A DNA stretch of 64,000 nucleotides from Rarobacter incanus. GTDB taxonomy: Bacteria > Actinomycetota > Actinomycetes > Actinomycetales > Cellulomonadaceae. Positions 1 to 64,000 of the stretch are shown piece after piece. The position numbers were made by a program, and so were the translations under genes. Where the stretch lies: assembly GCF_006715765.1 (NCBI RefSeq), contig NZ_VFNV01000001.1, positions 2,170,001-2,234,000 of the forward strand, given 5' to 3'. The notes under the pieces are model-generated. The model saw nothing but the letters and a program-made list of their open reading frames with translations, was not told the origin of the DNA and ran no database searches. Position 1 is the stretch's first letter. Every line of letters begins with the position of its first letter.

Positions 1-1
1 G

Positions 2-1306
2 GACGAATACGGGGAGGCGCGATTCGTCGCGGATGAGATAGACGAGCTCGCCGACAGCGGGACATTCCGCTATTCCGACATCGCAGTGTTTTACCGTGCC
101 AACGCGCAGTCGCGGGCCCTTGAAGACCAGTTCATCAAGGTCGGACTGCCGTACCGAGTCGTTGGCGGAACCCGCTTCTACGACCGCAAGGAAATAAAAG
201 ACGTAGTCGCTTACCTGCGGGTCATCGCAAACCCAGACGACGACATCTCGTTGCGCCGGATATTGAATGTTCCCAAGCGGGGGATCGGCGACCGGTCCGA
301 GGCCGTCATCGCGCAGTTCGCCGCCCGCGAGTCCATTAGCTTCGGCACCGCACTGCGGCGCGTCGGCGAAATTCCCGGAATGACCTCCCGGACAATCAAG
401 CCCGCAGGTGCCTTTGTCGAGTTCCTAGATGACGCCGCCGCGTTCGGGGCCGGGCACGGAGTAGACGAGCTTGTCGAGAGGATCCTCGATAAGTCTGGGT
501 ACCTGGCGGAACTGCGCGCCAGCGACAACCCGCAGGACTACACGCGGGTCGAAAACCTGGCCGAATTCCACTCGGTTGCAGTCGAATTCGTCACCGACTA
601 CCCAGACGCGGACCTGGTCGACTTCCTGGAGAGGATATCGCTGGTCGCCGACGCCGATCAGATCCCGGGCGATCAGGGCATGGTCACGCTCATGACTTTG
701 CATACCGCGAAGGGGCTGGAATTCCCGGTCGTATTCCTGACCGGCATGGAGGATGGCACGTTCCCACACTCTCGATCCATGGGTGACGACACCGAGCTTG
801 CGGAGGAACGTCGCCTCGCCTACGTCGGCATCACGCGCGCGCGCCGGCGGCTCTACCTCACGCGCGCCGGCATGCGCTCCGCGTGGGGGCAACCCTCCGA
901 GTTTCCCGCCAGCCGGTTCTTCGATGAGATACCAACCGACCTCATAGAGTGGCGCCGGCGCGAATCTCCCACCATGTCGATACGGCAGACCGGGTGGGGC
1001 TCTTACGGGTCCCGAAGGACCCAGAGCGACGATGATTTTGCCCCAGCCATTGGTTCCGGCAACGCCAAGAGCACCTTTGCGCGCAGCGGGGAGGCGGAAG
1101 GGCGGGCCTCGTCGATGAGCGTGGATCGCATCGAAACGCCCTCAATATCCCTGCGGGTCGGCGACAAAATCACCCACGACAAGTTTGGCCTGGGAACCGT
1201 CGTGGGGCTGGAAGGCAGCGGCCGCAACGCCGTCGCGCGCGTGGATTTCGGGACGGGCGACCCCAAACGCCTGTTGCTTCGGATGGCGCCGATTACCAAG
1301 CTGTAG
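2..1306 (+). CDS. pcrA: ATP-dependent DNA helicase PcrA/UvrD, 3' part (5' end outside window)
   Basis: This is the C-terminal 434 residues of a superfamily 1A 3'-5' DNA helicase used in repair and replication-fork maintenance. The frame is open from base 2, so the gene starts outside the window. Visible are the motif IV region (DIAVFYRANAQSRALE), 2B-domain sequence (GTRFYDRKEIKDVVAYLR), motif V (TLMTLHTAKGLEFPVVFL) and motif VI (RLAYVGITRARRRLYL). A poorly conserved linker leads to a C-terminal Tudor-like module (VGDKITHDKFGLGTVVGLEG) known in PcrA/UvrD to contact RNA polymerase. The family assignment is firm; PcrA rather than another UvrD paralogue is inferred from the C-terminal module and the position before sucC. 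Confidence 0.93.
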   Translation, partial: DEYGEARFVADEIDELADSGTFRYSDIAVFYRANAQSRALEDQFIKVGLPYRVVGGTRFYDRKEIKDVVAYLRVIANPDDDISLRRILNVPKRGIGDRSEAVIAQFAARESISFGTALRRVGEIPGMTSRTIKPAGAFVEFLDDAAAFGAGHGVDELVERILDKSGYLAELRASDNPQDYTRVENLAEFHSVAVEFVTDYPDADLVDFLERISLVADADQIPGDQGMVTLMTLHTAKGLEFPVVFLTGMEDGTFPHSRSMGDDTELAEERRLAYVGITRARRRLYLTRAGMRSAWGQPSEFPASRFFDEIPTDLIEWRRRESPTMSIRQTGWGSYGSRRTQSDDDFAPAIGSGNAKSTFARSGEAEGRASSMSVDRIETPSISLRVGDKITHDKFGLGTVVGLEGSGRNAVARVDFGTGDPKRLLLRMAPITKL

Positions 1307-1599
1307 GCAACCTGTCCTGCCCCCGGTCAGTGAACCAACGCGGGCGTGCACGCATGCGCGGGACTCACCGATACGGGCGCGGTTTGTGTCGCGGGTTTCG
1401 ATGCCGGCGGCTACAGAGAAAGCCGACGCGCCTGCGGGACGCCCGCAAGGGGCGCCGCTCCCGGCACTCACGCAAGCGACGGCACGCACGCGGGTGATCC
1501 CGAGTCCGTTGTGATGGTCACGCAGACGGCAAAAACGGACTACATTGGGACCAATGTCTTGATGTCGAGACACTTTCTTCGAGGGAAGGACCAGCGAGG
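1307..1599. other. intergenic region pcrA-sucC
   Basis: About 290 bases with no convincing gene; frames crossing it run into the flanking coding regions. The last 50 bases hold the palindrome listed separately and an AAGGA ribosome-binding site for sucC at 1586-1590. Confidence 0.6.
1556..1573. promoter_or_regulatory. palindrome TGTCTTGATGTCGAGACA upstream of sucC
   Basis: An inverted repeat centred about 35 bases before the sucC start. Its core CTTGATGTCGAG is nearly the same as CTTGATATCGAG before icd (10337-10350) and TCTTGATATCGACA before the chitinase gene (28373-28386). It looks like a regulator-binding site; the regulator is not known to me. Confidence 0.5.
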
Positions 1600-2778
1600 G
1601 TGGACCTATTCGAGTATCAGGCCCGCGATGTCTTCGAAAAGCACGGCGTCCCCGTGCTGGACGGGATCGTGGCAACAACGCCTGCCGAGGCGCGCGCGGC
1701 GGCCGAAAAGCTGCTAGCGGATGGATCATCCGTTGTCGTGGTCAAGGCGCAAGTCAAGACCGGGGGCCGCGGTAAGGCCGGCGGGGTGAAGCTGGCACGC
1801 AGCGGCGCCGAGGCCGAAGAGAAGGCCGGCGAAATCCTGGGGATGGACATCAAGGGGCACACCGTGCACCGCGTCATGATCGCGGCCGGCGCCGATATCG
1901 ACCAGGAGTTTTACTTCTCGGTGCTGCTCGACAGGGCCAACCGCTCCTACCTGGCCATGGCCAGCGTCGAGGGCGGCATGGAAATTGAGCAGCTCGCCGT
2001 TGAACGGCCCGAGGCCCTGGCCAAGGTCGAGGTCAACCCCTTGGTCGGGATCGATGAGGCAAAGGCTAACGAGATCGTCGTGGCGGCCGGATTCGCGCCC
2101 GAGATCAGCGGTCAAGTGGCAGACGTCATCCGCAAGCTGTGGGACGTTTACGCCGCGGAGGATGCGACCCTGGTGGAGGTCAACCCGCTTGTCAAGACCG
2201 GCGACGGGCGCATCGTTGCGCTGGACGGAAAAGTGACGCTGGACGACAACGCGGAGTTCCGGCACCCCGAACACGCGAGCCTTGTCGACAAAGAAGCGGC
2301 CGACCCGCTCGAGGCGAAGGCCAAGGAATACGACCTCAACTACGTCAAGCTAGACGGCCAGGTCGGAATCATCGGGAACGGTGCCGGGCTGGTCATGTCC
2401 ACCCTGGATGTTGTCGCCTACGCTGGCGAGCGCCAAGGTGGGGTCAAGCCGGCCAACTTCCTCGACATTGGCGGTGGCGCGTCCGCCGCGGTCATGGCGG
2501 CAGGCCTAGACGTCATCTTGGGCGATAGTCAGGTCCAGTCAGTATTCGTCAACGTGTTCGGCGGAATCACCGCGTGCGACGAGGTTGCGAACGGCATCGT
2601 CAAGGCGCTCGAGATCCTGGGCGATCAGGCCACCAAGCCCCTCGTTGTCCGCCTCGACGGAAACAACGTCGTCGAGGGCCGCAGGATCCTTCAAGGAGCG
2701 GCACACCCACTGGTCACTCTTGCAGACACCATGGACGGTGGAGCTGAACTGGCCGCGCAACTAGCAAACCGCGCCTGA
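1600..2778 (+). CDS. sucC: Succinyl-CoA synthetase (ADP-forming) subunit beta
   Basis: Encodes the nucleotide- and succinate-binding beta subunit of succinyl-CoA synthetase, which makes ATP (or GTP) from succinyl-CoA in the TCA cycle. The 392-residue length is normal. The N-terminal ATP-grasp fold is seen in [16 protein letters not shown] and [14 protein letters not shown]; the C-terminal ligase domain in [18 protein letters not shown] and [15 protein letters not shown]. The GTG start at 1600 gives the canonical VDLFEYQ opening and follows AAGGA by nine bases. sucD follows after 27 bases, so the two subunits are co-transcribed. kgd, which makes the precursor metabolite, lies at 40.9-44.7 kb. 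Confidence 0.97.
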
Positions 2779-2805
2779 CGGCACCAGACCTCAAGGAACA
2801 CACTC

Positions 2806-3693
<888 letters not shown>

Positions 3694-3743
3694 CCCTTGC
3701 GCCGCATCGCCCGCCTGACCCGGTGACACAACCGGGGCCCTAC

Positions 3744-3782
3744 CGGGCAAGGGGCCCGCGCATCGCCCGGGTCCCTTGCCCG
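3744..3782 (+). terminator. hairpin terminator after sucCD
   Basis: Inverted repeat CGGGCAAGGG (3744-3753) / CCCTTGCCCG (3773-3782), 51 bases after the sucD stop. No strong T-tract follows, so efficiency is uncertain. Confidence 0.6.
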
Positions 3783-3835
3783 ATTAGCGTGGTACCGGCC
3801 ACGCCTGCGCGCCTAACGCGCGCAGTAACGGCACC

Positions 3836-5413
3836 ATGGTGGCTATGGCGCAACGACCGAACGCTCCGAGGATCCAACGGGCCCAAACATCGCGGCCGGT
3901 CTCACCCTCGCCCACCCGCACCCAGCGCCCGACCACGACCCGCCGCTCGGAAGGTTCGAGCGTGGGCCCCGCACTGCGCCCGGCGGCCGACACATCGCGT
4001 TCGACCGCCGACGAATCGAGCCCGGCGCCCATCGTCCCGCGTTTGGGGCCGCCCGCCGGCCGCCAGGCGTCCCCCGCCTCGCGTGAGGCGCCCCCCGCTT
4101 CGCGCCCTGCCTCGCGCGGCCCGTCCAAGCGGCGCAGCGGGTCGGCGACGATCGATGCACCGCAAGCGGAACGTCCCCCGATGCCCGCATGGCTGGCGGG
4201 ATTGATTATCGCGGTGCAGGGTGCCGCCTGGTCGTGGGCGATCGTCGTCGTACCCGCCGTTGCCGCATTCGTCACCGCCGCCACCCAGGTCACCACCCAA
4301 AGCTCGTGGTCGGCGGCGGTTCGCGTCGGGAGCGCGCTGTGGCTGCTGGCACACGGCGGTCAGGTGAGCGTGGGGGACGCATCCATTTCCCTCATGCCGC
4401 TTGGCCTGACGGCGCTCATTGCGGGAACATGCGCGCTATCGGCACGCAGGTCGGCCCACAAGCGTTGGCAGAGTTGGGTCGCGGCCACCGCTTTCTACGT
4501 CCTCATCGTCGCCATTGCCGCCCTCGCAATCGGTTCAAGCCTGGCCCGCGTGCTCCCCGTCACCGCCGTTGCGGCGGCGACGGGGACCCTGTTCGGGATG
4601 ACCACGGGCAGGGACTCCGAAACCATGCGCGCGACGTTGCGTGCGTGGTGGAGCAAGGTCCCGGCGCAGGTGAAAGAACAGCGAGGTGTGGCGGCGGGCA
4701 TGCGGGCGGCCGGAATAGCGGTCGCCCTGTGGGCATTGGTCGGTGCCTGCATGGTGACAATGTGGGCGTTCGCGGGCCGCGGCTCCGCGGTCGACATCTT
4801 GGCTTCGCTGGCCCCGGACACGTTGGGTGGCCTGGTCTTGGGTGTGGCGCAGACGGGCTTTGCGCCCACGTTCATCGTCTGGGCGATGGCGTGGGTGAGC
4901 GGCGCCGCATTCCAGGTCGGCGCCGGCAGTGCGTTTTCCCCGGGGCACGCCGTGCTCGATCCGCTTCCCGCGGTTCCGCTCGTATCGGCGCTGCCCACCG
5001 GCGGAATGACGGGAGCGTGGGCAACGTGGGTACCGGCAACGCTCATCGTCGTTGGCGCCGTCGCCGGTATCTCCGTGTGGAAGACGCTCAGACGCGGACC
5101 GGCAACGGATGACCCGCCGGCCGGGGTTAGCATTCGAGACCTCGCCGTCGCCGTGGGCACCTGCATCGTCACCCTGGCCTTCGCGACATCGATCATGCAA
5201 GGCCTGGCCACCGGCAGTATCGGGCCCGGCATCCTGGCCACGACCGGCGCGCATGGGGGCGCGGTGATTGGCGGCCTTTCGTGGCGCATCGGGGTCGGAA
5301 TGGCGGCAGCGCTGGTGTGCATGCATCCTTGGCCGCGGGCGCAGCTCGCGGCGCTGTGGCGCGCGAGCGCGCGGGCAACCGGTTTGGCATCGCTCGATCC
5401 GAAGAAACGGTAA
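3836..5413 (+). CDS. DUF6350 family multi-spanning membrane protein
   Basis: A 525-residue protein of unknown function. The first ~115 residues are disordered and rich in Arg, Ser, Thr and Pro, and probably cytoplasmic. The rest contains about nine or ten hydrophobic segments, for example AWLAGLIIAVQGAAWSWAIV, FYVLIVAIAALAIGSS and GVGMAAALVCMHPW. The order sucC-sucD-this protein-purN-purH is common in actinobacteria, and proteins at this position are classed as DUF6350. Starts at 3836 or 3845 are both possible. The stop is 10 bases from purN, suggesting transcription with it. No catalytic motif is visible, so no function is proposed. Confidence 0.8.
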   Translation: MVAMAQRPNAPRIQRAQTSRPVSPSPTRTQRPTTTRRSEGSSVGPALRPAADTSRSTADESSPAPIVPRLGPPAGRQASPASREAPPASRPASRGPSKRRSGSATIDAPQAERPPMPAWLAGLIIAVQGAAWSWAIVVVPAVAAFVTAATQVTTQSSWSAAVRVGSALWLLAHGGQVSVGDASISLMPLGLTALIAGTCALSARRSAHKRWQSWVAATAFYVLIVAIAALAIGSSLARVLPVTAVAAATGTLFGMTTGRDSETMRATLRAWWSKVPAQVKEQRGVAAGMRAAGIAVALWALVGACMVTMWAFAGRGSAVDILASLAPDTLGGLVLGVAQTGFAPTFIVWAMAWVSGAAFQVGAGSAFSPGHAVLDPLPAVPLVSALPTGGMTGAWATWVPATLIVVGAVAGISVWKTLRRGPATDDPPAGVSIRDLAVAVGTCIVTLAFATSIMQGLATGSIGPGILATTGAHGGAVIGGLSWRIGVGMAAALVCMHPWPRAQLAALWRASARATGLASLDPKKR

Positions 5414-5423
5414 GGTCACACGC

Positions 5424-6089
5424 GTGAGTAATCAACCAGAATTTCCGCGCCACGACGTAACGCCCGGGGGGAGGATCGTTGTGTTGGCCTCCGGCGCCGG
5501 ATCCACCATGGCGGCAGTGTTGCGAGCGCAGACCCGACCCGCCTATGGTGCGAGGATAGTCGCGGTGATCAGCGATGTTGCGGGGGCGGGGGCGCTCGTC
5601 CTTGCAAAGCAGCATGGGATCGCGACGGCCGTTGTGTCGCCGGCAGAATTCGAATCGCGCGATGCCTGGAACGTCGCATTGGCACGCACGGTGCAGGGAT
5701 TCGCGCCCGATATCGTCCTCAGCGCCGGTTTCATGCGAATCCTGGGGGCGCCGTTCCTGGCGCAGTTTGGGGGGCGGACCGTCAACACCCATCCCGCCTT
5801 GCTGCCGTCCTTTCCGGGTGCGCACGCGGTCCGCGACGCGATGACGTACGGCGTTAAGGTCACGGGATGCACCTTGCACGTCGTCGATTCCGGGGTTGAC
5901 ACCGGTCCCATCATCGCGCAGGTTCCCGTGCCCGTGCTGGACGGAGACGATCAATCCACCTTGCACGAGCGCATCAAGGAGGCCGAGCGGGAACTGCTGG
6001 TCGGGTGGATGCCGCGTCTGGCGCGGGGTTTCGAAGTGATTCAGGGACGAGTCCACCTCCCACCGTTTCGCGGCGACACGATAGAATGA
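5424..6089 (+). CDS. purN: Phosphoribosylglycinamide formyltransferase (GART)
   Basis: Transfers a formyl group from 10-formyl-THF to GAR, the third step of purine synthesis. The start is the GTG at 5424 (MSNQPEFPRHD), ten bases after the upstream gene; the frame extends further 5' but there overlaps that gene. Protein of 221 residues. Signatures are the N-terminal phosphate loop ASGAGSTMAAVL, the catalytic Asn-His in VNTHPALLPSFPG and the catalytic Asp in DSGVDTGPIIAQ. It is followed immediately by the ZTP riboswitch and purH; the purH promoter -10 box lies inside the end of this gene. Confidence 0.95.
   Translation: MSNQPEFPRHDVTPGGRIVVLASGAGSTMAAVLRAQTRPAYGARIVAVISDVAGAGALVLAKQHGIATAVVSPAEFESRDAWNVALARTVQGFAPDIVLSAGFMRILGAPFLAQFGGRTVNTHPALLPSFPGAHAVRDAMTYGVKVTGCTLHVVDSGVDTGPIIAQVPVPVLDGDDQSTLHERIKEAERELLVGWMPRLARGFEVIQGRVHLPPFRGDTIE
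6082..6087 (+). promoter_or_regulatory. -10 box (TAGAAT) of the purH riboswitch transcript
   Basis: TAGAAT lies inside the last codons of purN, seven bases before the predicted 5' end of the ZTP riboswitch RNA. The -35 region is poor. This suggests purH has its own promoter besides read-through from purN. Confidence 0.5.
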
Positions 6090-6090
6090 G

Positions 6091-6190
6091 GGCTTGCGCG
6101 CGACTGGCGTAGGTGGGGTAACCACCGGGGAGCGCGCACAATCCCCGCAGGGCATGGTCCGCCTGGGTGCCCGGGGCGCGCCGGATGCGG
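6091..6190 (+). ncRNA. ZTP (pfl) riboswitch upstream of purH
   Basis: The leader shows both conserved halves of the ZTP/ZMP aptamer. Half one is CGACTGGCG then GGTGGG, a GTAA loop, CCACC and GGGGAGCG (6101-6134), flanked by complementary CGCGC/GCGCG. Half two is CCGCCTGGGTGCCCGGGGC (6159-6177), whose CCGCCTGGG strand forms the pseudoknot. The ligand ZMP/ZTP accumulates when 10-formyl-THF is short, and PurH is the enzyme that consumes ZMP. The switching mechanism cannot be decided by eye; 56-70 bases remain between the aptamer and the purH start, with no clear T-tract terminator. Confidence 0.9.
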
Positions 6191-6245
6191 CGTGTGCGAC
6201 ATGTGCCGACTACCTTTGGCACGCGAACCCAGAATTAGGAGAGTA

Positions 6246-7886
6246 ATGGCTCACCCCTCTGCCCCCGATATCCAACTATCTGACGACGCGCTGCGGCCGC
6301 TGCGGCGCGCATTGATTTCGGTCTACGACAAGACCGGATTGGTCGAATTAGCGAAGGCGTTGGCTGACGCGGGGGTCGAAATCGTTTCCACCGGATCGAC
6401 GGCAAAGACCATTGCCGCGGCCGGGGTACCGGTCATCCCAGTCGAGGACGTCACCGAGTTTCCCGAGTGCCTGGAGGGCCGCGTCAAGACACTGCACCCG
6501 CGAATCCACGCCGGAATCCTGGCGGACACCCGCAAATCGGACCACATTGCGCAGCTCGCCGATCTGGGCGTGGAGCCGTTCGACTTGGTTGTCGTGAACC
6601 TGTACCCGTTCACGCAAACCGTTGCCAGCGGCGCCTCCGCGGACGAATGCGTCGAACAAATCGACATCGGCGGGCCCAGCATGGTCCGCGCAGCCGCTAA
6701 GAACCACCCGAGCGTCGCGGTGATTACCGATCCGGCGCAGTACGAGGACGTGCGCGGCGCGATTGTCCGCGGCGGGTTCACCTACGCCCAGCGCAAGCAA
6801 CTAGCGGCCGCGGCGTTCGTGCACACGGCAAACTACGACGTTGCCGTGGCAACGTGGATGGGGCAGGTTGTGGCCCCGAGCGATGTTGTCGATACCGATG
6901 ATGGTCCTGTTCGCACAGGGCTTGGGGCGTGGCTGGGCGCGACATACGTGCGCAAGCAGTCGCTGCGCTACGGGGAAAACCCGCATCAGCCCGCGGCGCT
7001 TTATGCCGATGTGGCCGGCGATGCGGGAATCGCGGGGGCCGAGCAGCTGCACGGCAAGGCGATGAGTTACAACAACTACGTCGATGCCGATGCTGCCTGG
7101 CGGGCGGCGCACGATCACGGCGCGCAGCCCACGATCGCGATCATCAAGCACGCGAACCCCTGCGGGATCGCGATCGGTGGCGACATTGCCGAAGCGCATT
7201 TGCGGGCGCACGCCTGCGACCCGGTCTCCGCATACGGCGGCGTTATTGCGGCCAATCAGACCGTCACCGCTACCGCCGCGAGCCAGATCGCGGGTATCTT
7301 CACGGAGGTTGTCATCGCCCCCGATTTCGAGCCGGAGGCGCTGGACATCCTGCAAGGCAAGAAGAACATCCGGCTGCTGCGGATGCCTGCCGGAGCACCC
7401 GCCCAGTGGGAGACCCGGCCCGTTTCCGGCGGCATTTTGGTGCAGCGCGCCGACCGGGTCGATGCTCCGGGGGACAACCCGCTCAACTGGAAGCTGGTCG
7501 CGGGCGAAGCGGTGGACGATAAGACCCTGGCCGACTTGGTGTTCGCATGGCATGCGGTGCGGGCGGTGAAGTCGAACGCCATATTGCTGGCGGCCGATAG
7601 TGCCACGGTCGGGATCGGCATGGGGCAGGTCAACCGGGTCGATTCGTGCAAACTGGCGGTGGAGCGGGCGCGCGAACTTGGGCAAGGGATCGATCGCGCG
7701 GCGGGATCCGTCGCGGCATCGGACGCATTCTTCCCGTTTGCCGACGGGTTGCAGGTGCTGCTCGACGCGGGCGTCAAGGCCGTGGTCCAGCCCGGGGGCT
7801 CCATCCGCGACGACGAGGTGATCGCCGCTGCCAAGGACGCCGGCATCTCCATGTACTTGACTGGCGCACGGCACTTCGCGCACTGA
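6246..7886 (+). CDS. purH: Bifunctional AICAR formyltransferase / IMP cyclohydrolase
   Basis: Catalyses the last two steps of IMP synthesis: 10-formyl-THF-dependent formylation of AICAR (ZMP), then ring closure. The ATG at 6246 has AGGAGAGTA just upstream; in-frame codons before it fall in the riboswitch leader. Protein of 546 residues. The N-terminal MGS-like cyclohydrolase domain (about 18-150) shows [34 protein letters not shown] and [14 protein letters not shown]. The C-terminal transformylase domain shows [14 protein letters not shown], the catalytic [11 protein letters not shown] and [19 protein letters not shown] strong hairpin follows at 7895-7929. Confidence 0.97.
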
Positions 7887-7894
7887 CGATTGGG

Positions 7895-7929
7895 GCGGTT
7901 GCCCGGCGGCGCAGCCGCCGGGCAACCGC
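7895..7929 (+). terminator. perfect 16-bp hairpin after purH
   Basis: GCGGTTGCCCGGCGGC (7895-7910), loop GCA, then its exact complement (7914-7929), nine bases after the purH stop. There is no T-tract, but stem strength suggests a terminator or an mRNA 3' end. Confidence 0.65.
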
Positions 7930-7956
7930 TCAGAGCGGAACGGTAGGCTTCCCGGT

Positions 7957-8763
7957 ATGGATTTTTCGGCAGCGCCTCGAACTGGCGGTGGGCAGCGCGC
8001 TGATCTGGATGGCGGCGCCTGCGGGGAGCCGTGGCCAATGCGTCCTGTTTTGGTGCCGGGTGCCGATCGTGGCCCCGTCATTTCCACGCCGACAGACACG
8101 GCCCGGGGGAACGCCGATCCGGCCCACCCGCCGCTAGCCGCGCGGGCGGGGGACGGCCTGCCGGAAGCTGCGCCTTCGAAACCCTCCGCGCCCGCCGGCT
8201 CCACTGGGCTGACCGAGCCCGTCGGCTCCACGGGACTGACCGAGCCCGCCGGCGCCTCTGCTCCTGCCGGCTCCACGGGGCTGACCGCGCCCGTCGGCTC
8301 CACGGGGCTGACCGCGCCCGCCGGCTCCACTGGGCTGACCGAGCCCGTCGGCTCCACGGGGCTGACCGAGCCCGCCAGCGCCGCTCCCGCCGGCTCCACT
8401 GGGCTGACCGCTCCCGCCGGCGCCGCCGCGCCCGCGAACGGCGACAAACCGCATTCCGAGTCGCACACCCACCGCAAACCCCCGAAGCCCGGGACCCTGG
8501 CCTTCCCACTCGGATCCGGGCGCGGCCAATTTGCCATGGGTTTGGCGGTTGCGGGAGTGTGCGCTGTCGCCGCCATCGCCGACGTGTACGTCGCATTGCA
8601 GCTGTTGGTGGGGGCATTGGTTGTGATGGCACTGCTGCGCGCATTCGTTCCGGCGCGCGGCATTCCCGCGCTCATCAACAGAGGCAAGGCCTTCGACGTC
8701 TCGTCCTTTGTCGTGGCCGCAATCATGATCGAGACGGTGCTGGTAACCGGCCCCAGACTGTAG
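7957..8763 (+). CDS. DUF3017 domain protein with 9-residue N-terminal repeats
   Basis: A 268-residue protein. The C-terminal ~85 residues match the small two- to three-helix DUF3017 membrane domain usually encoded beside purH in actinobacteria: GLAVAGVCAVAAIADVYVA, LLVGALVVMALLRAFVPARG and SSFVVAAIMIETVLVTG. The region before it is disordered and holds seven copies of a 9-residue unit, (A/V)GSTGLT(E/A)P, encoded by 27-bp repeats at 8194-8415. Function is unknown. The repeat tract is unusual for the family, whose members are generally about 80-120 residues. The start at 7957 is the first reasonable ATG; a shorter form is possible. Confidence 0.75.
   Translation: MDFSAAPRTGGGQRADLDGGACGEPWPMRPVLVPGADRGPVISTPTDTARGNADPAHPPLAARAGDGLPEAAPSKPSAPAGSTGLTEPVGSTGLTEPAGASAPAGSTGLTAPVGSTGLTAPAGSTGLTEPVGSTGLTEPASAAPAGSTGLTAPAGAAAPANGDKPHSESHTHRKPPKPGTLAFPLGSGRGQFAMGLAVAGVCAVAAIADVYVALQLLVGALVVMALLRAFVPARGIPALINRGKAFDVSSFVVAAIMIETVLVTGPRL
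8194..8415 (+). repeat. 27-bp minisatellite, 7 copies in the DUF3017 gene
   Basis: Units at 8194-8247 (two), 8266-8373 (four) and 8389-8415 (one), separated by 18- and 15-base in-frame spacers. Each unit encodes (A/V)GSTGLT(E/A)P. Units alternate GCC- and GTC-initial forms, suggesting duplication of a two-unit block. Confidence 0.95.
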
Positions 8764-8814
8764 GTGTGCGCTGCGGCGGGCCCGCCTGTAGGTGTGCGCT
8801 GCGGCGGGCCCGCC
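8759..8814. repeat. 28-bp perfect tandem duplication at a gene 3' end
   Basis: Two identical 28-base copies, 8759-8786 and 8787-8814, beginning TGTAGGTGTGCGCTG. The first contains the stop codon of the DUF3017 gene. Each copy contains the self-complementary GGCGGGCCCGCC. Confidence 0.9.
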
Positions 8815-8893
8815 GCGTTGCGCGCGGGGCGGGTGGCGCGCGACGCCCACTATGCGTGCATCCGGCACACAAACTGAGCCGCGGTACAAGGAA

Positions 8894-8930
8894 GGGTGGC
8901 GTCGAACCCGTAACGGGTTCGACGCCACCC
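8894..8930. terminator. bidirectional terminator between DUF3017 and aquaporin genes
   Basis: Perfect 17-bp stem GGGTGGCGTCGAACCCG (8894-8910) / CGGGTTCGACGCCACCC (8914-8930) with loop TAA, between two convergent genes; probably serves both. Confidence 0.8.
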
Positions 8931-8949
8931 CAGTGCTATGCGGCGGCGG

Positions 8950-10164
8950 TTACGCCTTCGGCGCCGGGCCATCCTCGCTGCTGGAGTCCTGCTCTTCGGC
9001 GGCCAGCTCCTGGTCCACCACCTCAACGATGTCTTCGCTGGCGACCGCTTCGTCGGCGTTGGTGCCATCGACCTCGATGCCTTCGGCTGCGTCAACGTCG
9101 GCTGCGTCGGCCTCATCCGCTGCGTCCGCGGCTGCGTCAACGTCGGCTGCGTCGGCCTCGTCAGCGGGCGCTTCGGTGTCGAAAGCAACTTCTTCGATTA
9201 CGACGATCTCGGGGCGAGGCGCAGCGAACCCGCGGTAGAACAGCGCCGCGATGGCTCCACCGAGCAGCGGCGCGACCACGAACACCCACAATTGGCCCCA
9301 CGTCCAACCGCCCGCAAACAGCACGGACGAGATCGATCGAGCCGGGTTGATCGATGCGTTGGTCAGCGGCATCGCAACCGCGATCACCGCGGACAGCGTC
9401 AGCCCGATGACGATGGGCTGGAACTTGATCGTGGCGCGCTTGTCGGTGACTGCCAGGATGATGGCGACAAACACCGCGGTGGCAATGGCCTCGATGATGA
9501 GTGCGTTCGCCCAGGAAATGTCCATGGACGGGTTGAGCGTCACCTGGCCGGCTTCGACGGCCTCCTTGATCTGGTCGGTCGTCGCACCCTGGCTCAGGTA
9601 GCCGGCGACCTGCGTCGCCGCGGATGAGTCGAAGCCGGGCGAGTGCGTCCCGAACCCGTTCGACGCCGCACGGAACAGTTCGGCGCGGGACGTCGAGGAG
9701 ATGCCGTCGATGACGTTGACCTTATTCGGCGTCACGGCCCACAAGACGAGGGTTGCGAACGCGCCACCAAGCACCTGCGAACCCCAGTAGGGGAGCAGAT
9801 CCTTCCACGACGCGCGCCCCGCAATGGTCAAACCGAACGTGACGGCCGGGTTGAAGTGGCCCCCCGATACGCCGCCGACCGCGGAAATGCCCGCCATCAG
9901 TGCGATACCGAAAGCCAGCGCGACGCCGAGCTGGCCCATGCCGAGGACGGCACCGAATAGGGCGGCTCCCACGCCGACAAATACGAGAAGGAATGTGCCG
10001 AAGAATTCGGCACCGAGCCGTGCGAAGATCCCCGACGATGCGGGCGCCGGGGCGGTTTCCTCGCTCGCGATAAAGATCGCTTCGGCCAAGGGTTCACGTG
10101 TATCCACGTCCGGCGCGGGGATCTCTTGCGCATCGGCTGTAGGCGTGGCGGCCTGTTCAGTCAT
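8950..10164 (-). CDS. Aquaporin (MIP family, AqpZ-like) with acidic C-terminal tail
   Basis: A channel of six membrane helices, probably passing water. The ATG at 10164 (MTEQAATPTADAQ) follows AGGAAAA; longer forms lack a start signal. Protein of 404 residues: a ~60-residue cytoplasmic N-terminus, then the MIP fold with both NPA loops, GGHFNPAVTFG and NASINPARSIS. The residue after the second NPAR is Ser, not the Asp of glycerol facilitators, which favours a water channel. The last ~85 residues are a highly acidic Ala/Asp/Glu tail containing the near-duplicate segment DEADAADVDAA. Such a tail is not typical of AqpZ; its role is unknown. Divergent from icd. Confidence 0.92.
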   Translation of the reverse strand: MTEQAATPTADAQEIPAPDVDTREPLAEAIFIASEETAPAPASSGIFARLGAEFFGTFLLVFVGVGAALFGAVLGMGQLGVALAFGIALMAGISAVGGVSGGHFNPAVTFGLTIAGRASWKDLLPYWGSQVLGGAFATLVLWAVTPNKVNVIDGISSTSRAELFRAASNGFGTHSPGFDSSAATQVAGYLSQGATTDQIKEAVEAGQVTLNPSMDISWANALIIEAIATAVFVAIILAVTDKRATIKFQPIVIGLTLSAVIAVAMPLTNASINPARSISSVLFAGGWTWGQLWVFVVAPLLGGAIAALFYRGFAAPRPEIVVIEEVAFDTEAPADEADAADVDAAADAADEADAADVDAAEGIEVDGTNADEAVASEDIVEVVDQELAAEEQDSSSEDGPAPKA

Positions 10165-10401
10165 GGTTTTCCTGTCATATAGATTGCTGGGCACATTCGG
10201 TGCGCTCCGCGGTAAGAGCAGAACGCGCACATGCACGAATTGTGCCACCGAACTCTGTCAAATTGATATGGAATCGCTAAGTTGCTCGCGAATGGAAGCC
10301 CGCTTGCGAGGGCAAGGGGGCCTCGTCCCTAAATTAACTTGATATCGAGCAATCCGGTAGCCTTGACTCACACCGTCACCAGACCTCCAGGAGTATTCGG
10401 A
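10165..10401. other. divergent promoter region aquaporin/icd
   Basis: A 237-base region between divergent genes. It holds the TTGATATCGA site (10337-10350) and the icd ribosome-binding site (CCAGGAG, about 10387). No RNA gene was seen. Confidence 0.5.
10337..10350. promoter_or_regulatory. TTGATATCGA-type palindrome upstream of icd
   Basis: ACTTGATATCGAGC, about 55 bases before the icd start. Core shared with the sucC upstream site and similar to the chitinase upstream site; probably an operator of an unidentified regulator. Confidence 0.5.
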
Positions 10402-11616
10402 ATGTCCAAGATCAAGGTCGTAAACCCCGTAGTTGAGCTCGACGGGGACGAGATGACTCGCATCATCTGGCAGTTCATCAAGGATCGGCTCATCCACCCC
10501 TATTTGGACATTGACCTGAAGTACTACGACCTGTCCATCGAGAACCGCGATGCGACCGACGATCAGGTCACGATCGACGCCGCGAATGCCATCAAGAAGT
10601 ACAACGTGGGCGTCAAGTGTGCAACGATCACGCCCGACGAGGCCCGCGTCGAGGAATTTGGCCTCAAGCAGATGTGGAAGTCGCCCAATGGGACCATCCG
10701 GAACATCCTGGGGGGTGTGGTCTTCCGCGAGCCGATCATCATTTCCAACATCCCGCGGCTGGTGCCCGGGTGGACCAAACCGATCATCATCGGGCGCCAC
10801 GCATTCGGTGACCAGTATCGTGCGACGGACTTCCTGACGCCCGGCGAGGGCACCCTCACGGTCACGTTCACCCCGGCCGACGGATCCGAACCCATCCAAC
10901 ACACCGTGTACAACTACCCGGGCGCAGGCATCGCCCAGGTGCAGTACAACCTGGACCAGTCCATCCGTGACTTTGCCCGCGCGTCCTTCGCGTACGGATT
11001 GCAACGCAACTACCCGGTGTACCTTTCCACCAAGAACACGATCCTGAAGGCCTATGACGGGCGTTTCAAGGACCTGTTCGCCGAGGTGTTCGAGAACGAA
11101 TTCAAGGACCAGTTTGCGGCGGCGGGGCTCACGTACGAGCACCGCCTGATCGACGACATGGTCGCGTCCGCCATGAAGTGGGAGGGCGGATACGTCTGGG
11201 CGTGCAAGAACTACGACGGCGACGTGCAATCCGACACTGTCGCCCAAGGGTTCGGTTCGCTGGGTCTGATGACGTCGGTTTTGATGACCCCTGATGGCAA
11301 GACCGTTGAGGCCGAGGCGGCGCACGGCACGGTCACCCGCCACTACCGCCAGCACCAGCAGGGCAAGCCGACCTCGACAAACCCGATCGCTTCGATCTTT
11401 GCTTGGACCGGTGGGCTCAAGCACCGCGGCAAGCTGGACGGCACGCCCGAGGTCACGCAATTCGCCGAAACGCTCGAAGACGTTGTCATCAAGACCGTCG
11501 AAGCGGGCAAAATGACCAAGGATCTGGCGCTGCTGGTCGGTCCGGGGCAGGAATGGCTCACTACGGAAGAATTCCTCGCTACCCTTGATGAAGGGCTAGC
11601 GAAGCGGCTCGGATAA
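10402..11616 (+). CDS. icd: NADP-dependent isocitrate dehydrogenase (homodimeric IDH1/2-like)
   Basis: Oxidises isocitrate to 2-oxoglutarate with NADP+. The ATG at 10402 ([20 protein letters not shown]) follows AGGAG. The 404-residue size and sequence are those of the dimeric, eukaryote-like type rather than the monomeric type of some actinobacteria. Signatures are [45 protein letters not shown], the metal-binding [12 protein letters not shown] and the cofactor-binding [16 protein letters not shown]. mdh follows after 45 bases, so both are probably co-transcribed. Confidence 0.97.
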
Positions 11617-11661
11617 TTTCGCGGTCGGCCGCGGCGCATTTACGAGTGATCAGGAGATCGC

Positions 11662-12690
11662 GTGACTGAACGACCTGCAACGACGCAGCGTAACCAGCCT
11701 GTGACCGTCACGGTGACGGGGGCTGGCGGCCAGATCGGCTACGCTCTTCTGTTCCGCGCCGCGGCCGGCGCCATGTTCGGCTCGCACACGCCGGTGCGGC
11801 TGCGGCTACTGGAAATTCCCGCGGGCGTGCGCGCTGCGCACGGGGTAGCTTTGGAACTGGACGACTGCGCGTTTCCGCTGCTGGCTTCCGTCGACGTGTT
11901 CGACGAGGCCGATCGGGCTTTCGACGGCACCGACGTGGCGGTTCTGGTGGGCGCCCGGCCGCGGACGGCCGGGATGGAGCGCAAGGATCTGCTGGCGGCG
12001 AACGCCGGGATATTCGGCCCGCAGGGCCGAGCGATCAACGACAACGCGGGCGACGACGTGCGCATCGTGGTCGTCGGTAACCCCGCGAACACGAACGCGC
12101 TGATCGCCAGCGCGCACGCACCGGACATCCCGGTCGATCGATTCACGGCGCTGACGCGATTGGACCACAACCGGGCTCTTGCGCAGCTATCGCACCGATT
12201 CGGGGTCGACACGGGTCACATTACGCGTATGGCGATCTGGGGGAATCATTCGAATACGCAGTTTCCCGACGTGAGCAACGTGGCGGTCAAGGGCAGTCCC
12301 CTCGCGGGTTCGCAGCTGGACCGCGCGTGGCTGCGTGACGAATTCATTCCGAAGGTCGCTGACCGCGGCGCCGAAATCATCGCGGTCCGCGGCGCGTCGT
12401 CGGCGGCATCGGCGGCGAACGCCATCATCGACCACGTGCACGACTGGTTCAAGGGCACCCCGGCGGGGGATTGGACCAGCGCCGCGGTCATGTCGCGGGG
12501 CGAATACGGTACCCCCGCCGGGGTGTTTTGCTCATTCCCCGTGACGGCCTCCGGCGGCGCCTGGCACATCGTTCCGGACCTCAAAATGAGTGACGAGGCC
12601 CGCTCCCGCCTTGCAATCTCTACCGACGAATTGCTCGCGGAGCGGGCGGCAGTGGCCGAGCTTGGCCTGCTGCCCGTGCATCACGTTTAG
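11662..12690 (+). CDS. mdh: Malate dehydrogenase
   Basis: NAD-dependent oxidation of malate to oxaloacetate. Starts at GTG 11662 after CAGGAGATC; 342 residues. The NAD-binding loop is [22 protein letters not shown]. The mobile loop [13 protein letters not shown] carries the substrate arginines (most homologues have PGMER). LTRLDHNRA supplies the catalytic Asp/substrate Arg, and [14 protein letters not shown] the catalytic His. Belongs to the LDH/MDH type 2 group found in actinobacteria. Downstream of icd in the same direction. Confidence 0.96.
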
Positions 12691-12965
12691 TTCTTAGACT
12701 CAGCACGCCGTATCGAGACTGCGTGCGGTTGTCCGTCGTTGTCACTTTGAGTATCGTGACGGAATCATCTGCGTGTCTCCCACACTGACGACCAATGAGG
12801 GCCGTGGGGAAAGGAGCATCGCCACAAGCGTGTGGGGACTCATCGTCGAATCTTCGCTGCTCCATTCACGCACGGTGAGCGCAATCGGTTGTCGCCCGCG
12901 GCACGACGCTCCCCACGCGCGTGCGTGCCAGGGTTGCAACTCCGTTGACTACAAAGGAGTGCACG

Positions 12966-15900
12966 ATGAGAAGTCCTTCCAGCGGAGCCCCCCGGCGGGG
13001 ACCGCGGGTATCTAAGTCATGGCGAAAGGCTGCCGCCGCCTTAGCGATCGCGGCGCTTGGCCTGGCGGGCCTAGCGAGCCCGGCGCAGGCGGCGCCAGCC
13101 AATCTGTCCCTCGGTGCGACGGCCACTGCCACCAAGGCGGAGGCCGGTAGCCCCGCATTCCACGGGATCGACGGCGACTCCGGCACCCTGTGGAAGACGG
13201 GGGGCATAGACCCGAACACCGAGGTCAAGTACACCGTCGACCTCAAGGGCGTGGCTGCGCTCGAGGACTTCGTGATCGAGTGGGGTTGGTCGAACGCCAA
13301 CACCTACGACGTCGTGACCTCCGTTGATGGCGACACGTGGTCGGAGCCACTCACGTTCTCGATTGACGCCTCGGGACCCGTTGACAAGAGTGGGACCTTC
13401 GCGGAAGGCACTAAGGCCCGCTACGTGCAAATCGACATGAAAAAGGCCAACCAGGACTATGGGTACGAGTTCAAAGAATTCCAGATCAACGGCACCCTGG
13501 ATCCGCAGGACGCGCTGACCAATTTCGCGCGCGGGGCGAGCATCAGCGCCACGGTCGACGCAAACACGGATGAGGGTTCAGAATTGGCCAACGCCATTGA
13601 CGGCGACCTGGCAACGCAGTTCAAGACCGTGAACAACCCGACCGTGGAGAATCCCGACTACCCCGTCGAGATAACCCTTGAATTCACCAAACCCGCAACG
13701 CTGGATTCGTACCGCGTGCTATTCGGCTGGGGCTATGCCCGTTCGTATTCCGTAGCAACGTCGTTGGACGGTACGAACTGGAGCGATCCGATCGAGGTGA
13801 GCGAAGCCAACGACCAAGCGGATCCGCTTGCGAGCGCAGGGACGCTGGCCTCGTCAATCCCGGCAAAGTACTTCAAGGTTTCACTGGATTCGATCCGCGG
13901 CTACGACGACAAGTACTGGAACTACGAGATCAAGGAAATCGAGGTTTGGGGAACCGAATACGTCGCGCCGCAGATTGTGCAGGAGCCCGTGGATTTGGCA
14001 CGGTTCGGAACCGCCGTCGCCAGCAAAACCGAGTCGGGCAACGGTGAGGAGCGAGCAATCGATGGCGATCCGTCCACGCGCTGGTCTACCGGTGAGCTGA
14101 GCAACAACACGGAGCAAAACGCGACCGAAACCTACACCCTCGACCTGGGCACGGTCGCTTCGCTGGACTCGTCCAAAATCAATTGGGAATACTCCTACGC
14201 GCTCGACTACACCCTGACCGTGGCGGACACCGAGGAGGCGCTGGCCACCGCGGAACCCGTCGTGACCGTGACGGATTCCGATGGCGACGTTGACGAAAAC
14301 GCGTTCCCTGCGGGCACATCGGGGCGGTGGGTCAAGATCACGATGACCAAGCAACGCGAAAACTGGTGGGATCCAACCCAACCCCACTTCTACGGATACT
14401 CGTTCTACAGCTTCGAGGTGTGGGGGATTCCCAGCGACCCGATCGCCGTCCTGAGCAGTCCTGCGCTGGCAGATGACGCCGGATCCACGATTCCGCTCTC
14501 TATCCTGCTCAACAAGAAGCTAGCGACACCGACAACGCTCAAGCTCACGACGCAAGATGGGACGGCGCTCGCGGGCACCGACTACACCGCCATTGACAAG
14601 ACCGTCACGGTTCCAGCCAATACGTTGCGGGTGGACATCGACGTCAAGACTATGGCGGGCGGAAACGGCGGGACCTTCACGATCAAACTTGCCGCGATTG
14701 GCACCGATATTGCAATCGGGGGCAGCGACGAGACCACGGTGACGCTCATCAAGGCCCCGATCGAACTTGCGCCCGCCGGCGACTGGACGACGTTGTATGA
14801 CTTCGAGAACGGCGAGCAAAACGTTTACAGTTGGGGCGATTCCGGCGATGGGAAGGACGGCAACACCCCTGCCATCGACGTGGTGGCAGGTGACCGCACA
14901 CCCAGCAGCACCAAGGTTCTGGAACTGACCAAGACCAATGGAAACAGCTGGGGAGGCGTCTCAAACGACTTTGCTTCCGCGCGGAACTGGAAGGAATACG
15001 ACGCGTTCCGCTTCTGGTTCAAGGGGACGGATTCAGGGAAGACGCTGACCTATCAGCTGAAGTCGGGCGAAAAGACGAATGCGACGACATTCGAAACCGA
15101 CTTTGTCGATGACAGCACCGACTGGAAAGCCGTCGAGATCGCGTTCAAGGACCTGCGCAACAAGAACAACAGCGCCGATCGGTTCGACGCTAAGAAGGTC
15201 CAGGGATTCTCGTTCGGACTGGGCGGGTTCAGCGGAACCGTTCTCATCGACGATCTGGAACTGCGCGAACGCGCCGGGGACATCGAGACGTTCGACGGCG
15301 ACGTGACCTTGACGACCGAGACCGAGCCCGTCGGCATTTACGGATGGGCGAACCCGGACGCTGCCGTGCCCGACTTTGACATTGTCACTGACGACAGGGC
15401 CGGCGCCGCCACCGGTGACAACAAGGTGCTGGCGGGGACGTACCAGGTCGAGACCGGCGGCTGGGGCGGGGTGACCGAAAACTTCGCGGACGCTCAGGAC
15501 TGGTCGTCGTACCAGGGGATTCGCTTCTGGTGGTATGCAAGCCAGGAAAGCAACCCGGCATCGCCGACGGCGGGCGCGGACATCAAGTTCGAGATACGCA
15601 CGGGCGGTGGAAGCGGAGCCGATGCTGCGCTGTACCAGACCACCTTCAAGGACAACTGGGGTTCGTCTACCAGTCGTTGGAAGCTAGTCGAGATCCCGTT
15701 CTCGAGCCTGCAACGACGCGCGGACTACCAGCCGACCAACGCGCCAACCGACGCCAAGCCCATCTTGTCGCGTGGTTGGGGCTGGTCTCTGACCTTCCCG
15801 GCCGGAACCGGCGCCACGGGCTGGAAAGTCGATTCGATCCAGGCATACGGTGCGGCTTCGAGCGCTGACGACATCACGGTCTCCGTCGACCCGGGGATCG

Positions 15901-18900
15901 CGCTCGTTGACAATGGCGACAAGGCTAAGGTGAGCATCAAGGCGACATCCGTGGATGGGCTGCCGCTTGCATCGAGTGTCGATGTTGCTTTTGCGACGGC
16001 TGATGGATCTGCCAAGGCAGGCACGGACTACACGGAAACGTCGGGGACTGTGACCTTCGCGGAGGGAGCCGAGTCTGGTTCCACATCAACCATCGAGGTC
16101 GCAACCATCGCGGTTGCCGGTGAAGCCGAGGCACGGTCCTTCGCGATCGACCTTACGCCCAGCATCGGCGAGTCCGCCGGGGCCGGCAAGGTTGTAATCA
16201 ACGCCCACGGATTGGCCTATCTAGACTCCTCGAAGTCGGATGCCGAACGTACGGCGGACCTGCTCACTCACATGAGCCTGGAGGATAAGGTCGGACAGAT
16301 GGCGCAGGCCGAGCGGCTCGCGTTGCAATCGGACTCGATTTCGCGTCTGAGGCTCGGCTCTGTCCTGTCGGGTGGGGGTTCGGTTCCGGAGGGCAACACC
16401 GCCGACGCCTGGGTTGACATGGTCAACGGGTACCAGCGTCAGGCGCTGTCGACCTCATTGCAGATCCCATTGATCTACGGAGTCGACGCCGTGCACGGCC
16501 ACTCCAACGTGGTCGGCGCGACGATCCTTCCGCACAACATCGGGCTGGGATCGACCCGCAACCCGCAACTGATCGAGGCGGGCATGCGAGTGACCGCCAA
16601 GGAGGTTCGTGCCACCGGTGTGCCATGGACTTTCGCACCGACGCTCGCCGTCACGCGCGACGAGCGGTGGGGCCGCAGCTACGAATCCTTCGGCGAAGAC
16701 CCGTCGATCGTGAAGATCTACGCGAAACAGGCCGTGCAGGGACTGCAAGGAACGGATCCCACGGATTTGTCGGGTTCGGACAAGGTACTCGCGACGGCCA
16801 AGCACTGGGCCGGCGATGGCGGCACCGAATACGGCACCGGAACCGACGGGTACAAGTTGGACCAGGGCATCACCAAGTCATCGACGCTGGAGGCATTCTT
16901 GAACCTGCATGCTTCGGTGTACGACCCCGCGATCAGCGCCGGGGTGGGCTCGATCATGCCGTCGTATTCGGCGGTGCAGATCGGCGACGGTGACCCCGTG
17001 CGGATGCACCTGAACAAGGAACTGAACACGGATGTTCTGAAGGTCCAAAAGGGATTCAAGGGATTCTTGATCTCGGACTGGGAGGGCGTCGACAAGGCCG
17101 CAAAGGTCACCAAGGTGACATACACCGAAGATGGAGAGCAGAAGACCCGCTCCATGACCTATGACGAGGCCGCCGTCGCCTCTGTCAACTCCGGCATGGA
17201 CATGGTGATGGCACCCTACAACTACGAAACGTTCATCAACGCGATCAAGGCAGGCGTTCAGAGCGGCGCCATCGAGACAAGCCGCATCGACGACGCCGTG
17301 AGCCGCATCCTTGAGCAGAAGTTTGCTCTGGGGCTCTTTGAAGAGCCGTTCGCTACGAAGGGCAATGTCGATGAGGTCGGTTCGGAGGCGAACCGCGCGG
17401 TCGCCCGCGAGGCCGCTGCCGAGTCGCAGGTGCTGCTGAAGAACGACGGAGCTGCGTTGCCGCTCAGCGCCGGGCAGACCGTGTATGTTGCCGGATCCAC
17501 TGCGGACAACCTGGGGCGCCAAATGGGCGGATGGACCATCAGCTGGCAGGGTGGAACCGGCCAAACGACTGATGGAACGACGATAGGCCAGGCGCTCAAG
17601 GCCGTCGGCGGTGACAACGTCACCATCGCATCGACGAACGCGGTTCCCGACAAGTCGTACGACGTGGGCGTCGTGGTGGTGGGCGAAAAGCCGTACGCCG
17701 AAGGCGTCGGCGACGTTGGCAACTCGCAAGGCGGGACCTCGCTGGAACTGTCGGCCTTCGACAAGACTGCGATCGCGAATGTTGCGCAAAAGGTTGACAA
17801 GGTCGTTGTCCTGGTCGTGTCGGGTCGCCCGCAGATCATCGACGAGTCGCTACTCGGAAGCATCGACGCGTTGGTTGCTTCGTGGCTGCCGGGATCTGAG
17901 GGTGATGGCGTCGCGGATGTCATCTACGGAAAGAAGCCCTTCACCGGATCGTTGTCTGTGACTTGGCCCGCGTCAGCCGACCAAGTGCCGATCAACGTCG
18001 GTGACGAGGACTACTCGCCGCTCTACCCGTTCGGGTGGGGACTGCACACCGACTCGGCGAAGGACCGACTGGCATCGGTTGCTGACGCGGTGCGGCCGGG
18101 AGTGAAGGCCGTGATCGAAGGTCTGCTCGCGAACGATGCGTTGTGGGATGCTAACGGGAACCTTGCCAACGCTGCGACCGGGTTGGTGGAAATCCAGAAG
18201 CTTGCGGCGATGCTCACCGGGGCAGACGATGTGGCGGCGGCCTCCAAGGTTGCGTCGATTGCGCGCGATGTTGCGGCCGCGACCTACACCGTCAATGATG
18301 CGGAAAAGTTCGCGGGAGCCGAGGTCGGCGTGATTTCGGGCAAGCCTGCCGACAGCGTCGTTGAGATGGCAAGCTTGGCGGGCTTCGACCTGGATCCTAA
18401 CGATTCCGTGGCCTCGGCGGATGCCTCGCTCAGTGACCTGACGGTCAACGGGACGTCAGTTGAGAACTTCGCCGCAAGCAAGTTGGAGTACACCGTCGAA
18501 CTGCCGTTTGGAAGCTCGCTGCCCACCGTGGCGGCGACGGCAGCGACGGCGGGTGCTTCAGCGTTGGTCACGCAGCCCACAGCGATCCCCGGTGATGCCA
18601 CAGTCGTTGTTATCGCCGCCGATGGCGTGACGACTTCGACCTACACGGTGCACTTCACCGTGACGCCTCCATCGAATGATGCGTCGCTGTCGGATCTGAC
18701 CGTGAATGGAAAATCGGTTGAGGGCTTTGCGGCTAGCACCTTCGGGTACAGCGTTGAGCTACCGGCCGGTAGCTCGGTTCCGGTCGTCGAGGCGGTCGCA
18801 TCGAATGCCGCCGCGGTGGTCACGGTCACGGATGCCACTGCGGTTCCGGGATCGACCAGCGTCGTGGTTCGCGCGCAGGATGGCGTGACAACTTCGACCT

Positions 18901-19511
18901 ACACGGTGCACTTCACCGTGCAGAAGCCCGACACCAACAACCCCGGTGCGGAGGCGAAGTCGTTCAGCGAATATGGGCCGGCAAGCGTTTCCGGAACAGT
19001 TCGATACGGGCGCACAGTCACGGCTAAGTTGGGCACGGCCCGCCCGAGTGCGGAAAAGCTCACCTACCAGTGGTTCCGTAATGGCAAGGTGATCGCCGGG
19101 GCAACTCAGAACACGTACAAGGTTGGCAAAAAGGACGTCGGCGCCAAGCTGCGTGTGGCGATAACCCTGCACAAGACCGGGTACATCGATGGTGTCGTGA
19201 CTTCGAAGGCCGTCAAAGCCAAGAAAGCTAAGACAACGACGAAGCACAAGGTGCTCAAGGCCAGCGCGAAGAAGGTGACCGTGCGTGTTACGGTCCGCGC
19301 GAGCGGCATCAAGGCGCCGTCCGGCAAGGTGAAGGTCAAGGTGGGAAGCAAGACCAAGACGATCAAACTCACCAAAGCGAATAAAGGCAAGATTCGGGTC
19401 ACGATAAAGCGGCCAGGATCGGGGAAGTTGACGGTGCGCTCGAGCTTTAAGGGCACCAAGTATCTCGCGAGTTCTTCGGCCAAGAAAGCGAAGACAGTGC
19501 GAGTCGGGTGA
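12966..19511 (+). CDS. Secreted multi-domain glycoside hydrolase family 3 enzyme
   Basis: A 2181-residue exported protein, probably a beta-glucosidase-like exo-glycosidase. ATG at 12966 follows AAAGGAG. A basic N-terminus (RRGPRVSKSWRK) and hydrophobic stretch end at a likely AQA cleavage site. Domains in order (approximate): three F5/8 type C carbohydrate-binding domains (40-178, 181-331, 340-488), a Calx-beta-like domain (491-596), two CBM11/CIA30-like modules (603-775, 780-965), a second Calx-beta-like domain (966-1080), GH3 N-domain (1085-1480) with KHWAGDGGTEYG and nucleophile Asp1371 in GFLISDWEG, GH3 C-domain (1490-1700), a helical spacer, two cadherin-like beta-sandwich repeats (about 1812-1990), an Ig-like domain (YQWFRNGKVIAGATQNTYKV) and a Lys-rich Ig-like domain (2090-2181). 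No sortase motif. Substrate cannot be read from sequence. Confidence 0.92.
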   Translation: MRSPSSGAPRRGPRVSKSWRKAAAALAIAALGLAGLASPAQAAPANLSLGATATATKAEAGSPAFHGIDGDSGTLWKTGGIDPNTEVKYTVDLKGVAALEDFVIEWGWSNANTYDVVTSVDGDTWSEPLTFSIDASGPVDKSGTFAEGTKARYVQIDMKKANQDYGYEFKEFQINGTLDPQDALTNFARGASISATVDANTDEGSELANAIDGDLATQFKTVNNPTVENPDYPVEITLEFTKPATLDSYRVLFGWGYARSYSVATSLDGTNWSDPIEVSEANDQADPLASAGTLASSIPAKYFKVSLDSIRGYDDKYWNYEIKEIEVWGTEYVAPQIVQEPVDLARFGTAVASKTESGNGEERAIDGDPSTRWSTGELSNNTEQNATETYTLDLGTVASLDSSKINWEYSYALDYTLTVADTEEALATAEPVVTVTDSDGDVDENAFPAGTSGRWVKITMTKQRENWWDPTQPHFYGYSFYSFEVWGIPSDPIAVLSSPALADDAGSTIPLSILLNKKLATPTTLKLTTQDGTALAGTDYTAIDKTVTVPANTLRVDIDVKTMAGGNGGTFTIKLAAIGTDIAIGGSDETTVTLIKAPIELAPAGDWTTLYDFENGEQNVYSWGDSGDGKDGNTPAIDVVAGDRTPSSTKVLELTKTNGNSWGGVSNDFASARNWKEYDAFRFWFKGTDSGKTLTYQLKSGEKTNATTFETDFVDDSTDWKAVEIAFKDLRNKNNSADRFDAKKVQGFSFGLGGFSGTVLIDDLELRERAGDIETFDGDVTLTTETEPVGIYGWANPDAAVPDFDIVTDDRAGAATGDNKVLAGTYQVETGGWGGVTENFADAQDWSSYQGIRFWWYASQESNPASPTAGADIKFEIRTGGGSGADAALYQTTFKDNWGSSTSRWKLVEIPFSSLQRRADYQPTNAPTDAKPILSRGWGWSLTFPAGTGATGWKVDSIQAYGAASSADDITVSVDPGIALVDNGDKAKVSIKATSVDGLPLASSVDVAFATADGSAKAGTDYTETSGTVTFAEGAESGSTSTIEVATIAVAGEAEARSFAIDLTPSIGESAGAGKVVINAHGLAYLDSSKSDAERTADLLTHMSLEDKVGQMAQAERLALQSDSISRLRLGSVLSGGGSVPEGNTADAWVDMVNGYQRQALSTSLQIPLIYGVDAVHGHSNVVGATILPHNIGLGSTRNPQLIEAGMRVTAKEVRATGVPWTFAPTLAVTRDERWGRSYESFGEDPSIVKIYAKQAVQGLQGTDPTDLSGSDKVLATAKHWAGDGGTEYGTGTDGYKLDQGITKSSTLEAFLNLHASVYDPAISAGVGSIMPSYSAVQIGDGDPVRMHLNKELNTDVLKVQKGFKGFLISDWEGVDKAAKVTKVTYTEDGEQKTRSMTYDEAAVASVNSGMDMVMAPYNYETFINAIKAGVQSGAIETSRIDDAVSRILEQKFALGLFEEPFATKGNVDEVGSEANRAVAREAAAESQVLLKNDGAALPLSAGQTVYVAGSTADNLGRQMGGWTISWQGGTGQTTDGTTIGQALKAVGGDNVTIASTNAVPDKSYDVGVVVVGEKPYAEGVGDVGNSQGGTSLELSAFDKTAIANVAQKVDKVVVLVVSGRPQIIDESLLGSIDALVASWLPGSEGDGVADVIYGKKPFTGSLSVTWPASADQVPINVGDEDYSPLYPFGWGLHTDSAKDRLASVADAVRPGVKAVIEGLLANDALWDANGNLANAATGLVEIQKLAAMLTGADDVAAASKVASIARDVAAATYTVNDAEKFAGAEVGVISGKPADSVVEMASLAGFDLDPNDSVASADASLSDLTVNGTSVENFAASKLEYTVELPFGSSLPTVAATAATAGASALVTQPTAIPGDATVVVIAADGVTTSTYTVHFTVTPPSNDASLSDLTVNGKSVEGFAASTFGYSVELPAGSSVPVVEAVASNAAAVVTVTDATAVPGSTSVVVRAQDGVTTSTYTVHFTVQKPDTNNPGAEAKSFSEYGPASVSGTVRYGRTVTAKLGTARPSAEKLTYQWFRNGKVIAGATQNTYKVGKKDVGAKLRVAITLHKTGYIDGVVTSKAVKAKKAKTTTKHKVLKASAKKVTVRVTVRASGIKAPSGKVKVKVGSKTKTIKLTKANKGKIRVTIKRPGSGKLTVRSSFKGTKYLASSSAKKAKTVRVG

Positions 19512-19540
19512 CGCTGGCATCTAGCCGGTGAATCTCAGGC

Positions 19541-19581
19541 GGGAGCCGTGACCTTGGGCGGGGTCACGGCTCCCGTTCTTT
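19541..19581 (+). terminator. intrinsic terminator of the GH3 gene
   Basis: GGGAGCCGTGACC (19541-19553) / GGTCACGGCTCCC (19562-19574), then GTTCTTT, 30 bases after the stop: a standard Rho-independent terminator. Confidence 0.9.
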
Positions 19582-19590
19582 GTCGATCGA

Positions 19591-20119
19591 GTGCGCTGCG
19601 CCTCGTTGATCGAGTGGGCTGCGCCTCGTTGGTCGAGTGGGCTGCGCCTCGTTGATCGAGTGCGCCGTAGGCGTGTATCGAGATCAATGTGAGGTGGTGG
19701 TCTCGATATGCCCGCTGGGCGGGCTACTCGACCGGCGGGGCCGTGTGTGGTTCCGCGTTGATCGAGTGCGCTGCGCTTCGTTGATCGAGTGGGCTGCGCC
19801 TCGTTGGTCGAGTGGGCTGCGCCTCGTTGGTCGAGTGGGCTGCGCCTCGTTGATCGAGTGCGCCGTAGGCGTGTATCGAGATCAATGTGAGGTGGTGGTC
19901 TCGATATGCCCGCTGGGCGGGCTACTCGACCGGCGGGGCAGTGTGTGGTTCCGCGTTGATCGAGTGCGTCCTAGGCGTGTATCGAGATCAATGTGAGGTG
20001 GTGGTCTCGATATGCCGGCTGGGCGGGCTACTCGACCGGCGGGGCAGTGTGTGGTTCCGCGTTGATCGAGTGCGCTGCGCCTCGTTGATCGAGTGCGTCG
20101 TAGGCGTGTATCGAGATCA
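19591..20119. repeat. mosaic tandem repeat array of 23-bp (A) and 106-bp (B) units
   Basis: The region tiles without gaps as AAA-B-AAAA-B-B-A-B' where A is 23 bases (consensus GTGGGCTGCGCCTCGTTGAT + CGA) and B is 106 bases. Copies: A 19591-19659 (three), B 19660-19765, A 19766-19857 (four), B 19858-19963, B 19964-20069, A 20070-20092, truncated B 20093-20119. B divides into parts of 22, 25, 25 and 34 bases, each ending in TCGA. It contains the inverted repeat TATCGAGA...TCTCGATA. Similar TCGA-rich intergenic repeats occur dispersed in other actinobacterial genomes, from general knowledge. No ORF here looks coding. Confidence 0.93.
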
Positions 20120-20155
20120 GGCCCTATTATTGGCCAGCCGATGTGGCCTGTGTAC

Positions 20156-20191
20156 GCCCGCTTCGCTGGGTACAAGACCAGCGAAGCGGGC
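20156..20191 (-). terminator. hairpin downstream of the sugar-binding lipoprotein gene
   Basis: GCCCGCTTCGCTGG (20156-20169) / CCAGCGAAGCGGGC (20178-20191), 8-base loop, 31 bases past the SBP stop on its strand. No clear T-tract. Confidence 0.65.
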
Positions 20192-20222
20192 TACAAGACA
20201 GGCGGGCGTCGCGGCGCGGCGG

Positions 20223-21500
20223 CTAGCCCTTTGCGGCCGCCACCAGCGCCTTTTGGAACGCTGCCAGATCCGTCTTTTGCGTTGCAAAGTCGGCGACGGC
20301 CGCCGTTATCGCGTCCAACTCCGTGGGCGCGGCAGCAGCCCCGTGGGCCAGCGACGACACGATGGTGTTGTCCTTGAAGTCCTTGATCGCGCCCTGTTGA
20401 TACTCGGAAAACTCCGACGGATCGGCGTCAGTGCGGGCAGGGATCGAGCCCTTTGCCTTGTTGAAGGCCACCTGGCCGTCAAGCGAGCCAACCGTCTCGA
20501 GCCAGGCTTTGGAACCTTCCGGGTGCGGCGCCCCGACAGGAAGAGTAAATGAGTCAGCCAGGTAGTCGAACACTCCTGCTGTGCCAGGGACAGGCGAATA
20601 CAGCACATCCGAGCCGAGTTTCGCGCCATCATTTTCCAGTTCGGCCGCAGCCCAGTCGCCCATGACGTTGAATCCTGCCTTGCCGTCCTTTAGGAGCGCA
20701 AGCGCCTGCGGCCACTCCAGCTCGTCCCGGTTTGAATTGGACAGCTCCAGGAGCTTTTGGAAGTTTTGCAGCGAAGCCCTAACCTGAGAACCACCCCAAT
20801 TGGTGGTGCCGTCCCACAGGCCGTTGTAGCCCTTGACCCCGAGGTCGGCCAGCAATGTCGTTTCGAGCAACTGCACCTGAGTCCAAGACTGTCCGAGCGC
20901 CAGCGGGGTCTTGCCCGTCTTCTTTATGGCCTCTAGCGCCTTGATCCAATCGGCGGTCGTGGAGTAGGTGGCTTTCGGGTCTAAACCGGCGGTCTTGAGG
21001 ACATCGGGATTGATCCACACCATGTTGGCCCGGTGAATGTTGGCCGGGATGGAATATATCTTGTCCCGCACCGTCAGCTGGCTGATCAGATCGGCGGGGA
21101 ATACGTCGCGCAGGCCCCACTCGTCGTAAAGAGATGACAGGTCCTCGATCTGTCCCCGCTTGACGTAATCGACCACCGCGGCGCCCGCGTGTGATTGGAA
21201 GCTGTCCGGCGGGTCATACTCGCTGAGGCGTTCGGCCAGCACCTGTGTGGCGTTGGATCCTGCACCGCCGGCGACGGTTGCGTTGACGAACTGCACGTTC
21301 GGGTGCTGCTTATTGAAAACGGCAACAAGAGCGTCGAGGCCCGCCTTCTCCGAACCCTCAGTCCACCAAGAGAACACCTCCGCCTCGGTGGTCTGGGTCG
21401 CCGCCGACTGCTCGGTATCGCCCGACGCGCACCCGGCGATCCCCAGCGATGTGACCATAGCTGCTGCGAGCGCTACGCCGCGCACCCATTTCCTTGTCAT
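20223..21500 (-). CDS. ABC transporter sugar-binding lipoprotein (family 1 SBP)
   Basis: A 425-residue extracellular solute-binding lipoprotein that would deliver a sugar to an ABC importer. The ATG at 21500 has GGAGG upstream; a TTG two codons earlier abuts the GGAGG and is unlikely. The signal peptide ends in lipobox LGIAGC, with lipidated Cys24. The mature protein has family 1 SBP features: FSWWTEGSEKAGLDALVAVFNKQHPNVQF, SIPANIHRANMVWINPDVLKTAGLD, and GKAGFNVMGDWAAAELE. No permease or ATPase gene lies in the window, so it is an orphan that must use distant membrane components. The nearby GH3 and GH18 enzymes make an oligosaccharide ligand plausible but unproven. Confidence 0.9.
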   Translation of the reverse strand: MTRKWVRGVALAAAMVTSLGIAGCASGDTEQSAATQTTEAEVFSWWTEGSEKAGLDALVAVFNKQHPNVQFVNATVAGGAGSNATQVLAERLSEYDPPDSFQSHAGAAVVDYVKRGQIEDLSSLYDEWGLRDVFPADLISQLTVRDKIYSIPANIHRANMVWINPDVLKTAGLDPKATYSTTADWIKALEAIKKTGKTPLALGQSWTQVQLLETTLLADLGVKGYNGLWDGTTNWGGSQVRASLQNFQKLLELSNSNRDELEWPQALALLKDGKAGFNVMGDWAAAELENDGAKLGSDVLYSPVPGTAGVFDYLADSFTLPVGAPHPEGSKAWLETVGSLDGQVAFNKAKGSIPARTDADPSEFSEYQQGAIKDFKDNTIVSSLAHGAAAAPTELDAITAAVADFATQKTDLAAFQKALVAAAKG

Positions 21501-21677
21501 GCCCAACCTCCGACTCTCCGGTCAACGCAGTATCCATCGCGCCATTGCGGTGGTGACGGGCCGATACGGGGGTACCGCTCCTGCGTTCGTCCAGCGCAGC
21601 GATGTTATTACTGAGGGTATCGGTCTTTAGCGTCCTCGTCTAAAACCGTCGCGCGAGGTGGCGGGTGAAATCGGCAC

Positions 21678-22535
21678 CTATTTGAAGACGACCGTGCGCT
21701 GTCCATTGAGAAGCACGCGGTGTTCGGCGTGCCACCTGACGGCGCGGGCCAGAACTCGTCGCTCAACGTCTTGGCCCAACGTCACCAGTTCCTCCGCGGA
21801 ACGACCGTGGTCGACACGCTCGACGTCCTGCTCGATGATGGGCCCCTCATCAAGGTCGCCGGTGACGTAATGGGACGTCGCTCCGATGAGCTTGACCCCC
21901 CGCGCATGCGCCTGGTGGTACGGTTTGGCGCCCTTGAAACTCGGCAAGAACGAGTGGTGAATGTTGATAACGCGGCCCGAAAGCTCGCTGCAAAGCTCAT
22001 CGGAGAGGATCTGCATGTAACGCGCCAGCACCACAAGTTCGACGTCGAGGTCATTCACCAAGCGGACGAGCTCGCGTTCGGCCTCCGTCTTCGTTTCCTT
22101 GGATACCGGTAGATAGATGAATGGGACCTCATAGAAGTCGGCGAGCGGCTTGAGGTCCATGTGATTCGCAACGACTGCGGCGACCTCGATGGGGATGTCG
22201 CCGGCGCGCTGGCGGAAGAGCAGATCGTTCAGGCAGTGAGCCGCCTTGGAAACCATGATGATCGTGCGCACGGGGCGCCCGGCAGCGTCCAAGCGCCATG
22301 TCATATCGAATTCTTCGGCTACCGGGGCCAACGCCACGGATATTCGATTCGCATCGGTGGTGGTCGCCACCTCGACCCGCATAAAAAAGGTGTTGGTGAG
22401 CGGGTCCCCGAACTGCTGCGATTCCGTAATGTTGCCGTTGTGCTGTGCCAGGACCCCGGTCACCGCATGGACGATCCCGGGGCGGTCCGGGCACGATAGC
22501 GTCAGGACCCAGTGCTGCGTTGATTCGTTGCTCAC
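21678..22535 (-). CDS. purU: Formyltetrahydrofolate deformylase
   Basis: Hydrolyses 10-formyl-THF to formate and THF. Protein of 285 residues: an N-terminal ACT domain (about 8-90; LTLSCPDRPGIVHAVTGVLAQHNGNITESQQF) and a formyltransferase-like domain with NHMDLKPLADFYEVPF, the catalytic Asn-His in VINIHHSFLPSFKGAKPYHQA and Asp in TGDLDEGPII. I chose GTG 22535 (MSNESTQHWVL), the last start before the ACT domain. No Shine-Dalgarno is visible, but TACCCT lies eight bases upstream, fitting a leaderless message. It sits beside the riboswitch-controlled glyA-folD unit, which uses the same cofactor pool. Confidence 0.94.
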   Translation of the reverse strand: MSNESTQHWVLTLSCPDRPGIVHAVTGVLAQHNGNITESQQFGDPLTNTFFMRVEVATTTDANRISVALAPVAEEFDMTWRLDAAGRPVRTIIMVSKAAHCLNDLLFRQRAGDIPIEVAAVVANHMDLKPLADFYEVPFIYLPVSKETKTEAERELVRLVNDLDVELVVLARYMQILSDELCSELSGRVINIHHSFLPSFKGAKPYHQAHARGVKLIGATSHYVTGDLDEGPIIEQDVERVDHGRSAEELVTLGQDVERRVLARAVRWHAEHRVLLNGQRTVVFK

Positions 22536-22670
22536 AGAGGTCAAGGGTAGCCGTGTTGGGTGGCAAACGTCGCGTTGCCCATCACGCGCGCCACATGCGG
22601 CGCCGCGATTACCGCCCGGCACCCGCGGTCCCGGGTGTATTTCCCCGACAAATAGTGCGAATATAGGTCC

Positions 22671-23177
22671 ATGAGCGACGCGACTGACGGGCCAATGGAG
22701 ATCCGAATCGAGCCGATCGAGGTTTCGCATGCGGGGGAGCTTCTCACGTTGCGGCGTGCTGCTTTTGTGACCGAAGCGCAGGCTTACGGCGATCCAAATA
22801 TCCCGCCGCTCACCCAGACATTGTCGCAGTTGCGCGAAGATCTGCAACGTTCTGACGTCGTGACGCTGGGGGCCTGGCTCGGGCATCGCCTGATAGGTTC
22901 GGTCCGCGTCGAATTCGAGGGGGACAAGGCGACCCTCGGGCGGCTGGCCGTTGCGCCGGACCAGCAGGGCAGGGGCGTGGGCACTCAGCTGATGTTCGCG
23001 ATCCTTCCGCATCTTCCGGAAACAACGACCGAAATCTGGGTTTTCACCGGCAAGGATTCGAAGCAGAACATAGCTATGTATCAGGATCAAGGCTACGAAT
23101 ACCAGCACGACGAGGTTGCCGGACGCTTGACCTACGCCTATTTGCGAAAGATCCTGGCCGACCAGGGCGTCGATTAG
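22671..23177 (+). CDS. GNAT family N-acetyltransferase
   Basis: A 168-residue acetyl-CoA-dependent acetyltransferase of unknown substrate. The acetyl-CoA-binding motif A is LGRLAVAPDQQGRGVGTQLM (about 89-108), with the Q-x-x-G-x-G loop intact. The C-terminal part NIAMYQDQGYEYQHDE is the usual motif B region. Divergent from purU with 135 bases between. The ATG at 22671 has no good ribosome-binding site, so the start could differ by a few codons. Confidence 0.88.
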   Translation: MSDATDGPMEIRIEPIEVSHAGELLTLRRAAFVTEAQAYGDPNIPPLTQTLSQLREDLQRSDVVTLGAWLGHRLIGSVRVEFEGDKATLGRLAVAPDQQGRGVGTQLMFAILPHLPETTTEIWVFTGKDSKQNIAMYQDQGYEYQHDEVAGRLTYAYLRKILADQGVD

Positions 23178-23252
23178 TTTCGTTTATTTACGGACGAGTT
23201 CTCCGTGCCCGTGCCACTGCCGCCGAAGAGGTAAGTGTCGTAGCATAGTGCA

Positions 23253-23342
23253 GGTCGCAACTGGCGCATGAGGTGGATCACCACCAGGGAGCGACGTTGA
23301 GTGTGCCGATCGTAGGTCGTTCGCCTGGGCCGACGGTCACGT
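23253..23342 (+). ncRNA. ZTP (pfl) riboswitch upstream of glyA-folD
   Basis: The glyA leader contains GTCGCAACTGGCG, GAGGTGG, a short loop, CCACCAGGGAGCGAC (23253-23295) and, after a variable linker, GTCGTTCGCCTGGGCCGAC (23318-23336). These are the two conserved halves of the ZTP aptamer, with GTCGC/GCGAC closing the first helix and GTCG/CGAC the second. A possible -10 box TAGCAT is at 23241-23246. This is the second copy in the window, the other preceding purH. The 60 bases to the glyA start hold no evident T-tract, so control may be translational or Rho-dependent. Confidence 0.9.
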
Positions 23343-23403
23343 GCCAGACCGATTTGTCGTGTCTACGTGGCCGCAGCCACGAGGGACCTAACGAGGAGTA
23401 AAC

Positions 23404-24702
23404 GTGAGCGAAGCGAACGCCCAAAACCCCCTACTCAACGCAAACATCGCCGACTTGGATCCAGAAATCGCCGCCGTCCTCGACGGAGAACTGGGCCGCC
23501 AGCGCGATTACCTAGAGATGATCGCGTCCGAGAACTTTGTTCCGCGCGCCGTGCTACAGGCACAGGGTTCGGTTTTGACCAACAAGTACGCTGAGGGATA
23601 CCCGGGCCGCCGATACTACGGCGGCTGCGAAGAAGTTGACGTGGCCGAAGAACTAGCCATCGAACGGGCCAAGGCGCTGTTCGGGGCGAAGTTCGCTAAC
23701 GTGCAACCGCACTCCGGTGCGACCGCGAACGCCGCCGTTTTGCACGCGATTGCGCGGCCCGGCGACACCCTGTTGGGCCTGTCGTTGGACCAGGGCGGTC
23801 ACCTGACCCACGGCATGAAGATCAACTTCTCCGGGCGCCTTTACGACATCGTTGCCTACGGTGTGGACCCGGAGACGTCGCTGATTGACATGGAAGAGGT
23901 GCGGCGCCTCGCCCTCGAGCACAAGCCGAAGGTCATCATCGCCGGTTGGTCGGCTTACCCCCGCCACGTTGATTTCGCAAAGTTCCGCGAGATTGCCGAT
24001 GAGGTTGGGGCGTACCTGTGGGTCGACATGGCGCACTTCGCGGGGCTGGTCGCAGCCGGCCTGCACCCCAGCCCGGTTCCGTACGCCGATGTGGTTTCCT
24101 CGACTGCGCACAAGACGTTGGGCGGGCCTCGTTCTGGTTTCATCCTGACCAACGATGAGGCGCTGGCGAAGAAGATCAACTCCGCGGTATTCCCGGGCCA
24201 GCAGGGCGGGCCGCTGATGCACGTGATCGCCGCGAAGGCTATCGCTTTCAAGGTCGCGGCCGGCGAGGACTTCCGCGATCGGCAGGCGCGCACGCTGCGC
24301 GGCGCCTCGCTCATCGCCGATCGGCTGATCGCGAAGGACGTCGCGGATGCGGGCATCGCTGTGCGTTCGGGGGGAACCGACGTGCACCTGGTGCTGGTCG
24401 ACTTGCGCGACGCCGCCATCGACGGCAAGCAGGCCGAGGATCTGCTGCACGAGGTCGGTATCACCGTCAACCGCAACGCGGTTCCGAACGACCCGCGTCC
24501 GCCGATGGTGACTTCGGGTTTGCGTATCGGTACCCCGGCGCTCGCCACGCGCGGGTTTGGGGACGAGCAGTTTACTGAGGTTGCCGACATCATCGCGATC
24601 ACGCTCCGTGACGGCGCCAACGCCGACGTTGCGGCGCTGCGCGCCCGCGTCGCGGCCCTCACAGCGCAATTCCCGCTGTACCCGGGCCTTGCGCAGTACT
24701 GA
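23404..24702 (+). CDS. glyA: Serine hydroxymethyltransferase
   Basis: Converts serine and THF to glycine and 5,10-methylene-THF using PLP, the main entry of one-carbon units. Starts at GTG 23404 after GAGGAG; 432 residues. Signatures are the N-terminal [50 protein letters not shown], and the PLP-lysine motif [15 protein letters not shown] with Lys237. It is the first gene of a riboswitch-controlled unit with folD, which starts 12 bases after its stop. Confidence 0.97.
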
Positions 24703-24714
24703 GCGGGGTCTAAA

Positions 24715-25599
24715 ATGACGGCGAACGTTCTAGATGGCAAGGCGACGGCCGCGACCATCAAGGCGGAACTGGCGGATAGAGTCGCGGCGCTACGGGATCG
24801 CGGGACTGAGCCGGGTCTCGGCACGTTGCTGGTGGGGCAGGACCCCGGAAGCAAGTGGTATGTCGCGGGTAAGCACCGCGATTGCGCCGAGGTCGGAATA
24901 CGCTCGATCCGCGAGGATTTACCCGAGACGGCGACCCAAGACGAGATCGAGGCCGCGGTCACGAGGCTGAACAACGACCCCGCATGCACGGGCTATATCG
25001 TGCAGTTGCCGCTCCCGAAGGGAATCGACACCAACAGGGTGCTGGAACTGATCGATCCTGACAAGGACGCAGACGGACTGCACCCGACGAACCTGGGGCG
25101 GTTAGTTCTGCGTGGCTCGGGACCCATCACGTCTTCCTTGCCGTGCACTCCATTCGGGATCGTGGAATTGGTCGAAAGGCACGGCCTTTCCTGGGCCGGG
25201 AAGCACGTTGTCGTCGTTGGGCGCGGGGTTACCGTGGGACGGTCGATCGGGCTGCTGCTCACGCGCAAGGAGATCAATGCGACAGTCACTCTGACGCACA
25301 CCGGGACGCGTGATTTGCCGGCCCTACTGCGCCAGGCAGACGTCATCGTCGCCGCCGCCGGTTCGCCGGGAATCGTGTCCGCGGCGGACGTGAAGCCGGG
25401 GGCCATTGTCCTGGATGTCGGCGTTAGCCGCGCAACCGACCCTCAGACCGGGAAATCGGTGGTCGTTGGCGATGTCGATCCGGCGGCCGCCGAGGTGGCG
25501 GGCTGGCTTTCGCCCAACCCCGGAGGAGTGGGGCCGATGACTCGGGCGATGCTGTTGGTCAACGTGGTGGAGGCAGCCGAACGGCAGGCGGGACTTTAG
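24715..25599 (+). CDS. folD: Bifunctional methylene-THF dehydrogenase / methenyl-THF cyclohydrolase
   Basis: Oxidises 5,10-methylene-THF from GlyA to methenyl-THF and hydrolyses it to 10-formyl-THF, the donor used by PurN and PurH. Protein of 294 residues with the catalytic Tyr/Lys region [55 protein letters not shown], the NADP-binding [14 protein letters not shown] and the C-terminal [13 protein letters not shown]. Co-transcribed with glyA; a strong terminator follows at 25623. Confidence 0.97.
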
Positions 25600-25622
25600 C
25601 AGTAAGGGCGTGCCGCGCATGT

Positions 25623-25669
25623 GAGAAGGCCTTGGGCCGGGTTTTTCATCCCCGGCCCAAGGCCTTCTC
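25623..25669. terminator. bidirectional terminator between folD and the chitinase gene
   Basis: Perfect 19-bp stem (25623-25641 with 25651-25669; arms begin GAGAAGGCC and end GGCCTTCTC) around a 9-base loop, between convergent genes whose stops are 24 and 17 bases away. Confidence 0.9.
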
Positions 25670-25685
25670 CGCATGGATCCGCGGG

Positions 25686-28325
25686 CTACCTCACACGGAT
25701 TTTAGTGCTGATTTTGGCGCTGCTGATGTTCTTATTGCCCCGTATCGACAGCTTGATTCTTCCCTTCTTTGTCGCGTTCTTTACCGCGATGGTGGTTTGC
25801 CACTTCCCCTTGACCAAGCGGAGCTTTCCCTTGCCAATCTGCTTCCCGTTGACGCTGGCTTTGACGGTGCCGCGCAGGTTGGCGTTGCGCGGCGCGGTGA
25901 AGACGACACGGATCCGCCTGACCGTCCCGCGTTTGATCGCGCGCTTCTTGCCCTTTCCCAGGGCTCGCTGCTTCGCAATGACGGCCTTGGCCTTCTTGAC
26001 TCGGACGATCAGAGTTTTTGAGAACGAGGCCCCCGTCTTCGGTGTCACCGTCACCCGCAGTGGATAGGTGTTGGCATCGAGGCCGCGGTCAAGAACGAAC
26101 GAGGCCCTCCCGTCCTGCAGCCGCAGCGTCCGGTTCGCGCTCTTGGACCCGGCAGAGAGGCGCACGGTGATCGAGCCCTCGACCGGCTTGCCGGATTCCG
26201 TGATCGCAAACGAAACGGTGTTGGTGCGTCCGTACGTCGCTGTCAGGCCCGCCACCACGGATCTGTAGTCCATGGTTACCCATTCGATCGTGGAATCGTT
26301 GTCGTTGCCGCCGGTGCCGCCGGTGTTGTCGTTGCCGCCGGTGCCGCCGGTGTTGTCGTTGCCGCCGGTGCCGCCGGTGTTGTCGTTGCCGCCGTTGCCG
26401 CCGGTGTTGTCGTTGCCGCCGTTGCCGCCGGTGTTGTCGTTGCCGCCGTTGCCGCCGGTGTTGTCGTTGCCGCCGTTGCCGCCGGTGTTGTCGTTGCCGC
26501 CGTTGTTACCGCCGTTGTTGCCGCCGTTGTTGCCGCCGGTGTTGTCGGTGCCGCCGTTGTTGCCGCCGGTGTTGTCGTTGCCGCCGTTGTTGCCGCCGGT
26601 GTTGTCGTTGCCGCCGTTGTTGCCGCCGGTGTCGGTGTTTCCCGCGTCGACGGGGCCCTGCTTGGCGGCGAGCAGTTTGGTATTCAGCGTCGAGATTAGT
26701 TCGTTGCGCTCATCGCCGGACAGCTCCCACCACATGCCGCCTCCCAGACCGTTGGCGACGATGTATGAAGCCTTTGCCGCTATCGACTCCTTGTTGTCGT
26801 AGGACCACCATGTCTTGGTTGACGCGTTGTAGCACCAGGCGGCGCCGGCCACCGGGTCAAAGGAATCCGTGCATGTCCCAGTGATGACGTCATAGTCTTC
26901 ATTTCCTGCTTCCCAGGTGCCATGGGCTGCCGTGTAGTTCCCGGATACCCAAGACTGATCGGAAGTGACGCCCGACCATCCGCGGCCGTAGGCGGCAAGA
27001 CCGATACCAAGTTGCGAAGGTGCGATCCCCTTCGACGTGTATTGCTTGACAGCCTTATCGATGCTGTACCGCTTGTCCGCCGCGCGATTGTCCTTTGGAT
27101 CGTCGTAGAGGTTTGCCTGATGTCCGTTCTTCGAAAGATCCCAGGTCCCCCAGAAGTCGTAGCCCTGGATGTTCCCGTAGTCGAAGTAATCGAACAGCTC
27201 TGGGTCATTCCAACCACCCGCGTTAATGTCAGCCGGGTTAGCGGGCAAGAATCCGGACAGCAAGTAGTGGCGGCCCGTTTGGTTCTCAAGGGCATCTAGT
27301 TGCGTGCGGAATTCCTTGAGCAGTGCTTTGAAATTCGCCTTGTCGTTGACGGGGTCAACGAAGTTCGAAGCCTCCCCGTTCGTGGAGCCTGGCCATTCCC
27401 AGTCGATATCGATTCCGTCGAAGATGCCGGCCGCAGCGCCGTCACCGCCGAAGCCATCGATGATTGGAACGTTGCCCTTGAGGTACAGATCGATGCATGA
27501 AGATACGAGTGCCTTCCTGGATGCATCCGTCGCCGCGGCCTTTGAGAAGTACTTGGAATAGGTCCACCCGCCGATCGAGATCATGACCTTGAGGTGTGGG
27601 TACTTCGCCTTGAGTTGCTTGAGCTGATTGAAGCTACCGGCTAGTGGCTGATTCCACGTATCGGCCGTGCCCGACACGGAATCACCGGCCGAATAGGTCT
27701 TGCCATAGTCCGCGAACGCGTCCCCTGCGCCTTCAGGGTGGCCTTCGCGTGCCTGTCCGTTCTTGATAAAGCACTTGTAGGTGTTGTTATCGATATTCGC
27801 GAACGAGTAGTTGATGTGCGTCAACTGCTTGGCGGCGCCGGAAGTGTCGACGTTCTTGACCGTAAACTTGCGACCGTAGACACCCCATTGAGCAAAGTAT
27901 CCGACATTGCGGTATCCGTTCAGAGCGGAGTCCGGTGCAGTCGTTCCACCCGTGCCGCCTGAACCCGATCCGTTGTTGGAACCGTCGCCCGATCCTGGCG
28001 TCGTCCCTCCACCGCTGCCGGGATCACCCGTGCATGCACCATTGTCTACCCATTGCTCGGCCTTTCCTGGGATATCGGTAGCACCTGCCCACCACTTCGC
28101 GGTGTAGGTATGCCCCTGATATGTGACCTGCGAGCCGCCGCTGTAGCTTCCCGTCGCGGCCCATGCGGGCGCCGTGCACGCTGCATCAGCGGCGGCAACT
28201 ACCGGCGCGGCGCTGCCAATTGCCGCGCCTGAACTGAGTGCGAGCGCTAATGCGGCAGCACCCGCGACGAGTACCTTCTTGTGCCTCGACCAGAGGGAGG
28301 CGTCGAGCTGAGTTGAACGAAACAT
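25686..28325 (-). CDS. Secreted GH18 chitinase with CBM5/12 and Lys-rich C-terminal domain
   Basis: Hydrolyses chitin outside the cell. The ATG at 28325 follows AAGGA; 879 residues. The signal peptide spans about 1-47. A CBM5/12 chitin-binding domain lies at 50-98 (CTAPAWAATGSYSGG ... EQWVDNGAC). A Gly/Ser/Thr linker leads to a GH18 barrel (about 135-555) with VMISIGGWTYSKYFS and the catalytic FDGIDIDWEWPG, proton donor Glu310. Then come ~115 residues of Gly/Asn repeats, and a ~200-residue C-terminal region ending in Lys/Arg-rich Ig-like sequence (RGTVKASVNGKQIGKGKLRL). That last module resembles the C-terminus of the GH3 enzyme. A TTGATATCGA motif lies 48 bases upstream. All catalytic residues are present. 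Confidence 0.95.
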   Translation of the reverse strand: MFRSTQLDASLWSRHKKVLVAGAAALALALSSGAAIGSAAPVVAAADAACTAPAWAATGSYSGGSQVTYQGHTYTAKWWAGATDIPGKAEQWVDNGACTGDPGSGGGTTPGSGDGSNNGSGSGGTGGTTAPDSALNGYRNVGYFAQWGVYGRKFTVKNVDTSGAAKQLTHINYSFANIDNNTYKCFIKNGQAREGHPEGAGDAFADYGKTYSAGDSVSGTADTWNQPLAGSFNQLKQLKAKYPHLKVMISIGGWTYSKYFSKAAATDASRKALVSSCIDLYLKGNVPIIDGFGGDGAAAGIFDGIDIDWEWPGSTNGEASNFVDPVNDKANFKALLKEFRTQLDALENQTGRHYLLSGFLPANPADINAGGWNDPELFDYFDYGNIQGYDFWGTWDLSKNGHQANLYDDPKDNRAADKRYSIDKAVKQYTSKGIAPSQLGIGLAAYGRGWSGVTSDQSWVSGNYTAAHGTWEAGNEDYDVITGTCTDSFDPVAGAAWCYNASTKTWWSYDNKESIAAKASYIVANGLGGGMWWELSGDERNELISTLNTKLLAAKQGPVDAGNTDTGGNNGGNDNTGGNNGGNDNTGGNNGGTDNTGGNNGGNNGGNNGGNDNTGGNGGNDNTGGNGGNDNTGGNGGNDNTGGNGGNDNTGGTGGNDNTGGTGGNDNTGGTGGNDNDSTIEWVTMDYRSVVAGLTATYGRTNTVSFAITESGKPVEGSITVRLSAGSKSANRTLRLQDGRASFVLDRGLDANTYPLRVTVTPKTGASFSKTLIVRVKKAKAVIAKQRALGKGKKRAIKRGTVRRIRVVFTAPRNANLRGTVKASVNGKQIGKGKLRLVKGKWQTTIAVKNATKKGRIKLSIRGNKNISSAKISTKIRVR
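26299..26640 (-). repeat. 27/30-bp minisatellite in the chitinase gene
   Basis: In-frame repeats encoding TGG(N/T)GGNDN (27 bp) and TGGNNGGNDN (30 bp), about twelve units. The first eight in plus-strand order have period 27. All units are multiples of three, so copy-number change would alter linker length without a frameshift. Confidence 0.95.
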
Positions 28326-28372
28326 AGCTTCCTTGCTATTCCTGAGTGCCCGCGTGCATGTCTTTTGCAGGC

Positions 28373-28386
28373 TCTTGATATCGACA
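28373..28386. promoter_or_regulatory. TTGATATCGA-type site upstream of the chitinase gene
   Basis: TCTTGATATCGACA, 48-61 bases before the chitinase start; one arm imperfect. Similar to the sucC and icd upstream palindromes. Confidence 0.4.
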
Positions 28387-28525
28387 TCGTTATGTTCACA
28401 CGCAGAACTAAACCTCGCATCCTGAAAGGGGCGCAAGGCGAATTTGACGATGCCGAGCAGCGCTCTGACCGTTCAACTTCTGAACTCATTTGCTTACCGC
28501 GACGCGTATCCGCGAGGATGTGACG

Positions 28526-29320
28526 GTGCTAAAAATCGCGACAATCAATGTCAATGGAATCCGTGCGGCGGCGAAGAGGGGCCTCGTCCCTTGGATAGAA
28601 ACGCAACGGCCAGATGTACTGCTCCTGCAAGAAGTGCGGGCAAATGACGACATCGTCGCCGACCTGCTACCCGGATGGAACATCGCGCATCAGGCGTGCC
28701 GGATCAAGGGGCGCGCGGGTGTGGCGATTGCCACCACGCTGGCGCTGGGCGACATTCGCACCGGGGCCCAAGACGAAGAGCCCGATGTTGATACGGGGCG
28801 CTGGATTGAGGCCGACATCATTACCCCGTCGGGTACTGCGCTCACGGTGGTGTCGGCCTACCTGCATTCCGGCACGGTTGGAACCATCAAAATGGACCAA
28901 AAATACGCGCACCTGGACGTTGTCACCGACCGCATGGCGCACCTGGCGCAGCGCGGGGGGAAATCGATCGTGGGTGGGGACATCAACATCGCCCACCACA
29001 ACGACGACATCAAGAACTGGAAGGGAAACCTGAAAGCGGCCGGATTCCTGCCGGAAGAGAGGGCCTACCTGGATCGCTGGTTCGACGAACTGGGATTCGT
29101 AGATGTCGGGCGGGCGGTTGCCGGCCCGGGTCCCGGCCCATACACCTGGTGGTCGTGGCGGGGCAAGGCATTCGACAACGATGCTGGGTGGCGCATCGAC
29201 TACCAGATAGCGACCCCGGAGCTGGCGGCGACGGTCAAGTCTGCTGTCGTGGATCGCGCGGCCGCATACGACCAGCGCTTTTCGGACCACGCCCCGCTGA
29301 TCGTCGAATACGACATCTAG
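28526..29320 (+). CDS. xthA: Exodeoxyribonuclease III
   Basis: AP endonuclease and 3'-5' exonuclease of base-excision repair. The start is taken at GTG 28526 (MLKIATINVNGIRAAAKRG), where homology begins, with GAGG upstream; 264 residues. Endonuclease/exonuclease/phosphatase motifs are NVNGIRAA, LLLQEVRA (metal-binding Glu), VSAYLHSG, VGGDINIAHHNDDI (catalytic Asp/Asn), WRIDYQIA and the final FSDHAPLIVEY (catalytic Asp-His). Divergent from the chitinase gene. Confidence 0.94.
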   Translation: MLKIATINVNGIRAAAKRGLVPWIETQRPDVLLLQEVRANDDIVADLLPGWNIAHQACRIKGRAGVAIATTLALGDIRTGAQDEEPDVDTGRWIEADIITPSGTALTVVSAYLHSGTVGTIKMDQKYAHLDVVTDRMAHLAQRGGKSIVGGDINIAHHNDDIKNWKGNLKAAGFLPEERAYLDRWFDELGFVDVGRAVAGPGPGPYTWWSWRGKAFDNDAGWRIDYQIATPELAATVKSAVVDRAAAYDQRFSDHAPLIVEYDI

Positions 29321-29342
29321 AGCGGCACGGGGGCGCCGCGCC

Positions 29343-30488
29343 CTACAGCGGCGAGATCGGGAGGGATTGCCCGGGCAGACCGCGCGGCCGGCTCGTTAGT
29401 GCGCGGGCAACGCGCGTGATCGCCTGCGCGGCGGCGGATTGCGGATTCCCCAGGACCACCGGTAGGCCGCTGTCCCCGCCCTCACGAATCGCCGTGTCCA
29501 GGGGAACCTGCCCCAGAAGGGGAACCGGCGACCCGAGCGATTGGGCCAAACGACCAGCGACGAGTTCCCCGCCGCCGCGCCCAAAGATTTCCATGCGGGA
29601 TCCGTCAGGGGCTTGCAACCACGACATGTTTTCCACGACTCCGGCCACGCGCTGGGAGGTCTGCACGGCCAGGGCCCCGGCCCGCATGGCGACATCCGCA
29701 GCGGCAATCTGCGGGGTCGTCACGACAACGAGCTGGGAAGTCGGCAGCAGTTGTGCGACGGAGATCGCCATGTCGCCCGTGCCGGGCGGCAAGTCGAGAA
29801 GCAGCACGTCCAGGTCCCCCCAAAAAACGTCGCCGAGGAACTGCTCCAGCGTTCGGTGGAGCATGGGGCCGCGCCAGACGACCGCCCGGCCCGGGGGCGT
29901 GAACATGCCGATCGATACGAGCTTTATCCCGTGTATGACCGGCGGGATCAGCATTGCGTCTATGCGCGTTGGCTGAGCGGTGGAGCCGAGCATCAAAGGT
30001 AGCGAGAAACCGTGAATGTCCGCGTCAATGACGCCGACGCTCAGTCCATCCGCGGCCATCGCGGCGGCGAGATTCGCGGTCATGGTCGACTTGCCGACCC
30101 CGCCCTTGCCGGATGCGATCGCAAAGATGCGAGTCAGGGATCCGGGGTCCGCGAAGGGGTTGGGGGCGCGTCCGTCGGTGCCGCGCAAGGTGATGCGCAA
30201 CTGCGAGCGCTGCGCGGGCGTCATGACGCCGAAATCGATATCGACGTGGCCCACCCCGGGCACCGAGAGCGCCGCCCGGGTCACCGCGTCGCCCAAATCG
30301 GCGCGAAGCGGGCAGCCGGCTTGGGTGAGGTCGATGCCGATTTGCACCCGGGTTGGGTCGGCGGGGTCGAGAGCGACGCGGCGCACCATGCCCAGTTCGG
30401 TAATGGGACGCCGGATCTCGGGGTCGTCGACGGTAGAGAGCGCGTCGCGCACGCGGGCAATCACGGTATTCTGCGCGGGAGTTTCCAT
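29343..30488 (-). CDS. Mrp/ApbC family P-loop ATPase (Fe-S carrier type)
   Basis: A 381-residue Mrp/NBP35-family protein, a group implicated in Fe-S cluster delivery. An N-terminal MIP18/DUF59 domain (about 5-95; VRDALSTVDDPEIRRPITELGMV) precedes the deviant Walker A ATPase domain (AIASGKGGVGKSTMTANLA), a switch region (DADIHGFSLP) and Walker B (LLLDLPPGTGD). The CxxC that binds a cluster in many bacterial homologues is missing: the site reads ENMSWLQAPDGSRMEIFG. I recall the same in other actinobacterial Mrp proteins, so it may be a lineage trait. It follows the MgtE-N/CBS and DUF1003 genes on the same strand, 10 bases downstream of the latter. Confidence 0.92.
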   Translation of the reverse strand: METPAQNTVIARVRDALSTVDDPEIRRPITELGMVRRVALDPADPTRVQIGIDLTQAGCPLRADLGDAVTRAALSVPGVGHVDIDFGVMTPAQRSQLRITLRGTDGRAPNPFADPGSLTRIFAIASGKGGVGKSTMTANLAAAMAADGLSVGVIDADIHGFSLPLMLGSTAQPTRIDAMLIPPVIHGIKLVSIGMFTPPGRAVVWRGPMLHRTLEQFLGDVFWGDLDVLLLDLPPGTGDMAISVAQLLPTSQLVVVTTPQIAAADVAMRAGALAVQTSQRVAGVVENMSWLQAPDGSRMEIFGRGGGELVAGRLAQSLGSPVPLLGQVPLDTAIREGGDSGLPVVLGNPQSAAAQAITRVARALTSRPRGLPGQSLPISPL

Positions 30489-30498
30489 GGTCAGATCG

Positions 30499-31029
30499 TT
30501 ATTTTCTTTCCGTCGAAATGTGCGTTGTCCCGTTGTCCTCGGCGTGATCGTCGCGGTCGTCGTGGTTCAACTCTTCGAGCAGGTTTCGCAATTCGGAGCG
30601 CACGAAGTCGCGGGTCGCCACGTCGCCCAGGGCGATCCGGAGCGCCGCGACTTCCCGCGCCAGGTATTCGGTGTCAGCCAGATTACGCTCGGCGCGCTGG
30701 CGATCCTGTTCGGCGCTGACGCGGTCGCGATCGGTCTGCCTGTTCTGCGCCAGCAGGATTAAGGGTGCGGAGTAGGACGCTTGCAGGGACAGCATCAACG
30801 TCAGGGCGGTGAAGCCGTTCGCGGCCTTGTCGAAACGTAGCTCACCGGGGGCAAAGGAGTTCCAGGCCAACCACGCGATACAGAAAATCGTCATGTACAC
30901 CAAGAACTGCGGTGTCCCCATGAAGCGCGCTATCGCCTCGGAGACGTTTCCGAAGCCCTCTTGGGTAACGTTGACTCGCGGCAGAATAGTGCGCCGAGTG
31001 GTGCGGGGAAGATCCAGGCGCTCAGCCAT
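30499..31029 (-). CDS. DUF1003 membrane protein
   Basis: A 176-residue protein with two adjacent membrane helices (FLVYMTIFCIAWLAWNSFAP and FTALTLMLSLQASYSAPLIL) typical of DUF1003, followed by a charged coiled-coil-like tail (QNRQTDRDRVSAEQDRQRAERN) and an acidic end. The ATG at 31029 overlaps the stop of the MgtE-N/CBS gene by eight bases, indicating translational coupling. Function unknown; the coupling suggests work with the CBS/MgtE-N protein. Confidence 0.88.
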   Translation of the reverse strand: MAERLDLPRTTRRTILPRVNVTQEGFGNVSEAIARFMGTPQFLVYMTIFCIAWLAWNSFAPGELRFDKAANGFTALTLMLSLQASYSAPLILLAQNRQTDRDRVSAEQDRQRAERNLADTEYLAREVAALRIALGDVATRDFVRSELRNLLEELNHDDRDDHAEDNGTTHISTERK

Positions 31030-32302
31030 GATTAGCGTCCCCCTGTGTCTTCGAATCGTCGGTGCCGCGCCAGTCTTCGGGCAGCATGTGGTCAAGGACA
31101 TCGTCAATGGAGACGGCGCCGAGCAGGTGTCGATCCTCGTCTACGACGGGGAGGGCCAGCAGGTTGTACGTTGCGAGTTGGCGGGCGATCTCTGAAAGAG
31201 ACGTGTGGGGGTCGACCGGTTCGATGTCCGAGTCGACGATGGTGCCGATGGCGCCGTGGGGCGGTTCGCGCAGCATCCGCTGGAAGTGCACGACCCCCAA
31301 GAAGCGGCCGGTGGGCGTTTCCACCGGGGGGCGGACCACGAAGATGGTCGCCGCCAGTGCGGGTGGGACATCGGCGCGCCTGATGCGTGCGAGCCCGGTG
31401 GCAATCGAGGTCTCGGGAGAAACGATCACGGGTTCGGTGGTCATCAGGCCACCGGCCGTCTTTTCGTCGTACGAGAGCAGCAGGCGAACGTCCTTGGCCT
31501 CTTCCGGCTCCATGAGCGCCAGCAACTGTGCGGCCTGCGCGTCGGGCATCTCGTGCAGCAGGTCCGCCGCGTCGTCGGGCTGCATCGCTTCCAGGACGTC
31601 CGCGGCCCGGTCCACCTTCAGCCGGGTCAAGATATCCACTCGGTCGTCGTCTGGAAGCTCCTCCAACACGTCGGCGAGGCGCTCGTCGTCCATCGCGGTT
31701 GCGACTTCGAGGCGACGGGTGTCGTCAAGCTCATGCAGCACGTCGGCTAGGTCGGCGGGTTTGAGTTCCTCGTATGTGGCCAGCAGCGTCTTGGCGCTTT
31801 GTTCGGCGCCGGTGCGTGTGAGGGCGAGCACATCGGAGACATCGGCGACCCACGTTTCGCCGCGGCGGCGAAGGACAAGCCCACCACCTGTCGGCGCGTC
31901 GCGCCGCAGCGAGAGTTTGGTGATTTCCCAATCGCGCATGCGTGATTGCTCCATGGCAAGATCTTCGATCGTCGCCTTTCCGGACCCATCCGTGAGCTGA
32001 ACTTCCCTGTCGAGCAGTTCGCCGATGGCAAGTGTTTCCATCGGCCGCTGCTCGAACCTGCGCATGTTCAGTAGCCCGGTGCTAATGACCTGGCCCGGTG
32101 CAATGCTCGTGACGCGCGTCAGCGGAAGGAATACGCGTTTTCGGCCCGCGACCTCCACCACCAGGCCCACCGCGCGCGGGTTGCCGTGCTGCCGCAGCGT
32201 CACGACGACATCACGAACGCGGCCTACCAAGTCGCCCAGCGGATCGAAAACCTTGGTCCCGGCCAGGCGCGCTATAAATACCCTTCCAGAAGCACTGCTC
32301 AC
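31022..32302 (-). CDS. PRC-barrel / MgtE N-domain / CBS pair protein without membrane domain
   Basis: A 426-residue soluble protein. The N-terminal ~90 residues resemble a PRC barrel (GTKVFDPLGDLVGRVRDVVV). The middle is the superhelical MgtE N-domain (about 165-285; LKPADLADVLHELDDTRRLEVATAM, with repeats such as DRVDILTRLKVDRAADVLEAM), followed by two CBS domains (MTTEPVIVSPETSI; IEPVDPHTSLSEIARQLA). The Mg2+ channel domain of MgtE is absent, so this is a regulatory or sensor module rather than a transporter. It probably senses Mg2+ or adenine nucleotides. Coupled to the DUF1003 gene. Confidence 0.85.
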   Translation of the reverse strand: MSSASGRVFIARLAGTKVFDPLGDLVGRVRDVVVTLRQHGNPRAVGLVVEVAGRKRVFLPLTRVTSIAPGQVISTGLLNMRRFEQRPMETLAIGELLDREVQLTDGSGKATIEDLAMEQSRMRDWEITKLSLRRDAPTGGGLVLRRRGETWVADVSDVLALTRTGAEQSAKTLLATYEELKPADLADVLHELDDTRRLEVATAMDDERLADVLEELPDDDRVDILTRLKVDRAADVLEAMQPDDAADLLHEMPDAQAAQLLALMEPEEAKDVRLLLSYDEKTAGGLMTTEPVIVSPETSIATGLARIRRADVPPALAATIFVVRPPVETPTGRFLGVVHFQRMLREPPHGAIGTIVDSDIEPVDPHTSLSEIARQLATYNLLALPVVDEDRHLLGAVSIDDVLDHMLPEDWRGTDDSKTQGDANHG

Positions 32303-32381
32303 CGCACAAGACTAACCGGTGCGCACGCGGTAAGGGCGCCGTTAGGTTCGCTCACCGCATGACCGCAAGACACTTTCGCGC

Positions 32382-32387
32382 GATAAT
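32382..32387 (+). promoter_or_regulatory. -10 box (GATAAT) of a leaderless promoter
   Basis: GATAAT ends six bases before the ATG at 32394 and there is no Shine-Dalgarno, as expected for a transcript starting at the start codon. Confidence 0.5.
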
Positions 32388-32393
32388 GGTTCC

Positions 32394-33119
32394 ATGACAT
32401 TTGGAGCGGCGAACAATTCTCGAATTCCCACCCTTCCGCAGGGGGTGGAGATCGCCTCGTTCAGTAACTATTTAGACGCGCAAAAGGCGGTTGACTACCT
32501 GTCCGACAAGGCCTTTGCGGTGCAGAACGTAACGATCGTCGGCGAAGACGTCAAGATGGTTGAACGAGTAACCGGACGCCTCACCTATTCCAAGGTTGCG
32601 CTCGCTGGAATGGCGTCGGGCGCCTGGTTCGGACTCTTTATCGGGCTGTTGTTTATGCTCTTCGTGAACGACGGGACCGTCGCGATGATCTCCGCGGTGG
32701 CTGTCGGTGCGGGTTTCGGGATGCTGTTTTCGGTCATATCGTTCGCTTTGACCGGCGGCAAGCGGGACTTCACCTCCGCGACCCAGCTGGTCGCCGCGCG
32801 CTACGTTGTCCTCTGCGAAGCCGCGAGTTCGGGCGCGGCCCGCGAGTTGCTGCGTGCGGGGGGTTACCTGCGCCAGACACCGCCACCGTCAGCACCCGCG
32901 GTCCAGCTCCCGGCGGATCAGCGATCCGCCGTCGGTACTGACGGCGACCCCGCGGAGCAGCCGTCTAAGCCGCACCCCAACTTCGTTGACGAGCATGGGC
33001 GCCCGCGCTACGGCGTGCGAACCGAGGATCTGCCCAGCGGCGCCGGCGCAACGGGAGCCGCCCCGCACGGATCGACCGCGGAGGCACCCAACACCGCGGA
33101 TACGCGCGGCGAGCTGTAG
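32394..33119 (+). CDS. General stress protein 17M-like membrane protein
   Basis: A 241-residue protein. The N-terminal part (about 15-60; GVEIASFSNYLDAQKAVDYLSDKAFAVQNVTIVG) matches the general stress protein 17M (YflT) domain. Two hydrophobic segments follow (GMASGAWFGLFIGLLFMLFV and AVAVGAGFGMLFSVISFAL), rich in Gly like the glycine-zipper hairpins of this group. The C-terminal ~80 residues are Pro/Ala-rich and disordered. Probably leaderless. Divergent from the MgtE-N/CBS gene. Role inferred from the family name only. Confidence 0.8.
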   Translation: MTFGAANNSRIPTLPQGVEIASFSNYLDAQKAVDYLSDKAFAVQNVTIVGEDVKMVERVTGRLTYSKVALAGMASGAWFGLFIGLLFMLFVNDGTVAMISAVAVGAGFGMLFSVISFALTGGKRDFTSATQLVAARYVVLCEAASSGAARELLRAGGYLRQTPPPSAPAVQLPADQRSAVGTDGDPAEQPSKPHPNFVDEHGRPRYGVRTEDLPSGAGATGAAPHGSTAEAPNTADTRGEL

Positions 33120-33170
33120 TAGAGCCGCGCGCAGCGCGTCAACCGCCGCGTAACTAGGCCAGGCGCCGCG

Positions 33171-34706
33171 TCAATGGCGCAGGCTGGCGATCCACGATTC
33201 GACGTCGTCGGGGGTGCGCGGCAGCGCGGCCGACAGATTCTCGCACCCGTCTTGGGTGATCAGCACGTCATCCTCGATGCGCACGCCGATGCCGCGAAAC
33301 TCCTGCGGGATGAGTTGGTCGTCGGGCTTGAAGTAGAGCCCCGGCTCGATCGTGAACACCATCCCCGGTTCCAACACGCCGTCAACGTACAGTTCGCGGC
33401 GGGCTTGCGCGCAGTCGTGCACGTCGAGGCCCAGGTGATGCGAGGTTCCGTGGACCATCCACCGGCGGTGGAACTGCCCGGATTCGGCGAGCGATTCCTC
33501 GGCAGAGACCGGCAACAATCCCCACTCGTCGAGCTTGGCGGCGATGACGCGCATCGCGGCCGCATGCACATCGCGGAACCGATTTCCGGGCAGCGCGACA
33601 GCGAAGGCCGCGTCCGCTGCCTCCAATACCGCCTCGTAAACGCGCCGTTGCGCATCGCTGAAGCGTCCACTGATCGGAATAGTGCGCGTGATATCCGCCG
33701 TGTACAGCGAATCAACCTCGACGCCCGCATCCAAGAGGAGCAATTGCCCGTCGCGCACCTGCCCGTCGTTGCGAATCCAATGCAGCGTGGTTGCGTGCGG
33801 TCCGGCCGCGGCAATGGTCTCGTATCCAACGGCGTTGCCGTTGACGCGCGCCAGCGAATCGAAGGTGGCCTCAACGACCCGTTCTCCGCGCTCGTGCCCA
33901 ATTGCCTGTGGAAGAGCGCGGATGACCGCCTCGAACCCGCTAGCGGTGGCGGCGACGGCCTCGCGCAGGTGCCCGATCTCCGCGTCATCCTTGACCAGCC
34001 TCAGTTCGCTGGTCGCTTCGAAGAGCGCATCGTCGCCCCCCTCGCCCGGCCCGGTGGGTAACTGTGATTGCGCCCGTATCCGATCAACCAACTCGGTGAC
34101 GGCGGCATCCGCCTCCCGCATCACCAGCAGGCCCATGCCCTCCGATCCGACGTCCTTCGCCAAGCGATCGGGGAGCGTGTCGATGTGCGCGGTCGCCATC
34201 CCGGTTTCGACGGCGACCTCGTCGAGGGTCGGACGCGCGCCAACCCAAAACTCCCCGTAGCGCGGATCCGCGAAGAACTCGTCGTTGTCGCGTTCGGCCA
34301 GCGGCCGAAAGAACAAGGTTGCCTTCGGCGTGGGATCGCTGGCGTCGGCGTCCGGCACGTCGATGACCAGGACAGCGTCCGGTTCGCGATCGGTTCCCAG
34401 CGCGCTGAGGTGCGCGAAGGCCGAATGGGGGCGGAACCGGTAGTCGGTATCGTTCGAGCGCTGCCGCAGGCCACCCGCGGGAATGACGAGGCGCGTGGCG
34501 GGGAAGGCCCGGCCCAGCCGGGCGCGGCGCCGCGCGGCGTAGGGGGCGTCGGCGCTTTGGGCCGTGCGGGCCGGTTCGCGGGGCGCCCAATTTCCCATGA
34601 TGAAGTCGGAGAATGCGGAGGAGGTGGGCCGCTGGCTGCGGTTGGTTCCGCGGCGTGCCAGTGAATCCGTTGAGTGCGCCTGGTCATCGTTCGTCATGCT
34701 TTCCAT
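33171..34706 (-). CDS. pepP: Xaa-Pro aminopeptidase (M24B, aminopeptidase P)
   Basis: A dinuclear metallopeptidase that removes an N-terminal residue before proline. Protein of 511 residues (the ATG three codons later is also possible). An N-terminal aminopeptidase P domain (about 60-190) is followed by the pita-bread fold. All five metal ligands are visible: Asp in LLLLDAGVEV, Asp in YTADITRT, His in GTSHHLGLDVHD, Glu in FTIEPGLYF and Glu in GVRIEDDVL. The first ~45 residues are polar and not part of the family fold. Confidence 0.93.
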   Translation of the reverse strand: MESMTNDDQAHSTDSLARRGTNRSQRPTSSAFSDFIMGNWAPREPARTAQSADAPYAARRRARLGRAFPATRLVIPAGGLRQRSNDTDYRFRPHSAFAHLSALGTDREPDAVLVIDVPDADASDPTPKATLFFRPLAERDNDEFFADPRYGEFWVGARPTLDEVAVETGMATAHIDTLPDRLAKDVGSEGMGLLVMREADAAVTELVDRIRAQSQLPTGPGEGGDDALFEATSELRLVKDDAEIGHLREAVAATASGFEAVIRALPQAIGHERGERVVEATFDSLARVNGNAVGYETIAAAGPHATTLHWIRNDGQVRDGQLLLLDAGVEVDSLYTADITRTIPISGRFSDAQRRVYEAVLEAADAAFAVALPGNRFRDVHAAAMRVIAAKLDEWGLLPVSAEESLAESGQFHRRWMVHGTSHHLGLDVHDCAQARRELYVDGVLEPGMVFTIEPGLYFKPDDQLIPQEFRGIGVRIEDDVLITQDGCENLSAALPRTPDDVESWIASLRH

Positions 34707-34734
34707 TGTCCACCCACCTGACCAGCGCCGCGGC

Positions 34735-34740
34735 TAGAGT
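34735..34740 (+). promoter_or_regulatory. -10 box (TAGAGT) of a leaderless promoter
   Basis: TAGAGT ends seven bases before the ATG of the PHP gene at 34748, with no Shine-Dalgarno between them. Confidence 0.4.
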
Positions 34741-34747
34741 TGATGGC

Positions 34748-35632
34748 ATGGGTTCGCAAAACCACCATCCGTCCGGTGAGTTCCGGGCCGATCTGCACAC
34801 GCATTCGACGGCTTCGGACGGCACGACCTCCCCACGCGATGTGGTCGCGGCCGCCGCCGCTGCCGGTCTGGACGCGGTGGGTATCACGGATCACGACACA
34901 ACGGCGGGGTGGGCGGAGGCGGCGCGGGCGGCAGCCTCCTGTGGGGTGACCCTGGTGCGGGGCGCGGAAATCTCGTCCGCGATGGAGAAAATGTCTGTGC
35001 ACATGCTCGGGTATCTCTTCGACCCCGACAATGCCGATCTACGCCGGGAATTTGAGCTGGTGCGCTCCGATCGCGTCACGCGCGCGGAGCGGATGGTCGA
35101 CAACATCGCGGCCGATCTGCCGCTTACCTGGCAGGACGTGCTCGAGCAGACGCCGCAGGGTGCAACCGTCGGGCGCCCGCACATTGCCGACGCGCTGGTC
35201 GCGAAGGGAATCGTCCGCGACCGCGACGAGGCGTTCGCCGACATCCTGGCCGCGCACGGCCGCTACTTCGTGCGCCACTACGCCATTGATTCGGTGCGCG
35301 CGGTGGAGCTGGTGCGTGCCGCGGGGGGAGTTCCCGTCATCGCGCATCCGGGCGCCACGATCCGCGGCAAGACGCTGTCCACGAATGCGTTGGAGCAACT
35401 GGTTGAAGCCGGCCTGCTGGGCATCGAGGTGTACCACCGGGACCACGATGCCAAGGAACGAGTCCGCCTCCGCGATTTCGCGCGCCGCCATGACCTGATC
35501 GTCACCGGTTCAAGCGACTATCACGGGGCGGGTAAAAAGAACCGGCTCGGTGAGAATCTCACCGAGCCGGTCATGGTCAAACGGATCGCCGCCGCCGCGG
35601 GCGTTCCCGTGCTGGGGAGACTACCGCAGTAG
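34748..35632 (+). CDS. PHP domain phosphoesterase
   Basis: A 294-residue metal-dependent phosphoesterase of the polymerase-and-histidinol-phosphatase superfamily, like the bacterial nucleotide 3'-phosphatases that degrade pAp or oligonucleotides. Metal-binding motifs: RADLHTHSTASDGT, GITDHDTTAGW, RGAEISS, VIAHPGA and GSSDYHGAG. Start chosen at the ATG 34748 just before the domain. Substrate not determined. The coding end contains a perfect 14-bp inverted repeat (35541-35571) that works as a terminator for the convergent helicase gene. Confidence 0.88.
   Translation: MGSQNHHPSGEFRADLHTHSTASDGTTSPRDVVAAAAAAGLDAVGITDHDTTAGWAEAARAAASCGVTLVRGAEISSAMEKMSVHMLGYLFDPDNADLRREFELVRSDRVTRAERMVDNIAADLPLTWQDVLEQTPQGATVGRPHIADALVAKGIVRDRDEAFADILAAHGRYFVRHYAIDSVRAVELVRAAGGVPVIAHPGATIRGKTLSTNALEQLVEAGLLGIEVYHRDHDAKERVRLRDFARRHDLIVTGSSDYHGAGKKNRLGENLTEPVMVKRIAAAAGVPVLGRLPQ
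35541..35571 (-). terminator. terminator of the helicase gene, embedded in the PHP coding sequence
   Basis: Perfect stem ACCGGCTCGGTGAG (35541-35554) / CTCACCGAGCCGGT (35558-35571), loop of three. Read on the minus strand it is followed by TCTTTTTACCC, a T-tract, and lies 75 bases after the helicase stop. It encodes part of KKNRLGENLTEPV of the PHP protein. Confidence 0.85.
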
Positions 35633-35645
35633 CGGGGCTACGCCA

Positions 35646-37271
35646 TCAGGAATCCTTGTTCGGCGTCTCCGTAATCGGCTGGCCTCCGCGCGTGCGCCGC
35701 CGGTTCCGATTACGGCTGCGACGCGGCTTCGTTGGGTTGTCGGCAGACTCGTCGCCGTTCGCCCGCGCAGCAGCGCTGCGTTCGGTGCCGTTGCGGGAGG
35801 CGCTGTCGCCGGACCCGTTCCGCGGGCGTGTGCCCCGGTCGCGTCCGCCACGGCCCTCGCCCCGGTCGCGTCCGCCCCGGCCCTCGCCCCGGTCGCGTCC
35901 GCCGCGGCCCGGGTTCTTGGTGTGCTTGCCGGTCTCGCCGACATCCTCGAGTTCTTCTGCCTCCAGCCCGGCCCGGGTGCGCTGCGTGCGAGGCAGGCGG
36001 CCCTTGGTGCCCGGGGCGATGTTGAGATCCGAATACAGGTGATCCGAGGTTGAGTAGGTCTCGATGGGATCGGGTTGACCCAGCCCGATTGCCTTATCGA
36101 TGAGAGACCATCGCGGTACATCGTCCCAATCCACAAAGGTAACCGCCGTACCACGCTGACCCGCGCGGCCCGTGCGCCCGGTGCGGTGCAGGTAGACCTT
36201 TTCGTCTTCGGGGCACTGGTAGTTGACGACGTGCGTGACGTCTTCGACATCGATTCCCCGCGCCGCAACGTCCGTGGCGACCAGAACGTCGATCTTTCCC
36301 TTGCGGAAAGCGCGCAGGGCCTGCTCGCGTGCCCCTTGCCCCAGATCGCCGTGGATGGAACCGGCCGCGAATCCGCGTTCGGTGAGTTCCTCGGTCACCT
36401 TGGCGGCGGTGCGCTTGGTACGGGTGAAGACGATGGTCAGCCCCCGTTCGTGGGCCTGCAAGATGCGCGCAAGGACCTCGATCTTATCGAGCGCGTGGGT
36501 GCGGTAGACGAACTGGGCGATGTTCTTGACCGTGACCGAATCGTCATCGGGATCCGCGGCGCGGATGTGAGTGGGCTGCGTCATGTATCGGCGCGCGAGG
36601 GCGACCACGGCGCCCGGCATCGTTGCGGAGAACAGCATCGTTTGACGCACCGCCGGAGTCTGCGCCAGCAACTTCTCAACATCCGGCAAGAACCCGAGGT
36701 CAAGCATCTCGTCCGCCTCATCCAGGACGACAATTCCGGCCCGGCGCAGGCTCAAGTGGCCCTGGTTCATCAGGTCGATCATCCGCCCCGGGGTGCCGAC
36801 AATCACATCGGCGCCCGCGGTGAGCGCGGCGACCTGGGGCTCGTAGGCGCGCCCGCCGTAAAGCTGGACGATCCGCACCGATCGGCGCGAGGACGCCGTG
36901 GAGAGATCCCCCGCCACCTGCACCGCGAGTTCGCGGGTGGGAACGATCACGACCGCCTGCGGCTTACCGGGGACGGGCAGATCGGCGTACCCGGGTTCGT
37001 CCGGGCCAACGACGCGGTTGAGGAGCGGAACCCCGAAACCAAGCGTCTTTCCGGTTCCGGTCTTGGCCTGGCCGATGATGTCGTGGCCGCCCAGGGCGAC
37101 CGGAAGTGTCATGGCCTGAATCGGGAAGGGGTGGACGATGCCGGCATCGCGCAGGGACCCGACCGTGTCGTCGAGTACGCCAAAATCGGCAAAGGTCTGT
37201 TCGGGAGCGGTAGACTCCGCTGCTTCTTCGTGGGTGGGCTGCGCCGCAGCGTCGGGGATGGTGTTTGTCAC
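35646..37271 (-). CDS. DEAD-box ATP-dependent RNA helicase
   Basis: A 541-residue RNA helicase of the CsdA/DeaD/RhlE type. Q-motif region FADFGVLDDTVGSLRDAGIVHPFPIQ; Walker A AKTGTGKT; PTREL; DEAD in VLDEADEMLD; SAT in LFSATMPG; HRTGRTGRAG motif VI. After the two RecA domains (to about 400), the tail carries three GRGGRDRGE repeats encoded by a 27-bp minisatellite and a very basic SRNRNRRRTRGG end, probably for RNA binding. GTG start at 37271. Likely role in RNA remodelling or ribosome assembly, inferred from the family. Confidence 0.93.
   Translation of the reverse strand: MTNTIPDAAAQPTHEEAAESTAPEQTFADFGVLDDTVGSLRDAGIVHPFPIQAMTLPVALGGHDIIGQAKTGTGKTLGFGVPLLNRVVGPDEPGYADLPVPGKPQAVVIVPTRELAVQVAGDLSTASSRRSVRIVQLYGGRAYEPQVAALTAGADVIVGTPGRMIDLMNQGHLSLRRAGIVVLDEADEMLDLGFLPDVEKLLAQTPAVRQTMLFSATMPGAVVALARRYMTQPTHIRAADPDDDSVTVKNIAQFVYRTHALDKIEVLARILQAHERGLTIVFTRTKRTAAKVTEELTERGFAAGSIHGDLGQGAREQALRAFRKGKIDVLVATDVAARGIDVEDVTHVVNYQCPEDEKVYLHRTGRTGRAGQRGTAVTFVDWDDVPRWSLIDKAIGLGQPDPIETYSTSDHLYSDLNIAPGTKGRLPRTQRTRAGLEAEELEDVGETGKHTKNPGRGGRDRGEGRGGRDRGEGRGGRDRGTRPRNGSGDSASRNGTERSAAARANGDESADNPTKPRRSRNRNRRRTRGGQPITETPNKDS
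35833..35913 (-). repeat. 27-bp minisatellite in the helicase tail
   Basis: Three 27-base units at 35833-35859, 35860-35886 and 35887-35913, each encoding an RGG-type 9-residue unit (GRGGRDRGE or variant). Confidence 0.9.
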
Positions 37272-37587
37272 CTGGGCGGTCCTGTCGGATCATGTTGGGC
37301 GCCTGGACCGGCTTGTCTGCGGTCCGCGACGCTGCTCAACAAACGGACGGAGGCCGATCGCGCAATTCTACCGGGCAGCGTTGCAGCGTGCCGCGATCCC
37401 CATCACTGAAAACTGGGGGAGATGATCCGTCGTTGAGTTTACGACCGGGCAACCGTGTGAACGGAATCATTCTAGCGCGCAAAGGCGCAGTTGGGTGATT
37501 GCGGCGAACGCGAGCCACCGAACTGCGATGATGCGGGTCGGCGGCGGGGCTGCGCCGTGAAACCTCGGCGGCCCCGCGCCGCGACGC
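37272..37587. other. intergenic region between helicase and DUF3107 genes
   Basis: 316 bases without a supported gene. It contains the DUF3107 terminator (37544-37577) and presumably the helicase promoter; a long 5' leader would be typical for such helicases but no defined element is recognised. Confidence 0.6.
37544..37577 (-). terminator. hairpin after the DUF3107 gene
   Basis: GCGGGGC (37544-37550) plus CGCCG (37553-37557) pair with CGGCG (37566-37570) plus GCCCCGC (37571-37577), with a two-base bulge; eleven bases past the DUF3107 stop. Confidence 0.6.
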
Positions 37588-37812
37588 CTAGAGCGCGCCG
37601 AACCCCACCCGGTAGTGGGTTTCCGCCCCAATTTCGATGTAGGCAATGCTGGCGGCGGGGACCAGCACGGTGCGGCCCTTGGGATCGGTCAGGGAAAGCA
37701 GCGTCCCTTTGTCAATCGCGTCCTTGATGCGGTCGGCGACCTCCGATGCTGTGCTGTCCACCTCGACCGACAGTTCGCGCGGGTTGTTCTGGACTCCGAT
37801 AGTGATCTCCAC
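37588..37812 (-). CDS. DUF3107 family protein
   Basis: A 74-residue acidic, ubiquitin-like-sized protein ([20 protein letters not shown]), matching the actinobacterial DUF3107 family, which is typically 73-75 residues. GTG start at 37812 with AAGGAGATA upstream. Encoded divergently beside sigR, as in other actinobacteria. Function unknown. Confidence 0.88.
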
Positions 37813-37893
37813 TGCTATCTCCTTGTCGTCTGTACGTGCGCCGGATGGCCTACGAACCGATCGTAGTGCGTGACCGGGTGCGGATCGGGCCGC

Positions 37894-37919
37894 GGAATGT
37901 TCCGTTCGCCACGAGCGTT
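37894..37919 (+). promoter_or_regulatory. SigR-type promoter GGAAT-N18-GTT upstream of sigR
   Basis: GGAAT at 37894-37898 and GTT at 37917-37919, separated by exactly 18 bases: the known consensus for SigR/SigH promoters (GGAAT, 18-19 bases, GTT). Predicted transcription start is about 37925-37928. It implies autoregulation of sigR-rsrA. Confidence 0.85.
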
Positions 37920-38012
37920 ATCACTAGCGTGCCGACCGTGAACTCGACCTTAGATAGACCGCCTCTGGTTCGTGCCGCGTCCCGGGACGCGGGCCGGGTA
38001 GTCTTGCGGGTA

Positions 38013-38669
38013 ATGGATACAAACCGCGCCCCCGTGAGCGAAGCGCAGGCAGATCGCCGTGAGCGATTCGAGCGCGACGCGTTGCAGTACCTCGACCAGT
38101 TGTATGCCGCCGCGCTGCGTATGACGCGTAACCCGACCGATGCGGAGGACCTGGTCCAAGAGGCCTTCACCAAGGCCTTTGCCGCGTTTCACCAGTACCG
38201 TCCGGAAACGAACCTAAAGGCGTGGCTGTACCGGATCTTGACGAACACGTACATCAACACGTATCGCAAGAAGCAGCGCGAGCCGAAACACTCTGCGACC
38301 GATGAGATCGAGGATTGGCAGATAGCGCGGGCCCAGTCGCACACCTCGACGGGCCTGCGCTCCGCGGAGATGGAGGCGCTGGACCGCCTGCCCAACGAGG
38401 ACATCAAGCAGGCACTCGCGCAACTGCCGGAAGATCGCCGGGTGGCCGTTTACCTCGCGGACGTCGAAGGTTTCCCGTACAAGGAAATCGCCGAAATGAT
38501 GGGTACGCCGATGGGCACGGTCATGTCCCGCCTGCACCGCGGCCGGGCGCAATTGCGCGAACTTCTCGCGGATTACGCGAAGCAACGGGGCCTGGACGTG
38601 GGCGATGAACACCGATCCGCTTCCCCCGCGCAGGATGTACGGTCCGAAGTCGAGCAGGAGGACAAATGA
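38013..38669 (+). CDS. sigR: ECF sigma factor SigR/SigH (thiol-oxidative stress)
   Basis: An extracytoplasmic-function sigma factor that directs the disulfide-stress response. The start at ATG 38013 ([19 protein letters not shown]) gives 218 residues, the usual size. Region 2 shows [35 protein letters not shown]; region 4 shows [41 protein letters not shown]. The frame stays open upstream, and GTG codons at 37929 and 37938, just after the predicted SigR-dependent start site, could give forms with 28 or 25 extra residues. rsrA overlaps by four bases (ATGA). Confidence 0.93.
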
Positions 38670-38947
38670 GTCACCAGGCCAAGCCCTGCGGTCAATCCCC
38701 GGCAACGGGCGGTCCCTGTGATTGCCAGGAGGCCTACGAGCACCTTCTTGAGTACCTGGACTCGACGCTCAATTCGACCAGCGCCGATCGCATTCGGGCG
38801 CACATCGAGAGCTGCGAGTCGTGTTCGTCGGACGCCATTACCTCTGAGATCGTGCGGAAGCTGCTTCGCAGGTGTTGCATCGAGCAGGCGCCCAGCGAAT
38901 TGCGGGTGCGGATCGTGCAAAGGTTGAGAATTATCGACGAGGCCTGA
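38666..38947 (+). CDS. rsrA: Zinc-binding redox anti-sigma factor RsrA
   Basis: A 93-residue ZAS-family anti-sigma factor that holds SigR inactive when reduced and releases it when its thiols form a disulfide. The ZAS signature H-x3-C-x2-C is seen as HIESCESC; an upstream Cys in [13 protein letters not shown] completes the zinc site. A further Cys pair (RRCC) lies near the C-terminus. Overlaps the sigR stop by four bases, so it is translationally coupled and made in step with its target. Confidence 0.93.
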
Positions 38948-39029
38948 CCCTTAGGCCGCTATGCTCACTGCAGCGGACGGCTTGCGCCGCGCGGAGGGGG
39001 CCAATTCGGTGGCTACGGGATGCAAAAAC

Positions 39030-39062
39030 GGGGTGACCGCACGCTATGCGTGCGGTCACCCC
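39030..39062. terminator. bidirectional terminator between rsrA and bL37 genes
   Basis: Perfect 15-bp stem GGGGTGACCGCACGC (39030-39044) / GCGTGCGGTCACCCC (39048-39062) with a three-base loop, between convergent genes. Confidence 0.85.
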
Positions 39063-39080
39063 GTGGTCGTTTCGCCTCGC

Positions 39081-39155
39081 TCAGGCGTTGGGACGCTTGC
39101 CGTGGTTAGCGGGGTTGCTCTTGCGGCTGCGGCGCTTCCGTCCACGCTTGCTCAT
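39081..39155 (-). CDS. Ribosomal protein bL37 (24 residues)
   Basis: A 24-codon gene: ATG at 39155 preceded by AGGAGAAG, stop TGA at 39081-39083. The product is extremely basic, beginning MSKRGRKRRSRKSN and ending ANHGKRPNA. It matches the actinobacterial large-subunit protein bL37 first seen in the Mycobacterium smegmatis ribosome structure, which has the same length and the same KRGRK ... NHGKRPNA ends. It lies between rsrA and pilT and shares the rsrA terminator. Genes this short are often missed in annotation. Confidence 0.9.
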   Translation of the reverse strand: MSKRGRKRRSRKSNPANHGKRPNA

Positions 39156-39251
39156 CAACTTCTCCTGGTTTTCTTGGGGCGCCACCAATTCCATTGCGGC
39201 GCAAGGTCACTAGACATTGTCCCATAGTTTAAGGCTCACCCGAGTGCGGCC

Positions 39252-39257
39252 GATAAT
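39252..39257 (+). promoter_or_regulatory. -10 box (GATAAT) of a leaderless promoter
   Basis: GATAAT ends six bases before GTG 39264 of the pilT-like gene; no Shine-Dalgarno is seen. Confidence 0.5.
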
Positions 39258-39263
39258 GGACCT

Positions 39264-40349
39264 GTGAGTAACGTTCAGTCTGTGGCCCCGCTCTTGCACG
39301 CGCTTGTTTCCGTCGGCGCATCCGATCTGCACTGCAAGGTGGGTTCCGTGCCGCGCCTGCGGGTGGACGGTCGCCTGCGAAAGGTGCAGGCGCCCGTGCT
39401 GGCACCCGCCGATACGCTGCACATACTCTCCGAGGTGCTTCCCGAAGAATTCTTCGAAGAATTCGAGCGGACCCACGAGGCGGATTTTGCGTACCAGCTC
39501 GAGGGCGTGGGGCGGTTCCGCGTGAACGCGTATCAGGCGCGCGGCTACGTCGGCATCGTGTTTCGGCGGGTCGCGGAGGGAGCGCTTTCGGTGGCGGAGC
39601 TGGGGCTGCCGGAAATAGTCGGCGCGCTCGCCCTCGAACCGCGTGGACTGGTCCTGGTAACCGGCCCGACGGGTTCCGGAAAGACGACGACGCTGGCGGC
39701 GATGGTCGATCTCATCAACACCTTCCGTGAGGTGAACATAGTGACCATCGAGGACCCCATCGAGGTTCTGCACACGGACAAGAAGGCCATCATCTCGCAG
39801 CGCGAGGTGCGCCACGATACCGCGGACTTCAATGTCGCCCTGCGTGCCGCAATGCGCCAGGACCCGGACGTCATCTTGGTGGGGGAGATGCGCGACTCGG
39901 AGACGGTCCGGGCCGCGCTGCAGGCAGCAGAGACGGGGCACATGGTGATGTCCACCCTGCACACCATCGACGCCCAAGAAACCATCAATCGCATCGTCGA
40001 CTTCTTCCCGCCATACGAGCAGCAGCAGGTGCGCACGGCGCTCGCGCAGGCCCTGCGCGGAGTGGTCTCCCAGCGTTTGGTGCGCAGGGCCGACGGCGGC
40101 GGGCGACGCGTCGCCGCCGAGGTGCTGGTGAACACGGGCCGCACGGCCGAGGCCATCATGGACCCTGCGGACAATCCGCCCCTGTCGGATTTGATCGCGG
40201 AGGGCGAATACTACAAGATGCAGACGTTCGACCAGCACCTATTCGACTTGGTCCGCGACGGCGTCATCACCTACGAAGAGGCGTGTTCGGCATCGTCCAA
40301 CCCGCAGGACCTGACCGTCGAGTTGCGGGCGGCCGGCATCCTCGCCTAG
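39264..40349 (+). CDS. pilT: PilT-family type IV pilus retraction ATPase
   Basis: A 361-residue hexameric secretion ATPase of the PilT/PilU type. N-terminal PAS-like domain (about 1-95; GASDLHCKVGSVPRLRVDGRL), Walker A VTGPTGSGKTTTLAA (about 131-145), Asp box VNIVTIEDPIEVLH, Walker B DPDVILVGEMRD, His box TAETGH-like AAETGHMVMSTLHT and the PilT-typical C-terminal arm. GTG start, probably leaderless. No other pilus gene lies in the window, so its partners must be elsewhere, or it does another job. Confidence 0.92.
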   Translation: MSNVQSVAPLLHALVSVGASDLHCKVGSVPRLRVDGRLRKVQAPVLAPADTLHILSEVLPEEFFEEFERTHEADFAYQLEGVGRFRVNAYQARGYVGIVFRRVAEGALSVAELGLPEIVGALALEPRGLVLVTGPTGSGKTTTLAAMVDLINTFREVNIVTIEDPIEVLHTDKKAIISQREVRHDTADFNVALRAAMRQDPDVILVGEMRDSETVRAALQAAETGHMVMSTLHTIDAQETINRIVDFFPPYEQQQVRTALAQALRGVVSQRLVRRADGGGRRVAAEVLVNTGRTAEAIMDPADNPPLSDLIAEGEYYKMQTFDQHLFDLVRDGVITYEEACSASSNPQDLTVELRAAGILA

Positions 40350-40352
40350 GCG

Positions 40353-40958
40353 TCAGCCGTCGTTCGGCAGGCCCAACCAGGTGCGCCATCCGTAGTGCAG
40401 CACGAGCCAGGCGATCAGGCCGTACCCCGCCTGCTGGGGCAGGCGATTTCCGGACGCCGCCAGATCCCCGAGCCACTGCTCGTGGTACTGCAACGGCGAA
40501 AACAGCTCCACGAATGGCGTGCGACGACGCCCTGCAACGTCGTGGAAGGCGGTGGACAGTTCGCCGAGCTTCGCCTCGTTTTGCGACAACACCGGCGGTG
40601 GCCCCACCACGAGCGGATTCAGTGATTTCTCGATCGCGACGTCCAGGATGTTTGCCAGATTGAGCCGCGAACGCGCCAGCGAGAGGCCGTGCTCGATATC
40701 GGCGGGGCCAAGCGCAACCACCAGGCGGGTCTCGATGTCGGTCGCGCGACGACGTTCGAATTCGGCGAACCAGCGGTCGGACATCTGCGAGGTGGTTTCG
40801 CCCGGGACCGCCAGCGTGACAACCTCGATCTCGCGTTGCGGAAGCGTGCGCGCCGCAACCCTTCCGGTCCACCCCAACGCCTTGGGGTCACCGAATCCGG
40901 CCGCGTACTGGTCGCCGATGACGATGATGCGCACGGGCGCATCTGCCGAACCGCTCAT
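40353..40958 (-). CDS. SGNH/GDSL hydrolase-like protein lacking the catalytic serine
   Basis: A 201-residue protein with an SGNH-like fold opening, VRIIVIGDQYAAGFGDPKALGWTGRV. In true GDSL enzymes the first motif is GDS; here it reads GDQ, so the nucleophile is Gln. The usual C-terminal Asp-x-x-His is also not evident (QQAGYGLIAWLV). The protein is therefore probably not a hydrolase of the normal type. Start ATG 40958 overlaps the kgd stop by four bases, so it is translationally coupled to kgd, a conserved-looking but unexplained link. Fold assignment is by motif only. Confidence 0.75.
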   Translation of the reverse strand: MSGSADAPVRIIVIGDQYAAGFGDPKALGWTGRVAARTLPQREIEVVTLAVPGETTSQMSDRWFAEFERRRATDIETRLVVALGPADIEHGLSLARSRLNLANILDVAIEKSLNPLVVGPPPVLSQNEAKLGELSTAFHDVAGRRRTPFVELFSPLQYHEQWLGDLAASGNRLPQQAGYGLIAWLVLHYGWRTWLGLPNDG

Positions 40959-43900
40959 CGCACGAACGCCGCTTCGATGAGCGCGGCCTGTTCGGCCAGG
41001 TGAACCTTCGACATGCCGGCGGCGGGCGATGCCGCCGCGGTGCGGGTCATCGCCCGCAGGCGCCTGTCCCCGATCACCGCCGGTAGATGCATCGCGATGA
41101 ACGACCACGCACCCTGGTTCTCCGGCTCATCTTGCACCCACACCAACTCGGCGTCCCCAAAGGGGGCCAAAGCGTCGTCGATAGCTGCGGGATCTAGCGG
41201 ATACAGCTGCTCGAAACGCACGATTGCGGTGTTCGTGTCGCCGAGCTCGCGACGCTTGGCGAGAAGGTCGTAGTAGACCTTCCCCGCGCACAGTAGGACG
41301 CGATCGATTCTGGTCCCGGCGGTTGCGGAGGCGCGGGCCTCGTCGTCGCCAATGACCGGGCGGAAGGTGCCGGTGGTGAAATCTGCGACCGAGGATTTCG
41401 CGGCCTTGAGCCGCAGCATGGACTTGGGCGTCATGACAATGAGTGGGTGGCGAGGTCGCTGGTAGGCCTGCTTGCGCAGCAGGTGAAAGTACGAGGCCGG
41501 GGTCGACGGGAACGCCACGGTGAGGTTGTTTTCGGCGCACAGCTGGAGGTAACGCTCCAGGCGCGCGGATGAGTGGTCGGGGCCCTGCCCTTCGTACCCA
41601 TGGGGGAGCAACATGACCAGCGACGAGTGCTGACCCCACTTCTGTTCGGCGGAGGAAACGAACTCGTCGATGATCGTCTGCGCGCCGTTCGCGAAGTCGC
41701 CGAATTGGGCCTCCCACAGAACCAGCGCATCGGGGCGTTCGACGGAATATCCGTACTCGAACCCGAGGCCCGCGAATTCGGTGAGCGCCGAGTCGTAGAC
41801 CCAGAACTTGGCCTGATCGGATGCGAGGTAGAGCAGCGGGGTCCATTCGGCGCCGGTTTCGCGATCGTGCAGCACCGCGTGGCGCTGCACAAAGGTTCCG
41901 CGCCGCGAATCCTGTCCGGCGAGCCGGACGGGCATCCCCTCAATGAGCAGCGAGCCGAACGCGAGTAGCTCTCCAAAACCCCAGTCGATCCCGCCTTCGC
42001 GTGACATCTTCTCGCGGCGTTCCAAGAGCTGCTGGAGTTTTGGGTGCACCGTGAATCCGGTCGGCGCGTTGAGGTGGGCGGCGCCGATGCGTTCGATCAC
42101 CCACTGCTCGACCGCGGTGCGCCAGCCGATCATCGTGCCGGCGTCTTCACGCTGCGATTCCGGGCGTTCCAGGCCCGCAATGGGTTCGGTATCGGCGGGG
42201 GGCAGGAAATTGTCGTCGCGGGTCTCGGTGAAAACGCGTTCGAGTTGGGTGTGGTAGTCGGCGACCAACTGTTCCGCTTCGTCGGGGGTGATGTCTTTGC
42301 GCCCGACCAGTGCCTCGGTGTAAAGCGTCCGCACGGAACGCTTCGCTTCGATCAGGTTGTACATCAGCGGCTGTGTCATGGAGGGATCGTCGCCCTCGTT
42401 GTGGCCCCGCCGGCGGTAGCAGATGAGATCGATGATCACGTCGCGGTCGAACTGCTCGCGGTAAGCGAATGCCAGGTCCGCGGCGCGGATGACGGCCTCG
42501 GGGTCATCGCCGTTGACGTGGAAGATGGGGATCTGCAAGCCCTTTGCCACATCGGTGCAGTACATGGTCGAGCGCGATGAACTTGGGCCCGTCGTGAAGC
42601 CGACCTGGTTGTTTACGATGATGTGAACGGTGCCGCCGGTGCGGTACCCACGCAGTTGCGCGAGGTTGAGGGTCTCGGTCACAACACCCTGGCCGGCGAA
42701 CGCAGCGTCCCCGTGAATGAGGACCGGCAGCACGGAGAAACCATCGCCGCCCAGGTCGATGCGGTCCTGCTTGGCGCGCACGATGCCCTCAAGTACCGGG
42801 TTGACCGCTTCGAGGTGGGAGGGGTTGGCCGCCAGGTACACCTTGGTCGTGGCGCCCGATTCGGCTACGAATACGCCCTCGGTCCCCAGGTGATACTTGA
42901 CGTCACCCGAGCCCTGCACGGATCGCGGATCGAGGTTGCCGTCGAACTCACGGAATATCTGGCCGTAACTCTTTCCCGCGATGTTCGCCAGCACGTTGAG
43001 CCGCCCACGGTGCGACATTCCAATGCACACCTCATCGAGCCCGGCCGTTGCCGCGCGCGAGAGCACGGCGTCCAGGAGCGGAATCAACGATTCCCCGCCC
43101 TCGAGCGAGAACCGCTTTTGCCCGACGAATTTGGTTTGCAAGAAGGTTTCGAATGCCTCGGCGGCGTTGAGCTTGCGCAAAACGCGCAACTGATCGGCGC
43201 GCGGGGTCTTTTCGTACCCCGCTTCGAGCCGCTGCTGGAGCCATTTGCGCTGCGCGCGATCGGCCAGGTGCATGTATTCGAAGCCGATCGTGCGGCAGTA
43301 CGAATCCCGCAGCAATCCGAGGATGTCGCGCAGGGTTGCCGATTCTTTGCCACCGAAACCGGCAGTTGGGAACCGTCGCTCCAGGTCCCACAGGGTCAGC
43401 CCGTGGGTTTGGATGTCGAGGTCGGGGTGGCGTCGCTGCCGATATGTCAACGGATCGGTGTCCGCCAGCAGGTGTCCACGGGAGCGGTACGCGTGGATCA
43501 GCTCGGCGATACGCGCGGGTTTGGCCGCCTCGGCGGCGGCGTCGATCGTGTTGTCCCGCACCCAACGCACCGGCTCGTAGGGTATCCGCAGGGAGTGGAA
43601 GACCCGATCGTAGAAGCCATCGTTACCGAGTAGCTTGTTGGCCATGACCTTCAGGAACTCGCCGGATTGCGCGCCCTGGATGATCCGGTGGTCGTAGGTC
43701 GAGGTGATCGTCAGGACCTTCGAGACGGCCATGCGAGCCAGTTGCTCGTCGGAAGCGCCCGAGAATTCCGCCGGGTAGTCCATGGCGCCGACGCCGATAA
43801 TCGTGCCCTGGCCCTGCATGAGGCGCGGCACGGAGTGGACGGTTCCGATGGTGCCGGGGTTCGTCAGCGAGATCGTCGTGCCCTTGAAGTCTTCGACCCC

Positions 43901-44704
43901 GAGCGAACCCGTCCGTGCCTTGCGGACCACGTCCTCGTACGCCTGCCAGAACTGCGCGAAGTCCATCGTTTCGGCGGCCTTGATGCAGGGAACCAGGAGC
44001 TGGCGCGAGCCATCGGGTTTGGCCAGGTCGATAGCGAGGCCGACCCCGACGTGGGCGGGGGTGACAACTGCGGGCTTGCCATCGATCGTCGTGTAGGAAG
44101 CGTTCATGGCGGGCACTTCTTCGAGCGCCTCTACCAGCGCGAACCCGATGAGGTGCGTGAACGAGATTTTCCCACCGCGTCCGCGCAGAAGGTGATTGTT
44201 GACGATGATCCGGTTGTCCACCATGAGCTTGGCCGGCACCGCTCGCACCGACGTCGCGGTGGGGACGTGCAGGGAGGACTCCATGTTGCTGACAACGCGC
44301 GCGGCTGGGCCGCGCAGCTTGGCCGTCGTGTCGGTGCCATGATCCGGATCGGTTTGCACCGCCCGGCGGGCCTCGTCCGCATAAGGTGCGGTCGCGGGCT
44401 GCGCCGTCGCCCGCGGAGCGGGGTCGTGTCCCGTCGCGCCGGGTTCGGGAGTGGGCGGGGCATCGGTGACAGTTGTCACCGCGCTCGCGACCTGTTTGGC
44501 CGTCTGTGGCGCGGAAGCGGGAGGCGCGGAAGCGGGAGGCGCGGAAGCGGCGGCAGATCGCTGCTGAAAGTACTCGATCCAAGCGGGGTCGACCTTCGAG
44601 GGGTCCCGCAGGAATTGATCATAGAGCTCATCAACGAGCCATTCGTTGGGTCCGAAATCGGTGGCGGCATCGCCACGGGGGCTCGAATCAGCATTCGCGG
44701 ACAC
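40955..44704 (-). CDS. kgd: Multifunctional 2-oxoglutarate metabolism enzyme (Kgd/OdhA/SucA)
   Basis: A 1249-residue fusion of an E2 succinyltransferase-like domain and the thiamine-diphosphate E1 dehydrogenase, as found in actinobacteria. It converts 2-oxoglutarate to succinyl-CoA with shared E2/E3 partners and can decarboxylate or carboligate alone. Features: N-terminal E1 segment (GPNEWLVDELYDQFLRDPSK), Pro/Ala linker (SAPPASAPPASAP), E2 core (about 130-370; STYDHRIIQGAQSGEFL), then E1 (SHRGRLNVLANIAGKSYGQI; HGDAAFAGQGVVTETLNLA; NNQVGFTTG). No lipoyl domain, as usual. GTG start at 44704 after AAGGGAGA. sucCD at 1.6 kb handles the product. Confidence 0.96.
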   Translation of the reverse strand: MSANADSSPRGDAATDFGPNEWLVDELYDQFLRDPSKVDPAWIEYFQQRSAAASAPPASAPPASAPQTAKQVASAVTTVTDAPPTPEPGATGHDPAPRATAQPATAPYADEARRAVQTDPDHGTDTTAKLRGPAARVVSNMESSLHVPTATSVRAVPAKLMVDNRIIVNNHLLRGRGGKISFTHLIGFALVEALEEVPAMNASYTTIDGKPAVVTPAHVGVGLAIDLAKPDGSRQLLVPCIKAAETMDFAQFWQAYEDVVRKARTGSLGVEDFKGTTISLTNPGTIGTVHSVPRLMQGQGTIIGVGAMDYPAEFSGASDEQLARMAVSKVLTITSTYDHRIIQGAQSGEFLKVMANKLLGNDGFYDRVFHSLRIPYEPVRWVRDNTIDAAAEAAKPARIAELIHAYRSRGHLLADTDPLTYRQRRHPDLDIQTHGLTLWDLERRFPTAGFGGKESATLRDILGLLRDSYCRTIGFEYMHLADRAQRKWLQQRLEAGYEKTPRADQLRVLRKLNAAEAFETFLQTKFVGQKRFSLEGGESLIPLLDAVLSRAATAGLDEVCIGMSHRGRLNVLANIAGKSYGQIFREFDGNLDPRSVQGSGDVKYHLGTEGVFVAESGATTKVYLAANPSHLEAVNPVLEGIVRAKQDRIDLGGDGFSVLPVLIHGDAAFAGQGVVTETLNLAQLRGYRTGGTVHIIVNNQVGFTTGPSSSRSTMYCTDVAKGLQIPIFHVNGDDPEAVIRAADLAFAYREQFDRDVIIDLICYRRRGHNEGDDPSMTQPLMYNLIEAKRSVRTLYTEALVGRKDITPDEAEQLVADYHTQLERVFTETRDDNFLPPADTEPIAGLERPESQREDAGTMIGWRTAVEQWVIERIGAAHLNAPTGFTVHPKLQQLLERREKMSREGGIDWGFGELLAFGSLLIEGMPVRLAGQDSRRGTFVQRHAVLHDRETGAEWTPLLYLASDQAKFWVYDSALTEFAGLGFEYGYSVERPDALVLWEAQFGDFANGAQTIIDEFVSSAEQKWGQHSSLVMLLPHGYEGQGPDHSSARLERYLQLCAENNLTVAFPSTPASYFHLLRKQAYQRPRHPLIVMTPKSMLRLKAAKSSVADFTTGTFRPVIGDDEARASATAGTRIDRVLLCAGKVYYDLLAKRRELGDTNTAIVRFEQLYPLDPAAIDDALAPFGDAELVWVQDEPENQGAWSFIAMHLPAVIGDRRLRAMTRTAAASPAAGMSKVHLAEQAALIEAAFVR

Positions 44705-44894
44705 GCGGGATCTCCCTTTAACTGTTCCAGTGGTCTGCCGGTTGCTACGTGCTAAGCGTAGGCCCTTTTTCTCATGGGGACCGCATTGAGTTGGGTATGC
44801 GCGGTAACTGTCTCGCGCGCGCGCAATGCGGGGGCAAAGACGACGCCATGGAAACCCCTGCGCATGGCTTGGTGTTGGTCTAGATGCGCTGCGC

Positions 44895-46016
44895 TCAGGA
44901 CTGCGACTGGCGCTGAGGCGACGGCCGCCGCGGAAGCGTGACCCGCATGATCAGACCCGTGGGCGAATCGACGACACCGACGCGTCCGCCGTGCAACTCG
45001 ACCGCCCAACGAACGATCGAAAGGCCAATGCCGGTGCCGCCCGTGGGCCGCGGGCGCGGGGAATCCCCCGCGCGCTCGCTCGTTCCCACAGCAGGTATCT
45101 GGCCGGTGTGAACCGACGCGTGCCCGCTGACAAACCTTGAGAACACCCGCTCGCGTTCCGCGCGCGGGATGCCCGGCCCCTGGTCGATCACGTCGATAAA
45201 GACAAAGGACGAGTTGCCCGACGCCGCCACCGTGACCGTCCCACCCGCGGGGGAATGGCGAATCGCATTGTCAACGAGATTGATCAGGACCTGTTCCAAG
45301 CGATCCGGATCGGCATGCAGGACCATGTCGCGTGGCGACACGGTCGTGTTCACCGTCACTGCGGCCTGGCTGGCCGCGACGAAGGTGGAGTTGGTGCATT
45401 CATTCAAGAACTGCGCCAATTCGATGGGCTCAATGCGCAGGGGAGCGGTGCCCGCGTCGATGCGTGACAGATCGAGCAGATAGGTGACAAGCCGCGTCAG
45501 CCTTTCCGTCTGCCGCAACGAGCTGGCCAGAACCGCGGGAGTGGGTTCGCTCACGCCGTCGACTAGGTTCTCAAGTTGCGCCTGCAAGGCCGCAATCGGC
45601 GTGCGGATTTCGTGCGCCACATTGGCCACCAGGTCGCGCCGGGCCTGATCTTCCGCTTGCAGTTCGGATGCCATCGCGTTGAACGCCTTCGCGAGCTGGC
45701 CGACCTCGTCCCTGCTCGTCGCAACCACGGGCCGCGAATAGTCGCCCGCCGCCATTGCCTGCACGGAATCGCGCATCTGCCGCAGTGGAGACGTCATGCC
45801 GTGGGCCAGCAGGTACGTCAAGGTCAGCGCGATTGCCATCGCCACCGGGAACGTGCGCGTTGGCCCAAGCCGAAATTGGAGACCGAGCCACGTCACCAAC
45901 GCCGCCGCGGTCACCGAAAAGACGACCAGCGCGCCCAGCTTGATCTTCAGCGACGGTATGCGATCCAGCGGCCGCACGTCGGTCCAACGGGAATGGCGCG
46001 GGGATGCGGAGCTCAC
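44895..46016 (-). CDS. Two-component sensor histidine kinase
   Basis: A 373-residue membrane kinase. Two hydrophobic segments close together (LGALVVFSVTAAALVTWLGL, FPVAMAIALTLTYLLAHGM) leave almost no extracellular domain. HAMP domain (TSPLRQMRDSVQAMAAGDYS), DHp domain with phospho-acceptor His135 in AHEIRTP, and ATPase domain with N box NLVDNAIRHSP, G1 DQGPGIP and G2 GGTGIGLSIV. GTG 46016 starts one base after the response-regulator stop, so the pair is co-translated. The lack of a sensor domain suggests sensing of the membrane or of a partner. Signal unknown. Confidence 0.93.
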   Translation of the reverse strand: MSSASPRHSRWTDVRPLDRIPSLKIKLGALVVFSVTAAALVTWLGLQFRLGPTRTFPVAMAIALTLTYLLAHGMTSPLRQMRDSVQAMAAGDYSRPVVATSRDEVGQLAKAFNAMASELQAEDQARRDLVANVAHEIRTPIAALQAQLENLVDGVSEPTPAVLASSLRQTERLTRLVTYLLDLSRIDAGTAPLRIEPIELAQFLNECTNSTFVAASQAAVTVNTTVSPRDMVLHADPDRLEQVLINLVDNAIRHSPAGGTVTVAASGNSSFVFIDVIDQGPGIPRAERERVFSRFVSGHASVHTGQIPAVGTSERAGDSPRPRPTGGTGIGLSIVRWAVELHGGRVGVVDSPTGLIMRVTLPRRPSPQRQSQS

Positions 46017-46017
46017 C

Positions 46018-46749
46018 TCAAACGTCCTGGCGCGAGCCGTTGAGTGCGGGAGGTTCGAACGCGTAGCCCACCCCATGGACGGTGCGAATCAGGTCGGGGC
46101 CGAGCTTGCGGCGCAGCGCCTTGACATGCGAATCGACGGTTCGAGTCCCCGAAGCATCCACCCAATCCCACACCTTTTCGAGCAGGCTTTCGCGCGTGAG
46201 AACCGTCTTGGGGGCACTGGCCAGGGTGACAAGCAGCTCAAACTCCGTTGGTGTCAGGTGGATCTCGCTGCCGGCCCGCGTGACACGTCGCTGTGCGGTG
46301 TCAATGACCAGGTCGGAGATTACCAACGGCGCCTTTTCGGCGGTGGGCGCGGGGCTGGTCGCGCGCTCCACCCGCCGCAGCAAGGCCTTGATGCGTGCAA
46401 CCAGTTCGCGCTGCGAAAACGGCTTAGTCATGTAATCGTCCGCCCCGACGCCCAGCCCGATCAGCATATCCATCTCGTCGTCGCGCGCCGTCAGCATCAA
46501 GACCGGCACGGGCGCCGCAGATTGGATCCGGCGGCACACTTCCAACCCGTCGATGCCCGGCAGCATGACGTCCAAGACCACGAGCGAAGGGTTCATCTTC
46601 GCCGCCGCGTCGACCGCCATCAATCCATCGTGGGCGACCTGCACGACCCACCCCTCGGCGGCGAGGCGTTGGGCAACCGCGGCGGCGATATCCGGGTCGT
46701 CCTCGACAACCAGAATCTTCACGGGGGCAATGGTTGTTGCGGAGCTCAT
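46018..46749 (-). CDS. OmpR-family response regulator
   Basis: A 243-residue DNA-binding regulator partnered with the downstream kinase. Receiver domain (about 10-125) with acidic pocket VVEDDPD, phospho-acceptor Asp60 in VVLDVMLPG, Thr in LMLTARDD and Lys in YMTKPF. C-terminal winged helix (about 145-238) with LTPTEFELLVTLA and RTVDSHVKALRRKLG. ATG at 46749 is chosen because GGA lies at the right distance; an ATG six codons upstream is possible. Target genes unknown. Confidence 0.93.
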   Translation of the reverse strand: MSSATTIAPVKILVVEDDPDIAAAVAQRLAAEGWVVQVAHDGLMAVDAAAKMNPSLVVLDVMLPGIDGLEVCRRIQSAAPVPVLMLTARDDEMDMLIGLGVGADDYMTKPFSQRELVARIKALLRRVERATSPAPTAEKAPLVISDLVIDTAQRRVTRAGSEIHLTPTEFELLVTLASAPKTVLTRESLLEKVWDWVDASGTRTVDSHVKALRRKLGPDLIRTVHGVGYAFEPPALNGSRQDV

Positions 46750-46906
46750 GGTTCCAGAGTCGCACATGTTTCATTGCCGCGGGCGACTGCGGCGGCGCTA
46801 ATCGTGTCCGCCGCCGCGCCGGCGCCGAATTTCGGTAGTATTGGCCCACCATGGACGTTGACAGACGCGCGCGTGCGCAGGCACGCATAGTGAACAGCCC
46901 AGACCA

Positions 46907-48247
46907 ATGAACGACTACGTTGCGCTGGCCATCGGCGTTGTCCTCACGCTGGGAACTGCCATCTTTGTGGCCTCAGAGTTCGCCCTCGTCACACTCGATC
47001 CCGCACTCCTGGCGGACAAGAAGCAGGATCGGCGCTCGCGGACTGTGATCGCGAGCCTGCGGCGCCTCTCCACGGAGCTATCGTCCTCCCAGGTGGGCAT
47101 CACCGTCACGACAATCCTGCTCGGATACGTCAGCCAACCCGCACTGTCGCGGTTGTTCGCCGAACTCCTGAGCTCGCGGGCCGCGGCGTCGGGAGCGGCG
47201 CTTGCCGTTGCGGGCACCCTGTCCATGATCGCCATCAACGTCTTTTCGATGCTCTTCGGCGAGTTGGTTCCGAAGAACTACGCGCTTTCCGCGCCGTGGC
47301 AGATCGCGCGCCTGGTCGTCCCGCTGCAGCGGGCGTTTACGGTCGCGTTCAAGCCGCTCATCGCGGTCCTCGACGGATCCGCGAACGCCATATTGCGGCG
47401 CTGCGGCATCGAACCGCGCGAGGAGCTGTCGGGTGCGCGCTCCGCGCAGGAGCTGGCGGCGCTGGTGCGGCGCTCGGCGCAAATGGGCACGCTCGAGACC
47501 GGTGTGGCGCGCCTGCTAACAAACTCGATCGAACTCGATGAACTATTTGCGGTCGATGTTATGACCGACCGCACTCGGGTCTCGGTGATCTCGTCGGAAT
47601 CGAGTGCGGCCGACGTTATAACGCTCGCTCGCGCAACCGGCCATTCGAGGTTCCCGATAACGGGTTCCTCGCGAGATGACATTGTCGGTCTGGTGCAGGT
47701 GCGCAAGGCGCTGGCCATTCCGCGCGCTAGGCGCGAATCCGTCCCGGTGACGGCGATTATGGACGAGGCCCATCAAGTCCCCGAAACGGTCCCGCTGCGC
47801 TCGCTGCTTGTCGAATTGCGCGATGCGGGTAGCCAGCTGGCCATCGTCGTCGATGAGTACGGCGGGACGTCCGGGATCGTCACGCTGGAGGACGTGATTG
47901 AAGAAATAGTCGGCGACGTTGCGGATGAACACGACCGCGATCGCGCACTGATCAGTGCCGCCGGCGCGGGCGCCTGGACGGTGTCCGGCCTTGCTCGCCC
48001 CGACGAGGTCGCGGAGGTCACCGACATCGTTCTGCCAGAATCCGCGGCTTACGAAACGGTCGGGGGGCTCATCATGGCCCGGCTGGGGCGGATCGCCCAG
48101 GCCGGCGACACCATCGACGTGGACACGGGGCCCGGTGGGCGCGCGGTGCAGCTGCGGGTCGAGGCTATGGCGGGACGCCGCGTGGGGCGGGTGCGGATTC
48201 GGCTCGTGCCGGGCACCGACGCCGCGGTGGGGGAGGCGCGAGCGTGA
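46907..48247 (+). CDS. CNNM/CorC-type hemolysin family protein with CBS pair
   Basis: A 446-residue membrane protein of the CNNM (DUF21) group, linked in bacteria to Mg2+ or Co2+ export. N-terminal DUF21 domain (about 1-180) with FVASEFALVTLDP, TTILLGYVSQPALS and MLFGELVPKNYALSAP; two CBS domains (about 205-330; VDVMTDRTRVSVISSESS, SQLAIVVDEYGGTSGIVTLEDVIEEIVGD); C-terminal CorC/HlyC domain (about 345-435). The stop overlaps the start of a paralogue by four bases. Confidence 0.92.
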   Translation: MNDYVALAIGVVLTLGTAIFVASEFALVTLDPALLADKKQDRRSRTVIASLRRLSTELSSSQVGITVTTILLGYVSQPALSRLFAELLSSRAAASGAALAVAGTLSMIAINVFSMLFGELVPKNYALSAPWQIARLVVPLQRAFTVAFKPLIAVLDGSANAILRRCGIEPREELSGARSAQELAALVRRSAQMGTLETGVARLLTNSIELDELFAVDVMTDRTRVSVISSESSAADVITLARATGHSRFPITGSSRDDIVGLVQVRKALAIPRARRESVPVTAIMDEAHQVPETVPLRSLLVELRDAGSQLAIVVDEYGGTSGIVTLEDVIEEIVGDVADEHDRDRALISAAGAGAWTVSGLARPDEVAEVTDIVLPESAAYETVGGLIMARLGRIAQAGDTIDVDTGPGGRAVQLRVEAMAGRRVGRVRIRLVPGTDAAVGEARA

Positions 48248-49302
48248 GCACCTCCGTTGCGCTGATCATCGCCGTGGCGCTGCTGGCCGCCAACGCGTTC
48301 TTTGTCGGATCCGAGTTCGCGATCCTCTCCGTGCGCCGAGCCGCCATGGAGCCGTTGGCCGAGGGCGGTCATCGCGGGGCGACGCGGGTCATTTGGGCTA
48401 TGGAACGACTCTCCCTCATGCTTGCCTGCGCGCAACTGGGGGTGACGCTGTGTTCGGTGGGATTGGGTGCCATTGCCGAACCCGCCATCGCTCACGCCAT
48501 AGAGGGGCCGATGCAGGCAATGGGGATACCCGACGGCGCGGTGCACCCGATCTCCTTTGCCATCGCCCTGTTCTTTGTCGTCTACCTGCACGTGGTGATA
48601 GGTGAGATGGTGCCGAAGAACATCTCGGTTTCCGCTCCCGACAAGGCCGCGCTTGTATTGATCCCCCCGCTGACGGTGATTTCGAAGGTGCTGGGGCCGG
48701 TGGTGGTGGTCATCAACTGGCTGGCAAACCACATCTTGCGAGCCACTGGCGTGACGCCGAAGGACGAGGTCGCCTCCGCATTTTCGGTCCAGGAAGTGCA
48801 GTCGATCGTGGACCGATCGCGGCAGGAAGGCGTATTGCGCGACGACGAGGGGCTGCTCACGGGAGCCTTGGAATTCTCGGAACTGAATGCGGCACAGGTG
48901 ATGGTGCCGATGTCCGCGGTTGTGACGGTGCCGCCCGATGTTACCCCCGACCAAATCGAGGATGCGTTGCGGCGTACTGGATTCAGTAGATTCGTGGTGG
49001 CGAACAGCGACGGGGATGCGTTGGGCTATGTCCACATCAAGGACGTTCTTGATGCGACCGACTTCACCGCGTCCAAACCGGTGGATTCCGCGGCGATTCG
49101 GCCCCTTCCGCGGGTGTCCGCGAGCGTGGATGTGGAAGACGTCTTGGCCCGCATGCAACGCACGGGGGCGCATTTGGTTCGGGTGGTTGACGGGGAGAAA
49201 GTCGTTGGAATCGTGTTCCTGGAGGACATTTTGGAGGAACTGGTCGGGGAAGTTCACGACGACATGCAGCGGCACCACGTACATGAGCATCCCCCTGTGT
49301 AA
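48244..49302 (+). CDS. CNNM/CBS protein, second copy without CorC domain
   Basis: A 352-residue paralogue of the preceding gene. DUF21 domain with FFVGSEFAILSVRRAAMEPLAEGG, LGVTLCSVGLGAIAEPAI and VIGEMVPKNISVSAP; CBS pair (about 205-335; AAQVMVPMSAVVTVPPDV, GAHLVRVVDGEKVVGIVFLEDILEELVGE). It ends soon after the second CBS domain, so the CorC/HlyC domain is absent. GTG start overlaps the upstream stop (GTGA), so the two are made together and may form a heteromer. Confidence 0.92.
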   Translation: MSTSVALIIAVALLAANAFFVGSEFAILSVRRAAMEPLAEGGHRGATRVIWAMERLSLMLACAQLGVTLCSVGLGAIAEPAIAHAIEGPMQAMGIPDGAVHPISFAIALFFVVYLHVVIGEMVPKNISVSAPDKAALVLIPPLTVISKVLGPVVVVINWLANHILRATGVTPKDEVASAFSVQEVQSIVDRSRQEGVLRDDEGLLTGALEFSELNAAQVMVPMSAVVTVPPDVTPDQIEDALRRTGFSRFVVANSDGDALGYVHIKDVLDATDFTASKPVDSAAIRPLPRVSASVDVEDVLARMQRTGAHLVRVVDGEKVVGIVFLEDILEELVGEVHDDMQRHHVHEHPPV

Positions 49303-49412
49303 AATCCCCGTCGCCTTTCGCTTCCGAGCAGGGGCGGGTACGATGGACCGGGTAGCCAGATTCGATCGATGAGTCGGGCGTGACCGTGTTTCGCGCAATG
49401 ATTGGAGAGCGA

Positions 49413-50558
49413 GTGCTAGAAGTCGAGGCAAAATCGACCGCTGCCGCTCCCACGACGCGTCGCCATCTGCGCGAACAGCGATTTGCTGCCGCCGATTCGG
49501 CATCCGCCATTCCAACGTTGGGCACGCGTTTCCGCAGGCGACCCACTGCTGGCGAGATTGCTCGCGGCGGAGCCTATCGGGACGGCGTCGCGCCGCGCCG
49601 CGCGGCGGCGCCAAAGCTCGTCAATGAAACCACCGCCGTCGGTGGCCCGCAGGCCGCGGATCGCACCGGCACGCCCGGGCTTAGTGACACGCGGCGCCAG
49701 GGTGCGCGCACCGGTTCCATTCACGCGATGCCGCGCGCCCGCCGTTCGGCAGGGTGGCTTCCGAAGGCCGCCATCGTCGCCGGTTTGGCCGTCGCAACCG
49801 TTGCTTTGCCCGGAACGCATGTGCTCGATTCGTTGCAGGGCGCCGGGATCGAGAGGATCGTCTCCGCGAGCAGCGCCGATGCCACCGCGGTGGCCGCCGC
49901 CGCGGGCAGTCAAAGCGTCGGCGGCGCGACGCAGGCGTTAGCGCCGACTACGCTGTCGATCATCCAAAAGGCGGTGGCGCAACCCTCGGCCCCGGCCGCG
50001 ATGGCGCAGTCGCTGACCGATGACGAACGGTCGGCTGCCATGGCGACGCGTTCCGAGGTCCGTTCGTCGCTGCCCGGATGCGATCCCAGCGTGATCGCTG
50101 ACGGCACGAACGGTGAGTTGGTGGCCTCCCAACTCTGCGAGTTGCCGCAGGGCGGCGGGTACCAGCTGCAGCCGGAGGCCGCGGTCGCCTTTGCTGAGAT
50201 GTCTAAGGCCTTCGAGGTGCGGTTCGGCACCCCCATGCTCGTGACGTCGGCCTATCGATCGTACGGGCGTCAGGCGGGTTTGTACGCAAGTAACCCGGGC
50301 ATGACCGCCGCTGCCGGCAAATCGAACCACGGGTGGGGATACGCCGTGGACCTCGACAAATCCACATATACTTCGGCCGACCGGTGGGCCTGGCTGCAAG
50401 CCAACGCGGGCTACTTCGGTTTCGGGAACCCCGACTGGGCAAAGGGCGCCCGGTACGAGCCGTGGCACTGGGAATACATGGCGGGCGTTGTGCGCGTCGA
50501 CAACGACGGTGGTACGGGTTACAAAGAGCGCCTGGCAGACGTGGCTTCGCAGGATTAA
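49413..50558 (+). CDS. Exported D-alanyl-D-alanine carboxypeptidase, VanY/M15B type
   Basis: A zinc peptidase acting on peptidoglycan stem peptides. GTG at 49413 follows GGAGAG; upstream in-frame starts lack a signal. Protein of about 381 residues: a basic, disordered cytoplasmic N-terminus (~110 residues), one membrane anchor (WLPKAAIVAGLAVATVALPG), an Ala/Ser-rich spacer and the C-terminal peptidase domain. Zinc and catalytic motifs: VTSAYRSYGRQ, SNHGWGYAVDLD (His, Asp) and EPWHWEYM (Glu, His). The two Cys (PGCDPS and SQLCELPQ) may form a disulfide. Confidence 0.9.
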   Translation: MLEVEAKSTAAAPTTRRHLREQRFAAADSASAIPTLGTRFRRRPTAGEIARGGAYRDGVAPRRAAAPKLVNETTAVGGPQAADRTGTPGLSDTRRQGARTGSIHAMPRARRSAGWLPKAAIVAGLAVATVALPGTHVLDSLQGAGIERIVSASSADATAVAAAAGSQSVGGATQALAPTTLSIIQKAVAQPSAPAAMAQSLTDDERSAAMATRSEVRSSLPGCDPSVIADGTNGELVASQLCELPQGGGYQLQPEAAVAFAEMSKAFEVRFGTPMLVTSAYRSYGRQAGLYASNPGMTAAAGKSNHGWGYAVDLDKSTYTSADRWAWLQANAGYFGFGNPDWAKGARYEPWHWEYMAGVVRVDNDGGTGYKERLADVASQD

Positions 50559-50740
50559 TCTCACCCCAAGGGCGTGAACCCGAGTCGCACCGCGGCTCGC
50601 CGGGTGCCGGGGCATCGTTCTACCGGCCTGATCGATTCGCGCCATCGAGCGACGCCAAGGTCCGTCTCTCTCGCCTCCGTGAGCCAGATCGTCCTGGCTG
50701 TCCGTGCCGTGTTCGTTTACGCAATCGGCGCTGCTCCCCG

Positions 50741-50834
50741 GCGGACGCTGACCCCTGCCGCCCCCGCGGACGCTGGTGCCTGCCGCCCCCGCGGACGCTG
50801 ACCCCTGCCGTCCCCGCGAGCGTTTGACCCCTGC
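50741..50834. repeat. 25-bp intergenic tandem repeat, about 3.8 copies
   Basis: Units at 50741-50765, 50766-50790 and 50791-50815, with a truncated, diverged copy to 50834; consensus GCGGACGCTGACCCCTGCCG plus CCCCC. Confidence 0.9.
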
Positions 50835-50862
50835 ATATCGCTTATCGCTTCGCGGACCAGGT

Positions 50863-50906
50863 CATGGCTGAGGGCCACCCGCTTATGCGAGTGGCCCTCA
50901 GCCATG
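50863..50906 (-). terminator. terminator of adhE
   Basis: Perfect 16-bp stem CATGGCTGAGGGCCAC (50863-50878) / GTGGCCCTCAGCCATG (50891-50906), 34 bases past the adhE stop on its strand. No T-tract. Confidence 0.75.
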
Positions 50907-50939
50907 TGGTTCGTGCGAATCACCTATAGAAGCGACCTA

Positions 50940-53660
50940 TCAGCCCTTCTTGTTTGACTTCCGCGCGGGCTTTGCCTCGACGGTCGCGTCGGGAGCAGCC
51001 GCGGCCGCGGCGCGGTTCGCCTTGACCTCCTCCACGGTGATTCCGTAGTAGGCGGCCTCCATGATCGCTTTCATGTCGTCGATCATCGGCAGGCGGGGGT
51101 TGGCGGGCGCGCACTGGTCCTCGTATGCGCGCAGTGCCAGGTCGTGCAGTTGCGAGATGAACGCCTGCTCGTCGACTCCCTGCTCCTTGAAGGACTTGGG
51201 CATTCCCAGGCGGCCGCGCAGCTCGTCGACGGCCTTGGCGTACGACTCAACGCCCTCTTCCGGCGTGGAGGCCGGAAGACCGAGGTGGCGGGCGATGATC
51301 TGGTAGCGCTCCGGAGCGATGTAACGCTCGTACTTGGGCCAGCTGGTGGGCTTGCCCGGGACCGTTCCGTTGTAGCGGATCGCGTACGGCAGGAACACGG
51401 CGTTGGTGCGGCCGTGGACCAGGTGGAAGCGGCCACCGATCGTGTGCGCCATGGCGTGGACAATTCCGAGGAACGCGCTACCAAACGCCATACCCGCGAT
51501 CGAGGAGGCATTGTGCATGGTTTCGCGGGCCTTGATGTGCTTGGCCGTTCCGGGTGTTCCGGTGACGGACTCTTCGATGTTCTCGAAGATCAGCTTGATG
51601 GCGTGCAGGCACAGGCCGTCGGTGAAGTCGTTCGCATACACGGATACGAACGCTTCGGTGGCGTGAGTCAGTGCGTCCATGCCGGAGTCGGCAGCCAAGA
51701 AGTTCGGCTGGCCCTGGGCCAGTACCGGGTCGACGATCGCGACCGTGGGCGTCAGCGCGTAGTCGGCCAGGGGGTACTTCTTGCCTTCCTCCGGGTCCGA
51801 GATGACCGCGAACGGCGTCATCTCTGCACCCGTACCCGACGTGGTCGGGATGCAAACCAGCTTGGCCAGCTTGCCGAGCTCCGGGAACTTGAACGCGCGC
51901 TTGCGGACATCGAAGTACTTTTCGCGCATGTCGGCGAATTCGATCTCCGGGTGCTCGTACAGCAGCCACATGACCTTGGCCGCGTCCATGGGCGAGCCGC
52001 CGCCGAGCGCGATGATCGTGTCGGGCTTGAAGTCGCGGATCAGATCGGCACCCTTGCGCACGTTCTGGACGCTAGGCTCGGGCTCAACATTGTCGATGAT
52101 CTGCAGCGAGACCTTTTCTGGCCGCCGGTTCAGGACGTCGATGATCTTGTCGACCACGCCCAGTCGCGTCATTGTCGCGTCCGTGACAATGGTGACGCGG
52201 TGGATGTGGAACATGTCCTCGAGGTAGCGAATCGCGTTCGGCTCGAAGTACGTCTTTGCCGGGACCTTGAACCACTGCAAGTTGTTGTTCCTCCGCCCAA
52301 TTCGCTTGATGTTGATCAGGTTGACGGCCGAAACGTTGTTCGAGACCGAGTTGCGTCCGTAGCTACCACAACCCAGGGTGAGCGACGGAATGAACGCGTT
52401 GTAGATGTCGCCGATACCACCGAGGGCTGAAGGCGAGTTCCAGATGACGCGGATCGCCTTGACGCGCGAGCCGTACTCGCGTGCCAGGTCCTCGTCCTCG
52501 GTGTGGATTGCGGCGGAGTGACCCAAACCGTTGAGCTCGACCATCTGCTCGGCGAGCTGGATGCCCTCTTCGGAGTTCTCGGCACGCAGCACGGCCAAGA
52601 CGGGCGCGAGCTTTTCGCGGGTCAGCGGTTCCTGCGGACCGACACCCGAACACTCGGCAAGAAGGATTGACGTGTCTTCGGGGACGTCGAAACCGGACTG
52701 CTTGGCGATCCACACTGCCGACTTGCCGACGACGTTGGGGTTGAGCTTGGCCCCAGCGCAGTTCTCGGAGTTTGCCTGGGCGCCGAAGATGAATTCTTCG
52801 AGCAGGCCCTTCTCGCGATCGTTCACGCGGTACGCGTGGAGGCGCTCGAACTCGGTCATGGCCTCGTCGTAGATCGGCGCGTCCAGGATGACAGCCTGCT
52901 CGGACGCGCAGACCATGCCGTGGTCGAAGTCCTTGGAGATTACCAGGTCGTTGATTGCGCGACCGAGCTTGGCGGAACGCTCCACGAATGCGGGGACGTT
53001 ACCGGCACCGACGCCGAGGGCAGGCTTTCCGCACGAGTAGGCGGCGCGAACCATCGCGTTACCACCGGTTGCCAGGATCAGGGCGACGCCGGGGTGGTTC
53101 ATGAGGGCATTTGTGGCCTCAATGCTGGGGTGCTCGACCCACTGGACGCAGTCCTCGGGGGCACCGGCGGCAATCGCTGCATCGCGGACGATCTTTGCGG
53201 CGGCCACCGAGCAGTTCTGTGCGTTCGGGTGGAACGCGAAGATGATGGGGTTACGGGTCTTGATCGCGATGAGCGACTTGAAGATCGCGGTGGAGGTGGG
53301 GTTGGTAACAGGAGTGATACCGGCAACCACACCAACGGGTTCGGCAATCTCGACGATGCCGTTGATTTCGTCGCGGCTGATCTCGCCAACCGTCTTTAGC
53401 TTCGCCATCGAGTTCGTTACGTGCTCGCAAGCGAAGATGTTCTTGGTCGCCTTGTCTTCGAAGACGCCGCGGCCGGTTTCCTCAACGGCAAGTACAGCTA
53501 GGTTTCCATGCTCGTGAAGCGCGGCTACGGAAGCCTTCTTTACGATCTGGTCGATCTGTTCTTGATCGAAGCGCTGGTACTCGCGCAGGGCTGCGAGGCC
53601 GCGCCCGACCAGGGCGTCGATCTCCGCTGCAACCTCAGGACTTGGGCCATTGTCTGCCAT
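50940..53660 (-). CDS. adhE: Bifunctional acetaldehyde-CoA / alcohol dehydrogenase
   Basis: Reduces acetyl-CoA to acetaldehyde and then ethanol, regenerating two NAD+ during fermentation. Protein of 906 residues, as usual for AdhE, which forms filaments (spirosomes) in other bacteria. N-terminal aldehyde dehydrogenase domain (about 15-450) with TPVTNPTSTAIFKSL and catalytic Cys251 in MVCASEQAV. C-terminal iron-dependent alcohol dehydrogenase domain (about 470-880) with GGGSPMDAAKVMWLLYEHP, DSGMDALTHATEAFVS, and metal-ligand His residues in HAMAHTIGG and HLVHGRTNA. A 25-residue Lys/Ala tail (KPARKSNKKG) extends past the domain. Stands alone, with its own terminator. Confidence 0.97.
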   Translation of the reverse strand: MADNGPSPEVAAEIDALVGRGLAALREYQRFDQEQIDQIVKKASVAALHEHGNLAVLAVEETGRGVFEDKATKNIFACEHVTNSMAKLKTVGEISRDEINGIVEIAEPVGVVAGITPVTNPTSTAIFKSLIAIKTRNPIIFAFHPNAQNCSVAAAKIVRDAAIAAGAPEDCVQWVEHPSIEATNALMNHPGVALILATGGNAMVRAAYSCGKPALGVGAGNVPAFVERSAKLGRAINDLVISKDFDHGMVCASEQAVILDAPIYDEAMTEFERLHAYRVNDREKGLLEEFIFGAQANSENCAGAKLNPNVVGKSAVWIAKQSGFDVPEDTSILLAECSGVGPQEPLTREKLAPVLAVLRAENSEEGIQLAEQMVELNGLGHSAAIHTEDEDLAREYGSRVKAIRVIWNSPSALGGIGDIYNAFIPSLTLGCGSYGRNSVSNNVSAVNLINIKRIGRRNNNLQWFKVPAKTYFEPNAIRYLEDMFHIHRVTIVTDATMTRLGVVDKIIDVLNRRPEKVSLQIIDNVEPEPSVQNVRKGADLIRDFKPDTIIALGGGSPMDAAKVMWLLYEHPEIEFADMREKYFDVRKRAFKFPELGKLAKLVCIPTTSGTGAEMTPFAVISDPEEGKKYPLADYALTPTVAIVDPVLAQGQPNFLAADSGMDALTHATEAFVSVYANDFTDGLCLHAIKLIFENIEESVTGTPGTAKHIKARETMHNASSIAGMAFGSAFLGIVHAMAHTIGGRFHLVHGRTNAVFLPYAIRYNGTVPGKPTSWPKYERYIAPERYQIIARHLGLPASTPEEGVESYAKAVDELRGRLGMPKSFKEQGVDEQAFISQLHDLALRAYEDQCAPANPRLPMIDDMKAIMEAAYYGITVEEVKANRAAAAAAPDATVEAKPARKSNKKG

Positions 53661-53956
53661 GACTACCCTCTCTTTGGAGTGTCGTGAATCCGTTGACGCT
53701 CAGGCGGCGCCACCTCGGATCAGTGGTCTGAGTTCTTGTGTGATCTCGTGAACAACACTATGGGACGAGCCGTGCTGACGGGTGTGTCATAGGTCCCAAG
53801 TTTTGTGCCTAGTCGGACATGTCGGGTATAGCCCGATAAGGCGCTACGTCCAATTTATGGTAGAAACCGGTCAGGCGGTAGTCAGGCACGAACATTGCGG
53901 GACGAGGGCCGCGCTGCGCGCGGCGCAGCCCGGCGGTACTGCAAGGGACCGTGGGG
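53661..53956. other. intergenic region upstream of adhE
   Basis: About 295 bases between the antiporter stop and adhE. AT-richer than its surroundings near 53750-53880, as expected for a promoter. No operator could be assigned with confidence. Confidence 0.5.
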
Positions 53957-55723
53957 CTAGGGGGTCATCCGCGAGAGCCAGGAGGTCGACAGCGACTCCT
54001 CGGCCAGGTCGATCTCGCGGAGCATCGATCGCATAACCGTTTCGTTGATTGACCCGCGATCGCGTTCCGTCGCGAGCACCTGCCGCTGGGCCTTGATCAG
54101 GTCGCGCCGAACTTGCTGAATCATCGCCGATCGCTGCCGGACCGCCTTGAGCTGGGTGTTGCCGGCCCCCGCCGCGCGCTTCGCACCTGCCGCGGGGGGT
54201 GCGGCTTGCTCGTTTGCGGCAGGTGGGACGATCGGAACCCAATCGCCGGGGCGCGAGTCGGCCTGCTGCGAAAGGTCGGTGACCGATTGCGCATCGCGTG
54301 CGACCTGCGATGCCGCCGCGCCGGCGGCGACGATGCGCGCGCGCAGTTTGTCGGCGATCTCGCTGGCCTGATCCTTGCCGAGGCGTCCCGACCAGCGATT
54401 GATTGCCGTCGATATGACGGCGGCCTGTGCCTCCGCCATGAGCACGCGCACGTGCATCTCTTGGACCGAATCGAGCCGGTGGTCCTCGTCCCCATTGAGG
54501 TGCAATCGCTTGATGAGCCACGGGAGGGTGAGGCCCTGCAACAGGAGCGTGCCAATGGCGGTCGTCAGCGCGGCGAGTTGCACGGTGGCGCGTTCGGGAA
54601 ACTCGATGGCGCCGGTCATTACGGGTATCGCGGCGGCGGCCGCTATCGTGACCACGCCGCGCATTCCCGCCCAACCGACGACCAGGGATTCGCGCCAGCT
54701 GAGGGTATCGTTGGCCGGCCGCGGGCTCCCGGGCAGGCGGAACGAATCCACCTTGCTCGTGGCGAATACGTAGGCGGGCCGGATCACAATGACCACGCCC
54801 AACACCACCGCAGACACCGCGATCGCGTGTCCGAGGCCCTGGTTGGAGGCGAGCACGTCGGCAACGATCCAACGCAGTTGCAATCCGATGATCGCGAAGG
54901 TGATTGTCTCGAGCGCTAGGTCGACGCTTTCCCAGATGGGAGCCTCGCGCAGCCGGGTCGTGTAGGACGCCTCGGGCGCGTGCTTGCCCAAGTACAGGCC
55001 GGCCGCGACGACGGCCAGGACCCCGGAGCCATTCAGTTCCTCGGCGGACCAGTAGCAGATGAACGGGACCAGGACCGAGACGAGGATGGCCACGGTCGTG
55101 TCGTCGAGGGCCAACCTGACCCGGTTCGCGATGGAGCCGAGGATGAGACCGATCCCGACCCCGACTATCACCGCGAGCAAGAACGTTTCGAACCCCGTCG
55201 TCAGCGACCAGACCCCGGATGCGACACCGGCGAGCGCCACTTTGTAAAGCGTCAGCGACGTCGCGTCGTTGATGAGGCTTTCGCCGGTCAAGATGGTCAT
55301 CACCTTGCGGGGAAGCCCGAGCTTCTTGCCGACGGCCACCGCTGCAACGGCGTCCGGTGGGGCGACTACCGCGCCCAACACCAGCGCGGGCAGGAATCCG
55401 ATGGCAGGGAAGAGCCAGGTGACTAGCCCCGCGACCGCCAAGGCCGTGACCACGACGGCCCCCACGCCGAGACGCGTGATGGCGTGCAGCGACGTGCGCA
55501 GATCCTGGTATGAACTCGATAGGGCCGCCGAATACAGGAGCGGGGGCAGCACGACGCCGAGGATGACCTCGTGGCTCAGCTCAATGTGCGGGACCGCGGG
55601 GATGAACGATGCGAACACGCCAACCACGACGAGCAAGAGCGGCGCAGCGAGTCCGCGGCTGCGCGCGAACGCGGTCACGGCAAGTGACAGAACCACGAAA
55701 CCGATAATGAGCGCCGGGGTCAT
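53957..55723 (-). CDS. Na+/H+ antiporter, CPA1 family (NhaP/NHE-like)
   Basis: A 588-residue cation-proton antiporter. ATG at 55723 with AAGGAG seven bases upstream. About twelve membrane segments in the first ~410 residues. The ion-binding core includes VVAPPDAVAAVAVGKKLGLP and TGESLINDATSLTLYKVALA, whose Asp (ND) is the CPA1 ion-binding residue. A hydrophilic C-terminal tail of ~170 residues, as in NHE-type proteins, would regulate activity. Confidence 0.93.
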   Translation of the reverse strand: MTPALIIGFVVLSLAVTAFARSRGLAAPLLLVVVGVFASFIPAVPHIELSHEVILGVVLPPLLYSAALSSSYQDLRTSLHAITRLGVGAVVVTALAVAGLVTWLFPAIGFLPALVLGAVVAPPDAVAAVAVGKKLGLPRKVMTILTGESLINDATSLTLYKVALAGVASGVWSLTTGFETFLLAVIVGVGIGLILGSIANRVRLALDDTTVAILVSVLVPFICYWSAEELNGSGVLAVVAAGLYLGKHAPEASYTTRLREAPIWESVDLALETITFAIIGLQLRWIVADVLASNQGLGHAIAVSAVVLGVVIVIRPAYVFATSKVDSFRLPGSPRPANDTLSWRESLVVGWAGMRGVVTIAAAAAIPVMTGAIEFPERATVQLAALTTAIGTLLLQGLTLPWLIKRLHLNGDEDHRLDSVQEMHVRVLMAEAQAAVISTAINRWSGRLGKDQASEIADKLRARIVAAGAAASQVARDAQSVTDLSQQADSRPGDWVPIVPPAANEQAAPPAAGAKRAAGAGNTQLKAVRQRSAMIQQVRRDLIKAQRQVLATERDRGSINETVMRSMLREIDLAEESLSTSWLSRMTP

Positions 55724-55784
55724 CAAACAACTCCTTCTTACTCAAATGCGGTGTTACCGCTCGGTGTGCGAGGCGCGGAACCGA

Positions 55785-57647
55785 TCAGCGGCGTGTGATG
55801 AGCGATACGTCGCGCACCGCCCCGCGATCCGCGGACGTGGCCATGGCGGCATACGCCTGCAGCGCTGGGGACACGTAACGGTCCCGCTCCTTGGGTTGGA
55901 AGGGACGATCGGAGGCGAGCATCTTTTCGCGCCGGGTAGCCAGTTCCTCGTCGGAGACATTGACCCGAATGAGGCGAGAATTGACATCGATCTCAATCTC
56001 GTCGCCGTCCTCGATGAGCCCGATGGCGCCGCCCGCGGCCGCCTCCGGCGACACGTGGCCGACGGATATCCCGCTCGACCCGCCAGAGAATCGCCCATCG
56101 GTGATGAGGGCGCACACCTTGCCGAGTCCGCGACCCTTGATGAAGCTTGTCGGGTAGAGCATCTCTTGCATGCCAGGGCCGCCGGCGGGCCCCTCGTATC
56201 GGACAACGACGACGTGACCCGGCTTGACCTGCTTGCTGAGGATTTTCTCGACGGCCTCTTCTTGGGATTCGACCACCAGCGCCGTTCCAACGAAGTGGAA
56301 GACATCCGGGTCGATCCCGGCGGTCTTGATGATCGCTCCATCTTCCGCAATGTTGCCGCGCAGGACCGCCAGCCCGCCCTCGACGGTGTAGGCGTGCGCG
56401 ACATCGCGTATGCACCCGCCGGCGGCATCAGTGTCGAGAGAATCCCAACGGTTTTGGGTCGAAAACGCCTGCGTGGTTCGCACGCCACCGGGGGCCGCAT
56501 GGAACAGCTCGATCGCGCGGGACGTAGCAGAGCCACCGCGCACGTCCCAATCGGCCAGCCACCTTTCAAGGGTTGCGGTGTGCACGGAAGTCACGTCGTG
56601 GTCGAGCAGCCCACCGCGGTCGAGCTCGCCCAACAGCGCGGGTATTCCGCCGGCCCGATGCACGTCTTCCATATGGTAGTTCGGGTGGTTAGGGGCGACC
56701 TTCGAGAGGCACGGGACCCGCCGCGAGATCGCGTCGATGTCTTCGAGAGTGAAGTCAACGCCCGCTTCCTGGGCCGCTGCAAGGATGTGCAGCACCGTGT
56801 TGGTCGATCCTCCCATCGCGACATCCAGTGTCATAGCGTTCGCGAACGCGGATTTGGTGGCGATCGATCTTGGCAGGATCGACGCGTCGTCATTGTCGTA
56901 GTACCGCCGGCACAGTTCGACCACGGTGCGACCCGCCTCCAGGAACAGATCGCGGCGGGCCGCGTGCGTGGCAAGCGTCGAACCATTGCCCGGCAAGGAA
57001 AGCCCGAGGGCTTCGGTTAGGCAGTTCATGGAGTTAGCGGTGAACATCCCCGAACACGATCCACAGGTCGGACACGCGCTCTGCTCAATGGCGCTCAGGC
57101 CCTCATCACTGACGTTGTCATCGGCCGAGGAATTGATCGCATTGATGAGGTTCAGGTGACTGGTCGCGACCCCGTTGACAATGACGGCCTTGCCTGCCTC
57201 CATGGGCCCGCCCGAAACGAAGATGGTCGGGATGTTGAGTCGGAGCGCAGCATTCAGCATGCCGGGGGTGATCTTGTCGCAGTTCGAGATGCACACCAGT
57301 GCGTCGGCGCAGTGCGCGTTGACCATGTATTCGACCGAATCGGCGATCAGGTCGCGGCTGGGCAGCGAATAGAGCATTCCGCCGTGCCCCATGGCGATCC
57401 CGTCATCGACGGCGATGGTGTTGAATTCCTTGGCGACGCCACCGGCCTCGCGGATCGCGCCAGCCACCAAGTCACCCATGTCCTTGAGGTGGACATGGCC
57501 GGGAACGAACTGTGTGTAGGAGTTAGCGATGGCAATGATCGGCTTGCCGAAGTCCCCCTCGCCCATGCCGGTGGCGCGCCACAGCGCACGAGCACCGGCC
57601 ATGTTGCGGCCGTGGGTGGAAGTCTTGGATCGCAAGGGGCGAGGCAT
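55785..57647 (-). CDS. ilvD: Dihydroxy-acid dehydratase
   Basis: Dehydrates dihydroxy-acids to 2-keto acids in valine, leucine and isoleucine synthesis, using an Fe-S cluster. ATG at 57647 ([18 protein letters not shown]) follows GAGGAG; 620 residues. Cluster and active-site motifs: [32 protein letters not shown] (via [10 protein letters not shown]), [13 protein letters not shown] and [19 protein letters not shown]. No other ilv genes are in the window. Confidence 0.97.
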
Positions 57648-57706
57648 GTGGGGGCTCCTCAATCGGTGAATCTACTGCCCCAAGCCTATCGCGCTGGACT
57701 GACAAA

Positions 57707-57744
57707 ACGGACCGTGCCCCGCTAGCGGCCGGGGCACGGTCCGT
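57707..57744 (-). terminator. terminator of the small secreted protein gene
   Basis: 14-bp stem ACGGACCGTGCCCC (57707-57720) / GGGGCACGGTCCGT (57731-57744). On the minus strand it is followed by TTTTGTC; 23 bases past the stop at 57767. Confidence 0.85.
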
Positions 57745-57766
57745 GCTTGGCAGTGACCTCAAGGCG

Positions 57767-58021
57767 TTAGATTTTCGTCGGCCCCGCACCGAACGACGAC
57801 GCCGCGATCGCCTTATCAACGGCGGTAGCGACGCGTTTGAAGGCGGCGATGCCCTTGCCCCCGGCTGCCTTCCACCGTTGCGCGGCGGTGGCATCAGGCA
57901 CCTTGGACGCATTCGATGCGACGTTGCTCGCATGGGCGGATGGCGCGGGGGCCAGGGCCAATAACGACCCAGCGATTCCCAAAGCGGTGGACCAGGCGCG
58001 GATGTGGGAGTGATTTGACAC
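57767..58021 (-). CDS. Small secreted protein, 84 residues, unknown function
   Basis: GTG at 58021 preceded by GAGGTGATCACC, a near-perfect ribosome-binding site, which makes this a likely real gene. The product has a signal peptide (HIRAWSTALGIAGSLLALAP ending at SAHA, about residue 31) and a mature part of ~53 residues, Ala-rich and mildly basic (KVPDATAAQRWKAAGGKG, FKRVATAVDKAIAASS), probably helical. It has its own intrinsic terminator. I do not recognise a family. Divergent from the PBP4-like gene. Confidence 0.7.
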   Translation of the reverse strand: MSNHSHIRAWSTALGIAGSLLALAPAPSAHASNVASNASKVPDATAAQRWKAAGGKGIAAFKRVATAVDKAIAASSFGAGPTKI

Positions 58022-58189
58022 GGTGATCACCTCGTTGTGTGTGGAAACAACCCGGACGGTTACCTCAAAGTAGATCGGGTGCGACGAGGCGGGTAGGGGA
58101 AACCTCGGAAACTGGGGTAAGACTGGGGGCGCCGGGCGCGCGGATCCGTCTTCGGCGGCGAGCCCGGCGAGAGTCGGGCCACACACGGC

Positions 58190-58195
58190 TAGCAT
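58190..58195 (+). promoter_or_regulatory. -10 box (TAGCAT) of a leaderless promoter
   Basis: TAGCAT ends six bases before the ATG of the PBP4-like gene at 58202, with no Shine-Dalgarno. Confidence 0.45.
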
Positions 58196-58201
58196 CGTGG
58201 C

Positions 58202-59584
58202 ATGAGAACTAAGCGATGGGTGGGCGCCGCGATCGCCCTGGCACTAGTGGCGCAGCCCGCCACGGCGCACGCGGCCACACCGATTTGGACGCTCTCCCAA
58301 GATGCGGTCGTGCGTTCGGCGGTGACGGTCGGCTCGGACCAACTCGAATCTGTCGGCGGCGAACAGGGCGTAACCGGCCCCGCGGGCGCCGAAACGTCCG
58401 ACGCGCTCAAGGCGGACGTGGCGAAACGGGTCGCGCAGCGGGTCAAAGCCGGAAAACTAGGGGGGAACTCGTCCATAAAAATCATCGACGTGCTCACGGG
58501 CGAGGAAATATATAGCAACAATGCCGCCACGTCGCGCACCGTCGCATCCAACACGAAACTGCTCACGGCCGTCGCGGCGTTGCAGACGGTGGGTGGTTCG
58601 ACGCGATTTGCGACGAAGGTGTCGCGGCAGGGCAAACGATCGATCTATTTCGAGTCGGGCGGCGACCCGCGGTTGACCAAGGCCAAGATCAAACGACTCG
58701 CGAAGGGCACGGCCGCAATCCTGAAGAAGCGCGGGGTGAAGAGAGGAACCATTACGGTCCGCCTCGATGACACGATCTTTACGGGCGCGACCAAGCACGC
58801 GACCTGGAGGCAGGGAGGCTACAACCTGGCAACGATCCAACCCGTGCGGGGAACCGCGATCGCGGGGGTCCGGTCCGCCGATTCTGCCGCCGCAGCGGCC
58901 CGGCTCTTCGCCAGCTACCTGGACCGATCGCTTCCCACCAAGGTCAAGGTGCGGTACGCGGGGCGCAAGGCGACGCCCGCCGCCGCCAAGGCGGTGGCCG
59001 CGGTATCCAGCTCAACCGTGCGCACCCTGGTCAAACGCATGCTGCTGCGCTCGGACAACCAGGTTGCGGAGGTGCTGCACCGGCACATTGGGATCGCCGC
59101 GGGCCAAGCGGGTAGCTTTGCGGGCGGGGCCGCGGGCACACTGGCGGCGATACGAGCCTTGGGGGTGCCCACCGCGGGCGTCTCGCTGAAGGACGGATCG
59201 GGGCTGTCGCCGCGGGACACCATGTCGGCGGAGTTCTTGGTTTCGCTGCTGGCGGTCATCGCCGATCCCGCCAACAAGGCGCTGCGCCCGATCCTGTATT
59301 CCGGCACCGCGCTGCCAACGTCCGGCCTGAGCGGCACCCTCATCAAGGGATACGGCCGGTTCACATCGTCCAAGTCAAAGTGCGCGGTCGGGGCGGTCGC
59401 GGCAAAGACCGGAACGCTCGACTACGAGATTGCCCTATCCGGGTTCACCGTGGGTTCCGACGGCCGGCTCAAAGCTCTATCGATAGCGGTCAATTCCGTG
59501 CGGGGTGCGGCGAAAACCAAGGCGCGGATCGCCATGGATGAGGTGGCGGCCGCGGTAGCGGGATCGTGCGCCGCCGACTCGTGA
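58202..59584 (+). CDS. dacB: D-alanyl-D-alanine carboxypeptidase/endopeptidase, PBP4 (S13) type
   Basis: A 460-residue secreted penicillin-binding protein that trims or cleaves peptidoglycan cross-links. Signal peptide 1-24 (TKRWVGAAIALALVAQPATAHA). Serine-peptidase motifs: SxxK in VASNTKLLTAVAAL (nucleophile Ser), SxN in LRSDNQVAEVLHRHIG, and KTG in VAAKTGTLDYEIALSG. Length and motif spacing fit family S13. It sits close to a VanY-like gene (49.4 kb) only in general function; no operon links them. Confidence 0.92.
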   Translation: MRTKRWVGAAIALALVAQPATAHAATPIWTLSQDAVVRSAVTVGSDQLESVGGEQGVTGPAGAETSDALKADVAKRVAQRVKAGKLGGNSSIKIIDVLTGEEIYSNNAATSRTVASNTKLLTAVAALQTVGGSTRFATKVSRQGKRSIYFESGGDPRLTKAKIKRLAKGTAAILKKRGVKRGTITVRLDDTIFTGATKHATWRQGGYNLATIQPVRGTAIAGVRSADSAAAAARLFASYLDRSLPTKVKVRYAGRKATPAAAKAVAAVSSSTVRTLVKRMLLRSDNQVAEVLHRHIGIAAGQAGSFAGGAAGTLAAIRALGVPTAGVSLKDGSGLSPRDTMSAEFLVSLLAVIADPANKALRPILYSGTALPTSGLSGTLIKGYGRFTSSKSKCAVGAVAAKTGTLDYEIALSGFTVGSDGRLKALSIAVNSVRGAAKTKARIAMDEVAAAVAGSCAADS

Positions 59585-59637
59585 CCGCACTGACCGAAAA
59601 ACCGGCCACACGTGGGTGAGCCAGATGTGGCTGCGGG

Positions 59638-59710
59638 TGCGCCCGATAGGATTCGAACCTACGACCTTCTGCTCCGGAGGCAGACGCTCTATCCACTGAG
59701 CTACGGGCGC
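59638..59710 (-). tRNA. tRNA-Arg (anticodon CCG)
   Basis: The minus strand gives a 73-base cloverleaf: acceptor GCGCCCG/CGGGCGC with discriminator A, D arm GCTC...GAGC, anticodon loop CTCCGGA with anticodon CCG (reading CGG codons), and T arm with GGTTCGAATCC. The CCA end is not encoded. Confidence 0.96.
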
Positions 59711-59790
59711 GTGCGCTGCTCGCTCACGCGATTCAGCACGATCAACGAGACTACCAGGGTTGGTGCGTTCCGTGCACGTTTCGCCGGCAG

Positions 59791-60513
59791 CTACCGCGGC
59801 GCATCCGGTTCGGCAGTGTCCAGGAAGCGCGCGAGAGTTAGCCGCACCGCGTCCATCGCGCCGGTGCCGTCGCCCTGGATCACGGCGTGCATGATGGCGT
59901 CATGGGTGCCTTGCAGTTCGCCGGCCCGTTCGGGCGATTGGGAGGCGGTCTCAAGGTTGATTTGAATGTTTTCGCGGATCGCATCGGCCAAATTGTCGTG
60001 CAGTGTGAGCAATAACGAGTTCCCCGACGCCGCCACCAACGCGCGGTGAAAGGCCAGGTCCGCCGCCACCACGTCGGGGCGGCCCAGGTGCTGGTGATCG
60101 ACGGCGTCCCCGACCAGTGAGTGCAGCTCGCGGGCGGCCATTGTCAGAGCGATCTTGGCGGATTCGGTCGCCCGCTGCGACGCCAACCAGGCGGCTTCCA
60201 CCTCGATGGCCCGCCGCGCCTCCAGGGCGTCGGAGTGGGAAACGTGCCCCAGATGCCGGTGCAGGGCGGGGCCAAGCTCGTCCTGCGAGACAACGTAGGT
60301 CCCCGACCCTTGGCGCTTTTCCACCAGCCCCGCGTGCACAAGGGATTGGACAGCCTCGCGCACGGTATTGCGGCCCACGTCCAGCAGATCGGCCAATGCG
60401 GGCTCGGTTGGGATCTTGCTTCCCACCGGCCACGTCCCGTCGACGATGAACTGCCGCATAGCCTCAACGGTCTTGCCCGATAGCTGCATTCGCGTCGATA
60501 GCTGACTACACAT
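59791..60513 (-). CDS. GntR-family regulator, FadR subfamily
   Basis: A 240-residue transcription factor. ATG at 60513 chosen. N-terminal winged helix (about 10-75): TVEAMRQFIVDGTWPVGSKIPTE, ALADLLDVGRNTVREAVQSL, GLVEKRQGSGTYVV. C-terminal helical FCD ligand domain with metal-site motifs AADLAFHRALVAASGN and GTHDAIMHAVIQGD, typical of FadR-type sensors of carboxylic acids. Divergent from argS with a 51-base gap, so it might bind there; its ligand and regulon are unknown. Confidence 0.92.
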   Translation of the reverse strand: MCSQLSTRMQLSGKTVEAMRQFIVDGTWPVGSKIPTEPALADLLDVGRNTVREAVQSLVHAGLVEKRQGSGTYVVSQDELGPALHRHLGHVSHSDALEARRAIEVEAAWLASQRATESAKIALTMAARELHSLVGDAVDHQHLGRPDVVAADLAFHRALVAASGNSLLLTLHDNLADAIRENIQINLETASQSPERAGELQGTHDAIMHAVIQGDGTGAMDAVRLTLARFLDTAEPDAPR

Positions 60514-60552
60514 GTGCCCGACCCCCGTGTGTGTTCCATACCCCTTGCGAAG

Positions 60553-60558
60553 TACCAT
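60553..60558 (+). promoter_or_regulatory. -10 box (TACCAT) of argS
   Basis: TACCAT ends six bases before GTG 60565; no Shine-Dalgarno, so argS is probably leaderless. Confidence 0.45.
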
Positions 60559-60564
60559 AGCCGA

Positions 60565-62217
60565 GTGACTCCCGAGGAACTAGCAGGTGCCGTCCGCAGC
60601 GCGTTGACGGCCGCACTGACCGATACCCCCCTGGCCGACGACATCGAGGGCGCCGCCGCGCGCGTCGTTCTTGAACGCCCCAAGCAGCGTGAACACGGTG
60701 ACTGGACAACGAACATTGCGCTGCAATTGGCGAAGGGTGCGGGGCGCAAGCCGCGTGACCTGGCGGCGTCGATTGCAGCCGCGCTGAGCGACGTCGCTGG
60801 GGTCGACCGGGTGGAGATCGCGGGCCCAGGCTTCCTCAACATCACGCTTTCGGCGGCCGCCGCCGGCGAACTGGCGCGCACAATCGTCACCCGCGGGCCC
60901 GACTTTGGTCGCGGCGAGTCGCTGACCGGCCAGGTCATCAATATGGAGTTCGTTTCCGCGAACCCGACCGGGCCGCTGCACATCGGGCACACGCGCTGGG
61001 CGGCGCTGGGCGATTCGCTGGTGCGCATACTGCGCGCCGCGGGCGCCGATGTCACCGCGGAGTACTACATCAACGACGCCGGCTCGCAGATGGACAAGTT
61101 CGGCGAATCCATCCTGGCGCGGATCACCGGCGGTGAGATCCCGGAAGGCGGGTACCGCGGAGAGTACATCACGGCGCTGGCGGAGCGAATCGCGACGGAG
61201 CACTCGTCCATAACGACACTGCCGCACGGGGAAGCCGTCGCCTTGGCCCGCGAGGAGGGCTACCGGTTGCAGCTCGCGGAAATAAAGGATGTCCTGCGCA
61301 AGTTCGGCGTGCACTTCGATGAGTGGTTTTCGGAGCGGACCCTGCACGAATCGGGCGCAGTCACCGGCGCCGTTGACAGGCTGCGCGAGCAGGGCCACGT
61401 CTACGACAAGGATGGCGCGGTGTGGCTGCGCACCACGACATTCGGCGACGACAAGGACCGGGTCCTGATCAAGGCCGACGGCTCCTTCACCTACTTCGCA
61501 GCCGACGCCGCGTACTACCTGTCGAAGAAGGACCGCGGCTACACGCGCAAAATCTACCTATTGGGCGCGGACCACCACGGCTACGTGAACCGCCTGCGGG
61601 CCATTTCCGCGTGTGCGGGCGATAACCCGGATGTCAACATCGAGATCCTCATCGGGCAGCTGGTGTCCGTGGGCGGAGCCAAACTCTCCAAGCGCGCGGG
61701 CAACATTATCGAGCTTTCCGACCTGATCGAGTGGATCGGCACGGACGCGGTGCGCTACTCGCTTGAGCGGTATCCCGCAGACACCCCCTTGTCGCTCGAC
61801 GGGGAGGACCTGCGCAAAAAATCCAACGACAACCCCGTCTTCTACGTGCAGTACGCGCACGCGCGCACGGCATCGGTGCGACGCAACGCGGCCGATGTCG
61901 GCATTAGCAGGGAGCAGGCATTCGCCCCGTCGCTGCTGACCGACGCGACCGAATCGACCCTGCTGGCGCAACTTGCCGATTATCCGCGCATCGTCGCCCA
62001 GGCCGCCGCGTTGCGCGAACCGCACCGGATCGCGCGATACGTGGAGGAACTGGCGGGGGCGTACCACCAGTGGTACGGCGCGTGCCGGGTCACCCCGCAG
62101 GGCGACGAACCCGTAACGGACCTGCACCGCACGCGCCTGTGGCTCAACGATGCGGTCGGGCAGGTGCTGGCCAACGGGCTGGATCTGCTTGGCGTCAGCG
62201 CGCCGGAGCGAATGTGA
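60565..62217 (+). CDS. argS: Arginyl-tRNA synthetase
   Basis: Charges tRNA-Arg. Start taken at GTG 60565 (MTPEELAGAVRSALTAALTD), 550 residues; an earlier in-frame start would overlap the divergent gene's 5' end. N-terminal Arg-specific domain (about 1-90), class I catalytic core with the HIGH motif in VSANPTGPLHIGHTRWAALGDSL, KLSKRAGNII as the KMSKS equivalent, and a C-terminal DALR anticodon-binding domain (about 430-550). lysA overlaps its stop. A tRNA-Arg gene lies 0.9 kb upstream. Confidence 0.97.
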   Translation: MTPEELAGAVRSALTAALTDTPLADDIEGAAARVVLERPKQREHGDWTTNIALQLAKGAGRKPRDLAASIAAALSDVAGVDRVEIAGPGFLNITLSAAAAGELARTIVTRGPDFGRGESLTGQVINMEFVSANPTGPLHIGHTRWAALGDSLVRILRAAGADVTAEYYINDAGSQMDKFGESILARITGGEIPEGGYRGEYITALAERIATEHSSITTLPHGEAVALAREEGYRLQLAEIKDVLRKFGVHFDEWFSERTLHESGAVTGAVDRLREQGHVYDKDGAVWLRTTTFGDDKDRVLIKADGSFTYFAADAAYYLSKKDRGYTRKIYLLGADHHGYVNRLRAISACAGDNPDVNIEILIGQLVSVGGAKLSKRAGNIIELSDLIEWIGTDAVRYSLERYPADTPLSLDGEDLRKKSNDNPVFYVQYAHARTASVRRNAADVGISREQAFAPSLLTDATESTLLAQLADYPRIVAQAAALREPHRIARYVEELAGAYHQWYGACRVTPQGDEPVTDLHRTRLWLNDAVGQVLANGLDLLGVSAPERM

Positions 62218-63569
62218 CCGCCCTGGTGGCGCGGGTGTGGCCGCGCGAGACGACGCTGGGCGATGGCGGGGCGCTGCACCTGGGCGGGCAGGACGTCAGG
62301 GACCTGGCACAGAACTTCGGAACGCCCCTGTTTGTCGTAAACGAGGACGATTTCAGGGCGCGTGCGCGCTCGCTGCGCGAGGTGTTTCAGTCCGCATTCG
62401 CCGACATCGGTTCGGACGTCGATGTGTACTACGCGGGCAAGTCGTTCCTGTGCACCGCCGTCGCGCAGTGGGTCATCGCGGAGGGCCTGAGGCTGGATAC
62501 CTGCACGGGCGGCGAGATGGCGGTCGCGCGGCGCGCAGGTGTGCCCGGACCGAAGATGGGGCTGCACGGCAACAACAAGTCCGACCGCGAAATCGCGACG
62601 GCGATCGAGATGAAGGTGGGCCGGATCGTCATAGATTCGCTGGCCGAGGTGGGCCGGGTCGCCGCCGCGGCGCGGGCGGCCGGTAGGCGCGTGCCCGTGA
62701 TGGTCCGCGTGACGACGGGCGTTCACGCGGGCGGCCACGAGTTCATTTCAACCGCGCACGAGGATCAAAAATTCGGCCTGTCGCTTGCCGATGGCAGCGC
62801 CCTCAAGGCCGTCGAGCTGGTGCTTGGAAACGGCGACGATCTGGAGCTTTTGGGCATCCACACCCACATCGGCTCGCAGATTCAGGACCCGACGGCGTTT
62901 GTCGTCTCGGCGCGCAAGTTGCTCGCATTCCGGGCGCTGGTGCGCGACCGCACCGGCTTCGTCATGCCCGAGGTAGATCTTGGTGGCGGGTTTGGCATTG
63001 CCTACACCAAGGCGGATGAGCCGATCGACAGCGCCGCCTTGGCGCGCGAATTGGCGCAGGCGATTGATGACGAGTGCTCCGCAACCGAAATAACGGTTCC
63101 CCGCATATCGATCGAGCCCGGAAGGGCAATTGCCGGCCCCAGCACGGTCACGCTGTACAGCGTCGGTGTCGTCAAGCCGGTCACGGTGGATGACGGGGAC
63201 GTCAAGGTGCGGACCTACGTATCCGTCGATGGCGGAATGTCCGACAATATCCGCCCCGCCCTGTACGGGGCCGAATACACCGCGCGGTTGGCCAACCGCG
63301 ATTCGTCGAAGGTGAAGATTCGTTGCCGGGTGGTGGGGAAGCACTGCGAGTCCGGAGACATTGTCATCCCGGATATCGACCTGCCGGCGGACATTGCCCC
63401 CGGGGATCTGCTGGCGGTGCCCGCGACCGGCGCCTACGGGCGCTCGATGGCGTCGAACTACAACCTCATCGAGCGGCCCGCCGTTGTGGCGGTGCGCGGC
63501 GGCGCCGCGCGGGTGATCGTCCGGCGTGAGACGGAGGACGACCTGCTGGCGACGGATGTTGGCGCGTAG
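62214..63569 (+). CDS. lysA: Diaminopimelate decarboxylase
   Basis: Decarboxylates meso-DAP to lysine with PLP. Start GTG 62214 overlaps the argS stop by four bases (GTGA), so it is translationally coupled; 451 residues. Fold III PLP barrel: VYYAGKSFLCTAVAQWV carries the PLP lysine, then LGIHTHIGSQI, DLGGGFGIAYT, and the second-domain residues EPGRAIAGP, GGMSDNIRPALYGA, GKHCESGD (Cys from the neighbouring subunit) and GAYGRSMASNYN. The argS-lysA order is widespread in actinobacteria. Confidence 0.97.
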   Translation: MTALVARVWPRETTLGDGGALHLGGQDVRDLAQNFGTPLFVVNEDDFRARARSLREVFQSAFADIGSDVDVYYAGKSFLCTAVAQWVIAEGLRLDTCTGGEMAVARRAGVPGPKMGLHGNNKSDREIATAIEMKVGRIVIDSLAEVGRVAAAARAAGRRVPVMVRVTTGVHAGGHEFISTAHEDQKFGLSLADGSALKAVELVLGNGDDLELLGIHTHIGSQIQDPTAFVVSARKLLAFRALVRDRTGFVMPEVDLGGGFGIAYTKADEPIDSAALARELAQAIDDECSATEITVPRISIEPGRAIAGPSTVTLYSVGVVKPVTVDDGDVKVRTYVSVDGGMSDNIRPALYGAEYTARLANRDSSKVKIRCRVVGKHCESGDIVIPDIDLPADIAPGDLLAVPATGAYGRSMASNYNLIERPAVVAVRGGAARVIVRRETEDDLLATDVGA

Positions 63570-63929
63570 GTTCCGGGCGCAGTTGCGCCCACCGGCCGCG
63601 GGGGCATTCGAGGAGGCACACGCCGCGGCCGACCGGTTCGGCGCGGCCGGGTGCTGATCCCGGCCCGAGATGTCGCAATGTCACTATCGAAGTGACTGCC
63701 CGTCACCAAATAGCAGCGTTTTTGGCGGTCGGACTGTGTCTTAAGTCACAAGTTCTGCGATTCTGCCGGGAGCGGTTGATTTACGCAACGAATGTGTTGT
63801 GCAATGGAGGTCGGCTCGGTTAGGTGAGCCAAACCTGTGCTAGCTAGGCAGCGTAGCGGACCGCCGCGAGGGCGGCCGCGCTTGGATGCATCGATGCTGG
63901 CCAGACCCTACTAAATCCAAGGGATAAAA
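63570..63929. other. non-coding region upstream of the right-edge gene
   Basis: 360 bases without a supported gene. A short hairpin GGGCGC AGTT GCGCCC (63575-63590) may end lysA. An iron-box-like operator is at 63820-63838. Confidence 0.65.
63820..63838. promoter_or_regulatory. DtxR/IdeR iron-box-like operator
   Basis: TTAGGTGAGCCAAACCTGT matches 14 of 19 positions of the IdeR/DtxR consensus TTAGGTTAGGCTAACCTAA, including both TTAGGT and AACCT arms. It lies 92 bases before the start of the partial exported gene, as expected for iron-dependent repression. Confidence 0.7.
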
Positions 63930-64000
63930 GTGACTTCATTGATGAAGAATGCCTGGCGTGCCGGGGCGGCTGTTGTCGCAACCGCGGCGCTAGCCCTCGG
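63930..64000 (+). CDS. Exported protein, N-terminus only (runs off the window)
   Basis: GTG at 63930 (or ATG 63942) after AAGGGA opens a frame to the window edge. The 23 residues read MTSLMKNAWRAGAAVV then ATAALAL, the beginning of a signal peptide or lipoprotein signal. With an iron box upstream, a siderophore- or haem-binding protein is plausible, but nothing of the mature protein is visible. Confidence 0.7.
   Translation, partial: MTSLMKNAWRAGAAVVATAALAL

Follow-up and report, generated by a model that had tools for sequence, protein, structure and literature searches.

Two nested promoter and start-codon pairs, each predicted to be leaderless, may specify short and long forms of SigR in Rarobacter incanus and related actinobacteria

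The sigR gene of R. incanus raises the question of whether one gene encodes two forms of a redox sigma factor and, if so, how the cell would choose between them. The gene lies within a 64,000-nt stretch of R. incanus DNA, which we designated the window. Its product matched the SigR/SigH family (TIGR02947, 348 bits against a cut-off of 251.55), and the SigR proteins closest to it in the named collection, from which records very near the window may be missing, were those of Rarobacter faecitabidus (87% identity) and Micrococcales bacterium KH10 (85% identity). The adjacent rsrA encodes an anti-sigma factor (TIGR03988, 69.3 bits against a cut-off of 62.5; zf-HC2) with the motif HIESCESC, which fits HxxxCxxC. 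The divergent neighbor of sigR, on the minus strand at 37588-37812, encodes a DUF3107 protein. As judged from its sequence, the autoregulatory promoter of SigR/SigH-RsrA pairs, GGAAT-N18-GTT, lies 5' of sigR-rsrA. The original prediction had identified this site as an exact SigR promoter and had proposed that two in-frame GTG codons extend SigR by 25-28 residues. Both claims held: the promoter is present at 37894-37919, and GTG 37929 and GTG 37938 share the sigR frame and add 28 and 25 residues, respectively, before ATG 38013 with no stop between. The locus is arranged as follows.

37894-37898, plus strand: -35 element of sigRp2 (p2), GGAAT, an exact match to the consensus
37917-37919, plus strand: -10 element of sigRp2, GTT, after an N18 spacer
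37929-37931, plus strand: GTG, 9 nt past GTT, where the leaderless p2 transcript and the long form of SigR are both predicted to begin
37929-38012, plus strand: 28-codon N-terminal extension of the predicted long isoform, an open frame
37999-38004, plus strand: predicted -10 element of sigRp1 (p1), TAGTCT, SigA-like, 8 nt 5' of ATG 38013
38013-38669, plus strand: sigR short form, 218 aa plus stop, with TIGR02947, Sigma70_r2 and r4_2 matches
38656-38661, plus strand: AGGAGG, Shine-Dalgarno sequence of rsrA
38666-38947, plus strand: rsrA, zinc anti-sigma factor, overlapping sigR by ATGA

The arrangement was compared across 210 distinct sigR loci, 30 in a discovery set and 180 in a test set. The discovery loci came from relatives of R. 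incanus, 29 from its own family and one from the family labeled f5. The test loci were drawn from 30 class-wide loci, 30 order-wide loci, 80 named loci and 80 regions spanning 38 family labels; five loci without an anchor and all duplicates were removed. The own family was represented by 81 loci, 42 by assigned family label and 39 named loci by genus name. Many family labels stand on one locus each, and locus counts do not equal independent events because the loci share ancestry. Upstream of sigR, one locus titled Sphaerisporangium cinnabarinum was identical to Cellulosimicrobium funkei at 308 of 317 positions, and its label is probably wrong. A p2-like promoter was defined as GGAAT or GGAAC, N17-19 and GTT, and was sought in the 900 nt 5' of sigR. 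The single-contig genome (2,486,262 bp) contains 127 GGAAT-N18/19-GTT sites on both strands, a density at which about 0.01 sites would be expected per strand in 450 nt. A p2-like promoter was found on the sigR strand of 204 of the 210 loci and on the opposite strand of one. The genomic site frequency and this strand-specific recurrence ruled out a chance match.

The distance from p2 to sigR varies widely; across the own family, p2 lies 107-545 nt from the codon that aligns with 38013. In the discovery set, the promoter lay within 450 nt in 28 loci, and all 28 had an ATG or GTG in the sigR frame 8-10 nt past GTT, whatever the distance to sigR. The spacing prediction was fixed on this set before the test loci were taken. 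Such a codon was present in 126 of the 210 loci, at 9 nt in 101, at 10 nt in 13 and at 8 nt in 12. These included 80 of 81 own-family loci (28/29 discovery, 52/52 test) and 46 of 129 others. The one own-family exception was without an exact p2, and its GAAAT variant with an in-frame start was recognised only later. Named own-family carriers include Cellulomonas, Promicromonospora, Isoptericola, Sanguibacter and Oerskovia. The start was also found in Georgenia, Oceanitalea, Nesterenkonia alba, Paeniglutamicibacter sulfureus and one Kineosporia, in every locus sampled from families f2, f3, f9, f12, f13, f14, f18, f23, f25, f32, f40, f43, f46 and f52 (between 1 and 5 loci per family), in 8 of 12 f45 loci, and in 1/4, 1/3 and 1/2 of those of f5, f35 and f38, respectively. 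It is not universal, since 78 p2-bearing loci were without it, including Streptomyces, Arthrobacter, Pseudokineococcus and most sampled Kineosporia.

RNA polymerase is reported to prefer a purine at +1 (PMC3898074), and the recurring ATG or GTG could be read as a transcriptional preference for the initial sequence that has nothing to do with translation. Such a preference would ignore the sigR frame. At the same 8-10 nt, out-of-frame ATG or GTG codons were counted in 9 loci in one frame and in 1 locus in the other, 10 counts against 126 in-frame loci, and the frame stays open to sigR in all 126; we consider this explanation extremely unlikely. At the genomic sites, ATG or GTG lay 8-10 nt 3' in any frame in 16 of 127 cases, or about 4% per given frame. 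The 126 starts comprised 74 GTG and 52 ATG codons, with no TTG or CTG. Mycobacterial leaderless translation is reported to require ATG or GTG, with CTG and TTG failing (PMC4633059), and this rule was satisfied in 126/126 loci. The spacing, the frame and the choice of codon thus lend strong comparative weight to the proposal, made in the original prediction, that the induced promoter itself would create the longer form by near-leaderless initiation.

The position of the start could be narrowed further by published numbering. In C. glutamicum SigH promoters aligned at GTT, the fifth base of GGAAT is given as -31, and N18 is the commoner spacer, in 5 of 6 promoters of Table 3 (PMC10012870). This numbering and spacer would put +1 nine nt past GTT, with GTT itself spanning -12 to -10; the placement is exact only where -31 denotes the N18 form. 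The predicted +1 therefore falls at 37929 or one base before it, rather than near 37926 as had been proposed, and GTG 37929 is the likely long start. GTG 37938, named as an alternative start, did not fare as well: although TAGCGT lies 7 nt upstream of it, an in-frame start 18 nt past GTT was present in only 4 of 80 own-family loci, and this candidate was set aside. The TAGCGT sequence could itself be a SigA-like -10 element that overlaps the p2 start region (37925-37940).

A second promoter motif, which the original prediction missed, lies in front of the short form. The sequence TANNNT was found exactly 8 nt before the short-form ATG, in frame, in 177 of the 210 loci (81/81 own family, 96/129 others). 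In the searched stretch, TANNNT-N8-ATG occurred 178 times in frame and never in the other two frames. Among the 119 loci that have both the long start and p1, the hexamer is TAGGCT in 97, while the window has TAGTCT. Within the 36 open reading frames of the window, TANNNT preceded an in-frame ATG or GTG by 6-8 nt nine times, compared to once out of frame; p1 itself and the site before GTG 37938 account for two of the nine. Start sites in M. tuberculosis are reported to lie 7-12 bp downstream of the center of the TANNNT motif (PMC3898074), from which a p1 leader of 0-2 nt would be expected; the 8-nt spacing could leave a leader of 1-2 nt. The motif was missing from Streptomyces (7/7) and from f22 (6/6). 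Column frequencies across the own family stayed below 70% everywhere upstream of -4, and neither a conserved -35 element nor an AT-rich WblC-type site was found at p1.

The p1 -10 element sits inside the extension, and the codon over its first bases was CTA in 95 of 119 loci, compared to 20 of 2110 downstream leucine codons. Retention of this rare codon indicated that the DNA, and not the peptide, is conserved at p1. An LGS peptide before the short start, considered as a protein feature, is instead accounted for by the -10 sequence. These observations bear on the reading that the long form is the sole SigR, with TAGTCT and ATG 38013 in chance proximity and with p2 or read-through supplying all of the protein. 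ATG 38013 is without a Shine-Dalgarno sequence in the window and would be poorly used without p1, as that reading supposes. The recurrence of TANNNT-N8-ATG, however, extends even to families f6, f7 and f17, which are without a leaderless p2 start and keep p1, and together with the prevalence of TAGGCT and the kept CTA codon makes a sole long form very unlikely. With TAGTCT 8 nt before ATG 38013 and TANNNT-N8-ATG so widely repeated, both isoforms probably arise from leaderless mRNAs of their own.

The distribution of Shine-Dalgarno sequences was consistent with two leaderless starts. A Shine-Dalgarno core preceded 99 of 119 rsrA starts (taken as the ATG or GTG nearest the sigR stop), compared to 14 of 119 long sigR starts and 1 of 119 short ones. 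The stretch 5' of the long start is promoter DNA and would not be transcribed from p2. The window could nonetheless follow the layout of Streptomyces, in which the p2 transcript would carry a leader, the long form would begin at a Shine-Dalgarno-led codon further on, and GTG 37929 would be incidental. Seven Streptomyces loci (f37) were recognised by AGGAGGTGGGTCCGGTC, which was assembled from codons quoted in PMC5472188. In all seven, the first in-frame ATG lies 49-129 nt past GTT behind a purine-rich stretch (AGAGGAAG in 4/7), and it precedes GTC by 58 codons in four and by 59, 70 and 75 in the others, which fits the published extension of 58 residues (PMC5472188). An in-frame GTG was found at 0, 13 or 14 nt in three of the seven and at 8-10 nt in none. 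In contrast, 80/81 own-family loci keep the start at 8-10 nt. The window has no in-frame ATG between p2 and 38013; besides 37929 it offers just GTG 37938 and TTG 38004, and no Shine-Dalgarno sequence was seen before any of the three. A Streptomyces-like layout is therefore improbable here.

If the long start is used, the stretch between it and ATG 38013 should be coding. No stop was found between the long start and sigR in any of the 126 loci, while a first-order Markov model expected one in 46 of the 119 loci that also have p1. Frame +2, with stops in 23/119 loci, was used as a control alongside the Markov expectation; frame +1, with stops in 111/119, would be an unfair comparison, as both RTGA starts and the TAG within p1 create stops there. 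Counted from GTT to sigR, stops occurred in 18 of 78 p2 loci without the start, compared to 1 of 126 with it. Two of those 18 are Streptomyces loci, whose stops precede their own ATG and leave that extension unbroken. Extension length in the 119 loci with both the long start and p1 ranged from 12 to 102 aa (median, 46). The shortest belongs to an f23 locus (L226) from a genome of about 1.7 Mb, where the start lies 36 nt before the p1 ATG and encodes 12 residues; a stop there precedes the start codon and is outside the extension.

Composition and substitution pointed to translation with little selection on the peptide. GC content by codon position was 0.728, 0.685 and 0.824 in the extension and 0.625, 0.438 and 0.955 in the core, a weaker coding pattern in the extension. 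In 18 ungapped pairs of related loci, differences by codon position numbered 87, 90 and 133 in the extension and 12, 11 and 169 in the core. Extension codons with a single change included 79 synonymous and 102 nonsynonymous changes, a synonymous fraction of 0.436 against 0.291 expected. The extension thus looks translated under light constraint, as far as the comparison of sequences can indicate. A conserved peptide function was rejected, since the constraint is no more than weak. At residue 3 of the extension, 34 of 80 own-family loci have Cys and the window has Thr; a Cys so near the N terminus of a thiol-stress factor may merit interest.

Taken as a whole, the locus probably carries two promoter/start-codon pairs, each leaderless, so that the choice of promoter would be the choice of isoform. 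The SigA-type p1 would start transcription 0-2 nt before ATG 38013 and yield ordinary SigR with no Shine-Dalgarno leader. The SigR-dependent p2 would start transcription on GTG 37929 and give a leaderless mRNA encoding SigR with 28 extra N-terminal residues. The p2 transcript should give mainly the long form, since a leaderless start depends on a 5' end and no Shine-Dalgarno sequence precedes the internal ATG. In resting cells p1 would supply short SigR, bound by RsrA; thiol stress would free SigR, p2 would fire and the long form would be added. The actual transcript starts, leaderless translation and use of each promoter in each state are what we infer from these arrangements. A second SigR target may also be leaderless, because a gene for a 220-aa DSBA-domain protein in the same genome has, at G000:C1:1621084-1621122 (L262:85-123), GGAAT-N18-GTT with its opening ATG 10 nt downstream.

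What the long form would do is suggested by analogy. The induced, longer and unstable SigR' of S. coelicolor with its negative feedback, which the original prediction invoked, agrees with PMC4921905 and PMC5472188, where SigR' is reported to have a half-life of about 10 min and to be a Clp substrate, respectively. By this analogy the long form in R. incanus would be rapidly degraded and Clp would drive the feedback. It is possible, though we lean against it, that the long form is stable here and merely raises the dose of SigR or alters RsrA binding; the extension varies among loci in sequence and in length and is weakly constrained, as this would allow, and the short half-life and Clp degradation of the S. 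coelicolor form argue the other way. More broadly, a leaderless, promoter-encoded isoform switch, in which nested promoters for the housekeeping sigma factor and for the gene's own product are each fused to a start codon of the same frame, may recur across much of the class, with the leadered Streptomyces version as one of several departures; we hold the chances of this wider proposal to be about even.

SigR' has been documented in Streptomyces. If the present reading is true, a long, stress-made SigR is widespread in actinobacteria and predictable base by base from sequence, and the stress form would escape any annotation that opens sigR at ATG 38013. Two natural leaderless starts within a single gene would also suit asking whether leaderless translation persists, and helps, under thiol stress or ribosome-targeting antibiotics. 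No report of the paired leaderless sigR arrangement was found among the open-access papers searched. The principle of such isoforms is already known, and what appears to be new is the paired leaderless layout together with how widely it is conserved.

Several known systems share parts of this arrangement. S. coelicolor sigR is described as having two promoters, a SigR-dependent upstream p2 and a downstream p1, with p2 adding an in-frame N-terminal extension (PMC5472188, PMC4921905), and the window likewise has an in-frame extension that starts downstream of p2. The Streptomyces long form, however, begins at an ATG well behind p2, whereas the window has GTG 9 nt past GTT; short SigR of Streptomyces uses AGGAGG and GTC, whereas both starts in the window, GTG and ATG, appear leaderless; and the extension is 55-58 residues in Streptomyces compared to 28 in the window. 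C. glutamicum sigH-rshA is an orthologous pair with the same promoter consensus, yet it is reported to have four housekeeping promoters and a SigH promoter that drives rshA alone, and sigH autoregulation is reported as rare in Corynebacterium (PMC3489674, PMC10012870). Compared to the leaderless genes described in mycobacteria (PMC4633059, PMC3898074), the window has two nested leaderless starts of the same frame served by two sigma factors, of which one is encoded by the gene itself. Outside the SigR family, the nearest mechanism found is VirF of Shigella as described in PMC5101355, in which one autoregulated regulator gene gives two N-terminal forms, VirF30 and VirF21, one of them also made from a leaderless mRNA that an internal promoter supplies. 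In Shigella the shorter form is leaderless and represses virF, whereas in the window both forms seem leaderless and it is the long form that would be induced by stress.
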